64,000 bases of DNA from NCBI GenBank assembly GCA_016125165.1, contig WGMH01000003.1:124001-188000 (forward strand). The letters are read 5' to 3'. Every line of letters starts with the position of its first letter. Positions within the stretch are counted from its first letter, which is position 1. The position numbers were made by a program, and so were the translations under genes. This DNA comes from Alphaproteobacteria bacterium. Lineage in GTDB: Bacteria; Pseudomonadota; Alphaproteobacteria; Micropepsales; Micropepsaceae. Under the pieces are notes generated by a model, which did not search any database, was not told the DNA's origin, and saw nothing but the letters and a program-made list of their open reading frames with translations. Below, piece after piece: positions 1-64,000 of the stretch.

Positions 1-1
1 C

Positions 2-550
2 GACCCGGAATTGCGCGACCGCCTTCAAAGAACGCTGCTGGAATTGCAGGAATTGACCGAGGCCGTGCTTTCCGCCGCCCGTGGCGTCGGCGGCGAACAG
101 AGTCGACGAATTGATCTTGCCGCACTCGTGGACAGCGTTTGTGCCGACCTTGACGAGATGGGCAAGCCTGTCGTGTGGCAAACGCCAGAAACGGCGCCGC
201 TTACAGGCCGGCCCAATGAGATGAAGCGTGCGATGCGCAATCTCATTGAGAACGCCATTGCCTATGGCAAAAGAGCCAGCGTGCGCATGACAAGCACACC
301 AGACGCGTATGTCGTGACAATCGAGGACGAAGGCCCGGGCATTCCGGAAGCCGATCAACCCCGCGTTTTCGAGCCATTCGTCCGGCTGGAAGGCTCCCGC
401 AGTACGGAAACGGGTGGCTCAGGCCTCGGGCTGACTTTGGTCAAGTCCATCGTGGAGGGTCATGGCGGCACCGTAGCACTCGAAAACCGCAAGGGAGGTA
501 AGGGATTGCGCGTCACGATCCGTTTGCCGCGCGAGGCCATCACTGCCTAA
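2..550 (+). CDS. Sensor histidine kinase, C-terminal part (HisKA remnant plus HATPase_c); truncated by window start
   Basis: Frame is open to the window edge; N-box NLIENAIAYG, G1 DEGPGIP, G2 GGSGLGLTLVKSIVEGHGG. Confidence 0.85.
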   Translation, partial: DPELRDRLQRTLLELQELTEAVLSAARGVGGEQSRRIDLAALVDSVCADLDEMGKPVVWQTPETAPLTGRPNEMKRAMRNLIENAIAYGKRASVRMTSTPDAYVVTIEDEGPGIPEADQPRVFEPFVRLEGSRSTETGGSGLGLTLVKSIVEGHGGTVALENRKGGKGLRVTIRLPREAITA

Positions 551-559
551 TCTGCTGCA

Positions 560-2173
560 ATGGAATTTGGTCCGATCCCCGTAAGCGCCTCCGAAGGCAG
601 CATTCTTGCGCATGGCGTTCGCACGGGCTCCCGCGTATTCAAGAAGGGCCGCCTGCTTTCGGCTGCAGATGTTGCCGCGCTTTTGGATGGCGGGATATCA
701 GAAGTCATTGCCGCGCGCCTCGGTGTCGATGACATTGGTGAAGACGAGGCCGCATCCCGCCTTGCCGAACGTCTCGCCGGCAGAAACGTGCGCAAGGGTG
801 CGGCCTTTACGGGGCGCGCCAACCTGTACGCCAAAACCTCCGGCTTGGTATTGGTGGATGCTGAACGGGTGTCGGCGCTAAACCGCATCGACGAAGCCAT
901 CACGTTTGCCACATTAAGGCCGTTAGAACGGGTGTCACCCGGTCTACTGGTCGCCACAGTGAAAATTATTCCGTTTGCCGCACCGAAGGTTGCGCTTGAG
1001 GCAGCCGAGCGATTGCTGGCAGACTGTCCCCCGCTGAGCATCGCTCCTTTCGCGCCGCGCAATGCTGCGCTCATCTCCACCAAGCTCCCGGGCACAAAGG
1101 ACGTCCTCCTCGATAAAAACCGCCAGTCTATCGATGCCCGGCTAAATTCCATCGCCTCTTCTGTCACTTTCGAGACACGCGTGTCACATAACCTGCAGGC
1201 GCTAACGTCTGCATTGCACGAAGCTGCGGCCAGAGGCTGTGATCCCATATTGGTTTTGGGTGCCAGTGCCATCACCGATCGTCGCGACGTCATCCCCGCC
1301 GCCATAGTTGCGGCAGGAGGTTCAGTCGATCATTTCGGGATGCCCGTCGATCCTGGCAACCTCCTTCTCGTTGGCAGGTTCGGCGGCGCCCATGTCATTG
1401 GGCTTCCCGGCTGTGCTCGTTCCCCAAGACTCAATGGCGTGGACTTCGTACTTTGGCGCCTGGCGGCCGAACTTCCGGTTGGGCGCGATGAAATTACGGC
1501 CATGGCGGTGGGCGGGCTCCTGGCGGAAATTCCCACGCGCCCTCAACCACGCGACGAGGCTCCATCCGTCGTTCCGCGCGCACCAAAGATTGCAGGCATC
1601 GTGTTGGCCGCCGGGCGTTCATCTCGCATGGGAAGCAATAAGCTGCTGGCGGACATCCGTGGTGAACCCATGGTCCGTCATACGGTAAAGGCGGCTCTGA
1701 ATAGTTCGGTTGGACGGGTGGTCGTGGTTACTGGCAATGAGTCGGATCGCGTGACGAATGCCCTAAGGGGGCTGCATGTGCAGATTGCAGAAAATGCTGA
1801 ATTTGCAAGAGGATTGAGTACGTCGCTCAGATGCGGCCTTCAGGCTCTACCGGATGACGTGGACGGAGCCCTAGTCCTGTTGGGCGACATGCCATCAATT
1901 TCGACAGCACTTGTCGAAAAGCTGATTGCGGCATTCAACCCCGGCGAAGGACGTGCCATCTGCGTTGCCACCCGCGACGGCAAGCAGGGAAATCCCGTTC
2001 TCTGGGCACGCCGCTTCTTTCCCGATCTCATTTCGATCGAAGGCGATGTTGGCGGTCGCAACTTATTGGGGATTTATGGCGAACTGGTGTGCGAAGTGGA
2101 GGCAGAAACCGATGCACCGCTGATCGATATCGACACCCCCGAAGCGCTTGCCGCTTACCTCGCGGAGCCTTGA
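560..2173 (+). CDS. Fused molybdopterin-binding (MoeA/MogA-like) and MobA/MocA-like nucleotidyltransferase protein
   Basis: N-terminal MoCF-like region (DPILVLGASAITDRRDVIPAAI); C-terminal IAGIVLAAGRSSRMGSNKLL..LLGDMP NTP-transferase signature. Confidence 0.85.
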   Translation: MEFGPIPVSASEGSILAHGVRTGSRVFKKGRLLSAADVAALLDGGISEVIAARLGVDDIGEDEAASRLAERLAGRNVRKGAAFTGRANLYAKTSGLVLVDAERVSALNRIDEAITFATLRPLERVSPGLLVATVKIIPFAAPKVALEAAERLLADCPPLSIAPFAPRNAALISTKLPGTKDVLLDKNRQSIDARLNSIASSVTFETRVSHNLQALTSALHEAAARGCDPILVLGASAITDRRDVIPAAIVAAGGSVDHFGMPVDPGNLLLVGRFGGAHVIGLPGCARSPRLNGVDFVLWRLAAELPVGRDEITAMAVGGLLAEIPTRPQPRDEAPSVVPRAPKIAGIVLAAGRSSRMGSNKLLADIRGEPMVRHTVKAALNSSVGRVVVVTGNESDRVTNALRGLHVQIAENAEFARGLSTSLRCGLQALPDDVDGALVLLGDMPSISTALVEKLIAAFNPGEGRAICVATRDGKQGNPVLWARRFFPDLISIEGDVGGRNLLGIYGELVCEVEAETDAPLIDIDTPEALAAYLAEP

Positions 2174-2181
2174 AGCGCAGC

Positions 2182-2625
2182 ATGAGCGATCCGCTTTACC
2201 GTAAGGAAATCATGCGCTTGGCAGCCGATGCGCAGGGCGCGGGTAAACTGGAGAATGCCGACGCTTGCGGCGTCGCGCACAATCCGGCATGCGGCGACAA
2301 GGTCGAGGTTCAGCTCGCTTACGACACCGGTGGCTGCATCGCGGCATTCGCGCATGAAACAAAGGCATGCGTCCTGACGCAGGCATCAGCTTCTATCTTG
2401 GGCGCGCACCTGAAGGGGGCCTCTGAGGACGATGTTAAACACCTCCTCGCCAACGTGAAGGCCATGCTCCGCGACGGTGCGCCGCCGCCCGATGCGCCAT
2501 TTGCCGTCTATAGCGACCTGGCTGGCGCGGTGAGCTTTGCCGCCCGTCACCGTTGCGTGCTTCTGCCCATTGAAGCCGTTCTTACCGCAATGACTTCAGA
2601 GACGCCCAAACCAGACAGCGTGTGA
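2182..2625 (+). CDS. Iron-sulfur cluster scaffold-like protein (NifU/IscU N-terminal family)
   Basis: MSDPLYRKEIMRLA..NPACGDKVEVQL..CVLTQASASIL; ATG at 2182 preferred over the ORF-track start. Confidence 0.75.
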   Translation: MSDPLYRKEIMRLAADAQGAGKLENADACGVAHNPACGDKVEVQLAYDTGGCIAAFAHETKACVLTQASASILGAHLKGASEDDVKHLLANVKAMLRDGAPPPDAPFAVYSDLAGAVSFAARHRCVLLPIEAVLTAMTSETPKPDSV

Positions 2626-4197
2626 GCCCAACGTCAGTTCGCCATCCGCCAACGACGTTCGTCCCGTCCCGATATCCCAGGTCTTGGCACCTGACAGACT
2701 TTCGTGTCGCCAGCGCATAGGCGCGACACCAAGATTAAATGCACACACAACAGCTTCGGCATCACTCCTGCGCTCAAACACAAGCATAGGTTCAGGGGCA
2801 TCCAGAAAGTCGATCGCACCTAGCTTCATTGCCCGACTTTCTTTGCGGGCTGATACCAGCTTGCGAAAATAGGCCAGTGTCGAGTTTGAGTCATTTTCCT
2901 GACGCGCCACGGAAAGAGGAGCATGCGCCGAAGAAGGCGGAAGCCACGGCGTGCCGGATCCGAACCCCAAATTTGTGGCACGCCCATCCCATGGCATCGG
3001 GGTTCGGCAACCATCCCGTCCAAACGTGTAGGGATAGTAGAGGTCTCCGACCGGATCACGGATTTGTTCGCGCGACACGTCTGCTTGCGGCAACCCTAAT
3101 TCCTCACCCTGGTAGACCAGAACCGTGCCGCGCAACGCCATCAACAGCGAAAGCATCAACTTTGGCAGCCCTTCCGGCGGATGTTTGCCGCCAAATCGCG
3201 AGACCGTCCGCATGACATCGTGATTGGAAAAAGCGACCGATGGCCAATGCCCCGGGTGCTGCGCCAGCATTGCGAAATGGTTCTTGATGAAACCGGGTTC
3301 AAGCCTGCGCGCATCCAGCAAGGGGAACGAATAACCGGAATGCAGGCCCTCATCCGAAGCCGCAAACGTGCCTGAACGCTCCGGTTCTTCCGAAAATTCG
3401 CCCATCACGAAACGGCCTGGGTACGAATCCACGATGCGCCGAACTTCGTCCAGCACATTAATACCTTCGGGCAAATTGCTGTCATTGAAGTGATATTGCT
3501 GGTTCGGCGCATGCACCCAATGGTGTGACGTGCGCTGTTCCAGTGGCACTGGCGGATTTCCGGTCAGTGCCGGATCATGCAAATAGGCATTTGCCACATC
3601 GAGACGAAAGCCGTCCACGCCGCGGTTCAGCCAATAGTCCAGAACGGCAAGTGCCGCCGCTTTGGCCTGCGGATTGCGCCAATTCAATTTCGGCTGCTGC
3701 CGCAGAAATTTGTGGTGGTAGTACTGTCGTCGGGCAGGCTGATAAGACCAAGCTGGACCTGCAAAGGCGGACAACCAGTTGTTCGGAACTGTTCCGTCGA
3801 TTTTCGGGTCTGCCCATACGTACCAGTCGGACTTGGCGCCTCGTTTCAGACTTTCCAGAAACCAGGGATGTTCGTCAGAGGTATGTGCCAGAACCTCATC
3901 GGTCAGCACTTTCAGCCCGCGGGCATGAAACTTCGCCAGCAGCCGATCGAAATCCGCCTCGGTGCCATAGTCCGGATGGATGCCATTATAATCCGAGACG
4001 TCGTATCCCCAGTCCCGGTTTGGCGAAGGGTGGATTGGCGAAAGCCACACCGCATCCGCGCCCAGCGCTGCGATATAGTCGAGCTTCGACAGCAGGCCGG
4101 CGAAATCGCCCTGCCCATCCCCATTCCCGTCGCAAAACGATCGGATGTAAACTTGATAGATGACTGCGCCCTGCCACCACGGCGCACTCACGCTCAC
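2596..4197 (-). CDS. Alpha-glucosidase / GH13 alpha-amylase family protein
   Basis: WWQGAVIYQVYIRSFCDGNGDGQGDFAGL, GVDGFRLDVANA, FSNHDVMRT motifs. Confidence 0.93.
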   Translation of the reverse strand: MSVSAPWWQGAVIYQVYIRSFCDGNGDGQGDFAGLLSKLDYIAALGADAVWLSPIHPSPNRDWGYDVSDYNGIHPDYGTEADFDRLLAKFHARGLKVLTDEVLAHTSDEHPWFLESLKRGAKSDWYVWADPKIDGTVPNNWLSAFAGPAWSYQPARRQYYHHKFLRQQPKLNWRNPQAKAAALAVLDYWLNRGVDGFRLDVANAYLHDPALTGNPPVPLEQRTSHHWVHAPNQQYHFNDSNLPEGINVLDEVRRIVDSYPGRFVMGEFSEEPERSGTFAASDEGLHSGYSFPLLDARRLEPGFIKNHFAMLAQHPGHWPSVAFSNHDVMRTVSRFGGKHPPEGLPKLMLSLLMALRGTVLVYQGEELGLPQADVSREQIRDPVGDLYYPYTFGRDGCRTPMPWDGRATNLGFGSGTPWLPPSSAHAPLSVARQENDSNSTLAYFRKLVSARKESRAMKLGAIDFLDAPEPMLVFERRSDAEAVVCAFNLGVAPMRWRHESLSGAKTWDIGTGRTSLADGELTLGSHAVWFGRL

Positions 4198-4790
4198 ACC
4201 TCGTCGGACCGGTTCACGATGCGGCTGACAAGGCCGTAGGTTACCGCCGCTTCGGCGCCCATCCAGAAATTGCGCTCGGTATCCTGCAGCACCTTCTCAT
4301 AGGGCTGGCCAGTCTCCTTGGAGATTTCCCGGTTGATGCGCTCGCGCATCTTCAGGATTTCTTCCGCCTCGATTGAAATATCTGATGCCTGGCCGCGCAC
4401 GCCACCGAGCGGCTGGTGGAGCAGGAAGCGGGTATTGGGGAGGCAGAACCGGTTCTCGCGGCTTGCACCCAGGAAGATGTGCGCACCGGCGCTTGCCACC
4501 CAGCCTGTACCGATCATCCGGACCTTCGGGCCTACAAAGCGGACCACATCGTGGATCGTGTCACCGGATTCCACATGTCCACCTGGGGAGTTCACGATGA
4601 CGCGGATCGGGTCTTCACTGTCGGCAGCCAACGCAATGAGCTGCGCCGTCACGCGCTCCGCGAGCTTCATGTCCACTTCGCCGAAGATCAGCACTGTGCG
4701 CGACTTGAAGAGCGCCTTCGCGACGGGAGCCGATTGCGGGTCCGGCGGCGTGTGCTTTTCGTCTTCGTTCTCTTCGTCCATGCGATGCAT
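4194..4790 (-). CDS. clpP: ClpP-like ATP-dependent protease proteolytic subunit (paralogue with Ser-His-Asn triad)
   Basis: INSPGGHVESGDTIHD, GWVASAGAHIFLGA, CLPNTRFLLHQPLGG, DTERNFWMGAEAAVTYGLV; ATGA overlap with the downstream GH13 gene. Confidence 0.88.
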   Translation of the reverse strand: MHRMDEENEDEKHTPPDPQSAPVAKALFKSRTVLIFGEVDMKLAERVTAQLIALAADSEDPIRVIVNSPGGHVESGDTIHDVVRFVGPKVRMIGTGWVASAGAHIFLGASRENRFCLPNTRFLLHQPLGGVRGQASDISIEAEEILKMRERINREISKETGQPYEKVLQDTERNFWMGAEAAVTYGLVSRIVNRSDEV

Positions 4791-4927
4791 GGTTTGCTCC
4801 TGCTGTTCAGTCGGGGATCGATTCGGATACTAGCCTAGAAGACGCTAGCGTCCATCGCCCTTCCGAGGTCTTAACGAGCGGCAATTCCCCCAAAAAATGC
4901 TTGGTTTTAGCGGCGAAAGCGCTGCGG

Positions 4928-5710
4928 TCATTGATCGAGAAATCGTGTCGCAGCCCGCAGGGTCGGCCCAATCTCGCTGTGCAGAACCAGATCAGCGATT
5001 TGGTCCTGTTCCGTCGGATCGCGGTTGACTATCACCAGTTTCGCCCCCATGCGCTTTGCTATGAGTGGGAAGCCGGCGGCGGGATAAACCACCAGCGATG
5101 ATCCGAGCACGACGAACAGGTCACAGGTCCGAGTTGCCTCGTCCGCCCGCGCCATCTCGAGCTGTGGCATAGCCTGACCAAAAGAGATGGTGGCAGTTTT
5201 CAAAATGCCGCCGCACGCTTGGCAATCCGGCGGATCACCGTTCGCCTCGAAATACGCGCGAATGGGCTCCAGTTCCATGCGTTGGCCACAATCGAGGCAT
5301 TTGGCATAGCGTGTGTTGCCGTGGATCTCGATCACTTTGTCATCGGGAACACCCGAGTCCTGATGCAGATTGTCGATGTTCTGTGTCACCACATGGCTGA
5401 CGATGCCGTGCGCCGCGAGCTTGGAAACCGTAATATGCCCGGCATTGGGCTTTACGCGAGCAAAGGTTTCCTCCATGGCAAAGCGCCGCTTCCACGCCTC
5501 GCGCCGCATTTCGGCCGATCGCACGAAGTCGTCAAAATAGATTGGCGCGTTCTTGGTCCAAAGGCCGCCGGGCGATCGAAAATCCGGGATGCCCGACTCG
5601 GTGGATATCCCGGCACCGGTAAAGATGACCGCGCGACGAGCGGCTTGTAGAAGCGTTGCCAGACATTTTTCTTCGCTTTGCATGGCCTTCTCCGGGTCAT
5701 ACGCCAACAT
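4928..5710 (-). CDS. Sir2 family NAD-dependent protein deacylase
   Basis: VIFTGAGISTESGIPDFRSPGG, TQNIDNLHQDSG, zinc ligands CLDC..CQAC; internal start chosen. Confidence 0.92.
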   Translation of the reverse strand: MLAYDPEKAMQSEEKCLATLLQAARRAVIFTGAGISTESGIPDFRSPGGLWTKNAPIYFDDFVRSAEMRREAWKRRFAMEETFARVKPNAGHITVSKLAAHGIVSHVVTQNIDNLHQDSGVPDDKVIEIHGNTRYAKCLDCGQRMELEPIRAYFEANGDPPDCQACGGILKTATISFGQAMPQLEMARADEATRTCDLFVVLGSSLVVYPAAGFPLIAKRMGAKLVIVNRDPTEQDQIADLVLHSEIGPTLRAATRFLDQ

Positions 5711-5790
5711 GAAAGCAAGGTCCGCCGACCGAATACGTGCGGATTTTTCGACTAAAGGTGATACAGCTTGCGGGCTTTGGGGGATTTCCG

Positions 5791-6714
5791 ATGCCGAACA
5801 CTGCCTTTTGCCGTCTGGTTCTTGTTGCCACCGTTTTGGCATTTGCTCTGCCGCTGACGACATCGGCGCAAGCCGGCTTTCATGTGGGCCCTGACCTTTC
5901 AATTCTGGAAACTGCACCTGCGTCAGTGACTGCAGGCCAGATGGTGACCTTCACTGTCAACGTATTCAACGCTGGCACCACTCCGGTCGCAGATGCCAGC
6001 TTCCACTTTTCCCTGCCCCACAATGTCAGCCTGGAACCCACACCTGTTATGCCCTTTGGGCCGTGGTCGTGCGGCGGCTATTGGTACGGCGGGCTTTCAT
6101 ACGGCAACTTTGGTTGCTTCTATCATGGCGCCGCCGTACCGCCGGGCGGAACCTTTCCCTCATGGTACGTGACTGTGCAGGCAGCCACCTCTGGTCCATT
6201 CCACGTATGCTCCGACGTTTCAATTCCAGTAGGCCCTCACGACGTCAATCACATCAACGATCAGAGCTGCATAAACGGCACAGTGCAGCCCAAGCCCAAA
6301 TCTGATTTGTCTGTAAGCGTTACGGGGCCAGGCAGCGTCGTATCGGGCCTCGGGGCCAATTTCGCCATCACGGTTCACAATGGCGGCCCCAGCCCGGTGA
6401 ACGCTCAATCCGGCATAACGGTTACCGACATGCTTCCGACCAGCGCGGTGACCGGCCCTGTTATAACCGTCGCGCTCGGATGGAACTGCACCACTGCGGG
6501 CCTGACGGTTAACTGCAGCTATACGGGTGGGGCCGTATCGTCCGGTTCCAACCTGCCGCAGATCATCATCCGCACCAAGGCCGGCGTCACGGGCTCACAC
6601 CACAATTGCGCCACCGTCGCCATGACGGCGGGAGATGATACCGTTCCTGGCAACAACCATGGATGTGTCGATTTCGAAGTCCGCCTCGCCCAGACCGGCA
6701 ATTCCCATATGTGA
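5791..6714 (+). CDS. Secreted protein with two DUF11-like (Ig-fold) domains
   Basis: Signal peptide MPNTAFCRLVLVATVLAFALPLTTSAQA; two repeats of type DLSxxxTGPxSVxxGxxxxFxxxVxNxGxxPV. Confidence 0.75.
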   Translation: MPNTAFCRLVLVATVLAFALPLTTSAQAGFHVGPDLSILETAPASVTAGQMVTFTVNVFNAGTTPVADASFHFSLPHNVSLEPTPVMPFGPWSCGGYWYGGLSYGNFGCFYHGAAVPPGGTFPSWYVTVQAATSGPFHVCSDVSIPVGPHDVNHINDQSCINGTVQPKPKSDLSVSVTGPGSVVSGLGANFAITVHNGGPSPVNAQSGITVTDMLPTSAVTGPVITVALGWNCTTAGLTVNCSYTGGAVSSGSNLPQIIIRTKAGVTGSHHNCATVAMTAGDDTVPGNNHGCVDFEVRLAQTGNSHM

Positions 6715-6753
6715 ATTCTGGTTGGCGAGGTTGTTCGCCAGCAACGACAGGAT

Positions 6754-6828
6754 TGGCGCGCCCTAGGGGAGTCGAACCCCTCTTGCAAGATTGAAAATCT
6801 TGAGTCCTAACCGATAGACGAAGGGCGC
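6754..6828 (-). tRNA. tRNA-Glu (anticodon TTC)
   Basis: Reverse complement GCGCCCTTCGTCTATCGGTTAGGACTCAAGATTTTCAATCTTGCAAGAGGGGTTCGACTCCCCTAGGGCGC-G-CCA folds as a cloverleaf; loop TTTTCAA gives TTC; CCA encoded. Confidence 0.95.
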
Positions 6829-6940
6829 AAAGCCAGTCCGGAGCGGCACGATGACCGAAACGGAACGGGGCCTATACTGGCCCCCGCGGCCCTTGGCAAG
6901 CCTCTTCGTATTGGCTCACCAGATGGCGGGAGCAGGCAGG

Positions 6941-7873
6941 CTAGACATAGGCAAGCTCCGCAGCGATCCGGCGGAATACGGCCGCGCCATCCGCTCCGAG
7001 AGAGCCGATCTGAGGTTCAGCCTCGTGCCAGCGGCGCAGGTTGCGAGCCTTGAGCATCCTGTCGGGTATGTCCGATAGTCGGATCAGGAATTGTCCGGCT
7101 GCTTCAAGTTCCTCAATACTCTCGAATTCGAGCCTTTCGCAGATCCGCGATATACCGATGAAATCCGTGTAGGTCGTCCCGGGAAAGCGGGCGAACATGT
7201 ATCGAAACCGCGTCTGCCGCACATCATTGCGCAGTCTCTCGCGATAGATATTCGTGGATTGTTCGGCATGCCGACGGTGGCGCAGCAGCACATCCGGCAC
7301 ATTGCCCATCTTGTATTTCAGGGCAAGACGGGTCTGGAATTCATAGTCATCCATGCCGTTGGTTTCACTGTAGCGGTTGTCCACAAATATCGCATTGCGC
7401 GCTACCATGGATGGATGCGGCATGCCGATCCGGAACACGAGTTCGCGGCAGATTCCTTCGTGCGATTGCGGAAACCAGACGCGTCCGGCGCCCATGCCAA
7501 AGGCTTCCATCTCGCAGCCACAGATGTCGATGTCGTTCTCGGCAAGGTATCGCAATTGGGTTTCCAGCTTGACTGGCAACGCAATATCGTCGCTGTCCAT
7601 GCGGGCGATATACTCGCCTTGCGCTGTCGCGATCGCTGCGTTGGTCGCGCGTGCACCGCTGATGCAGCTGGATGGTCGCGTCAGAAAAATGGCTCGAATG
7701 CGCGCATCCATGCGCGCAGCGTCCGCGATAATATCCTGCGACCCATCGCTCGATCCATCATCGACAATGATAAATTCAAACGCGCGATGCGTCTGCGCAA
7801 GAATGGAGTCTATGGATTCTCGAAGGTAAGGCGCCGTATTGAACACCGGCATGACGATGGAAACGAACGCCAT
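6941..7873 (-). CDS. Glycosyltransferase family 2
   Basis: VSIVMPVFNTAPYLRESIDSILAQ, EFIIVDDGSSDGS, YIARMDSDDIALP; ATG at 7873, TTG at 7879 as alternative. Confidence 0.92.
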   Translation of the reverse strand: MAFVSIVMPVFNTAPYLRESIDSILAQTHRAFEFIIVDDGSSDGSQDIIADAARMDARIRAIFLTRPSSCISGARATNAAIATAQGEYIARMDSDDIALPVKLETQLRYLAENDIDICGCEMEAFGMGAGRVWFPQSHEGICRELVFRIGMPHPSMVARNAIFVDNRYSETNGMDDYEFQTRLALKYKMGNVPDVLLRHRRHAEQSTNIYRERLRNDVRQTRFRYMFARFPGTTYTDFIGISRICERLEFESIEELEAAGQFLIRLSDIPDRMLKARNLRRWHEAEPQIGSLGADGAAVFRRIAAELAYV

Positions 7874-7884
7874 ACCCAAGATGG

Positions 7885-8031
7885 TCAGGAATAAACCGCA
7901 AAGTCAGGACCTATATTCAAAAACATTTGCGCGTCTTTGAGGTTGGTAATTTTGACTGCCGGGGCGTCCCAAATCGCTTTTGGGCCATCATTGGCCTTGA
8001 CCTCTTCCAATCGCACGCTCTTTGTCGACAT
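7885..8031 (-). CDS. Unannotated 48-aa peptide, candidate RiPP precursor: MSTKSVRLEEVKANDGPKAIWDAPAVKITNLKDAQMFLNIGPDFAVYS
   Basis: Read from sequence (below 60-aa ORF-track cutoff): AAGGGGAG-TGTA-ATG Shine-Dalgarno and start; stop 11 nt upstream of the GT2 ATG; W-x-x-P leader-like motif. Confidence 0.6.
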   Translation of the reverse strand: MSTKSVRLEEVKANDGPKAIWDAPAVKITNLKDAQMFLNIGPDFAVYS

Positions 8032-8110
8032 TACACTCCCCTTCGCCCCGAAGCCGGCGCAACAGATTCCAACAATTGAATTTTTTAGCGTTAATGTTTG
8101 CGAAGCTCAA

Positions 8111-9898
8111 CTATGCACATTCGGCCGCGTCTTCAATCTGTAGTTGAACTCTTTGACGACCGTTCCAGACGTCTGCTTTCAACTTCCCAGCCAGGTGAAT
8201 GGGCCTGCCGTGCGTACCCAAAAGCGCCTGCCCCAAAGGTGTCTTCGCGTGCCGAAAGGCGATGGCATCGAGACGGCTACCGTCCATGCCGGACAACCGG
8301 AGCCGCACGTGATCCTGCCCGACGACATCGGCGAAGGACACACGCACGTCGGTCGCCACCACCATTGGCTCAGGATTCCCTGCACCGAACGGGCCCGCCT
8401 TTGCGATCTCGTCTACCAGCGCCACACTTGCACCGCCGATCGATATCATCGCGTCCAGATGCAGCTCGGTGGCTGCGTTCAGCGCTTCGCCTGCATTGGC
8501 GAACTGCACTGTCAGATGATCCCGGAAGATATCGAGCTTTCCCGCCTCCAGAGAATAACCCGCAGCCATCGCATGCCCTCCTCCGCTGAGCAGGATGCCT
8601 GCTTCAAATGCACCGCGCACAGCCGCGCCGATATCGATGCCAGGAATGGATCGCGCTGACCCCTTTCCCATGCCACCTTCAAATCCCGCAACCAGCGCAG
8701 GTTTGTTGAACCGATCCTTCAGCCGCCCAGCGACAATGCCAACAACGCCAGCATGCCATCCCTCTTCTGCAACGAGTATGAACGGGGCATTGGCCTGCAA
8801 TTCGGCCATCGCCATGGCCTGTTCCAGAATCTGCTTTTCGAGCGCCTGCCGTTCGCGGTTGTGCAGGTCGAGCTGCATCGCGATCTCAGATGCTTGCCCG
8901 GGTTCGGTCGCTGTCAGGAGTTCGACGCCCAGCATGCAGCGGCCCACGCGCCCGCCCGCGTTTATACGCGGACCGAACACATAGCCGAGATGATAGGGTG
9001 TGAAGGGTGGAGATGTACGCGAAACATCCGCAAGCCGCGCCAGTCCCACGCGGCGCCCGCGTGAAAGCATGTCGAGTCCAGCACGTACAAAGGCGCGATT
9101 TACCCCGACAAGTGGCACCACATCACACACCGTTGCAAGGCCCACCAAATCGAGGGCTTCGCGAAGATCGAGCTCTGCCCTGCCTTCATAATATCCGGAC
9201 TCGCGCAGCGTGCGATTTAGCGCAACGAGAAAAAGAAACGTTACCCCCGCTGCTGCCAGAAAACCGAGCCCTGACATATCGCCCGGCTGGTTGGGATTCA
9301 CCTGCGCATATGCCGGCACCTGATGCGTCACCGCGTGATGATCGAGGACGATCACATCGAGCCCCGCGTCGCGCGCAGCCGTCAAAGCATCATCAGCTGC
9401 GGCGCCGCAATCGACCGTCACGATGACACGCGCACCGGCATCCTTCAGTCGCATCATTGCGGGCGTGTTTGGCCCATAGCCTTCGCTCAACCTGTCGGGG
9501 ATGTAGATCAGTGGCTTGCTGCCAAGCGACTTCAGAAACCACGCCAGCAATGCGGCTGAGGAAGAGCCATCCACGTCATAGTCGCCATAGACGGCTATGA
9601 TCTCGCCTGCTTCGATGGCAGCCTTCACGCGCATGACAGCGCGTTGCATGTCTTTCAACGTGTTTGGCTCTGGCAATAGCCGCTTCAGCGTAGGCAAAAG
9701 CACATCGGCGGCTTCATCAACTCCAACGCCTCGCACCGCCAGGATATGCGCCAGCACCTCTGAGATGCCATGCGCGTGTTTGAGGGCCGCCACGGCCTCA
9801 TCACACGCCTCACGCAGAATCCATCGACGCCCGGTGAACGACCGGGCCACCCCGAAGGCCGCACGTTCCCGCGCGGCGCGGATAAGATCAGATGCCAT
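8111..9898 (-). CDS. recJ: Single-stranded-DNA-specific exonuclease RecJ
   Basis: YGDYDVDGSSSAALL, VDCGAAADD, LDHHAVT, GPRINAGGRVG, SGGGHAMAAG. Confidence 0.96.
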   Translation of the reverse strand: MASDLIRAARERAAFGVARSFTGRRWILREACDEAVAALKHAHGISEVLAHILAVRGVGVDEAADVLLPTLKRLLPEPNTLKDMQRAVMRVKAAIEAGEIIAVYGDYDVDGSSSAALLAWFLKSLGSKPLIYIPDRLSEGYGPNTPAMMRLKDAGARVIVTVDCGAAADDALTAARDAGLDVIVLDHHAVTHQVPAYAQVNPNQPGDMSGLGFLAAAGVTFLFLVALNRTLRESGYYEGRAELDLREALDLVGLATVCDVVPLVGVNRAFVRAGLDMLSRGRRVGLARLADVSRTSPPFTPYHLGYVFGPRINAGGRVGRCMLGVELLTATEPGQASEIAMQLDLHNRERQALEKQILEQAMAMAELQANAPFILVAEEGWHAGVVGIVAGRLKDRFNKPALVAGFEGGMGKGSARSIPGIDIGAAVRGAFEAGILLSGGGHAMAAGYSLEAGKLDIFRDHLTVQFANAGEALNAATELHLDAMISIGGASVALVDEIAKAGPFGAGNPEPMVVATDVRVSFADVVGQDHVRLRLSGMDGSRLDAIAFRHAKTPLGQALLGTHGRPIHLAGKLKADVWNGRQRVQLQIEDAAECA

Positions 9899-10847
9899 CC
9901 TTGCGCCGGTGACGCGCGCTCACCCAGCGCACCGTACCGGTGGCCGAACGCATCACGATGCTTTCCGTGGTGATGAATTCCTTGGTGTGATGCACGCCCT
10001 TCAACATCGTGCCGTCGGTCACACCGGTCGCCGCGAAAATCACGTCGCCAGACGCCAGGTCCATCAGTGTGTATTTTTTGTTGAAGTCGGTAATACCGAG
10101 TTTGGCCGCGCGCGCGCGCTCGTCGTCCTTCTTGAACACAAGGCGGGTCTGGATCTGGCCGCCCACGCAGCGCAAGGCCGCCGCTGCCAGCACGCCTTCC
10201 GGCGCGCCGCCCTGCCCCATGTAGATATCGATGCCCGTTTCCGGATCCGAGGTGGCGATCACGCCGGCCACATCGCCATCGGTAATCAACCGGACCGCGG
10301 CGCCTACCTTGCGCACGCCTTCGATGATGTGCGCATGCCGCGGGCGGTCGAGCACCAGCGCGGTAATGTCAGACGGCCTCACGCCTTTTGCTTTTGCAAG
10401 CGACAGAACATTCTCCTCTGGCGACGCATCGAGGTCGATCGTGCCTTCGGGGTATCCGCCGCCAATCGCGATTTTGTCCATGTAGGTGTCTGGCGCGTTC
10501 AACAGCGTACCCGGTTCCGCCATCGCCATCACAGCAAGCGCATTCGGCAAAGCCTTCGCGGTCAGCGTTGTGCCTTCCAACGGATCGAGCGCGATATCGA
10601 CGGCCACTCCGCCAGAGCCGACTTTCTCGCCGATATAGAGCATCGGGGCTTCGTCGCGCTCGCCTTCTCCGATCACGACTGTGCCGTCTATGGGAAGGTT
10701 ATTGAATGCCTTGCGCATCGCTTCCACGGCGGCATGGTCGGCAGCGTGTTCATCGCCGCGACCAACCTGGCGCGCGGCAGAAATGGCGGCAGCTTCGGTG
10801 ACACGAACGGCTTCAATTGCGAAGACGCGGTCGAGAGCAGCGGACAT
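9888..10847 (-). CDS. glpX: Class II fructose-1,6-bisphosphatase
   Basis: GEGERDEAPMLYIGEKVG, DIALDPLEGTTL, GQGGAPEGVLAAAAL. Confidence 0.95.
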   Translation of the reverse strand: MSAALDRVFAIEAVRVTEAAAISAARQVGRGDEHAADHAAVEAMRKAFNNLPIDGTVVIGEGERDEAPMLYIGEKVGSGGVAVDIALDPLEGTTLTAKALPNALAVMAMAEPGTLLNAPDTYMDKIAIGGGYPEGTIDLDASPEENVLSLAKAKGVRPSDITALVLDRPRHAHIIEGVRKVGAAVRLITDGDVAGVIATSDPETGIDIYMGQGGAPEGVLAAAALRCVGGQIQTRLVFKKDDERARAAKLGITDFNKKYTLMDLASGDVIFAATGVTDGTMLKGVHHTKEFITTESIVMRSATGTVRWVSARHRRKDGI

Positions 10848-10877
10848 GGAAACTCCCAAAGTTACGAGCCGGTCTGT

Positions 10878-12167
10878 TCAGCCGGCTTCCATCGGAATCA
10901 TGCAGGGGCGTCCGGTGACCTTGTCTGACGCTGCTATGGCATTCAAGGCGCGTGTCACCGCCCCCTGTGGAGATTCATGGGTAATCATGACGATAGATAC
11001 CGCTTCGCCGGGCGATCGCGCCCGCTGAACCATGCTTTGAATGGAAATTTCGCTTTGGGCCAGGTGGCCCGCAATTTCCGCCAACACGCCCGGCACGTCC
11101 AGCACCTGGAACCGCAGGTAATAGGCCGATTTGCGGCGTTCCGGCGGTGCAGCCCGGAGGGGTTTCAGTGTCCCGGCGGGGCGCCCAAAAACAGGGCCAA
11201 CATCGCCGCGCGCCAGATCCATGATGTCTGCAATGACGGCAGAAGCCGTTGGGGCTTCACCAGCGCCGCGCCCTTCGAGGAAGAACGGACCCGCCGCGCC
11301 TGCGTGCGCCACAACCGCGTTAAAGGGCCCCTCCACATCGGCCAGTGGCGTTCCGGCCTTGACCATCGCAGGCTGGACGCGTTGATCGATGCCGTCGGCC
11401 GTGCGCCGCGCAATGCCGAGCAACTTCACCCGATAGCCGAACTCACGCGCATAACCGATGTCTTCCGGCGTGATGTGTTCGATGCCTTCCACGGTAATCA
11501 GCGAGAGATCGGGCGCGGCGCCAAAAGCAAGACTCGAAAGCAATGCCAGCTTGTGTGCGGTGTCGCCGCCACCGATATCCAGTGTGGGGTCGGCTTCGGC
11601 AAAGCCAAGCTTCTGGGCCTCTGCCAGCACATCGCCGAAACTCTGGCCGGTCGCTTCCATCTTCGTGAGAATGTAGTTGCAAGTGCCGTTCAGAATCCCG
11701 CGCACGGCGTCGATGCCATAGGCAAGCAGGCTCTCGCGCAATGCCTTCACGATGGGAATGCCACCTGCGGCAGCGGCTTCGAACTTGAGCGCCACGCCGT
11801 TCCTCTCGGCGAGCGCCGCAAGCTCCGAACCATGATGCGCCAGCAACGCCTTGTTCGCGGTTACGACATGCTTGCGTGCCCCAAGCGCAGCCTTCACAAG
11901 TTCATAGGCAGGACCGTCTTCCCCGCCAATCAACTCGACAATGACATCCGCATCGATCGTTGCCAGGGCCCGACAGTCATCAAACCAGGCAATGGATGAG
12001 AGATCGGATTTGCGGCTTTTGTTTCGGTCTCGGGCCGAGATGCCCACCAGTTTCACAGGTCGGCCCGCGCGTTCCGCCAAATCCTGCCCGCGTTCCAGCA
12101 AGACTTCGGCCACGCCGCCGCCCACTGTGCCGAGTCCGGCGATGGCTATACGCAGTGGCGCGGTCAT
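10878..12167 (-). CDS. hom: Homoserine dehydrogenase with C-terminal ACT domain
   Basis: IAGLGTVGGGVAEVL, VTANKALLAHHG, ILNGTCNYILT, C-terminal ACT-like DVPGVLAEIAGHLA. Confidence 0.96.
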   Translation of the reverse strand: MTAPLRIAIAGLGTVGGGVAEVLLERGQDLAERAGRPVKLVGISARDRNKSRKSDLSSIAWFDDCRALATIDADVIVELIGGEDGPAYELVKAALGARKHVVTANKALLAHHGSELAALAERNGVALKFEAAAAGGIPIVKALRESLLAYGIDAVRGILNGTCNYILTKMEATGQSFGDVLAEAQKLGFAEADPTLDIGGGDTAHKLALLSSLAFGAAPDLSLITVEGIEHITPEDIGYAREFGYRVKLLGIARRTADGIDQRVQPAMVKAGTPLADVEGPFNAVVAHAGAAGPFFLEGRGAGEAPTASAVIADIMDLARGDVGPVFGRPAGTLKPLRAAPPERRKSAYYLRFQVLDVPGVLAEIAGHLAQSEISIQSMVQRARSPGEAVSIVMITHESPQGAVTRALNAIAASDKVTGRPCMIPMEAG

Positions 12168-13381
12168 TTCGCCATTTCCAATTCGGGTGCGGGATCGTTC
12201 AGGCGCGTGCCGAGAAACTTCCTCACATTGCGCGCCGCCTGCCGGATGCGATGTTCGTTTTCCACGAGCGCGACACGCACATAACCTTCGCCGTACTCGC
12301 CAAAGCCAATACCAGGCAGAACGGCCACTTTGGCGTGGATCAGAAGCTGCTTGGCAAATTCCATCGAACCGTGTTCGCGGAAGGATTCGGGCACAGGTGC
12401 CCAGGCGAACATCGACGCGGGCGGCGATGGAATCGTCCAGCCGGCACGGGTCATGCTGTCCACCAGCACATCGCGTCTGGCCTTATAGGTCGCGCGAATT
12501 TGGTCGGCGCAGTCCTGCGGTCCGTTCAATGCGGCAGCTGCCGCGACCTGAATTGGCGTGTAAGCGCCATAATCCAGATAGGATTTGATGCGGCCCAGCG
12601 CTGAGATGAGGTGCCGATTTCCCGCGGCAAAACCCATGCGCCAACCCGGCATCGCATAAGTCTTGGACAGCGATTGAAATTCAATGGCGATGTCCTTCGC
12701 GCCTTCCACCTGAAGAATGGATGGCGGCGGATTGTTTGCGTCAAAATAGATATCCGAATAGGCAAGATCGGACAGCACCCAGATTTCATGCTTCTTCGCG
12801 AAGGCCACGATCTCCTTATAGAAATCGAGGCCCACCACTTGCGCCGTCGGATTCGAGGGATAGTTCACGACCAGCGCCAGCGGTGAGGGTACGGAGTGGC
12901 GCACGGCGTTGCCGAGGCGGCTCAGATATTCTTCCGGCGTCGTGGCCGGGACATGCCGGATCGCAGCGCCCGCCAGAATGAATCCAAAGGCGTGGATGGG
13001 ATAAGCCGGATTCGGGACCAGTACCACATCACCTGGCGCGGTTATCGCCTGCGCGAGGTTCGCAAAGCCTTCCTTGGAACCCAGATTCGCGATGACTTCG
13101 GAATCGGGATCGAGGTCGACGCCGAAACGGCGTTTGTAAAATGCTACATAGGCACGGCGCAGCCCCTTGATACCGCGAGAAGCCGAGTAGCGGTTGGAAC
13201 GCGGATCACGGGCCGTTTCCACCAGCTTGTCGATGATGTGTGCAGGCGTGGGCATATCCGGATTGCCCATGCTGAAATCGATGATGTCTTCGCCCCGCGC
13301 CCGGGCTTTCGCCTTGAGCGTGTTCACCTCTTCGATGATGTAAGGCGGCAACCGCTTTATGCGGTAAAAATCGGTCTGCAT
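12164..13381 (-). CDS. PLP-dependent class I/II aminotransferase (AlaC / LL-diaminopimelate aminotransferase type)
   Basis: DFSMGNPDMPTP, NYPSNPTAQV, SLSKTYAMPGWRMGF. Confidence 0.9.
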   Translation of the reverse strand: MQTDFYRIKRLPPYIIEEVNTLKAKARARGEDIIDFSMGNPDMPTPAHIIDKLVETARDPRSNRYSASRGIKGLRRAYVAFYKRRFGVDLDPDSEVIANLGSKEGFANLAQAITAPGDVVLVPNPAYPIHAFGFILAGAAIRHVPATTPEEYLSRLGNAVRHSVPSPLALVVNYPSNPTAQVVGLDFYKEIVAFAKKHEIWVLSDLAYSDIYFDANNPPPSILQVEGAKDIAIEFQSLSKTYAMPGWRMGFAAGNRHLISALGRIKSYLDYGAYTPIQVAAAAALNGPQDCADQIRATYKARRDVLVDSMTRAGWTIPSPPASMFAWAPVPESFREHGSMEFAKQLLIHAKVAVLPGIGFGEYGEGYVRVALVENEHRIRQAARNVRKFLGTRLNDPAPELEMAK

Positions 13382-13471
13382 GGCAACGCTTCTTCGGCAC
13401 GGCCCATTCCGCGCTTGCGTGTAGATCAGGGCAAAGGGTTGGGCGCGTCAACGCCTGCGGTGGCGGGCGCG

Positions 13472-14773
13472 TCAGCCTTGCAGGAAGATTTCGGCGCGGC
13501 GGTTGCCTTCTTCACCCTGCGGCATGGATTCATAGTAGATCGGCTGGGTATCGCCCACCGCTTCCACCAGAACCTTGCTCGCCGGGATTCCTGCGGCAAT
13601 CAGCGCTCGAGCCACGGAATTGGCGCGCGCCTGAGAACGCTCGAAATTAAGCGCTATGTGCCGTTCGACCGACATATTGGCCGTGCGGCTCGACGAGTGG
13701 CCTACGACGCGCACGAAGCCCTGACCGCCACGTGCCTGGAACGCAGCCAGCACGGCTTTCACCTGGGCCTTGCCATCAGCGTCGAGGACTGTGGTGTCGT
13801 GCGGGAAATAAACCACCGCCACAGGATCCCCCGGTGTCGCGACAGGCGACACGCTCACTGGCACTGCGGGCGAGGACGAAATTGAGTTGAAATTGGCGAC
13901 CACATCTCCCGTCATCACCTCGGGACCGCCAACGTCCGTGACGCCGGTACCCAGCACAGCCGGCCGCGTCCCCGCAGGCGCGCGCAGCGGAACGGCAGGC
14001 TCATTTGAAGCCACAGCGGAATAGCTTCCCGGCGCAATGCCGCTGGCCTGTGCGAGCTTCGCGGTCTGGCGGTAGCGGTCGAGGACAGACGGGGCCACAA
14101 ACTGGGCAACGGAAGCATCCAGCGGTGGCGCGGTGGAGGCGCGGAAGCCCAGTGCTGCATCGGACGGATCGACAGTGCCGCCCACTGCGGGCTGCAAGGC
14201 GGCATTCACGGACATCCGCGGAGCATCGGCGGGTACGGCCGGCATGCTACCAGGGACAGGTGAGGTTGACGCTACGGCAACAGGCTGTGTCGGGGCCGCA
14301 GCGGGCTGCTGGGCAACCGGCTGTGGTGCAGGTTGCGTCGTGTCCGAATCATCGGTGCTCGCCGTGTCCGTTGACGCCGTCTGAGTCGATTGCTCCACCG
14401 ACTCCACCGGAGGTGGCGGGGTGTCTGGCGGCGGAGGAGCCGCAGCTTCTGTGCCGCCTCGCAGCGCGTCAGCGGAATAGTTCGTTTGATCGCGGTCGGA
14501 CGTCAGTGTTTGGGCAACCTGCTTCTGCTCATCCGGGGTGGATGGACGCTGCGGCTTGTCCGGCATCTTCGACAGATCGGGGAATTGCGCGTTGTCGCTG
14601 GTCTGCGTGTTATCGGCAGGAAGCTGGCTGTCGGTCGTCGAGGCGGGAGTATCGCTCCCCCATGTTGTCGGATCGACCCAATCCGGAATCGTGGAGCACG
14701 CACCGGTTCCCGCGGCGAAGAACAGCACAACGGACAAACGCGTGAGCGCCTTTGACATACCAGGCAATCCCAT
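13472..14773 (-). CDS. OmpA-family C-terminal domain lipoprotein/envelope protein
   Basis: Lipobox-like AAGTGACS; Pro/Ala-rich linker; C-terminal VVGHSSSRTANMSVERHIALNFERSQARANSVARALIAAGI. Confidence 0.85.
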   Translation of the reverse strand: MGLPGMSKALTRLSVVLFFAAGTGACSTIPDWVDPTTWGSDTPASTTDSQLPADNTQTSDNAQFPDLSKMPDKPQRPSTPDEQKQVAQTLTSDRDQTNYSADALRGGTEAAAPPPPDTPPPPVESVEQSTQTASTDTASTDDSDTTQPAPQPVAQQPAAAPTQPVAVASTSPVPGSMPAVPADAPRMSVNAALQPAVGGTVDPSDAALGFRASTAPPLDASVAQFVAPSVLDRYRQTAKLAQASGIAPGSYSAVASNEPAVPLRAPAGTRPAVLGTGVTDVGGPEVMTGDVVANFNSISSSPAVPVSVSPVATPGDPVAVVYFPHDTTVLDADGKAQVKAVLAAFQARGGQGFVRVVGHSSSRTANMSVERHIALNFERSQARANSVARALIAAGIPASKVLVEAVGDTQPIYYESMPQGEEGNRRAEIFLQG

Positions 14774-14976
14774 GAAAACGGCCTCCACCGACCTGACCCA
14801 TATACAGGCCGCGGACACCGGTTCCAAGCAAAAGTGCAGCGAAATCAGACTTGTCACATGAATTAGTGGTGAGCCTTTTGCCGCCCTTCTCCGTATAGTC
14901 GACACAGGCCCGCGCTTGCCCGGTTCCGCAGCCACGGCTATCAGATTGCAAAAATATTGCTCAGGGCGGACACGAC

Positions 14977-16857
14977 ATGGCCAAACAGAAGAGCAAGTCT
15001 GGTGAAGCGCACAAGGCGCCGCCGCCCCAACCGGAAAGCGGCGCCACGCCGGATGAAGCCTATACCATCGGCGATCCGGGCGCCTTTGCACGGAACATGG
15101 TTCGCGTGGGCATGCAGTCCCAGCGGCTGCTCAGCGACTACCTCAAACGGCAGGCAACCCGCACCGGCAATGAGCCGGGCGATCCGCTGAACATTACCGG
15201 CGCGTTCATGGACCTGCTGCGTGGCCTGGTTGCCGACCCCGCTGTCGTAATGGAAGCACAGTTCCAGCTTTGGCGGGATTACATGGGCCTTTGGGAACGC
15301 ACCGCCCTGCAGATGCTCGGCGGCAAGCCTGCAGAACCCGTGGTCGAACCGGCTCGCAACGACAAGCGCTTCCGGGACAAGGACTGGCAGGAAAACCAGA
15401 TTTTCAATTTCATCAAACAGTCCTACCTGCTTACCGCAAACTGGGTTCAGAACACCGTCGAAAAAATCGATGACAAACTTGATCCCGCGGCCCGTCAGCG
15501 CGTGCAGTTTTATACGAAGCAGTTCGTGGACGCGATTGCTCCCACCAACTTTGTGCTGACCAACCCCGAAGTCTTGCGCGTCACTCTGCAATCAAATGGC
15601 GAGAACCTCGTCAAAGGTCTCGACAATCTGTTGCACGATCTTGAGCGCGGCGAAGGCCAGCTCGCCATCACCCAGTCGGCAGACGCCTTCCGCATTGGTG
15701 AAAACATCGCAACAGCGCCCGGCAAGGTCGTTTTTCGCAATGAGCTGATCGAACTTCTGCAATTCGATCCGGCAACAAAAGAGGTCTACGAACGTCCCCT
15801 GCTGATTTTTCCGCCATGGATCAACAAATTCTACATCCTTGATCTGCGTCCCGAAAATTCGTTCATCCGCTGGGCAAGCGCACAGGGTTACACGGTGTTT
15901 GTCGTGTCATGGGTCAATCCTGATGCCAAGCTCGCGGAAAAGACCTTCGAGGACTATATGCGCGAAGGCATTTTTGCGGCGCTCGACGCGGTGAATACCG
16001 CGACAGGGCAGAAGAAGGTTAACTGCATCGGCTATTGCATCGGCGGCACGCTGCTTTCGGCCACGCTGTCTTACATGGCGGCTACCGGCGATGAACGGGT
16101 GAATTCAGCCACCTTCTTCGCCGCGCAGGCCGATTTCAGCGAGGCTGGAGACCTGAAGGTGTTCATCGACGATATTCAGCTCGATGCACTCGAACAGCAA
16201 ATGAAAGATGCCGGCGGAGTGCTTGAAGGCAGCCGCATGGCGACGACGTTCAACATGCTGCGCGCCAACGATCTGATCTGGTCGTTCGTGATATCGAACT
16301 ATCTGCTTGGAAAGGAACCGGCGCCTTTCGATCTGCTCTACTGGAATTCCGACACCACTCGCATGCCGGAAGCCACGCACCTGTTCTATTTGCGCGAGTT
16401 CTACAAGAACAACTGTCTCTCGCAGGGCAAGTTGGTGCTGGGCGGAAAAAAACTTGACCTTTCGAAAGTGAAGATTCCGATCTATCTGCAAAGCGCCAAG
16501 GAAGATCACATCGCGCCATACCGCTCGGTCTACAAATCCACGCACCTATTTGGCGGTCCTATCCGCTTCATCATCGCCGGATCGGGACACATTGCGGGCG
16601 TCGTAAATCCACCCAGCGCACACAAATACCAGTACTGGACAAACGACGCGTTTGGAGGCGAGAGCGGCAAACCCTATCCCGCCACCGTCGAAGCCTGGCA
16701 ATCGGGCGCGAAGGAAACGCCGGGCTCGTGGTGGCCCGATTGGGATGCGTGGCTTTCAAGGCTGTCCGGCGAAAAGGTTCCTGCGCGCAAACCCGGCGAT
16801 GGCAAACTCAAGATCTTGGGAGACGCACCCGGCACCTATGTAAAAGTGAAGGCTTGA
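14977..16857 (+). CDS. phaC: Class I poly(3-hydroxyalkanoate) synthase
   Basis: GYCIGGTLLS lipase-like box, PPWINKFYILDLRPENSFIRWA, SAKEDHIAPYRSVY, GSGHIAGVVNPP. Confidence 0.95.
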   Translation: MAKQKSKSGEAHKAPPPQPESGATPDEAYTIGDPGAFARNMVRVGMQSQRLLSDYLKRQATRTGNEPGDPLNITGAFMDLLRGLVADPAVVMEAQFQLWRDYMGLWERTALQMLGGKPAEPVVEPARNDKRFRDKDWQENQIFNFIKQSYLLTANWVQNTVEKIDDKLDPAARQRVQFYTKQFVDAIAPTNFVLTNPEVLRVTLQSNGENLVKGLDNLLHDLERGEGQLAITQSADAFRIGENIATAPGKVVFRNELIELLQFDPATKEVYERPLLIFPPWINKFYILDLRPENSFIRWASAQGYTVFVVSWVNPDAKLAEKTFEDYMREGIFAALDAVNTATGQKKVNCIGYCIGGTLLSATLSYMAATGDERVNSATFFAAQADFSEAGDLKVFIDDIQLDALEQQMKDAGGVLEGSRMATTFNMLRANDLIWSFVISNYLLGKEPAPFDLLYWNSDTTRMPEATHLFYLREFYKNNCLSQGKLVLGGKKLDLSKVKIPIYLQSAKEDHIAPYRSVYKSTHLFGGPIRFIIAGSGHIAGVVNPPSAHKYQYWTNDAFGGESGKPYPATVEAWQSGAKETPGSWWPDWDAWLSRLSGEKVPARKPGDGKLKILGDAPGTYVKVKA

Positions 16858-16925
16858 CGACAGCGTGATCCAGCCAACAGCGCACTCCGTATCTCCCGCG
16901 CATAGATGGGAGTTTCGGGACACCT

Positions 16926-17306
16926 ATGGAACAGCTACTGCGGGCGGCCTATTTCGCGAACATCTTGATCCTTGCGCCGGTACTTATCGCGCTATGGCGC
17001 GAACGTTCTTCGCGAATGTTAATGACATTCAACGGTACGGTCGAAAACTCGGATGGGCTGCGCCAGCTTGTCATGGCTCTGTGGTTTTCGATCCTGGCGT
17101 GCTCGGGTCTGGGATTAATCTGGCCCCGCATATTTGTGCCAATCCTGATCCTGCAGATCATCTACAAGCTTTCATGGCTCTGCGCCTTTGTGTTGCCGAG
17201 ATTGTTCAAACACGGTTTCCGCCAAGTGCCTTGGGGCGTGTCGGTCACATTTTTGGCAATCGTCATCGCATGGCCAATAATTCTGCTGCGACTGTTGCCA
17301 CTTTGA
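16926..17306 (+). CDS. Small hydrophobic membrane protein of unknown function
   Basis: About four hydrophobic segments; preferred over the overlapping frame 16865..17311. Confidence 0.6.
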   Translation: MEQLLRAAYFANILILAPVLIALWRERSSRMLMTFNGTVENSDGLRQLVMALWFSILACSGLGLIWPRIFVPILILQIIYKLSWLCAFVLPRLFKHGFRQVPWGVSVTFLAIVIAWPIILLRLLPL

Positions 17307-17307
17307 A

Positions 17308-18504
17308 CTAAAGTGACGCTTCCAGCAGCCTCACAAACTCCGCCTTTTCCTTATCGTCAATCCAGCGCACGACGGCCACAACGTCGTGTTCGTAGTCGAT
17401 GAACACCATGTTTGCGCCGTTGCCAAGGAACATCACAGCATCTTCGCGCGCGGCGGGCGCGAGCTTTTTATCCGTGTTCAGAAACCAGTTCATGAAGCCG
17501 TATTGTGGATTGGGACCTGTCGGCGTGCGCGCCATCGAAATCCATTTTCTGGAGAGAACCTGCCGGCCGCCCCAACGGCCTTCGTGCAGTGCCAGAAGAC
17601 CGAGCCGCGCCAGATCGCGCGCCGAAATGTACATGCCGCCGCCCCAATGTCCGCCGCCCGGAACCACTGGTATGCGCACACCGTCAATTGTTGTCCATGC
17701 GTTGTCGTAATTGTACCAATGCCAGGTGTCCGATGCGCCTATCGGATTCATCACATATTCGCGCAAAACATCCGGCAATGGTCGCTTCCACAAATGCGTC
17801 AACGCGAGCGCCAGCGCGTTCACACGCACGTCGGAATATTTCCATTCCTTACCGACGGGCGGCGGCCCGGCCGCAAGCTCATCCCACGCGTTCTTGCCCG
17901 GCCTGTCCGCCCACCAGGGTTTGCCCCACATCGTGCCGATCCAGCCGCTCGTCTGTCGCAGCATCTGGTCCCAGGTGATGGGCTGGTTGTGCGGCAGCTC
18001 AAAATCCGGCGACGGGTGCACATAGTCCAGCACCCGGTCGTTCACATTGCGGATGAGATTCCTATCGAACGCCACGCCTGCAACCGACGACAAAAAAGTC
18101 TTGGTTACGGAATTCACCAGATCGGCAGCATGTGTGTCACCCGCTTCGGCGACGATATAACCGTGCCGGATTACAAGGACACTGGCCGGCTGATGCGGTT
18201 TCAGGGGACCGATGGGATCGGAATAGGGTTCATGGGCAAACTGCATTGGAATGGTGATCGACAGATCGCGCGGATCGATCGCCTTTGCGAGTTCCGGTGC
18301 GACTGTAGCTTCATGGGCAATGGCAAAGTCCACCGCCGACTTTAACTTCGCGGCGTCAAACCCTTCCTGCTTGGGCGCGCGCGCGGCCCAATCGGAACCT
18401 TTGGGTGGCAGATAGTCAGCCGCCTGCGCACCAGATACCACCAGCAGCGCTAACGTTGCGCTTGCAATCGCCTGTTTCCACATGGATGACCTCCGCCGAC
18501 ACAT
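17308..18504 (-). CDS. Serine hydrolase, class C beta-lactamase-like fold
   Basis: Signal peptide; SVTKTFLSS (SxxK), YSD, GGGHWGGGMYIS. Confidence 0.9.
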   Translation of the reverse strand: MCRRRSSMWKQAIASATLALLVVSGAQAADYLPPKGSDWAARAPKQEGFDAAKLKSAVDFAIAHEATVAPELAKAIDPRDLSITIPMQFAHEPYSDPIGPLKPHQPASVLVIRHGYIVAEAGDTHAADLVNSVTKTFLSSVAGVAFDRNLIRNVNDRVLDYVHPSPDFELPHNQPITWDQMLRQTSGWIGTMWGKPWWADRPGKNAWDELAAGPPPVGKEWKYSDVRVNALALALTHLWKRPLPDVLREYVMNPIGASDTWHWYNYDNAWTTIDGVRIPVVPGGGHWGGGMYISARDLARLGLLALHEGRWGGRQVLSRKWISMARTPTGPNPQYGFMNWFLNTDKKLAPAAREDAVMFLGNGANMVFIDYEHDVVAVVRWIDDKEKAEFVRLLEASL

Positions 18505-18516
18505 CGCACGGCAAAT

Positions 18517-19467
18517 TTACAGCAAGCCTTCTGTCTCCGGCAGGCCCAACATGATGTTGAGGTTCTGCACCGCCGCCCCGCTCGCGCCTTTGCCCAGATT
18601 GTCCAGCACTGCCACCAGCCGCACCTGCTGCGTCTTGTCATTGCCGAACACAAAGAGCTTCACGCCATTGGTTAGCTTTAGTCCTTCGGCATCCAGCGTT
18701 TTCAGGTTTGCAGCCTCATGGAGACCTGCGACCTGCACCAGCTTTTCGCCGAGATAGGCCTCTTGCAAACATTTTTGAACTTCAAGAACCGTTGGTTTTG
18801 TCGGCAATGCCCACAATTGCAACGGAACTTCCACAATCATACCGCGATAGTAGCGCGCCACGTTCGGCGAAAACACAGGTGCATGGGTCAGTTTGGCGAA
18901 TACCTGCATCTCCGGAACATGCTTGTGTGCGAGAGTCAGGCCGTACGTGCGCGCGACTGTATCGACGTAAGCTGGCGAGTCCTTCTTCTCGAATTCCTCG
19001 ATCATCGACTTGCCGCCACCGGAATAGCCGGAGATGCCAAACACGCTGAGCGGATAATCGGCCGGCAATAGTCCTGCGCGTGTCAGGGGCCGAACCAGTG
19101 CAAGCATCCCGGTTGGATAGCAGCCCGGATTGCTTACCCGGTTGGACGCAGCGATCTTGGCGCGCTGATCCGGTTCCATTTCTGCGAAGCCGTATGTCCA
19201 TCCCAGTGCAACACGGTGGGCGCTGGAAGCATCCAGAACCCGCACTGAATCGTTCTCGATCATGCTCACCGATTCCTTCGCGGCCTCGTCGGGCAGGCAA
19301 AGGATCACCAGATCCGCCTCGTTCAAGGCTGCCTTGCGAGCGCTGGCTTCCTTGCGCTCGGAATCGGATAGATGAATAATTTCGAGATCGGTGCGGCCAG
19401 CCAGCCGCTCACGAATTTCAAGGCCCGTCGTTCCTGCGGCCCCGTCGATAAAAACTCTGGCGCTCAT
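18517..19467 (-). CDS. argC: N-acetyl-gamma-glutamyl-phosphate reductase
   Basis: VFIDGAAGTTGLEI, SNPGCYPTGMLALVRPL, GISGYSGGGKSMI, HKHVPEMQ. Confidence 0.95.
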   Translation of the reverse strand: MSARVFIDGAAGTTGLEIRERLAGRTDLEIIHLSDSERKEASARKAALNEADLVILCLPDEAAKESVSMIENDSVRVLDASSAHRVALGWTYGFAEMEPDQRAKIAASNRVSNPGCYPTGMLALVRPLTRAGLLPADYPLSVFGISGYSGGGKSMIEEFEKKDSPAYVDTVARTYGLTLAHKHVPEMQVFAKLTHAPVFSPNVARYYRGMIVEVPLQLWALPTKPTVLEVQKCLQEAYLGEKLVQVAGLHEAANLKTLDAEGLKLTNGVKLFVFGNDKTQQVRLVAVLDNLGKGASGAAVQNLNIMLGLPETEGLL

Positions 19468-19508
19468 GGCGCCCTCCTATCAAAAAACCCGCTGTCAGTC
19501 AGCGGTCT

Positions 19509-20438
19509 CTACACCGTTTGGTCGCGGATGTGTTCCATCAAACGCGCCGTTTCCCGTTCAAAGACATCGAATCCGCGATGTCGTCGCAGGGTGTAGATGC
19601 GTACGCTGCGCAGCAGTTCCGCGCCCATCTTGAAGTGTTGTTCGCGATTGCCCATCAGATCACCGATGAAGCGCCGATAGGTCTGTGTCAGGACCGCGTT
19701 CAGTGCAGACACGCCGGTAAGGCGCGTGATGCTGTGCGCCTTTTCCTCAGTCGCATTCTCCAGCAGGTAGATCCGTTTCAATGGCAAGGGCTTGTGCTCC
19801 GCCACTGAGGTCACCGGCACGTGGTACTTGTCCATGCCGTCGAACACGCGTTCCAGATTGGTGCCCTCACCGCGCAGCGCGGAAAGCGCGTCCTGCCAGA
19901 GCTTGATGCGGCGAACGCCCGGCCATGCCATGGGCGCGCCCGCGTTCGCATCACGACTGACTACGCACACATCATCGCACAGCAGCGGATAGCCCTTGTC
20001 ATGCAGATAGGCCGAGAGCGTGGACTTTCCGGCACCGGAATCGCCCACAAAGGCGATGGCGCCGCCTTCATATTCGATCGCGCTTGCATGCAGTGGCAAC
20101 AGACCCCGCTGATGACAAAGCGCACCCATCATCGAACCCAGAAGAAAAATGCGAATATTGCGCTCGCTGGCGTCCGGCAATGCATCGATAATGATCTGCT
20201 CGCCACTCTTGGCGTGGAACCGTCCCACAGACGTAATGTTCAACACATAGTCCTGATCGCCGATCAGCGAATGGGCACCCAGGGCAGTCGTGTTCGGAAT
20301 TTCGGTTGGGATGTGGCCTCGCGTCACCGTTACCAACGGCAGCTTGGCAGCATCGTCCAACGCCGGTGCCAGCTCGGGGAGTTCGATCTCCGAGCGTATA
20401 CGCAGGCCGAACGCCAGATAATCCTGAACCGATGACAC
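19509..20438 (-). CDS. HprK-like P-loop kinase (lasso/RiPP-associated type)
   Basis: LPLHASAIEYEGGAIAFVGDSGAGKSTLSAYLHDKGYPLLCDDVCVV; GTG start at 20438 giving VSSVQDYLAFGLRIRSEIELPEL, preceded by GGGGAG. Confidence 0.8.
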   Translation of the reverse strand: MSSVQDYLAFGLRIRSEIELPELAPALDDAAKLPLVTVTRGHIPTEIPNTTALGAHSLIGDQDYVLNITSVGRFHAKSGEQIIIDALPDASERNIRIFLLGSMMGALCHQRGLLPLHASAIEYEGGAIAFVGDSGAGKSTLSAYLHDKGYPLLCDDVCVVSRDANAGAPMAWPGVRRIKLWQDALSALRGEGTNLERVFDGMDKYHVPVTSVAEHKPLPLKRIYLLENATEEKAHSITRLTGVSALNAVLTQTYRRFIGDLMGNREQHFKMGAELLRSVRIYTLRRHRGFDVFERETARLMEHIRDQTV

Positions 20439-20678
20439 CCTTGGCTCCCCGGCCTCACGGTTGGCTTGCCAGACCGGTCTGCCCCCGCGACCCGCGCCCA
20501 GCCCCAAGCACCGGGCCTCATAAGTCCTCCCAATATCATAGAAATTTGGCCCGGCAACCATGGGTGTTAGCACGTGCGGCAAGCCCCATGCCGAAATATT
20601 GCGTTAACGAGGTCGGTACACTAGTTTCGCCGCAATCAACCGAAGCTGCCAACGCTGGCGGCAATAACGCGTGGTGGC

Positions 20679-20972
20679 ATGAGCAACGATCCGAACCTGA
20701 ATACCGATACAGTAATCGTCCGCTCGGACGGCCTTATCGAGGCCGAAGTGGACGGTGAAGTCGTTGCCCTCAGCATCGATCAGGGTACCTGTTACGGCCT
20801 CAACAAGGTCGGTTCGCGGATCTGGGCCTTGATAGCAACCCCGATGAAGGTTGGTGACCTCTGCAATCAGCTTGTCGCGGAGTATGACGTGGACATGGCG
20901 ACTTGCGAACGTCAGGTTCTGGACCTCCTCGAGGAACTGCGCGCCGAAAAAATGATCGAGATGCGCGCGTAA
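20679..20972 (+). CDS. PqqD family protein (free-standing RiPP recognition element type)
   Basis: VVALSIDQGTCYGLNKVGSRIWALI..VGDLCNQLVAEYDVDMATCERQVLDLLEELRAEKMIE. Confidence 0.88.
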   Translation: MSNDPNLNTDTVIVRSDGLIEAEVDGEVVALSIDQGTCYGLNKVGSRIWALIATPMKVGDLCNQLVAEYDVDMATCERQVLDLLEELRAEKMIEMRA

Positions 20973-20990
20973 TTTTCACGACCTTCCACC

Positions 20991-22055
20991 ATGGAGGGGC
21001 CGTTGGCCTCTGGTTCCTTCGACGCCCTGATTGCCAAAATCGGCGACAACCCGCTGTTGCTGGCCCAACTCGCCCGCACCATCGCGGCCAAGGGTGACAC
21101 GGCAAAGGCCCACGAACTTGCTCGCCGATCACTCGCGCTGGCGCCGGACAATGCACAGGTCCGCTTCGTCGCAACCGAGATACTGAGCCGCGGCGTCCCC
21201 CACTGGCACTTCACCATCGTTCGCGATGAGGCCCGCAATGAGGCTTATGATGCAGCCCTGCGCCGCGTCGTCAGGCCCGGAATGCGGGTCCTGGAGATTG
21301 GCACCGGCACCGGCCTTTTGGCGATGATGGCCGCCCGTGCGGGCGCGACGGAAGTGTTCACCTGCGAGATGAATCCGGCTGTCGCGGAATCGGCTCGCGC
21401 CGTGATCGCGCGCAACGGTTTCGCTGACCGGGTGAAGGTTATCGGCAAGCACTCCGCCGATGTCGATGCCGAAAAGGATATGGGCGGTCGCGCTGACGTC
21501 CTCGTATCGGAGATCGTCAGCAACGATCTTCTGAGCGAAGCGGCCCTTCCAGCGCACGAACAGGCGCATCGCCGCCTCCTGAAGCCCGGTGCAAAAATCA
21601 TCCCGGCCATCGGGCGCGTGCGCATTGCCCTAGCCTATGACGCAGAGGGCGACAAGAAGCGGATGTCGTCCCGCTGCGGCTTCGATCTGTCCGATTTCAA
21701 CGTTTTGGCGTCGCCGCGGTATCACATCGGGCGCGGCGAAAAGCGCCTCACACTCTGCAGCGATACCGCCGACCTGTTCTCATTTGACTTCCAGTCAGGC
21801 GGACCGTGGCCGGAGAGCAAATCTTCGGCTGTCGTCCACGCGGATGGGCGCCCCGCCACAGCCATAGCCCAGTGGATCGCGCTCGATATGGACGGCGCCG
21901 GCCACTACGAAAACACGCCGGAATCGGGCGCATCGTCCTGCTGGGCGATTGTGATCTACCCCTTTGTAAAAACGCTGACGCTTCCCGCAGGCACACCCGT
22001 GACCGTCCGCGGATCGCATGATCGAAATCACCTGACGATCTGGCCGGAATTCTGA
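20991..22055 (+). CDS. PRMT-like class I SAM-dependent methyltransferase with short N-terminal helical/TPR-like segment
   Basis: VLEIGTGTGLLAMMAARAGATEVFTCEMNP; SEIVSNDLLSEAALP resembles the PRMT7-type double-E region. Confidence 0.8.
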   Translation: MEGPLASGSFDALIAKIGDNPLLLAQLARTIAAKGDTAKAHELARRSLALAPDNAQVRFVATEILSRGVPHWHFTIVRDEARNEAYDAALRRVVRPGMRVLEIGTGTGLLAMMAARAGATEVFTCEMNPAVAESARAVIARNGFADRVKVIGKHSADVDAEKDMGGRADVLVSEIVSNDLLSEAALPAHEQAHRRLLKPGAKIIPAIGRVRIALAYDAEGDKKRMSSRCGFDLSDFNVLASPRYHIGRGEKRLTLCSDTADLFSFDFQSGGPWPESKSSAVVHADGRPATAIAQWIALDMDGAGHYENTPESGASSCWAIVIYPFVKTLTLPAGTPVTVRGSHDRNHLTIWPEF

Positions 22056-22059
22056 AATC

Positions 22060-23052
22060 TCAGCAGGCGTGCCTGTGACCGGATTGATCCCGGATGAAGC
22101 GTTCAAGCTCTTCAAGCATGTTCAGCATCGCGGCCACGAGGCGCACATTGCTCTGCCGCAAACCGTCAAGCCGCGCAATGACAGCTTCCGGTGTTACAAG
22201 ACCATCCTTGCGCTCAATGAGAAATCCTTGCGCGATCAAGGACGAGATATGACGGCGTGCCGTCTCTGGAGGAATGCGCAGTGCTTGTGCCACGTCCTTG
22301 CGCGCAATACCGCGCCGAACACTATCCGGTGAAACCTTGATATCGGAATAGTGGTCCGGCGTCGCGATCAGATGTTCGATGTTTCGTTTCAGGATCGTCA
22401 GGACAATCATGGTTTGCAGAAAATTCAGACCCAACGCGCGAGCCATGTGACTGAATATAGATGCAAGATATTCAACGCTTGCGCGCGTTAGCGCGCGAAC
22501 CCATTGCGGACGCGCCCGAGGAAATTCGGCCCCGGTATGCACGATCACCCAATCCGGCAACTTGCGCTCGTAACCATCAGCAAGAAGCCGTCCGTACAGC
22601 TTTGCCACGAGGTCGGCATTAAACTGTTCAATGTCACGAAAATCGGTCGTGAATGCCTTTCCCATGGATGCACAGACAAGCCCGTCCGGCCTGCTGATGA
22701 GAATGCCTCGTTCGATGAGTTTTTCGGCGCGACGGCGCACAGTCTCAAATGGAATGTCAAGAAAGGCGGATAGCCCGTTCCTGCTGATCCCGCGTTTCTT
22801 GTCTAGCGGAATCTGATCCGCTTCGAAGCAATAATGGCAAAACTGTTCCGCATCGGTATGCAGCCAACGGCTGTTTGCGTTCCATACTGAAAGAAGAATG
22901 GGTAGATCGACAAGAAACTGCTCGCCGAGTGACGCAATTGTATGCTGCGTTGAATCTACAAGATATTCTAGCGCGTGCCGGGAAATGCGTTTGTCATCTC
23001 CGCTTGTCAGAGATGACGATCTCAATCTGAAGTTCAACGCGACGTCCGCCAT
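22060..23052 (-). CDS. Transcriptional regulator-like protein with two winged-helix domains
   Basis: Two similar segments: KKRGISRNGLSAFLDIPFETVRRRAEKLIERGILISRPDGLV and VRRGIARKDVAQALRIPPETARRHISSLIAQGFLIERKDGLV. Confidence 0.75.
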   Translation of the reverse strand: MADVALNFRLRSSSLTSGDDKRISRHALEYLVDSTQHTIASLGEQFLVDLPILLSVWNANSRWLHTDAEQFCHYCFEADQIPLDKKRGISRNGLSAFLDIPFETVRRRAEKLIERGILISRPDGLVCASMGKAFTTDFRDIEQFNADLVAKLYGRLLADGYERKLPDWVIVHTGAEFPRARPQWVRALTRASVEYLASIFSHMARALGLNFLQTMIVLTILKRNIEHLIATPDHYSDIKVSPDSVRRGIARKDVAQALRIPPETARRHISSLIAQGFLIERKDGLVTPEAVIARLDGLRQSNVRLVAAMLNMLEELERFIRDQSGHRHAC

Positions 23053-23199
23053 GACCTGCCAGCACATGCTTTGTTGCCGACAGCGTATCTATGCTCAATA
23101 TGGGTAACTGAAAATACGGATGATTGCGTATGGGCGGAGCAACAACCCCAATCGGTGGTGCCCTTCCTCAACCCCTCGGATTTCCGTTTACGTAAGACG

Positions 23200-24987
23200 T
23201 CAACCGGTTACCGTTGCGCCCATGGCCCCCACATTGCCCAAATACCAAAAATTTCCTGCCGCGGCGCGCGCACGAAAAATGTCATTGTGCAATTCGCCCA
23301 TCCCCGGCATCAGGTGTTGTGCGGGCACCGGCCCAGCGCCGAAATGCATGTAGTGCCCGTTCGTAGGGTCAAACGGATGCCATGCCGGAAGGTTCTTGCC
23401 GCGGGGCGTGCCCGTTTTTGCGAATGAGACCCAATAGTCAGACATGGCGCCGGCAAGTTCACGGTCATCGTCACGCGGAGGAGCTGCCGGGCGATTGGCA
23501 TGAGGCTTCCCATCACCCCACACGGAAAGCAGTTGCGTGTCGACATTGTTAAATACATAGGCGATCTCAGCCGCGTGAAAGGCGCCAATACGCCTGCGGT
23601 TCGCGCTACCGAAGATCGCACGATCGACCTCCGCGCCGGGTGGCGTATGCGAAAAGAAATAGAGAAACGTTTCCCGATTCCTTCGTGCCGCTTCGGTAGC
23701 CCATTGCAGCACTGGCCATCCAAATCCACCGTCGCGGAAGGCATTCATCGCCGCAGTTTGCGGATCACGCGAGGGGTAGTGCGCCAAGAAGTCATCTGCC
23801 AGCGCGCCATAGCGCGCGCGGATATCCGCTTCGTATGCAACGGGATCCGACAGTACCGGGATTGCGCCATAATCCGCGATTCCCGATGCCTCGTCGGAGT
23901 TGAACCCTACGAGCACAGGCACGGGATGCTGCTTGCCCAGGCGGAACGTTTCGTGGACTGGCCGCTCAAATACCAACCCGTCCACCACCATCAGTGCGCC
24001 CAGCTGATTGAGCAGATCGCCGTTTCGGGGCGCGGCGTCGGCAAGCACTTGCGCTGGCAAGTCGCGAAGGTCTGAAAGTGTGAGTGCGCCGAGACGTTTG
24101 CCGAATTCCGCACCCAGTTCCTCTGCTGGCGGACCACCCCAGCTAGAACGGCCAAGCGTTCGCATCGGAAAGAAGAAGCCGCCACTTTGTCCGATGGCGC
24201 GATGGAACAGCCCCCTTGCGAGAGGAGACGCCATCAACATGGATACCGACATCGCGCCGGCGGATTGTCCAAAGATGGTGACATTTCCGGGATCGCCACC
24301 AAAGGCTGCGATATTGTTCCTCACCCAGCGCAACGCTTCAATCTGATCGGTTGTTCCGAAATTCGCGCAGACCCCACCCCTAGCTTCCGCAATCAATTCC
24401 GGATGCGCGAAATAGCCAAGGACGCCAACGCGATAGTTTATCGTGACGACAACAACACCTTTGCGCGCCAGAGCTGCGCCGTCATAGACAGGTATCGACC
24501 CCGCACCAGTCATGAACGCGCCGCCGTGGATCCACACCATCACCGGTAATGACTGCTGTCGCACGCCCTCCCCTGCTGGCGTCCATACATTCAAATAGAG
24601 GCAGTCTTCACTCTGTACCGTCTGCGGTAGCGAATAGAACATCGCGTCCGGCTCGGTAACCTGCACAGCCTGCGGCGGGAAGGATGTAGCATCGCGCGTG
24701 CAATTCCAGGCCGTAGCAGGCTCCGCAGGCTTCCAGCGGCGCAGGCCCACGGGTGGCTGCGCATAAGGAATTCCCTTGTAGGAAGTTACGCGAACTCCAT
24801 CACGCTCGTCCGTCGCGCCAATCAAACGGCCAAGCGGCGTTTCCAGAATGCCGGATTGCGCGATCGCGTCCTCGGCCAGCGTCGACGCCTGCGGCGACAT
24901 ATTGAACGCTGGCGCAGGCAACGATGCTCCAAATAGCCCCAATCCCAATTGGGCAACGGCACGGCGGCTCAGAGGGAAACGACTCAT
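23200..24987 (-). CDS. Secreted carboxylesterase type B (para-nitrobenzyl esterase family)
   Basis: Export-signal-like N-terminus (MSRFPLSRRAVAQLGLGLFGASLPAPAF); SEDCLYLNVWTP, TIFGQSAGAMSVSMLM. Confidence 0.92.
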   Translation of the reverse strand: MSRFPLSRRAVAQLGLGLFGASLPAPAFNMSPQASTLAEDAIAQSGILETPLGRLIGATDERDGVRVTSYKGIPYAQPPVGLRRWKPAEPATAWNCTRDATSFPPQAVQVTEPDAMFYSLPQTVQSEDCLYLNVWTPAGEGVRQQSLPVMVWIHGGAFMTGAGSIPVYDGAALARKGVVVVTINYRVGVLGYFAHPELIAEARGGVCANFGTTDQIEALRWVRNNIAAFGGDPGNVTIFGQSAGAMSVSMLMASPLARGLFHRAIGQSGGFFFPMRTLGRSSWGGPPAEELGAEFGKRLGALTLSDLRDLPAQVLADAAPRNGDLLNQLGALMVVDGLVFERPVHETFRLGKQHPVPVLVGFNSDEASGIADYGAIPVLSDPVAYEADIRARYGALADDFLAHYPSRDPQTAAMNAFRDGGFGWPVLQWATEAARRNRETFLYFFSHTPPGAEVDRAIFGSANRRRIGAFHAAEIAYVFNNVDTQLLSVWGDGKPHANRPAAPPRDDDRELAGAMSDYWVSFAKTGTPRGKNLPAWHPFDPTNGHYMHFGAGPVPAQHLMPGMGELHNDIFRARAAAGNFWYLGNVGAMGATVTG

Positions 24988-25065
24988 GGCATTTCTCTCA
25001 CAAGCTCGCCGTGCCACCACCTTGGGACCGCGCGGCGGAACCAGACCCGCGCGGTTACCCGAACA

Positions 25066-27219
25066 TCAATACTTGATGCCCAGTTCGACACCGAACGTAC
25101 GCGGCGGTGCCGGGGAAGCGATGATGTTGAAACCCAGAATAGCCGCACCGACGAGCTTGTTGTTGTAAATGGTCTCGTCCGTGATGTTATCGGCAAAGGC
25201 CGTAACACGATAGCGGCCGTCGCCGGTCTCATATGACGCCCGCGCATTCCAAACGCTCACTGGCGCCTGGGAGATTTGCGGATCGTTGAACTCCGAGAAA
25301 TACACGCGGCTGGTATAGTGGTACTCGCCCCGCAGCGTGAATGAACCGTCGGCGCCCAGCTCCCACATCTTTTCAAGGCCAGCGTTGATCCTCACCTTGG
25401 GCGCTCGCGGCAACTGGTAACCTGCAAGGTTCTGCACAATGGCCAACGGATCGGCCGCGTCGGTGTTGGAAAACTTGTCGAACTGCGCATCCGTATAGGC
25501 CGCATTCAGGTCGAGGCGGATACCGTCACCCGGCAATGCCACGAATTCACCTTCAATGCCTTTGATCGTGGCGCTTGCGGCGTTCTGCACAGTCGAAAGC
25601 AGGCTCAGAATTTGGAACACCTGCAAATCCGTGTAATCTTCCTGGAACAGCGCAAGGTTCAGAGTGTAGCGGCGATCGGCCCACTGATGCTTGACGCCCG
25701 CCTCGTAGCTCCACACGAATTCAGGTGAAAAAGCGGTGCCTTGCAGGCCGCCAATATTGAAACCGCCGCTGCGGAAGCCCCGCGAAGCCGATGCATAGAC
25801 CATTGTGTTGTCGGTCGGCTTGTAGTCGATGGCGAATTTCGGAGTTAGCGCGCTCCAGTCCCCTTCGAGCTTGTCATAACCGTAGATCGCGAACTCCGGC
25901 AGAACGGAATATTCCGACGTGTGCTTCCTGTCATCAGTGTAGCGCAGGCCCGCGGTGATATCGATCTGATCGGTCAGCGCATAGGTTGCCTGTGCATATG
26001 CCGCATAGGAGTTTGTGGTCGGTGGCCCACCGATGGACAGGTGAAAGCCGACCGAAGGGAACGTGTAGGTTTCGTCCGAATTCTGGTGCTCATAGAAGTA
26101 ATAGAGACCTGCAAGCCACTGCAGACGCGAGTCGGTGTTGGAAACGATATTCAATTCTTCCGAGAACTGCTGCTGATCGCGTGTGTAATTCGCATGCATG
26201 AAGTCGAAACTGGTGCCGTCCAGATCGACCGCCGAGCGTTCCTTCATCTGGCGGTAACCCGTGATTGAAGTGACCACGAAATCCTCGAAATCGCGCGTCA
26301 AACGCGCGGTCGCGCCGTAGACCTCCCTCTTGTAATAAGCCGGGTCGTTCGCGCTCACGCGGCGTCCCGTAGCAGTCGTGCCACCCAAGGCTTCACCGGG
26401 AAGCGGCAAACCTGTCACCGTGCCCAGCACGATGTTGGCGTAGCCACTGGTGTCGGCAAAATCACCATCGACCGTCAGCAGCAACTGCGTGTGGCTGTCG
26501 AGATTGCTCAGAAGTTCCGCGCGCACGGATTGCTGGTTGGCTTCATCCAGCGCCTCACCCGTATTGATGTTTGGTGTATAGCCCTTGTGATTTTCGGTAC
26601 GCCACGCCACGCGCCACGCGGTGTCATCGCTGAGCGGTCCACCGACGGCGCCGTCCGTCTTCACCAGGTTATAGTTGCCGAACGCGACGTTCAGATAGCC
26701 GCCGAAATCAAAAGTCGGCTCCTGCGTGATGATGTTGATGGAGCCACCTGTCGCATTCCGCCCGTTCACCGTGCCTTGTGGGCCACGCAGAACTTCCACA
26801 CGTGCGACATCGTAGAGCGCTGCATTCTGATACTGCGCCCGCCCCAGATAGACACCGTCCAGGTGAACGGCAACGCCTGTATCTTCGCCCGGGCCCAAAA
26901 CTAGCGTGCTGATACCGCGGATGGAAATCAGGGCCGCCGCGTCGCCGCTGTTGAATGTGACGTTTGGGGCCAAATTCTGCAGGTCCTGCATTGTATCGAC
27001 GTGCGCACGTTGCAGCATCTCGTCATCAATGGCGGTAACCGCCAGCGGAATTTTCTGAACCGATTCCTTGCGCTTTTCCGCCGTCACGACGACTTCTTCA
27101 ACACCCTGTGCCGAGGTGTCTGCGGCACGCACGGGTGCGCTCCACAAGGCCGCTCCGGCCACGAGTGCGGGCACCGCGGCCGCGCACAAAAGTCCTTGAA
27201 TCCGTCCTGATCTACGCAT
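25066..27219 (-). CDS. TonB-dependent receptor
   Basis: Signal peptide; EEVVVTAEKRKESVQKIPLAVTAI plug; VEVLRGPQGTVNGRNATGGSINIIT; C-terminal FGVELGIKY. Confidence 0.95.
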   Translation of the reverse strand: MRRSGRIQGLLCAAAVPALVAGAALWSAPVRAADTSAQGVEEVVVTAEKRKESVQKIPLAVTAIDDEMLQRAHVDTMQDLQNLAPNVTFNSGDAAALISIRGISTLVLGPGEDTGVAVHLDGVYLGRAQYQNAALYDVARVEVLRGPQGTVNGRNATGGSINIITQEPTFDFGGYLNVAFGNYNLVKTDGAVGGPLSDDTAWRVAWRTENHKGYTPNINTGEALDEANQQSVRAELLSNLDSHTQLLLTVDGDFADTSGYANIVLGTVTGLPLPGEALGGTTATGRRVSANDPAYYKREVYGATARLTRDFEDFVVTSITGYRQMKERSAVDLDGTSFDFMHANYTRDQQQFSEELNIVSNTDSRLQWLAGLYYFYEHQNSDETYTFPSVGFHLSIGGPPTTNSYAAYAQATYALTDQIDITAGLRYTDDRKHTSEYSVLPEFAIYGYDKLEGDWSALTPKFAIDYKPTDNTMVYASASRGFRSGGFNIGGLQGTAFSPEFVWSYEAGVKHQWADRRYTLNLALFQEDYTDLQVFQILSLLSTVQNAASATIKGIEGEFVALPGDGIRLDLNAAYTDAQFDKFSNTDAADPLAIVQNLAGYQLPRAPKVRINAGLEKMWELGADGSFTLRGEYHYTSRVYFSEFNDPQISQAPVSVWNARASYETGDGRYRVTAFADNITDETIYNNKLVGAAILGFNIIASPAPPRTFGVELGIKY

Positions 27220-27542
27220 CTCGCTCCCCTTCGTCACGCCCAAAGCTTTTTGCCGGCGGTATTCGTTGGCAGCATATTTAGCGCACCTGCTGCGCTTTGC
27301 AAGATTTTTTCTACATCGGGTATGTTCTTTTTTCTTTCGGGAATCTTCCTCGCACTGTATGATGCGAAATAATACGGCCTTTCATGGTCTTATTGTGATG
27401 TTTTTGCATCGCTCTTTGAGGCGCGCATGTCTTTTTGCTTTCTGGGTATGTGGTTTGCGAGTGGACAGGCTGTTGCGTTTTGCTCGGCCGCCGACGCGGA
27501 ACCGCGCTTATGCGGTCCTGGAATCGCGCGCAAGGGGACGCC

Positions 27543-28784
27543 ATGACGGCCAAGGTCAGGCGCGGGGCGCCCACCAAAAAGTACCTCTTCCGCCGCAACG
27601 CCATCGTTGATGCGGCTTCAGCGATCCTCAACCGCAAAGGGTTGAAGGGAATGACTCTTGCAGAAGTGGGTGACCAGTTCGGCATGGTGGCTACCGGGGT
27701 GGCCTACTACTTCTCCACCAAGGAAGAGCTTTCTGCCGCCTGCTTTCACAAGGCGCTGGAAACCTTCGAGGGCCTGATCGCGGAAGCCGCGCGCGCCGAC
27801 AACCTCAATGAACGCATTCGCGTCCTCATCACCGGATACTTCGCACTGCGCAAACGGATTGTGGAGGGGCAGCAACCCGCCTTCGCCCAATTCGACGATG
27901 TGCGCGCCCTTGGTGATCAGGCGGTGCTCAATGCCTATGTTCAGATGTTCCGCAACGCGCGCCAGCTTTTTGAGCCCTTGCTGAAGCCTGGCATGCGCCA
28001 TTCGGTTCTCAATGCCCGTGTCCATCTGCTTGTTCACCAATTTCTCTGGATGGAGGCATGGATCCCGAAATACGATTCCGACGACTACGCGCGCGCTGCC
28101 GATCGGGTGGTTGATATCCTGGTAAACGGGTTGGGAACGTCATCAGCGGTGTGGAAGCCCACTCAGCTTGTCATCGATACCGGCTCGGACCCTGCCAATG
28201 ACGAGGCCTATGAGACCTTTCTGCGCGCGGCAATCGAATTGATCAACGAATTTGGCTACCTTGGCGCATCAGTCGAAAAGATCGCGGCGAAACTCGATGT
28301 CACCAAGGGTTCGTTCTACCATCACATCGATGCGAAGGATGATCTGGTCGCCATCTGCTTTGCGCGCACCACCGGCGTCGTTCGGCGCACCCAGAAGGCG
28401 GCGGCTTCGCTGCCTCTGGATGCCTACAACAGGCTGGCCTCCGCCATAAATTCACTGGTCCAGCACCAGTTGGAAGGCGACACGCCCCTCCTCCGCGCTG
28501 CAACCGTCTCCCTGCCGGAGCAAATTCGTCGCGCGGTGCTCGCGGAATATGAGCGCAACACGCTGCGATTCGGCGCCATGCTGAGCGATGGCGCGATCGA
28601 CGGCTCCATCCGCAGTCTCGATGTCCAGATCGCCGCCCACATGCTTACATCGGTCGCCAACGCCATTGGCGAATTGCCCTTCTGGCTTGCCCGGCCACCC
28701 GGGCCCAACGCGGCCGAGAGTTTTGTCCGCCCCTTCTTCGAGGGCCTCACATCGCCGCTTCGCCCGTCCGCAAAACAAAAATAG
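27543..28784 (+). CDS. Tandem TetR/AcrR-family regulator (two TetR units in one chain)
   Basis: Two TetR HTHs: MTLAEVGDQFGMVATGVAYYFSTKEEL and ASVEKIAAKLDVTKGSFYHHIDAKDDL. Confidence 0.88.
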   Translation: MTAKVRRGAPTKKYLFRRNAIVDAASAILNRKGLKGMTLAEVGDQFGMVATGVAYYFSTKEELSAACFHKALETFEGLIAEAARADNLNERIRVLITGYFALRKRIVEGQQPAFAQFDDVRALGDQAVLNAYVQMFRNARQLFEPLLKPGMRHSVLNARVHLLVHQFLWMEAWIPKYDSDDYARAADRVVDILVNGLGTSSAVWKPTQLVIDTGSDPANDEAYETFLRAAIELINEFGYLGASVEKIAAKLDVTKGSFYHHIDAKDDLVAICFARTTGVVRRTQKAAASLPLDAYNRLASAINSLVQHQLEGDTPLLRAATVSLPEQIRRAVLAEYERNTLRFGAMLSDGAIDGSIRSLDVQIAAHMLTSVANAIGELPFWLARPPGPNAAESFVRPFFEGLTSPLRPSAKQK

Positions 28785-28811
28785 CGCAAACGCGCACCGA
28801 GGAACGCCATC

Positions 28812-30146
28812 ATGACCGATAGGGCCGCGCCGCAGGCGGCGCCCGAAGTTTCCGCCCGCGTGAGCTGGCACCATCGCTATGTGCTGACCCTGTTGCTGCT
28901 GGCCTACACGCTGAGCTTTCTGGACAGGCAGATCGTCAACATCCTTGCCGAATCCATTAAGGCCGATCTGCACATCTCCAACACGCAGCTTGGCATTCTC
29001 ACGGGGCTTGCCTTTGCGGTGTTCTACACCGTTCTTGGCATCCCCATTGCGCATTTCTCCGAACGCCGCAGCCGCCCGCTTGTGATTGCCGCGTCCATGG
29101 CACTATGGAGCGCGTTCACGATCCTCAGCGGCAAGGCCACCAGTTTTGCTGTGATGGCGTTCGCGCGGCTTGGCATTGGTTTCGGCGAAGCGGGCTGCAA
29201 TCCCTGCGCCCATTCCATGATCGCCGACATGATGCCGCCGGAAAAGCGCGCATCGGCTTTGGCCACCTATTCGCTCGGGCTTCCCATCGGCTCGATGCTT
29301 GGGCTCGCGCTGGGCGGACTTATTGCCGATGCCTATGGCTGGCGCGCTGCATTCTTCATCGCCGGTGCGCCAGGCATCGTGCTTGCCGCCATCATCGCCC
29401 TCACTGTACGCGATCCGCGCAAGGCACCCCATGCTGGCGAAGCTCCCCCCGCACCCAACAAGCGCGCCTTCCGTCAGACCTTGCAGGAATTGCGCGGCAA
29501 GCGTTCGTTCTGGCTGGCGGCCTTCGCAACAGGGCTTCTCGCCTTCGTTGGCTATGGCCATGGCGTGTTCTTCGCGCCGTTCTTTCTGCGCGTGCATGGT
29601 GAGGGTGTCGCCGCACTGGCGCACGCTTTCGGATTGGGTCCGCAAGGCTTTCTGGGGCTTGCTGGCGCCTTCACCTCCGGCCTTGGCAGTTTCATCGGAA
29701 CATGGCTTGGCGGCGTTCTGGCCGATCGCTTCGGCAAGAACGACAGGCGCGCCTATATGGCCATTCCCGCCATTGCCGCGCTGGCCTCGGTTCCTGTCAT
29801 CCTCACTATGTACTGCGTCGGCAACACCGCCCTTGCGCTTGGGCTCATGCTCATTCCGCAATTGCTCAACGCACTCTGGTATGGGCCCGTCTACGCCACC
29901 GTACAAAGCGTCGTCAGCCCCACAAGCCGCGCCACCGCCGCCGCCATCCTGTTCTTCGTCATGAACCTGATCGGCCTCGGGCTCGGTCCCATGTGCGTCG
30001 GCGCGCTGAACGATGTGCTGGCTGCCGCCTTCGGCGAGGTCGAGGGCATCCGCCTTGCCCTTCTCCTCTCAGCGCTGGTGATCCTGATCACCGCCGCCCT
30101 CTTCTGGCATGCCCGCGATACGGTACGTAGCGATATCGTCAGCTAA
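28812..30146 (+). CDS. MFS transporter (spinster/YybF-like)
   Basis: 12-TM pattern; SFLDRQIVNILAESIKADL, GIPIAHFSERRSRPLVI. Confidence 0.92.
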   Translation: MTDRAAPQAAPEVSARVSWHHRYVLTLLLLAYTLSFLDRQIVNILAESIKADLHISNTQLGILTGLAFAVFYTVLGIPIAHFSERRSRPLVIAASMALWSAFTILSGKATSFAVMAFARLGIGFGEAGCNPCAHSMIADMMPPEKRASALATYSLGLPIGSMLGLALGGLIADAYGWRAAFFIAGAPGIVLAAIIALTVRDPRKAPHAGEAPPAPNKRAFRQTLQELRGKRSFWLAAFATGLLAFVGYGHGVFFAPFFLRVHGEGVAALAHAFGLGPQGFLGLAGAFTSGLGSFIGTWLGGVLADRFGKNDRRAYMAIPAIAALASVPVILTMYCVGNTALALGLMLIPQLLNALWYGPVYATVQSVVSPTSRATAAAILFFVMNLIGLGLGPMCVGALNDVLAAAFGEVEGIRLALLLSALVILITAALFWHARDTVRSDIVS

Positions 30147-30164
30147 TGCACCAAAGATGACGAA

Positions 30165-30194
30165 GCAACGGCCCGGATTTCTCCAGGCCGTTGC
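30165..30194. terminator. Inverted repeat between convergent genes; terminator-like but without a T-tract
   Basis: GCAACGGCC-cggatttctcca-GGCCGTTGC, 9-bp perfect stem. Confidence 0.5.
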
Positions 30195-30217
30195 GCCTTC
30201 ATCCAACATCGAAACGG

Positions 30218-31378
30218 TCAGTGAATTACGGGCTCATAGTCTCGCCGTCTTCTGGGCGCCCAGGAATTGTCATCCCGCGCCTGCGCGCGCGTCTGCGGGG
30301 TCACACACACATAGTCGTTTGCCACGGCTTCGCGCCATACATAGCCCGGCTTGCAGGCTATCTTGAACGCAGATGCGCAATTGCCGGTTATCTGGCACAT
30401 CACCAAGGCTGAATGATCCGGCGGCCCTATGCGCCTGTCTGCAGCAGCTGCATTGTCAGCGCGCACCTGCGCACGAACATCCGGCGTCACACAAACCAGA
30501 TCGTCAGGCCGTACAGTGCGCCACACATAACCGTCGATACAACGGGGGTCGACAATCTTTTGACCTGTGCCCAGGCTGATCAGCAGTTGCTCATTGCTGC
30601 CAAGACCGTTCACGATCGTGCCGTATTGCGTCCCCCCACATAACGCATTGTTGATGGCGCTAATGGCTCCGTTCGGAATTCCGGCGCGCGCCTGAAATCC
30701 ACCACCCAGCGTCTTGCCAAGTTCACCGTTCTTGAAGTGATCATAGATGCTCGTACCGACATCGACCAGAAATCCCACAAGATTGCCCGTGAAGTTCATG
30801 CCTTTGGGCAGAGCGATGTTATCAATGGATACGCTGCTTTTCTGGTTGCCGAGACATTGACCGGGTTGGCCAGGTAGCGGAATGGTGATGTTCGCGTGAA
30901 CATCAAACGTTGTGTAAAGCCGCGGGTCCGCGCCCTGTGGCAGACCGATATCCGCCCCAAGAATGCTTGCATCCGGCGTTGTCACATTCGTTTCGAAGCG
31001 ATTGCCGGGCAATTCAATTCTGATCGAAAGCGAGGTGTTATTCGGCCCCAGCGTCGCGACCGCGCTACACTGGGTGGAGGGGCGGAAATAAGTTCGAACG
31101 AGTTGTACGCCGTCGATACGCCTTTGAATTTCGGCATTTGCCATTGAGACAGCCAGCCCGACACCGGCTTGAATGAGATCACTTGCGTCCCCAAATGTGC
31201 CGCATATGCGGTCCGTCGTTAGCAGATCCGGGTCCGAATAGAGCGTGCGCGGCGGCGCTTCAATGGTGATGCCTCGGACACTTGTCTGCCCAAACGACCC
31301 TGGCCCGGCGGCGGCCGGCCCTCCGGGTAACAATGCTAACCCTCCCAGAACGACCAGTGCCGCCTGCTTCCACTTCAT
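30218..31378 (-). CDS. Secreted protein of unknown function with two C-terminal GYVWR..VCVTP repeats
   Basis: Signal peptide MKWKQAALVVLGGLALLPGGPAAA; repeats CIDGYVWRTVRPDDLVCVTPDVRAQVRADN and CKPGYVWREAVANDYVCVTPQTRAQARDDN. Confidence 0.75.
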   Translation of the reverse strand: MKWKQAALVVLGGLALLPGGPAAAGPGSFGQTSVRGITIEAPPRTLYSDPDLLTTDRICGTFGDASDLIQAGVGLAVSMANAEIQRRIDGVQLVRTYFRPSTQCSAVATLGPNNTSLSIRIELPGNRFETNVTTPDASILGADIGLPQGADPRLYTTFDVHANITIPLPGQPGQCLGNQKSSVSIDNIALPKGMNFTGNLVGFLVDVGTSIYDHFKNGELGKTLGGGFQARAGIPNGAISAINNALCGGTQYGTIVNGLGSNEQLLISLGTGQKIVDPRCIDGYVWRTVRPDDLVCVTPDVRAQVRADNAAAADRRIGPPDHSALVMCQITGNCASAFKIACKPGYVWREAVANDYVCVTPQTRAQARDDNSWAPRRRRDYEPVIH

Positions 31379-31553
31379 GTTTTGGTCTCCCAATTCTGCG
31401 ATCCGGGTTTGGTTGCTCTGCACAAGCGCAAAGCAGCGCAACAAAGCACCAGAATTGGCCCTCTAGGTGCGCACCGAAACACCCAAAAGCTGATGCATTA
31501 CTGATGGCAAGCTGATATGTTTGACCCTTCCAATACTTTAGGGGTGGTATCGT

Positions 31554-33446
31554 TTGAGTGCGGTATTGGATGGGTCATCAGAACCCATAAATCTCGCGCG
31601 CGTCGCGCAGTTCAGCCTTGGCGAGTTCGTCGTCGACCCAACGACACGACAGGCTAACGTCCGCGGACTCTCATATACGTTGGAGCCACGCGTGATGCAG
31701 GTGCTGGTCGCACTGTTTAAGGCGCGCGGAGCCATTGTGACGCGCGACGACCTCATAGCCAGCTGTTGGAGCGGCCGTATCGTCGGCGACAACGCGATCC
31801 AGCGCACAATCTCCCGAATTCGCGATCTTGCTGCCGCCAACGAACCCGCCGGATTTCGGCTCGAAACCATTCCCAAGGTCGGATACAGACTGATCGAGAT
31901 CGCCACACATCCCGAACACACACCATCTCTCGAAATCGCACAGACTGGCGCGGCGCACGGGCGTACCCGCCTATTCCTCGCGATCGCTGCTTTTGTACTT
32001 GCTCTGAGTATTGGGGGTGGTGTGTGGTTGCTGCAATCACCAGTCGAGACTTTCGGCGTCACGGCCATCGCTGCGCCGGGCCCAGAAAATCGCGAGATGA
32101 TGGGCGCAATCGCCACCGAGCTTGCGCAATTGTCGAATACCAGCGGGATGCCAATCCCATTCTATTTTGACACGCGATCCAAAGCCTCGCGGCTCATCCT
32201 TCAAGGCGCACAACAACGCTCCGGGGATGCGCTGCATGCAGCCGTAAGCCTTTACGACAGCCGCACGTCAGAACTAATGTGGAGTGCGTCCGCGGAACGT
32301 CCCGCAGGACAATCCTCCGAACTTTACCGGGTTCTTTCGCGCGCAGTAATGGAGGCACTCACATGTGTTGTGCCACGCGGTTCCGATCCGCCAATGGACA
32401 ATGCAGGAATGCGCGCGGCTCTCAATGCCTGCGGCAGGATCCTGCAGGAACCTGATCCACAACTTGTTCAAGTTCTGCGTCAGGCAGCCCAGAGCAACCC
32501 GGGCAGTGCTGCCCTGCTCGCCTATCTGTCGCAAGTCGAGGCTCAACTCGGGCAGGTGGAGGATGGCAATGAACCCACAAGCGCGCAATTGCAATACCGT
32601 GCGGCCGCCCACGAACATTTGGCCAGGGCACGTGAAATCGATCCGTCAAATGGCGAGGTCTATGTCGCCGAATACTTTCTGACTCCTTCAAATGCATGGC
32701 CGGAACAGTTCGCCGCTCTGTCGCGCGGTCTCGCGGTCGATCAAGCCAATGCACATTTATACATGTTGCGCACGCAGGTTCTGCAGAAAGTCGGCTTCAT
32801 GGAAGAAGCCGTAGAAAACGCCCGCCGCGGAACGATGCTCAATCCATCCTCCCCCGATATTCGGGCCACTTATATTTCTGCTCTCGCCTACAATGGCTAC
32901 GCAGATACGGCGCATGAGGAATTGGTTCAAGCCATTGCCTTGTGGCCCCTGTCACCTGCGCTTCAGGAAGCACAATTTCGCTTCGCGCTTCGCTATGGCG
33001 ACGCCCGGACTCTGTTGAAGCAGATTGAATCCGGAACAAGTTTCATCAATTCATCGGCTGAATTTCAGATGGGACCAACGCGCGGCTTTTTGATCGCGCG
33101 GATATCGCCCACACCGGAAAATATCGAAACGGCCGTTCAGCAAAGCCTGTCCATCTATCACAGGTTTGGCGCGCCGCAATTCGCCGTGCAGACACTTGGT
33201 AGATTCGACCGCATCGATGATGCGTTTCGGATCCTGAATGACCCGCCCGCCATTGCCAGCCTGAAAAAGAGCGGCACCGACATATTGTTCAGGCCAGGGA
33301 TGCGAGCGATCCGCCTCGATCCTCGCTTCGCGCTTGTTGCGAAACGGCTTGGACTTGCGCAATTTTGGCGGCGGGATGGACAATGGCCCGATTTCTGCGC
33401 AGATAGCCAGCTCACTTACGATTGCCGGATCGCCATGAACCGCTAG
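31554..33446 (+). CDS. CadC-like membrane-anchored OmpR-type winged-helix regulator with TPR-like periplasmic region
   Basis: N-terminal wHTH LEPRVMQVLVALFKARGAIVTRDDLIASCW..IPKVGYRL; TM segment LFLAIAAFVLALSIGGGVWLL; TPR-like C-terminus; TTG or nearby GTG start. Confidence 0.82.
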   Translation: MSAVLDGSSEPINLARVAQFSLGEFVVDPTTRQANVRGLSYTLEPRVMQVLVALFKARGAIVTRDDLIASCWSGRIVGDNAIQRTISRIRDLAAANEPAGFRLETIPKVGYRLIEIATHPEHTPSLEIAQTGAAHGRTRLFLAIAAFVLALSIGGGVWLLQSPVETFGVTAIAAPGPENREMMGAIATELAQLSNTSGMPIPFYFDTRSKASRLILQGAQQRSGDALHAAVSLYDSRTSELMWSASAERPAGQSSELYRVLSRAVMEALTCVVPRGSDPPMDNAGMRAALNACGRILQEPDPQLVQVLRQAAQSNPGSAALLAYLSQVEAQLGQVEDGNEPTSAQLQYRAAAHEHLARAREIDPSNGEVYVAEYFLTPSNAWPEQFAALSRGLAVDQANAHLYMLRTQVLQKVGFMEEAVENARRGTMLNPSSPDIRATYISALAYNGYADTAHEELVQAIALWPLSPALQEAQFRFALRYGDARTLLKQIESGTSFINSSAEFQMGPTRGFLIARISPTPENIETAVQQSLSIYHRFGAPQFAVQTLGRFDRIDDAFRILNDPPAIASLKKSGTDILFRPGMRAIRLDPRFALVAKRLGLAQFWRRDGQWPDFCADSQLTYDCRIAMNR

Positions 33447-33483
33447 CACTCAATCGCGCCGGCCTTCGTGTTGTTCCAAACAG

Positions 33484-33517
33484 AAACGGCCCGGATATCT
33501 CCGGGCCGTTTTTGTTT
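33484..33517. terminator. Rho-independent terminator between convergent genes
   Basis: AAACGGCCCGGA-tatc-TCCGGGCCGTTT followed by TTTTGTTTT on + strand. Confidence 0.85.
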
Positions 33518-33538
33518 TCGTAGCGTATGATCTTGCGA

Positions 33539-34033
33539 TCAGCGCTTGGAGAACTGGAAGCTGCGGCGAGCCTTGGGGCGGCCGTACTTCTTGCGCTCCA
33601 CTGCGCGCGGATCGCGCGTCAAGAACCCGCCCGGCTTCAGAACCGCGCGCAGGCCCGGCTCATAGGCGATAAGGGCGCGGCTGATGCCGTGGCGCACCGC
33701 ACCGGCCTGACCGGAAAGCCCGCCGCCCGCCACCGTAACGATGACATCGAACTGGCCATCGCGGTTCGCTGCGATCAGCGGCTGGCGCACGATCATGCGC
33801 AGCACGGGACGTGCGAAATAGATCTTCTCTTCCTTGCCGTTCACCGTGATGGTGCCCTTGCCCGGCTTGATCCAAACGCGGGCGACCGCGTTCTTGCGCT
33901 TGCCGGTGGCATAGGCGCGGCCCTTCGCATCGCGATTGGCCTTGGGCTTTTCCGCTGCGGCTTCGCTCTCGGTAGGCTTCGCCTTGATGAGCGTGGATTT
34001 CAGATCGCCGAAGCTCTTTACATCTTCCGCCAT
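33539..34033 (-). CDS. rpsI: 30S ribosomal protein S9
   Basis: [40 protein letters not shown]. Confidence 0.97.
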
Positions 34034-34035
34034 GA

Positions 34036-34515
34036 TCAGGCCGCCTTCGTCTTGCGATAGTTGGTGTTCTTCGGATTCAGGCCGGCGATATCGACCTTCT
34101 CCGGCTGCTGGGCTTCATGCGGATGTTCCGCGCCCGGATAGACGCGCAGGTTCGAGAGCTGCTTGCGACCGAGAGGTCCGCGCGGGAGCATCCGCTCCAC
34201 CGCCTTCTCGACCACGCGCTCCGGATACTTGCCGCGCATGATTTCGCCGGCCGTGCGATCCTTGATGCCGCCGATGTAACCGGTGTGCCAGTGGTACACC
34301 TTGTCCTTCAGCTTGTTGCCCGTCAGCAGCACCTTCGCGGCATTGACGACAATCACGTTGTCGCCGCAGTCCATATGCGGGGTGTAGGAGGGCTTGTGCT
34401 TGCCGCGCAGGCGCAGCGCGATGAGCGAGGCAAGGCGGCCGACCACGAGCCCTTCGGCATCGATCACGACCCACTTCTTCTCGATCTCGGACGCCTTGGC
34501 CGAGTAGGTTTTCAT
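34036..34515 (-). CDS. rplM: 50S ribosomal protein L13
   Basis: [50 protein letters not shown]. Confidence 0.97.
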
Positions 34516-34678
34516 TGTGATATCTCCATGGCCGGGCGGCGCGGCATGATCCGGACACCCAGAAGGCGCGGCATGTACCGGCGCAGGTATGAAACGTCAA
34601 GCGGAATGGCCGTAAAAGCACCAATTTTCAACCCAAAATCGATAGCGGTATTATAATACCGTCACAGGAGAGCGAAAT

Positions 34679-35485
34679 ATGGCCCAATCCAAAGGCGGCG
34701 CCATCCGGGCGGGGATCGGTGGCTGGACGTATGAGCCCTGGCGGGGCGGCGTGTTCTTCCCCAAGGGCCACCCCAAGACCCGCGAGCTGGAGTATGCCAG
34801 CCGGGCGCTGACCAGCATCGAGATCAACGGTACCTTCTATTCCACCCAGAAGCCCGCCTCCTTCCGCAAATGGGCAGACGAGACGCCGGACGATTTCGTG
34901 TTCGCCGTAAAGGCGCACCGCCTCACGACCAACCGCAAGGTGCTGGCCGATGTGGGCCCTGCCATCGAGCGCTTCGTGACGAGCGGGCTTTCCGAACTGA
35001 AATCCAAGCTCGGCCCGATCAACTGGCAATTCGCGGGCCACAAGAAATTCGAGCCGGAAGATTTTGAAGCCTTCCTCGCGATGCTTCCCAAAGAGATGGA
35101 GGGGATTCCGCTCCGCCACGCGCTGGAAGTCCGTCACGAAAGTTTCGTGGTGCCGGAATTCGTGGCACTCGCGCGCAAATACAATGCGGCCATCGTGTTT
35201 GCGGATGCCGAAAAGTTTCCCGCCATTGCCGATATCACATCCGATTTCGTCTATGCGCGGCTGCAGCGTTGCGCGCCGAAGGTGGAAACCGGCTACACCG
35301 CCAAGGACATTGCAAAGTGGGCCGATGCGGCACGCACCTGGTCCACCGGCAAAGTGCCGGACGGCCTGCCCGCCGCGGGCACGCCCGGAAAACCCGTCAA
35401 GAAGGATGTGTTTGTCTATTTCATCGCGGGCGCGAAGGAGCGTGCACCTGCCGCCGCCATGGCGCTGCTCGCCCAATTGCGATAA
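34679..35485 (+). CDS. DUF72 domain-containing protein
   Basis: RAGIGGWTYEPWRGGVFFPKG..ELEYASRALTSIEINGTFYSTQKPASFRKWADETP. Confidence 0.9.
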   Translation: MAQSKGGAIRAGIGGWTYEPWRGGVFFPKGHPKTRELEYASRALTSIEINGTFYSTQKPASFRKWADETPDDFVFAVKAHRLTTNRKVLADVGPAIERFVTSGLSELKSKLGPINWQFAGHKKFEPEDFEAFLAMLPKEMEGIPLRHALEVRHESFVVPEFVALARKYNAAIVFADAEKFPAIADITSDFVYARLQRCAPKVETGYTAKDIAKWADAARTWSTGKVPDGLPAAGTPGKPVKKDVFVYFIAGAKERAPAAAMALLAQLR

Positions 35486-35519
35486 TCAGGATGCGCCGAT
35501 TGGTACACCGGATTCCCGC

Positions 35520-36062
35520 ATGATGACCCGCCGATTTCTCGCGCCTGTGCTCCTTACCTGTGTGATCTGCACGCCCGCATGGGCGGCGCCAACGCCCTCG
35601 CCCACCAAGCTCTTCGTGCGCGAAGTGAAGAGCGACATCTTCGGCTACCTGATGCCGGAAAAAGATTTGCGTGCGGGCCGCTTTGTCTTCCGCAATATCG
35701 CACTCGGCTCGCCTGTCGAGTTTCAATCCTACGAAACCGGCAAGAACGATATCCCGACTTACGCGCCCTTCATGCTCGAATTTGATGATGTCACCAGCAA
35801 GACGAGCGAAAACGAACTCGGCCAAATGGCCTATGCCGTCGCGCCGCGCGTGCTGCCCACCTTCTATGTGATCACGTCAAAATCGTTTGCCTTCTGGGGC
35901 ACGGAGAAAACGATCGGCGCCGTGTCATTCAAGGGCGTACTCGACCTCGCTGCCATGAAGGCCGCGAAAGACGATCAGAACAAGGTCGTCGCAACCGGCG
36001 ACCTCACCTTCGGCGGTGCGACCTTCAAGAATGTGAAGCTCACATGGTTCGGGGGAGATTGA
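35520..36062 (+). CDS. Secreted/periplasmic protein of unknown function
   Basis: Signal peptide MMTRRFLAPVLLTCVICTPAWA; frame open to stop before enoyl-CoA hydratase. Confidence 0.65.
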   Translation: MMTRRFLAPVLLTCVICTPAWAAPTPSPTKLFVREVKSDIFGYLMPEKDLRAGRFVFRNIALGSPVEFQSYETGKNDIPTYAPFMLEFDDVTSKTSENELGQMAYAVAPRVLPTFYVITSKSFAFWGTEKTIGAVSFKGVLDLAAMKAAKDDQNKVVATGDLTFGGATFKNVKLTWFGGD

Positions 36063-36063
36063 G

Positions 36064-36867
36064 ATGAATGCACCCGTCTCCGATCCTTTGGTGCGGGCCG
36101 CACGCGATGGTGCGGTGTTGCGCCTCACCATGAACCGGGGCTCCGCGCGCAACGCGCTTTCGCAAGGTCTGATGGCGGCGCTGCAGGAGGCCTTCGATGC
36201 TGCCGCGCAGGAAAAGGACGTACGGGCGATCATCCTCGCTGCCGATGGGTCCGCGTTCTGTGCTGGTCATGACCTGAAAGAAATGACAGGCCGCCGCAAG
36301 GATGGCGACAAGGGCAAAGCCTTCTTCGCCGCGCTGTTCGCGCAATGCTCGAAGCTGATGCAAACCATCGTGCGCCATCCCAAGCCCGTGATCGCGGAGG
36401 TGCACGGCATTGCCACTGCCGCAGGCTGCCAGCTTGTGGCGAGCTGCGATCTGGCGCTCGCTTCCGCTGCCGCGCGCTTTGCCACGCCGGGCGTGAATAT
36501 CGGCCTCTTTTGCTCCACGCCGATGGTGGCGCTGTCCCGCAACGTCTCGCGCAAGCATGCGATGGAGATGCTGCTCACCGGCGAAATGATCAGCGCCGAC
36601 CATGCCGCGCAGATCGGCCTCATCAACCGGGTCTGCAAGGCCGATACGCTGGAAGCCGAAACGCGCGAGCTTGCGGCGCTCATCGCCTCCAAGCCGCGCA
36701 CCACGGTGAAGATCGGCAAGGAAGCGTTCTACAACCAGCTCGAAATGGGTCTTGCCGCCGCTTATGACTACGCCTCTGAAGTCATGACCATGAACATGCT
36801 CGCCGCCGAAGCCGAAGAGGGCATCGGTGCCTTCGTCGAAAAGCGCGAACCGAAGTGGCCGGAGTGA
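36064..36867 (+). CDS. Enoyl-CoA hydratase/isomerase
   Basis: RAIILAADGSAFCAGHDLKEM, AEVHGIATAAGCQLVASCDLALAS. Confidence 0.93.
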   Translation: MNAPVSDPLVRAARDGAVLRLTMNRGSARNALSQGLMAALQEAFDAAAQEKDVRAIILAADGSAFCAGHDLKEMTGRRKDGDKGKAFFAALFAQCSKLMQTIVRHPKPVIAEVHGIATAAGCQLVASCDLALASAAARFATPGVNIGLFCSTPMVALSRNVSRKHAMEMLLTGEMISADHAAQIGLINRVCKADTLEAETRELAALIASKPRTTVKIGKEAFYNQLEMGLAAAYDYASEVMTMNMLAAEAEEGIGAFVEKREPKWPE

Positions 36868-37382
36868 TGCCCACCTACCCCGATACGCTCATCAAGAAGA
36901 TCCTGCGCGAGACCAAGACCATCGCCATGGTCGGCGCGAGCGCCAACGAAATGCGCCCGTCCTATTTTGCGATGATGTATCTCTTGAACAAGGGATACGT
37001 TGTGCATCCGGTCAATCCTGGCGCGGCGGGCAAGAAAATCCTTGGGCAAGAGGTCTATGCCGCGCTCAAGGATGTACCCGCGCCGGTGGACATGGTCGAT
37101 ATCTTCCGCACCTCCGATGTCGCGCCCGCCATCGTTGCCGAAGCACTGGCGGAGAAAGACCGCCTCGGCATCAAAACCATCTGGATGCAGCTTGGCGTCA
37201 TCAATGAAGAGGCCGCGCAGATGGCGCGTGATGCCGGGCTCACCGTCATCATGGATCGCTGCCCGAAGATCGAACATGGCCGCTTCTCCGGCGAAATCGG
37301 CTGGATGGGCGTGAACCGCAAGGTGATCGATAACAGAAAGCCATTGCTCTTCGGCAAGGGCGGCACGCTGAAGCGGCTATGA
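36867..37382 (+). CDS. CoA-binding (YccU-like) domain protein
   Basis: KTIAMVGASANEMRPSYFAMMYLLNKGYVVHPVNPG, WMQLGVINEEAAQMARDAGLTVIMDRCPKIEH. Confidence 0.88.
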   Translation: MPTYPDTLIKKILRETKTIAMVGASANEMRPSYFAMMYLLNKGYVVHPVNPGAAGKKILGQEVYAALKDVPAPVDMVDIFRTSDVAPAIVAEALAEKDRLGIKTIWMQLGVINEEAAQMARDAGLTVIMDRCPKIEHGRFSGEIGWMGVNRKVIDNRKPLLFGKGGTLKRL

Positions 37383-38683
37383 CGATGCACTTCCGCCGCG
37401 TGGCGCTGGCCTGCGCGCTCGCCGCGCTCTTTGCCTCGCCCGCCGCCTCGATCGACCGTGCGTACACCACGAACGGCGCCACCTGCGATGGCTGGCCGCG
37501 CGCGCCGATCGAGATGGCGAAGGGCATGTGCGCCGGCATCGTGATCGCGCCACCTTCAAATTTTGCGAAGCGCGAAATCCGCCTGCCCCGCCTTCTGCTG
37601 CCACCCGACGGAAGAAGCTGGCTCGTCACCGATCTCGGCGGCTGGGGCACGGCGCGCGGCGCGGTGTTCAAGCTCACCGCCGAACGCGGCAAGGGCGCAA
37701 GCCTCACCAAGCTGCTCGGCAATCTCCACATGCCGCACGGGCTCGCGCGCGGGCCGGACGGGAAAATCTATGTCGGCGAGATGAGCCGCATCTTTCGCTT
37801 CGATCCTTCCGCCGCCGATCCGAAAGCCACCATCGAAACCGTTGTCTCTGGCCTGCCGGATAACCGGCTGCATGAAAACCGGCATCCGCTCTCCTATTTC
37901 ATCTTCGATGGCAATGGTGACCTCCTGGTGAATGTTGGCGCGCCCACCGATCAATGCGAGGTGGACGGCAAACCGAACGGCACAGAATATTGCCTCGAAT
38001 CCGAAGGCGACGAGAAAACAGCGGGCGTGCGCCGCTACGCCTATCTCGGCAATGGCAAATGGAGCAGCCACTTCACGATGTTCGGGGAAGGCCTGCGCAA
38101 TTCTCTGGCACTCGTGCGTCACGCTTCCGGCACGATCCTGCAAGCCGAGAACAGCATTGATTTCAAAACCGCAAACGAGCCTTTCGAGGAAATCAACGTG
38201 TTGCGCGAAGGTGCGCATTATGGCTGGCCCTATTGCTATGACAGGGCGACGCCAACGCCCGTCTGGAAAGGCGTAAAGGATTGCAAATCCTTCGAAGCGC
38301 CCTCGCGCCTCCTGCCGCCGCATGCCGCCCCGCTCGGCATGCTTTATTACGACGGCGCTATGTTCCCCGCCCTCAAGGGCAAGCTGCTGATGACATGGCA
38401 CGGCTATCGCCCCACCGGCGCGCGCCTTGTCGCCTTCGATGTGGATGAAAAGGGCGTGCCGCGTATCGATCCCAAGGCGCGTTATGATGTCTATGGCGGC
38501 GCGAGCGTCGCCTATCCGGCCCGCGCGGCGCGCGCGCTTCCGCTCACTGTGGATTGGTCGAAGATCCCCGATCTTCGCCCCATGGGCACGCCCGTGGGAA
38601 TCGCGGTAGCGAGTGACGGCGCGATCTGGCTCACCGAAGACAAGAACGCCACAATCCTGCGCATCGCAACCGACAAGCCGTAA
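37379..38683 (+). CDS. PQQ-dependent sugar dehydrogenase-like (glucose/sorbosone dehydrogenase) secreted protein
   Basis: Signal peptide; MPHGLARGPDGKIYVGEMSRIFRF, HPLSYFIFDGNGDLLVNVGAPTD, EGLRNSLALV. Confidence 0.78.
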   Translation: MTMHFRRVALACALAALFASPAASIDRAYTTNGATCDGWPRAPIEMAKGMCAGIVIAPPSNFAKREIRLPRLLLPPDGRSWLVTDLGGWGTARGAVFKLTAERGKGASLTKLLGNLHMPHGLARGPDGKIYVGEMSRIFRFDPSAADPKATIETVVSGLPDNRLHENRHPLSYFIFDGNGDLLVNVGAPTDQCEVDGKPNGTEYCLESEGDEKTAGVRRYAYLGNGKWSSHFTMFGEGLRNSLALVRHASGTILQAENSIDFKTANEPFEEINVLREGAHYGWPYCYDRATPTPVWKGVKDCKSFEAPSRLLPPHAAPLGMLYYDGAMFPALKGKLLMTWHGYRPTGARLVAFDVDEKGVPRIDPKARYDVYGGASVAYPARAARALPLTVDWSKIPDLRPMGTPVGIAVASDGAIWLTEDKNATILRIATDKP

Positions 38684-38692
38684 GAGCACGCC

Positions 38693-39337
38693 ATGCTGAA
38701 AGTCTGGGGCCGCAGAAATTCCATCAATGTGCAAAAGGTCATGTGGGCCGTGGGCGAGCTTGGCCTTGAACACGAACACATCGATGCGGGCGGCTCGTTC
38801 GGCAAACTCGATAGCGAGGAGTTCGAACGCCTGAACCCCAATCGCCGCGTGCCCGTGATCGAAGACGACGGCGTCGCAATCTGGGAAAGCCATGCCATCG
38901 TGCGCTATCTTGCCGCGAAACATGGCTCGGGCTCGCTGTGGGCCGAAGATCCCGCCACGCGCGCCGCGGCCGACATGTGGATGGATTGGACAGCCACCGA
39001 CCTGCAAAACGTGTTCATCGGCCTCTTCTGGAATCTCTATCGCACGCCCGAACCGCAACGGAACTGGAACCTCATCCGTCAGGGCATCGCGCGCAGCGCC
39101 ATCCTTTTCCGCCTGCTCGACCGGCATCTGGAAGGCAGGCGCTTCATCGCAGGCGACACCTTCACGATGGGCGATATTCCCGCGGGCGCACAGCTCTACC
39201 GCTATTACGAACTCGAAATCGACCGCCCCGCACTTTTGAACGTTGAAGCGTGGTACATGCGGCTGCAGGAGCGCGAAGCCTATCGCACGCATGTCATGGT
39301 GCCGTTCGATGAATTGAAGGGCAAGCTGTCGTTCTGA
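38693..39337 (+). CDS. Glutathione S-transferase family protein
   Basis: MLKVWGRRNSINVQKVMWAVGELGL, NPNRRVPVIEDDGVAIWESHAIVRYLA. Confidence 0.93.
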   Translation: MLKVWGRRNSINVQKVMWAVGELGLEHEHIDAGGSFGKLDSEEFERLNPNRRVPVIEDDGVAIWESHAIVRYLAAKHGSGSLWAEDPATRAAADMWMDWTATDLQNVFIGLFWNLYRTPEPQRNWNLIRQGIARSAILFRLLDRHLEGRRFIAGDTFTMGDIPAGAQLYRYYELEIDRPALLNVEAWYMRLQEREAYRTHVMVPFDELKGKLSF

Positions 39338-39363
39338 AATTCGCAGCCAGGAGAGATTGCACC

Positions 39364-39720
39364 ATGTATGTTGCAGGTCTTGTGATCCCCGTGCCGGAAG
39401 ACAGGATGGAAGCCTATCGCGCATGGGCCGAAAACGGCGCGCGCATTTTCAAGCAATATGGCTGCCTCGAGATCGTGGAGTCGTGGGAAGATTTCGTGCC
39501 CGATGGCAAGCAGACGGATTTCCGCCGCGCAGTAGCCGCGCAGCCGGGCGAGAAGATCGTGTTTACCTGGCAGATATGGCCAAACAAGGAATTCTTTGAA
39601 GCCGCAGAAGAGAAGATGCACAGCGACGGCGTGCTGGATACGGCAGGCCCGCCACCCTTCGATGCCAAGCGTCTGATCGCGGGCATGTTCAAGCCCGTAT
39701 TCACGATGGGCCGGGATTAA
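39364..39720 (+). CDS. DUF1428 domain-containing protein
   Basis: MYVAGLVIPVPEDRMEAYRAWAENGARIFKQYGCLEIVESW. Confidence 0.88.
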   Translation: MYVAGLVIPVPEDRMEAYRAWAENGARIFKQYGCLEIVESWEDFVPDGKQTDFRRAVAAQPGEKIVFTWQIWPNKEFFEAAEEKMHSDGVLDTAGPPPFDAKRLIAGMFKPVFTMGRD

Positions 39721-39795
39721 CGCGCGACGTCTATTCGCCCGCAAAAGCGACAGAGAAAATTTTTATTCTGCACGCCTTCGCGCAACATCACGAAA

Positions 39796-39824
39796 CGCCT
39801 CCGCGTCCTCCGCGCCTCCGCGTG
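39796..39824. repeat. CCTCCGCG triplicate intergenic repeat
   Basis: gCCTCCGCGtCCTCCGCGCCTCCGCGtga read directly. Confidence 0.7.
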
Positions 39825-40124
39825 ATTACATTCATCACCATGAACACACTCAAGCGTCTGCAAGTTCATGCAAATTCCGAAGCACGCATGCGCGCGCAAA
39901 CCCAGCCGAGAAAAAATTCTCCCGCCTCTTGAAGCGCAACGCTGCTCACCCCATCTGAACTACATCCAGACAGTTGCGCGCCCCCCTTCCCCATCGGGAA
40001 GCGCAATTCCGCACGTATTTCGCTGTATTGAACGCCGCCCGAAGGGGCGATAAACCGTTCGAATTCGAAAACGAATGCCCGCGAATATGCCGCCCTACCA
40101 GATGTTGTGGCAAAGGAGATCGCC

Positions 40125-41393
40125 ATGAGCGAATACGGCTTTGAAACCCTTAGCGTCCATGCCGGGGCCCAGCCCGATCCGGCTACTGGTGCGCGCGCCA
40201 CGCCGATCTACCAGACCACGGCCTATGTGTTCGAGGATGCGGACCACGCGGCCTCGCTCTTCAACCTTCAGGTCTTCGGCAACATCTACACGCGCATCAT
40301 GAACCCCACCAACGCGGTGCTGGAGGAACGCATCGCCGCGCTGGAAGGCGGCCGCGCTGCACTCGCCGTGGCTTCGGGTCATGCCGCGCAGCTCATTGCA
40401 CTGCATACACTGATGAGTCCGGGCGATGAGATTGTTGCCGCCCGCCAACTCTATGGCGGTTCGATCAACCAGTTCAGCCAGGCATTCGCAAAGTTCGACT
40501 GGCATGTGAAGTGGGCCGATGCACGCGATCCGGAATCGTTCCGGGCGGCGCTCTCACCCAGGACCAAGGCGCTCTATATCGAGAGCATCGCCAATCCCGG
40601 TGGTATCGTCACCGATATCGAAGCCATCGCCGGCGTCGCGCATTCCGCGGGCGTGCCGCTCATCGTCGATAACACGCTCGCCTCGCCCTATCTCATCAGG
40701 CCCATCGAATGGGGCGCCGACATCGTGCTGCATTCAGGAACGAAGTTTCTCGGCGGCCATGGCAACTCCATGTGCGGGTTGATCGTGGATAGCGGCCGCT
40801 TCAACTGGGGAAGCGGGAAATATCCCACGCTCTCCGAGCCCTGCCCCTCCTATCACGGCATGAAGCTGTGGGAGACGTTCGGCGATATGGCCTATGCCAT
40901 CGCCTGCCGCGTGCTGGGCCTGCGCGATCTCGGCCCCGCGCTCTCCCCGATGAACGCCTTCCTCGTGCTCACCGGCATCGAAACATTACCGCTGCGCATG
41001 CAGCGCCATTGCGACAACGCGCTCGCCGTCGCGCGCTGGCTGAAAAACAACGACAAGGTCGCGTGGGTGAACTATGCCGGCCTTGAAGAGAACGAATGCT
41101 ACGGCCTGCACCGCACTTATTGCCCGAAGGGCGCGGGCGCGGTGTTTACCTTCGGCCTCAAGGGCGGCTACGACGCGGGCGTGAAGCTGGTGAACAGCGT
41201 GCAGCTCTTCAGCCATCTCGCCAATATTGGCGATACGCGCAGCCTCATCATCCACCCGGCCTCGACCACGCATCGCCAGCTGAACGACGAAGAACGCGCG
41301 CGGGCCGGTGCGGGCAACGACGTGATCCGCCTCTCCATCGGCATCGAAAGCGTGGAAGACATCATCGCCGATCTCGATCAGGCGATGGCGTAA
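40125..41393 (+). CDS. metY: O-acetylhomoserine aminocarboxypropyltransferase / sulfhydrylase
   Basis: GFETLSVHAGAQPDPATGARATPIYQTTAYVF, SGTKFLGGHGNSMCG, SLIIHPASTTHRQL. Confidence 0.94.
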   Translation: MSEYGFETLSVHAGAQPDPATGARATPIYQTTAYVFEDADHAASLFNLQVFGNIYTRIMNPTNAVLEERIAALEGGRAALAVASGHAAQLIALHTLMSPGDEIVAARQLYGGSINQFSQAFAKFDWHVKWADARDPESFRAALSPRTKALYIESIANPGGIVTDIEAIAGVAHSAGVPLIVDNTLASPYLIRPIEWGADIVLHSGTKFLGGHGNSMCGLIVDSGRFNWGSGKYPTLSEPCPSYHGMKLWETFGDMAYAIACRVLGLRDLGPALSPMNAFLVLTGIETLPLRMQRHCDNALAVARWLKNNDKVAWVNYAGLEENECYGLHRTYCPKGAGAVFTFGLKGGYDAGVKLVNSVQLFSHLANIGDTRSLIIHPASTTHRQLNDEERARAGAGNDVIRLSIGIESVEDIIADLDQAMA

Positions 41394-41404
41394 CGAGCCC
41401 TTCG

Positions 41405-41842
41405 ATGAGGCACTTTCACAAAAATCTTATGTTACCCCTCGGTCTGGCGACTTGCGCCGTGATTGTTACTGGCTATCTGCTTTCGTTTCCCGATGCTCAA
41501 TTCCGCAGCTCTGATGGCGGCTGGGCGGACACGGAAGATCAAGCCAAGGGCCGAACATTCGATACCGTCGTATGGAATTTTGAAGGATACAAATTGAAGT
41601 GCAACGCTCCGAAAGCTGTTCTAGTACGAACAACAAAGCAAACATGGTTCAATATATTCGCATGGCGAAGTTACCTTACCAATCCAAAATGGCGCGTTCC
41701 TTATTCCGACGCACATCCTGAGATTGGCTATTACTATCCTCCCGCAGATGCGGTCCATTGTTATAACGGCGGCTGGTCAGAAGAGGTTATTAGTGCTGCT
41801 GATCGGAATGCCGCGAAGTATATAGCTAGCTTAGAACAGTAG
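41405..41842 (+). CDS. Hypothetical protein with N-terminal signal/TM segment
   Basis: MRHFHKNLMLPLGLATCAVIVTGYLLSF; lower-GC codon usage than neighbours. Confidence 0.55.
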   Translation: MRHFHKNLMLPLGLATCAVIVTGYLLSFPDAQFRSSDGGWADTEDQAKGRTFDTVVWNFEGYKLKCNAPKAVLVRTTKQTWFNIFAWRSYLTNPKWRVPYSDAHPEIGYYYPPADAVHCYNGGWSEEVISAADRNAAKYIASLEQ

Positions 41843-42881
41843 GAGCGCGTGCGCTCTCGAACGCGTGCCACACCGCGGCGCTGAACAGCGCAACCGCCGT
41901 GAACTGATGCAGCGCCGATAGCGCCACCGGCGCCTGCATCAGCAGCGTGGTAATGCCCAAAGCAATCTGCAGCAGCGTGATGTGCATCAGCGCGGCGCCG
42001 GAGCGCTTGACCATGCCGCCCGCACGCCGCGCGCGGACACCAATGAAGATTGCCACCCCTGCGACGATATATGCGCCGATGCGGTGATCGAACTGCGCAA
42101 GGCCGGGATCTTCGAAGAAGTTGATCCACCATGGCGATTCAAAGAAAGGGTTTTCGGGGAACACATGGCCGTTCATCGAAGGCCAGGTGTTGTAGATCAG
42201 CCCGGCATGCAGCCCCGCCACCAAGGCCCCCAGCAGCATCTGCACATAGACCATGCCGACGAAAACAAAACTCAACCAATCACCTCCCCCTTGTGGGGAG
42301 GTCGAAGCGCGCAGCGCTTCGGGTGGGGGACGCCGGATGTATTCCAGCGCTGTCCAGATCATCGCGCCGAGAAGGATGATGGCCACGCCCAGATGGATCG
42401 CGAGGCGGTATTGCGAAACCGATACGCGCACTTCAAGCCCGCTCGCCACCATCCACCAGCCCACGGCGCCTTGCAGCCCGCCGAGCAGGAACAGGACTAC
42501 AAATCGCGGCCACGCCGCGCGCGCGATCGCGCCCCGCCATGCGAAGAAAATGAACGGAACGAGGAATGCAAAGCCGATCAGCCGGCCCAAGAGCCGGTGT
42601 GACCACTCCCACCAATAGATCGCCTTGAAATCCGAAAGCGTCATGCCCCGGTTTTCGAGTTGGTACTGAGGGATGGTTTGGTACTTCGAAAATTCGCTCT
42701 GCCACGCCGCATCGCTCATCGGCGGAATGGCGCCGGTCACCGGCTTCCATTCGGTGATGGAAAGGCCAGAGCCAGTCAGTCGCGTCAGCCCGCCGATCAC
42801 CACCATCAGGGCGATCAGCCCGGCCACGGCCAGAAGCCAGATGCCTACAGAGCGGCGCAAGGTTGCGGTTGGCCCGGTCAT
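41826..42881 (-). CDS. ctaA: Heme A synthase (COX15/CtaA family)
   Basis: GGLTRLTGSGLSITEWKPVTGAIPP, WWEWSHRLLGRLIG, GGLQGAVGWWMVASGL. Confidence 0.95.
   Translation of the reverse strand: MTGPTATLRRSVGIWLLAVAGLIALMVVIGGLTRLTGSGLSITEWKPVTGAIPPMSDAAWQSEFSKYQTIPQYQLENRGMTLSDFKAIYWWEWSHRLLGRLIGFAFLVPFIFFAWRGAIARAAWPRFVVLFLLGGLQGAVGWWMVASGLEVRVSVSQYRLAIHLGVAIILLGAMIWTALEYIRRPPPEALRASTSPQGGGDWLSFVFVGMVYVQMLLGALVAGLHAGLIYNTWPSMNGHVFPENPFFESPWWINFFEDPGLAQFDHRIGAYIVAGVAIFIGVRARRAGGMVKRSGAALMHITLLQIALGITTLLMQAPVALSALHQFTAVALFSAAVWHAFESARAPTVLS
42281..42329. repeat. Palindromic dispersed-repeat-like element inserted in frame in ctaA
   Basis: CCTCCCC..GGGGAGG hairpin followed by CGAAGCGC-gca-GCGCTTCG hairpin and GGGTGGGGG; translated as PPPEALRASTSPQGGG on minus strand. 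Confidence 0.8.
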
Positions 42882-42944
42882 GACTGCTTGTTACAAACCC
42901 TGCCTGCGCCCGTCCATGCGGCGCGCTGGCCTTTCGGAGTTGTC

Positions 42945-43178
42945 ATGTCCCCGCGTTTCAAGAAACTGATCGGCATTTTCCTGATCCTGGGCTGGATCGT
43001 GTTCTATGTCGGGCTGGCGTCAGGCTTCGCCGTGCTGGTACTACCGCACGCCCATTGGGCCGTGCAGCTTGTCTATTATGCGCTGGCGGGCACGCTCTGG
43101 ATCATCCCCATCGGCCTCATGCTGCCTTGGATGAACCGCGAGCCTATTTCTTCTCCGGCTCCGGGGTGCGAGCCCTAG
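42945..43178 (+). CDS. DUF2842-like small membrane protein
   Basis: MSPRFKKLIGIFLILGWIVFYVGLA..LPHAHWAVQLVYYALAGTLWIIPIGLMLPWM. Confidence 0.8.
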   Translation: MSPRFKKLIGIFLILGWIVFYVGLASGFAVLVLPHAHWAVQLVYYALAGTLWIIPIGLMLPWMNREPISSPAPGCEP

Positions 43179-44478
43179 GCTCTTCGATATCGATCGGCTG
43201 TGGCGGTGGCGGCGGTTCGGTCAGCGCGGGCCGGACGATATGCCCATCCACCTGCAATCCGGGCTGAAGGCCTAGCAGCGCCATCACGGTGGGATGCACG
43301 TCCACCTCGTTCAGTTTCGGCAGTGTCTTGCCCGGCGCGATGCCGGAACCCCACGCATAGAAGATACCGTGCATCTGGGGAATTTTCGGATCGTAGCCAT
43401 GCGTTGCTTTTACGCCGCCCACAAATGGCGTGAAGGTCTCCGGCCATATCGTCGTAATGCCGAGATAATGCGCCCAACCGGGAAATGCTTCCGGTCCTTC
43501 CAGCCAGTAAGGCGGCTTGGCCACAAGCAACAGATCGCCGACGCGCGGCCCCGTGCCCAGATGCGAATAGGTGGGAAAATGCCCTTTGCGATAAACATCG
43601 AACGCGAATTTGAACTTGGACAGAACCTTCTCCACCCGTTCGATGCTCTCGTCCTTGTCGAGATAAAGGAACGCGCTCGCGCCGCTCGAAGCCTGCCGCG
43701 CCTTGATGTTGTACTCGTTCATGATGCGGCCGATATTGATGAGCGGGCCAACGTCCATCATGCCGTGATCGGTGCCGACGACCAGCGTGCCTTCACGCCC
43801 CGGCGGAAGCGCTTTGATGCCAGCCATCAGTTTGCCAACGAGTGAATCGGAATAGCGTGTCGCCTCAAGCGCCTTTTCGGATGTCGTGCCGTTGTAGTGC
43901 GCTGCGTTGTCGGGCCCGCGGAAATAGATCGCGATCAGGCGCGGATGATCCGGCCCATTGTCCGCAAGCAGCTTCAGCGCTTGCTTCAGGATGTCATCAT
44001 CGGATGGCGAATCCTTCCACGGCACCTGCGGATTGATAAAGGTCGCAAGCTTTCCGCGTTCGCTCGACCAGCGGCCAACGAAGTTCAACGCGGCGGCGCG
44101 CACGCCCTGGCGCTCGGCCGCCTCCCAAATGGCTTCGCAGCCCGTGTGCCAGTCCGCATCCGCGGCTTCGTGGAAGTGGCCCTTTTTCGGATCGATAAAG
44201 GAATTTGAGACGATGCCGTGATGAATCGGCCAACAGCCGGTTTCGAACGTGGTGTGATTTGTCAGGGAAATGGTTGGGAACGCGGGAATGAGATGGTTTG
44301 AAGATACGCCCTCCCGCGCCATACGATCGAGGTTCGGTGTGTCCGTCGCTTTCACCATTGCCGGTGCGAAGCCATCGAACAGCACAACAACAACCGTTCG
44401 CTCGGCCGCCTGCGCGGATGAGAACGCACCAACCGCCGCCGCAAATACCGCAGCAGTGAACAAACGGATCGCATTCAT
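43144..44478 (-). CDS. Ectonucleotide pyrophosphatase/phosphodiesterase (alkaline phosphatase superfamily)
   Basis: VVVVLFDGFAPAMVKATDTPNLDRMAREG, FPTISLTNHTTFETGCWPIHHGI, GTDHGMMDVG. Confidence 0.92.
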   Translation of the reverse strand: MNAIRLFTAAVFAAAVGAFSSAQAAERTVVVVLFDGFAPAMVKATDTPNLDRMAREGVSSNHLIPAFPTISLTNHTTFETGCWPIHHGIVSNSFIDPKKGHFHEAADADWHTGCEAIWEAAERQGVRAAALNFVGRWSSERGKLATFINPQVPWKDSPSDDDILKQALKLLADNGPDHPRLIAIYFRGPDNAAHYNGTTSEKALEATRYSDSLVGKLMAGIKALPPGREGTLVVGTDHGMMDVGPLINIGRIMNEYNIKARQASSGASAFLYLDKDESIERVEKVLSKFKFAFDVYRKGHFPTYSHLGTGPRVGDLLLVAKPPYWLEGPEAFPGWAHYLGITTIWPETFTPFVGGVKATHGYDPKIPQMHGIFYAWGSGIAPGKTLPKLNEVDVHPTVMALLGLQPGLQVDGHIVRPALTEPPPPPQPIDIEEPRARTPEPEKK

Positions 44479-44500
44479 GCCCAACCCCAACCCGGCGGAA

Positions 44501-45643
44501 TTACGCCTTTTCGAGAATATGCACCGCGCAGGCGCTTCCAGCGCCCACAACATGGGTCAACCCGATACGTGCGCCCTTCACCTGTCGCGCGCCAGCCTCA
44601 CCGCGCAGATGAGTCGTCACTTCGTAGATATTGGCGATGCCGGTGGCGCCAAGCGGATGGCCCTTGGAAAGAAGCCCGCCAGACACATTCACTGGAATGC
44701 GACCACCAAGCTGTGTCTCGCCGCTATCGATCATCCGGCCCGCTTCGCCTTCGGCACAGAGACCGAGGTTTTCGTAATGCACGATCTCCGCCGTGGCGAA
44801 GCAGTCATGCAATTCGATCAGGTCCACATCATCCGGCCCAAGCCCAGCCATCTCATAGGCGGATTTGGCGGCGAGCCGCGTGACGGCGTTGAAGTCCATC
44901 ATTGCCAGATTGCGCGAGGTGTAGGGATCGCTGGCCAGCGCAGAAGCACGCACGCGCACCGCCCGTCCCATCAGCCCCAGTTCCTTCGCCTTCTTCTCGG
45001 AGCAGAGAACTGCTGCAGCCGATCCGTCCACGTTCACCGAACACATCAGTTTGGTGTTGGGATAGGAAATCATCTCTGCGCCCATCACTTCCTCAAGCGG
45101 CGTTTCCTTCTGATACATCGCTTTCGGATTGAGCGTGGAGTGGTGGTGGTTCTTCACCGACACCTTGGCGAACTGTTCGAACGTTGTGCCGTATTTGCGC
45201 GTGTGCTCAAGACCCACATGCGCAAACACGCTCGGCATCGTACCCGAGCCCAGAAGGCCTTCCGTCGGAATGCCTTTGCCACCACCCGTGCCACCCAGGA
45301 GGCCGGAGCCCATCTGTTCGCAGCCAACACACAGCACGATTTCGTAGAGGCCCGCCTTGATCGCCGTCCAGCCTTCGCGGAAGGCTGTCGCACCGGTGGC
45401 GCATGCGTTCGCAGTGTTCACCACCGGAATACCGGTCTGACCGATCTCACGCAGGATGCGCTGCCCCACACCGGCGGACGCCTCGAACAGGTTACCACTG
45501 TAAAGCGCCTGCATGTCGTTGATGGTGAGACCGCAATCGTCCAGCGCCATCAGCGCGGCTTCGGCGCCGATCTCGGCGACATTCCGGTCGGGAAACCGCC
45601 CGAACTTGATCATGTCCGTTCCTACGACATAGACGTCGCTCAT
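44501..45643 (-). CDS. Thiolase / acetyl-CoA acetyltransferase family protein
   Basis: VVNTANACATGATAFREG, ELHDCFATAEIVHYENLGLC, GGLLSKGHPLGATG. Confidence 0.92.
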   Translation of the reverse strand: MSDVYVVGTDMIKFGRFPDRNVAEIGAEAALMALDDCGLTINDMQALYSGNLFEASAGVGQRILREIGQTGIPVVNTANACATGATAFREGWTAIKAGLYEIVLCVGCEQMGSGLLGGTGGGKGIPTEGLLGSGTMPSVFAHVGLEHTRKYGTTFEQFAKVSVKNHHHSTLNPKAMYQKETPLEEVMGAEMISYPNTKLMCSVNVDGSAAAVLCSEKKAKELGLMGRAVRVRASALASDPYTSRNLAMMDFNAVTRLAAKSAYEMAGLGPDDVDLIELHDCFATAEIVHYENLGLCAEGEAGRMIDSGETQLGGRIPVNVSGGLLSKGHPLGATGIANIYEVTTHLRGEAGARQVKGARIGLTHVVGAGSACAVHILEKA

Positions 45644-45655
45644 GGTTTTATCCTT

Positions 45656-46087
45656 TCAGGCGTTGTTGGCGGGAACGAAGAAGTAGGCAAGGTAGGAATT
45701 GCCTTCCTTGTCCTTGCGGCCGGCATCGCGAAACACGACCTTCACCGGCATATCGAATTTGATCTTGGCGGGATCGGGCTCAACATCGAGCAGATTGCCC
45801 TTCACTGTGCCGCCACCATCCAGATCCACGATCACGGAGATGAATGGAACCGGCACGCCGGGGAAATTCCGGTGTACCACCGTGTAATTGTAGAGCCTGC
45901 CGGTGTTAGCCAGCATCACGGGCTTCATCGCATCGCGCGCGGTGCATTTGCCGCATACCGTGCGCGTGCCGACGTAGACCTCGCCGCATTTGCCACACTT
46001 GCTGCCTGCCAGATAGGGCGAGCCGTCTTCCGCCCATTTCAGAAAGGGAACGGCGGGCTTCACAGCCGCCTTTTCCGCCGCGCTCAT
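45656..46087 (-). CDS. Zn-ribbon OB-fold protein (DUF35 family), partner of the thiolase
   Basis: GSKCGKCGEVYVGTRTVCGKC rubredoxin-like ribbon. Confidence 0.9.
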   Translation of the reverse strand: MSAAEKAAVKPAVPFLKWAEDGSPYLAGSKCGKCGEVYVGTRTVCGKCTARDAMKPVMLANTGRLYNYTVVHRNFPGVPVPFISVIVDLDGGGTVKGNLLDVEPDPAKIKFDMPVKVVFRDAGRKDKEGNSYLAYFFVPANNA

Positions 46088-46205
46088 GCGCGCCTCCCGG
46101 TTATAGTTTTTGCCGCCGGGATCGTAGCAACGGACGAAGCGATTGCAACGCGCCACAGCATGCGCGAACCTGAAGTTGCCGGAACGACAACAAGGAAAAT
46201 GCCCC

Positions 46206-47204
46206 GTGACCCAGACAAACCGACAATGGATCTATGCTCGCAAGCCAATCGCGCAGGTGGGGCCGGAGAATTTCGATCTCAACGAGGCCGCCATACCCGA
46301 AACCAAAGCTGGCGAAGTTCTCGTGCGCACCACGCTACTCTCACTCGATCCGGCCAGCCGCGCCTGGATGCAGGGGCAGACCTACCGCTCCATGCTCAAT
46401 CCCGGCGATGTCATGGCCGGATGGGGCATTGGTGAAGTCCTGTCGTCGAATGCCAAGGGATTTGAGCCCGGCGATCTCGTCAGCGGAGAATATGGCTGGC
46501 AACAATATGCAGCGATGCCAGCGAACGCGCTCACGAAACACGATAAGGCCCACAAGCCCGAGCACATTCTGGGCGTACTCGGCATTACCGGCCTCACCGC
46601 CTATTTCGGTTTGCTCGATGTCGGCAAACCTCGCCCGGGCGAAACCGTTCTGGTGTCCGGTGCGGGCGGCGCGGTCGGAACAATCGTGGGGCAGATCGCC
46701 AAGATCATGGGTTGCCGCGTGGTGGGCACGGCGGGCGGCGCGGAGAAGTGTAACTGGCTGGTCGATGAACTCGGGTTCGATGCTGCCATCGACTACAAAT
46801 CCGGCAATCTTTATCGCGCGGTGAAAGAAGCCTGCCCGAATGGCATAGATGTCTACTTCGATAACACCGGCGGCGAGGTTCTGTCTGCCGCACTTTCGCG
46901 CATGAACCTGTATGGCCGCGTCGCCTGCTGCGGCGCGGTTTCGAACTACGACACCGCAACGCCCTCGCCCGGTCCTGCTGGGGTTCCCGGGTTCCTGGTC
47001 ACCAAGCGCATCCGCATGGAAGGCTTCGTGGTCATGGATTTCTACAATCGCAAACATGAAGCCGAAGCGGCGCTCGCGCGTTGGCTTCAGGATGGCAAAT
47101 TGAAAGCGCCGGTCGATGTGGTGGAAGGTTTCAAGAAGATGCCATCAGCACTGGCCGGCATGTTCGCGGGCACGAATCGGGGAAAACTCATGGTGAGGGT
47201 ATGA
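46206..47204 (+). CDS. NADP-dependent MDR-family oxidoreductase
   Basis: LVSGAGGAVGTIVGQIAKIMGCRVVGTAGG, YFDNTGGEVLSAALSRMN. Confidence 0.93.
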   Translation: MTQTNRQWIYARKPIAQVGPENFDLNEAAIPETKAGEVLVRTTLLSLDPASRAWMQGQTYRSMLNPGDVMAGWGIGEVLSSNAKGFEPGDLVSGEYGWQQYAAMPANALTKHDKAHKPEHILGVLGITGLTAYFGLLDVGKPRPGETVLVSGAGGAVGTIVGQIAKIMGCRVVGTAGGAEKCNWLVDELGFDAAIDYKSGNLYRAVKEACPNGIDVYFDNTGGEVLSAALSRMNLYGRVACCGAVSNYDTATPSPGPAGVPGFLVTKRIRMEGFVVMDFYNRKHEAEAALARWLQDGKLKAPVDVVEGFKKMPSALAGMFAGTNRGKLMVRV

Positions 47205-47482
47205 GCGTAACCGACAATGAAGCTCTCTCCAGATTTGAGCTCGCGGAAGATGGCCAAACCGCCTTCGCGAACTACCGGCGCCATGGCAACGTCCTCATAC
47301 TTCCCCACGTGGAGTCACCACCCGCCCTGCGGGGCAAAGGCACCGCAGGGCGGTTGATGGAGGGGGCCGTTGGGATAATGCGCGCCCGCGGCGACAGAGC
47401 CATTCCGACATGTCCCTACGCAGTCACATGGTTTCAGCGCCACCCGGGCGCCGCCGATGTCTTGCACAAGGGCGACAAATAG
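47201..47482 (+). CDS. GNAT-like N-acetyltransferase (YjdJ/GtnA-like short form)
   Basis: VLILPHVESPPALRGKGTAGRLMEGAVGIMRARGDRAIPTCPYAVTWFQRHP; ATGA overlap with previous gene. Confidence 0.85.
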   Translation: MSVTDNEALSRFELAEDGQTAFANYRRHGNVLILPHVESPPALRGKGTAGRLMEGAVGIMRARGDRAIPTCPYAVTWFQRHPGAADVLHKGDK

Positions 47483-47552
47483 CCCGATTCGGTTTGCCAA
47501 TCCCCCAGTGAATTGACATAGTTCATGCCAAAATATTGAGGAGCGAACTGCC

Positions 47553-48836
47553 ATGAGCATGCGCGCAAGGTTGAGCCGCGTCCTCAGCACCATTTTCACA
47601 AGCCACATTCTGCGGGACTTCCGGCGCTCTCGTGCGCGCAGAAAGAGAGGCGCGGTGGCTGAAGTACACTACTTCCATCAGGCCGCCGATCCATATAGCC
47701 ACCTGGCCGCTCAATGTCTTAGCCGACTGCAGGCAAAGTACGCGATTGAGGTTATTCCTCATATCGTGCCGCCACCGGACGATCAGGCCGCGCCAGAACG
47801 CACTCGGCTCAACATCTATGCTCTGCGTGATGCCGCACGTGTGGCACGCCGCTTTGGTTTGCATTTTCCCGAAGGTGCCGAAGCCCCAAACCCAAAAATT
47901 GTTTCACGTGCCAATGCACAATTGGCCCTTGCAGTCGCTACTGGAACCTTCACGGCTGACAGCGTCCCCATCGGCGATGCGCTTTGGAAGGGCGAAACCG
48001 CACTGCGCGAAAGCGCTGACGATGCTGTAACTGCCCGTCAGTTGGACGAAGGCAATGCGTTGCGCGCCAGGCTCGGACACTATCTCAGCGGCATGTTCCA
48101 CTTCGAGGGCGAATGGTATTGGGGCGTGGATCGCCTCCACCATCTTGAATCTCGCCTTGCCTTTGAAAAGCTGGTGCAGACGCCTGACACGCCGCTCATT
48201 GCACCCTATCAAAAGGAAATGCTCGATGGGCCACGCGCAAAAATACCACCTCTGATCGAATTCTGGTTTTCGTTCCGCAGCCCTTATTCCTACATTGCGG
48301 CACAGCGCGTACATCGCATGGCTTCCCACCATGGGGCGACGGTGGAATGGCGCTTTATCTTGCCAATGATCATGCGCGGCCTTCCGGTGCCCGCGCCGAA
48401 ATCGCGCTACATCACGCTCGACGTAAAGCGCGAGGCCGACATGCTGGGCATTCGCTATGGCACGATGGTCGATCCGCGCGGCGAAGGTATCCATCGAGCG
48501 CTCGCGGTTCTGCATCGCGCTATCCAGCTTGGCAAAGGAGCGGAATACACAGAATCCGGGCTGGCAGCCGCGTTTGCGGATGGCATTGATATGTCGACAG
48601 ATTCTGGTCTGTGGCGCACCGCACAACGCGCAGGCCTAACCAAAGCCGATGTCGCCGCAGCACTTGCCGATGAAAGCTGGCGCCCAATTGCAGAAAAAAA
48701 CCGTCAGGCGCTCTTCGATGCGGGTCTATGGGGCGCCCCCACTTACCGCATCAATGGCGGGCCAGCCCACTGGGGCCAAGATCGACTTTGGGCGCTAGAA
48801 GAAGATTTGAAGGCCGCAATCGCTGCACAGCGATAG
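47553..48836 (+). CDS. Tandem DsbA/GST-kappa (2-hydroxychromene-2-carboxylate isomerase-like) protein
   Basis: Two thioredoxin-fold starts: VAEVHYFHQAADPYSHLAAQCLSRL and PLIEFWFSFRSPYSYIAAQRVHRMA; C-terminal FDAGLWGAPTYRINGG. Confidence 0.85.
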   Translation: MSMRARLSRVLSTIFTSHILRDFRRSRARRKRGAVAEVHYFHQAADPYSHLAAQCLSRLQAKYAIEVIPHIVPPPDDQAAPERTRLNIYALRDAARVARRFGLHFPEGAEAPNPKIVSRANAQLALAVATGTFTADSVPIGDALWKGETALRESADDAVTARQLDEGNALRARLGHYLSGMFHFEGEWYWGVDRLHHLESRLAFEKLVQTPDTPLIAPYQKEMLDGPRAKIPPLIEFWFSFRSPYSYIAAQRVHRMASHHGATVEWRFILPMIMRGLPVPAPKSRYITLDVKREADMLGIRYGTMVDPRGEGIHRALAVLHRAIQLGKGAEYTESGLAAAFADGIDMSTDSGLWRTAQRAGLTKADVAAALADESWRPIAEKNRQALFDAGLWGAPTYRINGGPAHWGQDRLWALEEDLKAAIAAQR

Positions 48837-48864
48837 CGGCCGCCATACAATCCATAGGGAGTTT

Positions 48865-48942
48865 TGGTCGGAGCGGCGGGATTTGAACCCACGACCCCCA
48901 GTCCCCCAGACTGGTGCGCTAACCAGGCTGCGCCACGCTCCG
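48865..48942 (-). tRNA. tRNA-Pro (anticodon GGG)
   Basis: Reverse complement CGGAGCGTGGCGCAGCCTGGTTAGCGCACCAGTCTGGGGGACTGGGGGTCGTGGGTTCAAATCCCGCCGCTCCGACCA; loop CTGGGGG. Confidence 0.95.
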
Positions 48943-49104
48943 ATACCAATTGGCGGTAGTCCGCCTTGGGGATCCCGGACCGAAGGGGCGGTCCAAGGGC
49001 GGCGGACTATAGTGACCCGCTTGTGCCGGGGCAACGCAGAACATTCTCTAACTGCGATGAAATATGCGGCACACTGCCCGGGAATCTCCGTTCCTTGGCG
49101 CTGT

Positions 49105-49668
49105 TCAGCGGCGCTCGCGCAACCGGGCCTTGAGATGCAACATTTCGCCCAATGCCATTTCGAGTTTTACCCGCTGGGCCTCGGTTAGAGTGGGCCCGGT
49201 AACCTTTTGGGGCGGCGCCTCGATCGCGGGTGTATGCGCTCGCTCAACCACAGCAATTGCGGCACGGGCGTGCGTAGGTTCATCCTCTACCACCGCGGAC
49301 GCAGCTTCCGGCTCCGCATCTTCAACGACGGAAACAGGTCGCAACATGTGCCCTTCTCCGCCACGGCCGAGACCGATCACGTATCGAACACCGCGCTCAC
49401 GCAGGACTTTCTGAACACCCTTGATCGTGAAGCCATCGTGATACAGCAAAGTGCGGATTCCGCGAAGCAGGTCCACATCATCGGGACGATAATAGCGTCG
49501 CCCCCCGGCACGCTTCACTGGTTTGATTTGCGTAAACCGACCTTCCCAGAAGCGAAGAACATGCTGTGGCACATCCAATTCGCTCGATACTTCGCTGATT
49601 GTGCGAAACGCTTCCGGCGACTTAATACGGGGCCGCTCAACCGCGGCAGCGGCTACCGTCATCTTCAA
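49105..49668 (-). CDS. MerR-family transcriptional regulator
   Basis: [50 protein letters not shown]. Confidence 0.93.
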
Positions 49669-49994
49669 TGCGCCTCAGACTCGGATTCAGGAAGCGGGGT
49701 CTGGCCGTTGATCACGGCCTTCAGCACATGGCTAGGACGGAACACCAGAACACGGCGCGGCGCGATGGGAACTTCATCGCCCGTCTTGGGATTGCGACCC
49801 ATGCGTTGCGACTTCTGCCGCACGGCGAATGTTCCAAACGATGACAGTTTCACCGTTTCGTTTCGCACCAGCGCTGAACACAATTCTTCAAGAATATCCT
49901 CGACCATTTGCGCCGAGTCGTTTCGGGACAGGCCAACAGCCTGAAAGACTGCCTCCGTCAGGTCGGCCCGTGTAAGTGTGGTGGTATTCGTCAT
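49665..49994 (-). CDS. ihfA: Integration host factor subunit alpha
   Basis: [63 protein letters not shown]. Confidence 0.95.
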
Positions 49995-50089
49995 GGTTCC
50001 CGCGACTCTCGAAGAGGCGAGTCACAGGGTAGGCAGAGGGCTATTTCCCGTCAACATCAAAGGGATAGGGGCTCAACTTCAACTGAAGC

Positions 50090-51067
50090 CTACCAGCGGA
50101 TGAGAGCCGAACCCCAGGTAAACCCGCCACCCATGGCTTCGAGCAACAGAAGCTGACCCCGCTTCACCCGGCCATCCGCCACCGCCGTGGCCAGAGCCAG
50201 AGGTACGGAGGCCGCCGAGGTATTCCCGTGCTCAGCGATGGTTGAAATCGTGCGCGAACCCGGAACGCCCAACTTCTTGGCCGTTCCATCCAGTATGCGC
50301 TGGTTTGCCTGATGGGGAATGAACCAGTCCACATCGTTCACCGATACACCGGCCGCCTCAGCTGCTGCATGAACAGCAGACGTTATGTTGTTGATCGCGT
50401 GCTTAAATACTTCCTTGCCTTGCATGCGCAAATGACCCGTCGTTTGTGTGGACGAAGGTCCACCATCAACATAGAGCAGGTCGTGCAGGCGCCCGTCTGA
50501 ATAGATTTGCGTGGTCAGGATGCCGCGATCTGCAGATGTCCCCTCACACTCTGCGGCCCGCAGGACAACCGCCCCGGCGCCATCGCCAAACAGCACACAG
50601 GTGGTGCGGTCCGTCCAATCCATCAGGCGCGACATCGTCTCCGCGCCGATCAGCAACACCGTCTTGGCCTGCCCGCAGCGGATGAAATTGTCGGCCACGG
50701 CCAGCCCATAGATAAACCCGGAACAGACGGCTTGGATGTCGAATGCCGCACCGCGTGTCATGCCCAATCGGGCCTGCACAATGGTGGCCACGGAAGGGAA
50801 TGTCTCATCCGGCGTCGTGGTCGCGACGACAATCAGGTCAAGCTCTTCGGCTTTTACGCCTGCGTTGGATAGCGCTGCCAAGGCCGCATTGTGGGCAAGG
50901 TGCGAGGTCATTTCGCCCTGAGCAGCCACGCGGCGGCTTCTGATCCCCGTCCGTTCGGTGATCCAGTCATCACTGGTGTCCACGCGCCGGGCTAATTCTT
51001 CATTGGTGAGGATTGTTGACGGCAGGTACGCGCCGAGCCCCAATACTTGGGAACGGATGATGGTCAC
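50090..51067 (-). CDS. fabH: 3-oxoacyl-ACP synthase III
   Basis: [56 protein letters not shown]. Confidence 0.96.
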
Positions 51068-52137
51068 GCCGCGCCGGCTCCCGTGCCAGCCACAGCCGTT
51101 TCAGACTCCGGTGTAGCCTGTTCCGCGATACGGGCATGATCGGCGACAATTTTCGGTAACACGTCCGCCTCCGCCATATCGATCGCCATATCAAGCGCAC
51201 TGGCGAAGCCCAGCGCGTCCGTTCCGCCGTGGCTTTTCACGACCACGCCATTCAAGCCAAGGAAGATGCCGCCGTTTGAAGCCCGCGGATCCAGCTTCCT
51301 CCGCATGGCTATCAATGCGCCGGCAGCAAAAAGTGCACCAATTCGCCCAAGCAGTGACCGCCTCAGACCCGCGCGCAGGAAATTGATGACAACCCGAGCA
51401 GCGCCTTCGGCTGTTTTAAGCGCAATGTTGCCAGTGAACCCATCCGTAACGACCACATCGACAGTGCCTTCGGAAATGTCGTCGCCTTCGACAAAGCCCT
51501 TAAATTCAATCGGAAGCGACACACTGCGCAGGATCTGCGCCGCGGCACGCACCGATTCGTGCCCTTTCAGCTCTTCTTCGCCGACATTCAAAATGCCAAC
51601 AGATGGCCGTTCGAGCCCAAGCACCGCACGCGCAAAAGCCTGCCCCATCACGGCGAAGTCCACGAGCTGTTTGGCGTCGGATTCCACGTTGGCGCCAACG
51701 TCCAAAACCACCGTCTGGCCATGCATGCTTGGCCACAAAGCGGCTATGGCAGGGCGATCGATGCCCTTTAACGTGCGCAGCTGGAACATCGACATCGCCA
51801 TGAGCGCGCCTGTGTTGCCGCACGAAATCACCACTTCCGCTTCACCCTTGGCCACGGATTCGATCGCGCGCCACATACTGGTGTTGCGTCCGCGGCGAAG
51901 CGCTTGGCTAGGCTTGTCTTCCATCCGGACGCGTTCAACCGCGTGATGAATTTCGACCTTTTCAAGGAGCTTGGCGCGCTTCGCAAAAAGCGGTTTCAAT
52001 TCGGCTTCATCACCGTGCAGCAAGAAGCGGACGTTGGGATGACGGATCACCGAACGCGCCAGACCAGCCACAACCACGCCCGGGCCGGCATCGCCGCCCA
52101 TTGCATCGATTGAAACCGTCAAAGTTCGGCCTGCCAT
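51064..52137 (-). CDS. plsX: Phosphate acyltransferase PlsX
   Basis: [52 protein letters not shown]. Confidence 0.96.
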
Positions 52138-52188
52138 CGCCTCGCCACCTCCGGGTCGCCTTAGCGACCGTTGCCGCCGCGAAACCGG

Positions 52189-52368
52189 TTAGCCCTTGGC
52201 CTTCACAACTTCACGGCCATCGTAATGGCCGCACGAGCCGCAGATATGGTGCGGACGCTTCTGCTCGCCGCAGTTCGGGCATTCCACATGGCTGGTTGGC
52301 GCGAGCTTGTGGTGCGAGCGGCGCATGTTGCGCCGCGACGGCGAGGTCTTTCGCTTGGGAACCGCCAT
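52189..52368 (-). CDS. rpmF: 50S ribosomal protein L32
   Basis: [55 protein letters not shown]. Confidence 0.96.
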
Positions 52369-52542
52369 GGCGGAACAACTCCATTCAGGCCCGGACAAAT
52401 CCGCCGGATTGCGCCTCTAGGGCGCGCCGGTCCGTTTGTCGGGGCGGGCAAAACAAGGCGCGGAGTGAACCCGAAATGAAGTCTGGATTCAAGTGCGAGA
52501 AAATCGCGGAATTCCGCCCTTTTTCAAGCGAATCACGCCGAG

Positions 52543-53073
52543 CTACCCCTTCTTGAGCTTCGCTAGCACCGCAAACGGGCTCGGTGGTTTGTCGTCACCA
52601 TCTGGCGAGTCGAAGGTCACCCCTGACGCCCTGGGATAGGGGTCCAGGCTCAGGCTGAATTCTTCCAGCAGGGGGGCTGCAAGATCGTAGCGGGGACTGT
52701 CAATATCCTCAGGCCCGTCGTCATCACCGGCGGCCAGCGATAGCTCGCCCGTTACCTGATCTCGCCGCAGGCCGTGAACTACATGAAGCTCCCGCTTTAT
52801 CTGGCGAGTTATGTGAGATGGAACGGGTTCAAGCGACACCACGCAGGTCTGAACGACATCGGCATCCAGCACCGCCTCATACATGAAGCGATTTTGCGAC
52901 CGCCGGGTCAGCGTCACTCTTGCGCGAAAGCTCTCCAAACCGGCGATGTCGGCCCAGTGCGCGATAGCTTTACGCTCTTCAATGGAAGCCTCGATCACCA
53001 ACTCGTCACCGGCATTCGAGAGGCTTGCCAGGTCATAAATGCGCGCGATAGGCGGCAAATAATGTTCACTCAC
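52543..53073 (-). CDS. DUF177 (YceD-like) protein
   Basis: C-terminal DLAAPLLEEFSLSLDPYPRASG; position beside rpmF. Confidence 0.85.
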   Translation of the reverse strand: MSEHYLPPIARIYDLASLSNAGDELVIEASIEERKAIAHWADIAGLESFRARVTLTRRSQNRFMYEAVLDADVVQTCVVSLEPVPSHITRQIKRELHVVHGLRRDQVTGELSLAAGDDDGPEDIDSPRYDLAAPLLEEFSLSLDPYPRASGVTFDSPDGDDKPPSPFAVLAKLKKG

Positions 53074-53579
53074 GGCAATGGTCCGAAATCCAGAATTCCT
53101 GTTGCGATGTCGCAGCTCGCAAGTGCCGCTTTCGCTGACAGCGCATAAACCGCAAGGGCATGCGCATTGGGGTAGTGGCTGTCCTCGCCACGGTAGACAT
53201 TCCGCAATATTGCATCTGCCAGTGCGGGTTCCGACTTCGCCTCGCTATAAACCTTTAGGCGTCCAAAAAACGCATTTCCCATCTGCTTCATGCGGCGCCC
53301 CAGCCCCATGTCGCCCACTCCCAGATCGCGTAATGCTTCCTCGAAACTGATGAACAGCGAGTCTGTCACCTTCTGACAAATGTCCCGCTCGCCCGCGGCG
53401 TTCATGCGCTCCAGGGCAAGCCATGCATGCAAGACAACGATATCGAAGCGGCCATCAATCGTGTCAGGCACAGCCAAACGCGCGAAAAACACGGGCTCAC
53501 GCGCCCGCCGGATGATCTGGCCACAAAGCGCCGCAGCCAGCTTCTTGCGTTCGGAGGCCCGCTTCAGGGCATTCAGCAT
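53070..53579 (-). CDS. Ubiquinol-cytochrome c chaperone family protein
   Basis: FDIVVLHAWLALERMN, SFEEALRDLGVGDMGLGRRMKQMGNAFFGRLKVY. Confidence 0.88.
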   Translation of the reverse strand: MLNALKRASERKKLAAALCGQIIRRAREPVFFARLAVPDTIDGRFDIVVLHAWLALERMNAAGERDICQKVTDSLFISFEEALRDLGVGDMGLGRRMKQMGNAFFGRLKVYSEAKSEPALADAILRNVYRGEDSHYPNAHALAVYALSAKAALASCDIATGILDFGPLP

Positions 53580-53666
53580 ATCTGTCGCTCCTTGTTCCCG
53601 CGGGCTTGCGCCGGGACCGCCCCAAGGCTAGCACATCAGTCCGGAGCCAAAGGATCACGGTCTGAT

Positions 53667-54125
53667 ATGCAATCCAGGACGCTTTGTGCGATTTCGCTTA
53701 CCGCAATCCTTCTGACGGGTTGCACGCCTGTTATCAACCAGCGCGGCTACCTCCCCGACCCGATTGCCGAATCCACCCTGAAAGTCGGCACAGATACCAA
53801 GACTTCCATTCAGGAACGCTTGGGCGATCCATCAACGCAGGCCACATTCGGCGGGGACGCCTGGTATTATATCTCCACAACCGAACGCCGGGTCGCCTTC
53901 TTCGATCCCACGGTTACAAAGCGCTCCATCCTTGCCCTATATTTCGACAAGGACGGCAAAATGACGGACCTGAAGCACTTCACGCTGAAGGATGGTCACG
54001 TGGTTGCGTTCGAATCCCGCGAGACGCCCACGCCGGGCCGGGAAATCACCTTCCTGCAGGAACTGTTCAATGCCACACCGGGCGTTCCGCTTGGCGGCGA
54101 CCAGACCCGTTCGCCCGGGCAGTAA
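53667..54125 (+). CDS. bamE: Outer membrane protein assembly factor BamE (SmpA/OmlA)
   Basis: Lipobox TAILLTGC; VGTDTKTSIQERLGDPSTQATFGGDAWYYIS. Confidence 0.88.
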   Translation: MQSRTLCAISLTAILLTGCTPVINQRGYLPDPIAESTLKVGTDTKTSIQERLGDPSTQATFGGDAWYYISTTERRVAFFDPTVTKRSILALYFDKDGKMTDLKHFTLKDGHVVAFESRETPTPGREITFLQELFNATPGVPLGGDQTRSPGQ

Positions 54126-54137
54126 CGCCTCAAAGCG

Positions 54138-54197
54138 CTTCGACAGAAAGAAAAACGGGCGCGCGATCTCTCGCGCGCCCGTTCTTTTTTGTCGAAG
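54138..54197. terminator. Bidirectional intrinsic terminator between convergent bamE and hppA
   Basis: AACGGGCGCGCGA-tctc-TCGCGCGCCCGTT, flanked by A-tract/T-tract and outer CTTCGAC/GTCGAAG. Confidence 0.9.
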
Positions 54198-54198
54198 A

Positions 54199-56349
54199 TC
54201 AGCCCAGATGCGCGAGCGTCGCCAGAAGCAGCAGCGCTACGATGTTGGTGATCTTGATCATCGGGTTCACCGCCGGACCTGCGGTATCCTTGTAGGGATC
54301 GCCGACAGTGTCACCGGTCACCGCAGCCTTGTGAGCGTCGGAACCTTTGCCGCCGAAGTGGCCGTCTTCGATGTACTTCTTCGCGTTGTCCCACGCGCCG
54401 CCGCCCGAGGTCATCGAGATGGCAACGAACAGACCCGTGACAATCACGCCGAGCAGCATGGCGCCGAGCGCGCTGAACGCTTCGCCCTTGCCTGCGACCC
54501 AGTTCACGACGAAGTAGACGACGATCGGCGACAGAACCGGCAGCAGCGAGGGGATGATCATCTCGCGGATGGCGGCCTTGGTCAGGATGTCCACGGCGCG
54601 GCCATAAAGTGGCTTCTGCTTGCCTTCCATGATGCCCGGCATTTCGCGGAATTGCTTGCGCACTTCCTCGACGACCGCACCGGCGGCACGACCAACCGCA
54701 GTCATCGCAATGCCGCCGAAGAGGTATGGCAGAAGACCGCCAAGCAGCAGACCGATCACCACATAGGGATTCTGCAGCGAGAAGTTCAACTCCACGCCAC
54801 GGAAATACGAGAAGGCCGTGGACGCACCCGAATTGGCTTCACCAATGAAGTAGGTCAGGTCTGAGCTGTAAGCTGCGAACAGCACCAGCGCACCGAGGCC
54901 CGCCGAACCAATCGCATAGCCCTTCGTCACGGCCTTGGTTGTGTTGCCCACCGCGTCGAGCGCGTCAGTGGTCTTGCGCACGTCGCCTTCAAGCCCCGCC
55001 ATTTCGGCAATACCGCCCGCGTTATCCGTCACCGGACCGAAGGCATCGAGGGCCACGATCATACCGGCAAGCGCGAGCATGGTGGACACCGCGATGGCGA
55101 TGCCGAACAAGCCAGCAAGCGTATACGTCACGCCAATGCCAACGCAGATGACGATCGCCGGCATGGCCGTCGACTCCATCGACACCGCGAGGCCCTGAAT
55201 GACGTTTGTGCCGTGGCCCGTGCGCGAGGCTTCCGCGATCACCTTAACCGGACGGAAGTTCGTGCCGGTGTAGTACTCGGTGATCCACACGATAAGGCCC
55301 GTGACGACAAGACCGGTGACGCCGCACCAGAACAGGTCGAGACCCGTGAAGGCGCCGCCGCTGCTCTTCTGCATGACCGACGACAGTCCGACGATCAGAT
55401 CGGTAAGCGGATAAAGGCCAATCAGCGACAGAACACCCGTCGCGATCACGCCCTTGTAGAGCGCGCCCATGATGTTGTTGTTGCGGCCCAGACGCACAAA
55501 GAACGTGCCGATGATCGAGGTCACAATGCACATCGCCGCGATCGTCAGCGGATAGAGCATCAGGGCGCTCTGTTGTTCGCCCACGAAGTAGATCGAGGCC
55601 AGAACCATCGTGGCGACCGTCGTCACCGCGTAGGTTTCAAACAGGTCAGCTGCCATGCCCGCGCAGTCGCCCACGTTGTCGCCAACGTTATCGGCGATGG
55701 TGGCGGGATTGCGTGGATCATCTTCCGGAATTCCCGCTTCAACCTTGCCCACCATGTCGCCGCCCACGTCCGCACCTTTGGTGAAGATGCCGCCGCCGAG
55801 ACGGGCGAAGATGGAGATGAGCGATGCGCCGAAACCAAGAGCCACCAGAGAGTCGACAATCACGCGGCCCTGCGTCGGATCGGAGGCATCAAGCCCAAGG
55901 CCAGCCTTGAGATAGGCATAGTACCCAGCCACGCCGAGGAGGCCGAGGCCGGCAACCAGCAGGCCTGTGACAGCACCCGCCTTGAACGCCACCGACAGCC
56001 CCTGCGCCAGCCCCTGCCGCGCGGCTTCCGTCGTGCGCACGTTTGCGCGAACCGAAACGTTCATGCCGATGTACCCGGCAAGACCCGACAACGCCGCGCC
56101 GATAAAGAAGCCGACCGCAACGTGCCAGCTGAACAGAGCGAACGCCGCCACGAAAATCACCGCACCAACGATGCCGATGGTCGTGTACTGGCGATTGAGA
56201 TATGCCGCCGCGCCTTCCTGGATCGCGCCAGCGATCTCCTGCATGCGCTCATTGCCCGCGCTCTTGCTGAGCACGGAACGGACTGTGACTCCGCCGTAGA
56301 TCAGCGCGAGGATCGCGCAAGCCAATACAAGTGTAAGCTCCAAGCTCAT
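54199..56349 (-). CDS. hppA: Membrane-bound proton-translocating pyrophosphatase, K+-insensitive type
   Basis: Multi-[59 protein letters not shown] Lys signature of the K+-independent class. Confidence 0.96.
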
Positions 56350-56570
56350 CGCCTTATTTCCTTTGCCCTACCTGTCAGGATGTGTCTGAAGGGCGCGAAC
56401 TCGCGCGCCGCTCCCCCAAAAAACTTGCAATTGCCCCGGCTCGCCCAGTGGGGTCCCCGAGGGCGCGCGAACATGCCAAAAGCGCATAGCTGGTGCAATT
56501 AGGTAATGGGGGCAAAAAACCGCACCGCTACAGTCGGATATCCGGGCCCAAATCCGCCCCGGAAATGGCC

Positions 56571-57023
56571 TTAATTCGTAGCCGCCCGGGGCGTAGGCGC
56601 GGGCCGAAGCTGGGTCACCTGGATCTGGATGAAGCAGAAATCCTTCACCTTGCCCTGCCCCATGATTCGCTTCACATCGGCCAAAAGGCGGCTGCGCAGG
56701 GCCTCTTCATCCACTGTGGCAGGGTCGTCTTCCTTACCGATGGGCGTGCCGTTCACATCGCGTACAAAGGCATCCTGAATGAATGCGGTCTTCATGCGCA
56801 CATCTATGGCCGCTGTCTGCGAGGTCGCAACGATCTTGCTGGACACATATGCGTAGGCGATCAATTTCTCGTCCACGATGATCGGCGCGATCAGATAGGG
56901 CATTTCCACTGTGGAGCCTGCATCCGTCGAGTTTTTCTCCGCGGGCTTTTTCTCCGCTTCCGACGCAAGTGCGGGCGCGGCCAGTACGCAGGACAGGATC
57001 AGCATGGGCAGTATGCGGCGCAT
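56571..57023 (-). CDS. Secreted hypothetical protein
   Basis: Signal peptide MRRILPMLILSCVLAAPALA; VEMPYLIAPIIVDEKLIAYAYVSSKI. Confidence 0.7.
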   Translation of the reverse strand: MRRILPMLILSCVLAAPALASEAEKKPAEKNSTDAGSTVEMPYLIAPIIVDEKLIAYAYVSSKIVATSQTAAIDVRMKTAFIQDAFVRDVNGTPIGKEDDPATVDEEALRSRLLADVKRIMGQGKVKDFCFIQIQVTQLRPAPTPRAATN

Positions 57024-57063
57024 TGCGTGAGGCTGACAAAACAGAGTGAACAACTGGTTACCC

Positions 57064-58050
57064 TCAGAAATGCGTGTAACCCGCCTCAGACAGGGAAATA
57101 AGGTTTCCCGCGCGATCCAGCAATCCGGTTCCCGAGCCTTGCTCGACCCGCCCTATTTCACTGACACGCACACCGCAGTCCCGTGCCGCCGCAAAAATGG
57201 CATTCCGGCTCGACTGCGGGGCCGTGAAGGCTATCTGATAGTCGTCGCCTGCGACGACGGCCCTTTGAACCACGCCTTTGCCCCACAGTTTCTCAAGAGC
57301 TTCCGAGAGCGGAACCTGCGCGGAATCCACAACGATGCGCACATCGGAAACCTCCGCGACGTGGCCAAGGTCGGCCATGAGGCCATCCGAGACATCCAAT
57401 GATGCAGATGCAATGCCTCGCAATCGGGCGCCGAATTCCGGCGACGGGCTTGGACAGCGATAGCTTGAAATCAGAAATGTTCGGGCGTCGTCTGAAAGCT
57501 GAGCGCCGCCGCCCCTCAGAATCTCGAGGCCCCCGCCGGCATCCCCTATGGTGCCCGTCACGAACACAAGGTCGCCCGGCCTCGCGCCCGCACGGCGAAT
57601 GGCTTCACCTCTCGGCACGGTACCGATCATGGAGATGGAGATCGTGACGGGTCCCGGCGTGGCGGTCGTATCTCCACCCAACAAAGAAATGCCCCACGCT
57701 TTTTGGTCCCGGGCAAGACCCTCGGCGAACGCGGTGAGCCAGGGCATCGAAGTCTGCTGTGGAATGCTCAACGAAAGCAGGTAGCCGGTTGGCGTGGCAC
57801 CCTTTGCCGCCAGATCCGAAACGTTTACGCGCAGCGCTTTCTGCGCCACCAGATCCGCGGGATCGGCGGCAAAAAAATGTACGCCTTCAACAATCGCATC
57901 CGTCTTGAGCACCAAATCCTGGCCAGCGGGAGGCGCAAGCAGCGCTACGTCATCTCGCAATCCATAGGCACCGGGGTCGGTCGCGAGCGGCGCAAATAGC
58001 TGCGCAATAAGTTCGAATTCGCCAGGACGGCTAGAACTGGAGCTCGTCAT
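57064..58050 (-). CDS. thiL: Thiamine-monophosphate kinase
   Basis: GEFELIAQLFAPL, LRDDVALLAPPAGQDLVLKTDAIVEGVHF, SLDVSDGLMADLGHVAEVS. Confidence 0.95.
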   Translation of the reverse strand: MTSSSSSRPGEFELIAQLFAPLATDPGAYGLRDDVALLAPPAGQDLVLKTDAIVEGVHFFAADPADLVAQKALRVNVSDLAAKGATPTGYLLSLSIPQQTSMPWLTAFAEGLARDQKAWGISLLGGDTTATPGPVTISISMIGTVPRGEAIRRAGARPGDLVFVTGTIGDAGGGLEILRGGGAQLSDDARTFLISSYRCPSPSPEFGARLRGIASASLDVSDGLMADLGHVAEVSDVRIVVDSAQVPLSEALEKLWGKGVVQRAVVAGDDYQIAFTAPQSSRNAIFAAARDCGVRVSEIGRVEQGSGTGLLDRAGNLISLSEAGYTHF

Positions 58051-58519
58051 CGGGCGGCACCTCACCGAATTCGGGAGCGCGCTTTCTGTGGGCGAGTTTG
58101 TCGAGCACCGCGTTCACAAACGATGGCTCCTCGCCCTGAAAGAACGCGTGCGCGATTTCCATGTACTCATCGATCACCACTTTGGCAGGAACGTCCTTTC
58201 GGGCGATCAGCTCATAAACACCGGCACGCAAAATTGCGCGGAGAATGGAATCGATGCGTTGAAGCTTCCAGCCTTCTGCAAGTCCCCGCGCGATGGCCCG
58301 ATCGATTTCGACCTGATGATGCGGAACACCGCGCACGAGATCGCCAAAGAACGTCTCATCGGGCTCGCCAGGAGAAAGCTCTGTATCGCGGCCGAACCGA
58401 TGATCGACAAACTCCTGTGCCACCTCCTCCGCATCCGCCCCGGCGAGTTCCATCTGATAAATGGCCTGAACCGCCGCGAGCCTCGCGGCCCGGCGCGCTT
58501 GCGGATTGGTGTCGCTCAT
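58031..58519 (-). CDS. nusB: Transcription antitermination factor NusB
   Basis: [59 protein letters not shown]. Confidence 0.95.
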
Positions 58520-58974
58520 CGATGCACGCCAAGCCGCGTACGAATGGCCATCAGCGCCAGACAAGCGCGCGCCGCATCTCCGCCCTTGTCGAGCCGGTCG
58601 CGCGCGGCGCGTTCAAGCGCCTGCTCTTCGTTCTCGACCGTGAGAATACCGTTGCCGATGCACAGCCCATGATCGAGCCCCAGGCGCATCAGGCCCGCCG
58701 ACGACTGATTGGCGACGATCTCGAAATGATATGTCTCGCCCCGGATCACGCAGCCGAGCGCGATGAAGCCATCGAAGGTCTTGCCCGCACCCTCACCCGC
58801 CTTGGCGGCAAACAGGATTGCAGACGGAATCTCGAGTGCCCCCGGAACCGCGATGCGCTCGAAATGTGCGCCCGCCTTCTCCAGCGCTGCCGTCGCACCG
58901 TCCAGAAGCGCATCGGAGATGTGCGCGTAAAACCGCGCCTCGACGATCAGAATATTGGGAGGGCTCGTAACCAT
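58516..58974 (-). CDS. ribH: 6,7-dimethyl-8-ribityllumazine synthase
   Basis: [58 protein letters not shown]. Confidence 0.96.
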
Positions 58975-60101
58975 CAGCTTTCCTTGGTGCCGCGAATGGG
59001 ATGGGTCCCAACGATATTAAGGCCGTACCCATCCAGTGCCACGATCTTCTTTTCCGGGGTATCGGTGAGAAGGACCATTTCCTTGATGCCCAGATCGAGC
59101 AGAATCTGGGCGCCCACGCCATACTCCTTGACGCGGCGGCGGTCGATATCCTCATCGACACGCTTGAGGACCACGTCGGAGATGAAGGTGGGCCGCGTCT
59201 GCCGCAATACGACAACGACCCCTCGCCCCTTCTCCGCGATGATGCGCATGGACTCGCCCAGCACATCCCGCTCATAGGGCTTGTATGACAGCAGGTCGCT
59301 GAAGATGTTGAGCGCGTGCATGCGCACCAGCACCGGCTCATCCGTCGTGATGTCGCCTTTGATCAGCGCCACATGTTCGGCGTATTCCATCGTGTTCACA
59401 TAGACATTCATGTTCCATGTGCCGCCATTATGGCTCTCAAAGGTGGTTTCGACCGCGCGCTCAACCAGATGATCATATTTCCGGCGATAGGCGATCAGGT
59501 CGGAAATCGTTCCGATCTTCAGACCATGCAACTGCGCAAAAGGCACGAGGTCCGGCAGACGGGCCATCGTGCCATCGTCATTCATGATCTCGCAGATCAC
59601 GCCCGCCGGATTGAGGCCCGCCAGGCGCGCAATATCGACAGAGGCTTCCGTGTGGCCCGCGCGGACAAGCGTGCCGCCATCGCGCGCAACCAGCGGGAAC
59701 ACGTGGCCAGGCATCGTGATGTCCTGCGGGCCCTTGGTTGAATCGATGGCGACAGAAATCGTGTGGGCACGATCGTGAGCCGAAATACCGGTTGAAATGC
59801 CCTCACGTGCCTCGATGGAGACGGTGAATGCCGTTTGCAGCGGCGTCCCGTTGGTCTGCGTCATCATCGGGATCTGCAGTTCGTTCGCGCGCTTTTGTGT
59901 CAGCGCCAGGCAGATGAGCCCACGTCCATATTTCGCCATGAAGTTGATGGATTGCGGCGTACACATCTGCGCCGGAATGACGAGATCGCCTTCGTTCTCG
60001 CGATCATCGGCGTCCATCAGGATGAACATCTTGCCGTTGCGCGCATCCTCGATCACGTCTTCGATCTTGGAAATGTAATCGTGATAAACCGACACATTCA
60101 T
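58974..60101 (-). CDS. ribB: 3,4-dihydroxy-2-butanone-4-phosphate synthase fused to degenerate GTP cyclohydrolase II-like domain (RibBX-type)
   Basis: [59 protein letters not shown]-terminal domain lacks the Cys ligands. Confidence 0.92.
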
Positions 60102-60691
60102 GATTTCACCAGCCGCGCCACATAGCGCGCCATCAGATCGACTTCGAGATTGACCTTGCCACCGCGTTTCGCGCCGCCAAGCGTTGTGACCTTCTGCGTG
60201 TGCGGAATGATGTTCACGCCGAAACGTGCGCCATCGACATCATTGACCGTCAGTGAGACACCGTCGATGCACACGGAGCCTTTCGGCGCAATGAAGCGCG
60301 CGAGCGCCACCGGCACCTGAAAGGTCAGCCGCGTGGATTCGCCGTCCGGTTTGATTTCCACAATGTCCGCCACGCCATCGACATGGCCGGTGACGATGTG
60401 ACCGCCTAGTTCATCGCCCACGCGCATCGGCCGTTCGAGATTGACCTTCGTGCCGGGCTTCCAGGAGCCGAGAGTCGTTTTCGACAACGTCTCCCCGGAG
60501 GCGGTGAAGGCGAACCAGCGATCCTTGGTGGAGCCCTTGTCCACAACGGTCATGCACGCGCCGCTGCAGGCTATCGAAGCTCCCATGTCGATCTGGCTCA
60601 CGTCATAGTGCGTGGCGATAACGACGTGCAGGTCGCCGCGCTGCTCCACATGGCGTACTTCGCCGACATCGGTGACAATTCCCGTGAACAT
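60098..60691 (-). CDS. ribE: Riboflavin synthase alpha subunit
   Basis: MFTGIVTDVGEV, SIACSGACMTVV, GDELGGHIVTGHVDG. Confidence 0.95.
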   Translation of the reverse strand: MFTGIVTDVGEVRHVEQRGDLHVVIATHYDVSQIDMGASIACSGACMTVVDKGSTKDRWFAFTASGETLSKTTLGSWKPGTKVNLERPMRVGDELGGHIVTGHVDGVADIVEIKPDGESTRLTFQVPVALARFIAPKGSVCIDGVSLTVNDVDGARFGVNIIPHTQKVTTLGGAKRGGKVNLEVDLMARYVARLVKS

Positions 60692-60700
60692 GCGATCCTT

Positions 60701-61801
60701 TTAGGCTTTGGCGGCCAACGTTTCCAGCACGTCGTCACCCAGTTGGCGCAAGGTAAGCCTTTCAAAGCGCGGGGCCATTCCAAGACCCGCTGCGGAAAGC
60801 GCGGAAACGGCAGGACGGCCAACCCCGCCGAGCAGGGCCGGCGCATGGAAGACCTCCAGCCTGTCCGCAGCACCGGCATCGAGGAAGGCGGCGTGCATGC
60901 CGGCCCCGCCCTCAACCAAAAGCCGCGTGATCCCGCGCGCTGCGAGATCGCCAAGAACGGCGGTGATGGACGGGTGACCGCCCGCTTCAGCCACCTGCAC
61001 AATCTCAACACCCAGCGCGACCAGATCGGCGCGTGGTTCGGACAATGTGTAAACGATCACCGGAACCTGTTTTGCCGTCTTCGCCAGCTTCGATGAAACC
61101 GGCAGGCGGAGCATGCTGTCGAGCACCACGCGGACGGGCGAGCGATCTTCCAGTCCCGGCAGACGACAGGTGAGGTCGGGATCATCCGCCAGCGCTGTTT
61201 CGATACCCACAAGTATCGCATCGTGTTTCGCGCGGAGCAGATGACCAAAACGGCGCGCATCCTCGCCCGTGATCCATTTGCTTTCGCCGTTGGCGGCGGC
61301 GATACGGCCATCGAGGCTTTGCGCGATCTTCAGCGTCACGCGCGGGCGGTTCGCGCTCCTGTTCTGAAAGAAGCCTTCGTTCAGGTCACGCGCCTGTTTT
61401 TCCATAACAGATGTTATAATAAATAATCCCGCATCCCGCAAGATTTCGAAGCCGCGGCCGGAGACGCGCGGATCCGGGTCCTCGATCGCGCATACGACAC
61501 GCGCAATCCCAGCCTTCACCAGCGCCTCGGCACAGGGCGGCGTTTGGCCGTGATGGGCGCATGGTTCAAGCGTCACGTATGCAGTTGCGCCTGAGGCAGC
61601 ATCGCCGGCCTGTATGAGTGCTACGGTCTCGGCATGCGGACGCCCGCCCCTCTGCGTCCAGCCTCTGCCAACCACACGGCCCTCTTTCACAATCACGCAG
61701 CCTACCGCAGGATTCGGTGCAACCTGCCCAAGTCCGCGTGCGGCCAGCGATAGCGCATGGCGCATGTGACGAAGATCGGTTTCGGAAGCTCTATCGCTCA
61801 T
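60701..61801 (-). CDS. ribD: Bifunctional diaminohydroxyphosphoribosylaminopyrimidine deaminase / reductase RibD
   Basis: HAETVALIQAG, VTLEPCAHHGQTPPCAEALVKAG, LKIAQSLDGRIAAANGESKWITGEDAR. Confidence 0.96.
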   Translation of the reverse strand: MSDRASETDLRHMRHALSLAARGLGQVAPNPAVGCVIVKEGRVVGRGWTQRGGRPHAETVALIQAGDAASGATAYVTLEPCAHHGQTPPCAEALVKAGIARVVCAIEDPDPRVSGRGFEILRDAGLFIITSVMEKQARDLNEGFFQNRSANRPRVTLKIAQSLDGRIAAANGESKWITGEDARRFGHLLRAKHDAILVGIETALADDPDLTCRLPGLEDRSPVRVVLDSMLRLPVSSKLAKTAKQVPVIVYTLSEPRADLVALGVEIVQVAEAGGHPSITAVLGDLAARGITRLLVEGGAGMHAAFLDAGAADRLEVFHAPALLGGVGRPAVSALSAAGLGMAPRFERLTLRQLGDDVLETLAAKA

Positions 61802-62146
61802 TGATTCAGTCTATCAGGCACGCGCAGATTCGCCGCGCCATCACTGGAACGGTCTGCCTGTACGCAAATGTCGGTATGTAGGGGAAATGGGGATCGCAGC
61901 GATGCGCTGCAAGGGGCAAGGCCGGAAATATTTTTCCTGCGCGATTCATTTGCCAAAACAGATGCTTGCGCGACCAAATGCGGACCCGTGCGCTTGCGCA
62001 TTTTCGAATCTTGCGCGCCGCGCGGGAAAAGAAAAATCATTCACTCGCCTCATCCTGAGGAATTCCAAGGCGCTCGCCTCTGAAGTCCGCGGCAGTCCGT
62101 GGCGAAGCACAATGTGTCTTAAGGGTGCACGGCCAGCGCGAAACCG

Positions 62147-62605
62147 TCAGTCCTTGTCGCCGGACATTTCACCCAGTAGCGCCTCGAAATCCTTGGTCTC
62201 GCGAAAGTTCTTGTAGACCGAGGCAAAGCGCACATAGGCCACCTTGTCTAGGCTCTGCAGCGCCTGCATCACCAGCTCGCCGATCATCGTGGACGGAATC
62301 TCGTTTTCGCCCAGGCTTTCCAGACGGCGAACGATCCCCGTGACACTGCGTTCGATGCGCTCGGCTTCCACCGGGCGTTTGCGCAGCGCATGCGCCAGCG
62401 AGCGTTCCAACTTGTCGCGATCGAAGGGCTCGCGCCGTCCCGACTTCTTCACCACGATCAGCTCACGCAGCTGCACGCGTTCGAAGGTGGTGAAGCGTCC
62501 GCCACAGGCCGGGCAATGACGCCGCCTGCGGATGGCCGAATTGTCTTCCGACGGGCGGCTATCCTTCACCTGACTATCGTCATGACCGCAGAACGGGCAG
62601 CGCAT
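62147..62605 (-). CDS. nrdR: Transcriptional repressor NrdR
   Basis: [66 protein letters not shown]. Confidence 0.97.
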
Positions 62606-62626
62606 GGTTTTCGGCTTCCTTGATGA

Positions 62627-63931
62627 TTATTGGTAGATCGGAAACTTGGCGCACAACTCTCCGACACGCGCGCGCACAGATGCTTCGACGGCAGCATCGC
62701 CCTCTTCGCCCCTTGCGGCCACCGCTTCCACCACTTCGACAATCAGCTTGCCGATGGTGCGGAATTCAGCCGGACCAAAGCCGCGCGTGGTGCCCGCCGG
62801 CGAACCCAGGCGAATGCCCGAGGTGATCGCGGGCTTTTCCGTGTCGAATGGAATGGCGTTCTTGTTGGTGGTGATCGCGGCGCGATCCAGCGCGCGTTCG
62901 GTGGCGCGGCCGGTCGCCTTTTTCGGTCGCAGATCGACCAGCATCACGTGCGTGTCCGTACCGCCGGACACAATATCGAGGCCTTCGGCGTGCAGCGTCT
63001 CGGCAAGAACCTTCGCGTTCTCCACAACATTGCGCGCGTAAATCTTGAACTCCGGCCGCAACGCCTCTCCAAAGGCCACAGCCTTTGCCGCAATTACATG
63101 CATCAGCGGGCCGCCCTGAAGCCCGGGGAATACTGCCGAATTGATCTTCTTTCCAAGATCGAGATCGCGCGACAGGATCATGCCGCCGCGCGGCCCCCGC
63201 AATGTCTTGTGCGTCGTGGTGGTAACAACGTGCGCATAGTCGAGCGGGTTGGGATGAACACCGCCCGCCACCAGACCGGCAAAGTGCGCCATGTCCACCA
63301 TGAAATACGCGCCTACGGAATCGGCGATTTCGCGGAAACGCTTGAAGTCGATGAAGCGCGCATAGGCCGAACCGCCCGCGATAATGAGCTTAGGCTTGTT
63401 CGCCTTCGCCGTGGCTTCCAATTCGTCCATGTCGATGCGGTGGTCCTGACGGCGCACGGTGTAGGACACCGGCTTGAACCATTTGCCCGACTGATTGACC
63501 GGCGAACCATGCGTGAGGTGACCACCTGCCGCCAGATCGAGCCCCATAAAGGTGTCGCCGGGCTGCATGAGCGCAAAAAACACCGCCTGATTGGCCTGGG
63601 CGCCGGAATGGGGCTGCACATTGGCGAAGTCGCATGCGAAAAGGCGCCTGGCGCGGTCGATGGCCAGTTCTTCGGCGATGTCCACGTATTCGCAGCCGCC
63701 ATAGTAACGGCGGCCCGGATAGCCTTCGGCATACTTGTTGGTGAGGACGGAACCTTGCGCTTCCATGACCGCCTTCGAGACGATGTTTTCGGAAGCGATC
63801 AGCTCGATCTTGTCGCGCTGGCGGCCAAGTTCCTGCGCAATGGCGGTGGCCACTTCGGGGTCCCGCGCACTCAGATCATCATTGAAAAAGCTGGCGCTGC
63901 GCGACCCGGTCGCGTTTTCGACTGCCGACAT
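62627..63931 (-). CDS. glyA: Serine hydroxymethyltransferase
   Basis: [59 protein letters not shown]. Confidence 0.97.
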
Positions 63932-64000
63932 ACCCTACCTCACCGAAATGCCTGGCACGGGATGCCCTGACGCTGGCCGCCGGACCGTACCTGTCGTGCC

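Follow-up and report, generated by a model that had tools for sequence, protein, structure and literature searches.

What does a 48-codon open reading frame (ORF) lying between recJ and a GT2 glycosyltransferase gene encode, and which enzymes would act on its product? In the 64,000-bp stretch of DNA analysed here (the window), the most fitting reading of the ORF is that of a RiPP precursor belonging to the lasso/HPr-kinase type. The explanation that we prefer, with a probability of about 0.7, is that the 48-aa peptide is the precursor of a phosphorylated lasso-type RiPP, that it is accompanied by its own GT2 in a two-gene insertion, and that it is matured in trans.

The 48-codon gene and its insertion site

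The ORF (7885–8031, minus strand) runs from an ATG at 8031 to a stop at 7885. Its existence and translation, MSTKSVRLEEVKANDGPKAIWDAPAVKITNLKDAQMFLNIGPDFAVYS, were reproduced exactly from the window sequence, and its assignment as a precursor is based on the translation, a family pattern and an HMM match in its own genome (see below). The neighbouring recJ, GT2 (PF00535, E 8.6e-30) and tRNA-Glu genes are as the first-pass annotation had described them, as is the distance of 11 nt between the ORF stop and the GT2 ATG at 7873. A Shine-Dalgarno sequence (AAGGGGAG, 8036–8043, minus strand) is located 4 nt 5' of the ATG. The hairpin that had been placed just before the ribosome-binding site (CTTCG-GGG-CGAAG, 8041–8053) is present, but it is not clear of the Shine-Dalgarno sequence, with which it has 3 nt in common. 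The 79-bp gap between recJ and the ORF is indeed AT-rich (46.8% GC versus 59.7% for the window), which makes the promoter suggested earlier possible but unsupported, as no sigma-70-like site was found upstream of the ORF. The peptide matched no Pfam, NCBIfam or PHROG family, and no close homologue beyond chance was detected in 95 family genomes, GTDB contigs and plasmids. A lack of homologues had been named beforehand as an argument against a precursor; it holds at close range only and not beyond. Overall, this previously overlooked gene of 48 residues is very probably a real one.

The peptide and GT2 genes fill a gap of 1,282 bp between recJ and tRNA-Glu (6829–8110, minus strand). The corresponding gap is 44–111 bp in 15 of 20 relatives, for which the script resolved both genes codirectionally, and 21 bp in another one, whose tRNA gene is on the opposite strand; for the remaining four the script picked an antisense ORF, but the coordinates of the recJ match are still close to those of the tRNA. 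Since the gap is small in all 20 relatives, the peptide and GT2 genes constitute an insertion. No ortholog of the GT2 was found in the family, the best match among 95 relatives being 36% over 218 residues. The enlarged gap and the missing ortholog together bear out the earlier suggestion that the pair is accessory cargo, at a site that is empty in the 20 relatives.

Precursor architecture and the associated GT2 subfamily

The peptide contains an aromatic-x-x-P-x-hydrophobic leader motif (W21-x2-P24-x-V26) that is also present in 12 other precursors. The register common to these precursors consists of W/Y, two residues, P, one residue and a hydrophobic residue, with Ala or Thr at W+13, an acidic position between W+22 and W+24, and Ser at the C-terminus; it was drawn from the precursors beside GT2s at six loci (L012, L014, L015, L017, L164 and L165) together with those of the peptide's own genome and of the genus. 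In an alignment of eight members W, P and Asp were invariant, and the sequence identity of the window peptide to the other precursors was low (15–36%). Written as [WY]..P.[FILVM].{7}[AT].{8,10}[DE].{3,8}[ST]$, the register matched 13 ORFs, every one in RiPP loci, and none of 48,432 random ORFs, numbers to be read with the knowledge that the pattern and the HMMs were derived partly from sequences later found by them. The 6,250 ORFs of other loci gave a single match, the window peptide on a refetched locus. The pattern was built with the window peptide in view; the other members alone would yield identical ranges.

The predicted leader comprises residues 1–36 (7924–8031, minus strand), with W21-x2-P24-x-V26 and Ala34 (W+13) placed by the alignments. 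The predicted core, FLNIGPDFAVYS (7888–7923, minus strand), contains Asp43 as candidate ring acceptor from the alignment register and Ser48 as candidate kinase site by analogy with the paeninodin kinases (PMC9266682). Lasso ring acceptors are Asp or Glu at core positions 7–9; Asp43 is located at W+22 and equals core position 7 only if the core begins at W+16, a start that was preferred because it gives ring sizes of 7–9 in the eight precursors aligned at that stage. The canonical register (Y/W at −17, Thr at −2) was rejected, as it yields ring sizes of 6–8 and a −2 residue that is not conserved. The peptide lacks the Thr(−2) that is classical for lasso leaders: the canonical place of this residue, W+15, is occupied by Met36 and not by Thr (rarely Ile, Val or Ala). 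Lasso precursors without Thr at −2 do exist (PMC10368454). With only five residues after Asp43, the tail would be very short for a threaded lasso.

The GT2 (6941–7873, minus strand; 310 aa) belongs to a subfamily that is associated with RiPP loci. A scan of GTDB contigs yielded seven full-length relatives at 39–43% (L012–L018) and 71 more distant ones. The full-length relatives, in other phyla, have lasso-type enzymes or precursors alongside in six of seven loci, the seventh being a 2.1-kb contig fragment, versus 0 of 71 for the more distant loci. The two strongest further members among 387 class genomes (G189 and G441) both adjoin W-x-x-P precursors. One of the loci (L015) is a complete cluster with a cyclase, an HPrK-like kinase, a PqqD, a B2, a precursor, two GT2s and a sulfotransferase-like gene; its precursor lies immediately 5' of the GT2s, matching the layout in the window. 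The window GT2 is intact and possesses the invariant residues of its subfamily. Two earlier proposals, a RiPP precursor and a Y/W-x-x-P leader, are supported by the similarly organised precursors next to related GT2s and by the lasso-type enzymes around these GT2s; the leader/core pattern, whose absence was to count against them, is seen in the precursor family. On a Sphingomonadaceae contig (L018, 3463–8128) a GT2, cyclase, B2, HPrK and PqqD occur together, and the pattern search gave no precursor there.

Dispersed enzymes and satellite precursors

The only candidate enzyme gene adjoining the ORF is the GT2; the enzymes do not cluster with the precursor. Because neither this clustering nor Thr(−2) was found, and the topology is a prediction, we kept the peptide outside the lasso family. 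At a distance of 11.5–13 kb from the peptide, the window contains an HPrK-like kinase and a PqqD. The former (19509–20582, minus strand), a candidate precursor kinase, gave weak Pfam and NCBIfam scores; its motif (LHAS...GDSGAGKS...CDD) is visible in the sequence, and its identity to the kinases of complete clusters in the genus is 42–45%. The PqqD/RRE (20679–20972, plus strand) scored 82.5 bits against the lasso-type chaperone model NF033536 (cut-off 80) and has relatives in complete clusters. It is followed by a SAM methyltransferase gene (20991–22055, plus strand), of which a homologue (35%) is present in a lasso-type cluster of G015 (L162). The first-pass annotation had linked the leader to RREs and had counted a lack of association with RRE genes as contrary evidence; with a lasso-type PqqD and an HPrK-like kinase at 19.5–21 kb of the same window, the association is there. 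The surroundings of the window kinase and PqqD yielded neither a cyclase nor a B2.

An RRE, a B2 peptidase and an AsnB-type cyclase are all encoded in the same genome (G000), according to an inventory that was compiled by targeted searches and is possibly incomplete. Contig C7 carries two cyclases with two precursors upstream of them. These cyclases and that of contig C2 are all under the NF033535 cut-off (276–317 bits versus 525). Contig C11 carries a B2 (NF033537) with a PF14907 nucleotidyltransferase and an ABC exporter, and, in another place, a PqqD, a B2, an HPrK and one precursor together. The genome combines an HPrK-like kinase with a peptide that ends in Ser48. Two ORFs considered as cyclases (L099, 7721–9697; L100, 9159–11270) were rejected, since Pfam identified them as an ABC exporter and an aminotransferase/NTP-transferase, respectively. 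In four other genomes (G065, G067, G026 and G066) related PqqDs lie beside a cyclase and a precursor ending GPEILILLS; homologues of the kinase and B2 were found at these PqqD loci in the first three.

The precursor HMM detected eight such peptides in the genome: the window peptide, two on C7, one on C11, and those at C8:659029, C8:795037, C2:232091 and C13:42660. Within 1.5 kb of the last four, there is no homologue of any RiPP enzyme tested. In G066, a complete genome of a single contig, seven precursors were found, five of them at distances above 90 kb from every PqqD detected in it; scatter within one contig indicates that the dispersal is not an assembly artefact. Family genomes with precursors number eight, all among the 13 of 96 that have a related PqqD, a co-occurrence that is suggestive but not independent, as those genomes contributed to the HMM. 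The 48-aa peptide is part of a lasso-type system that is dispersed and includes several satellite precursors, which goes beyond the idea of the first-pass annotation. A limited literature search found no report of dispersed lasso precursors. Prochlorosins likewise have several scattered precursors and enzymes encoded elsewhere, but they differ in their lanthipeptide chemistry and in the use of one promiscuous synthetase.

Proposed maturation and alternative explanations

In the proposed pathway, the W-x-x-P leader would be bound by the PqqD-type RRE of the window, the HPrK-like kinase would place a phosphate on the C-terminal Ser48, and a B2 peptidase would cut off the leader near residue 36. 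An AsnB-type cyclase of contig C7 may join the new N-terminus to Asp43, and the GT2 would attach a sugar to the peptide, plausibly at the (phospho)serine tail. We infer a lasso topology, phosphorylation and glycosylation for the product, as well as the cleavage site, the ring closure and the order of the steps. Paeninodin-type kinases phosphorylate a C-terminal Ser, and in pseudomycoidin the C-terminal Ser is phosphorylated and subsequently hexosylated on the phosphoserine (PMC9266682). The paeninodin/SyanA-type systems (PadeK, ThcoK, SyanK) resemble the one described here in their HPrK-like kinase, discrete PqqD-type RRE, B2, AsnB-type cyclase, aromatic-x-x-P leader and C-terminal Ser (PMC9266682). 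In contrast to these, the present system has Trp instead of Tyr in the leader, Ala or Thr at W+13 instead of Thr(−2), a short core (about five residues past the acidic residue), a GT2, and a precursor gene apart from the machinery. The PF14907 nucleotidyltransferase near a B2 (L099) recalls PsmN of the pseudomycoidin system (PsmK, PsmN) by annotation only; PsmN is annotated as a nucleotidyltransferase and not as a GT2, and the pseudomycoidin cluster is contiguous. BsfA of Bradymonas has a comparable lasso-type leader (Y(−17), P(−14), L(−12), non-Thr at −2) and a kinase, but is phosphorylated on core Ser3, ends in Asp and is encoded in a contiguous cluster with no reported GT2 (PMC10368454).

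The clusters of Linear Polyphosphorylated Peptides (LPPs) carry an SpI-like peptidase. LPPs are similar in that a small precursor is acted on by an HprK-like kinase and a discrete RRE, and different in that the phosphate is on core Ser3, the source organisms are Bacillota and there are no cyclases (PMC13381572); the genome studied here has cyclases, and its conserved Ser is C-terminal. The product could accordingly be a linear, LPP-like phospho- and glycopeptide on which the RRE, kinase and GT2 act and no macrolactam is formed. The short tail beyond Asp43 and the lack of a cyclase in cis make this a serious rival, although we consider it unlikely. LPP clusters combine an HprK-like kinase, a discrete RRE and an NTP transferase without a cyclase (PMC13381572), and the window has a kinase and PqqD while a cyclase and B2 were not found nearby. 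However, lasso-type cyclases adjoin two sibling precursors of identical register in the genome, and the acidic residue at W+22 to +24 is retained across the precursor family, both of which argue against a linear product.

The same scatter of the machinery over several contigs could be that of a decayed or silent relic, i.e. a precursor-GT2 cassette that came in by transfer or remained after the break-up of a cluster and whose maturation has been lost. The absence of the peptide from every other genome searched and of a recognisable promoter would agree with this. The ORF and the GT2 are intact, however, the latter with the invariant residues of its subfamily; the Shine-Dalgarno sequence is good, the 11-nt spacing suggests coupling of the two genes, and there are enzyme sets elsewhere in the genome and similar dispersal in several relatives, so that a relic appears improbable. 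It is likewise improbable that maturation relies on the complete lasso-type cluster of C2 and not on the dispersed machinery: C2 offers a cyclase, PqqD, B2, HPrK and sulfotransferase in one place, but its precursors differ in type (Y-x-x-P, K-x5-E, GPS/GPT at the end), and the window kinase and PqqD are closer to the genus clusters with GPEILILLS precursors than to C2. The small size of the ORF and its lack of a database family are what a chance ORF in an intergenic gap would show; the pattern statistics, the Shine-Dalgarno sequence and its position before a RiPP-type GT2, just like the L015 precursor before its GT2s, make such an origin highly improbable.

We see even odds for a genus-wide, trans-acting lasso-type system in which satellite precursors, some with private tailoring genes such as the GT2, feed kinase, RRE, peptidase and cyclase genes that are shared but dispersed, yielding a combinatorial peptide family of a very short core class. 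Genome mining seeks precursors beside enzymes; if lone ones are common, as they are in G000, G034 and G066, the extent of lasso-type chemistry is underestimated. One genome would also be a natural test of how a single enzyme set distinguishes many leaders, and the GT2 subfamily would be a candidate for peptide glycosyltransferases of lasso-type peptides.

Some other loci deserve description. The complete C2 cluster (L098, 4980–11615, from C2:770001–790000) comprises HPrK, B2, PqqD, a sulfotransferase and three precursors, which have Y-x-x-P and K-x5-E in common and end in GPS or GPT. In G029 (L158, 6622–10649) a PqqD 68–70% identical to that of the window occurs with a kinase, cyclase and B2, and no precursor was detected by the pattern on this stretch or by the HMM in the genome at the threshold used. 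The HPrK homology in G026 extends across two ORFs (L161, 6218–6874 and 6881–7153), which represents a frameshift or sequencing error. On C7 (L172, 7255–12477) the two lasso-type cyclases are neighbours and accompany the two precursors; RRE, B2 and kinase matches are absent there. A similar, apparently secreted protein (RTWISGVGDDANPCSRTAPCKTFAGAISK) is encoded near a cyclase and precursor both in G000 (L172, 9254–10327) and in G030 (L182, 349–1371).
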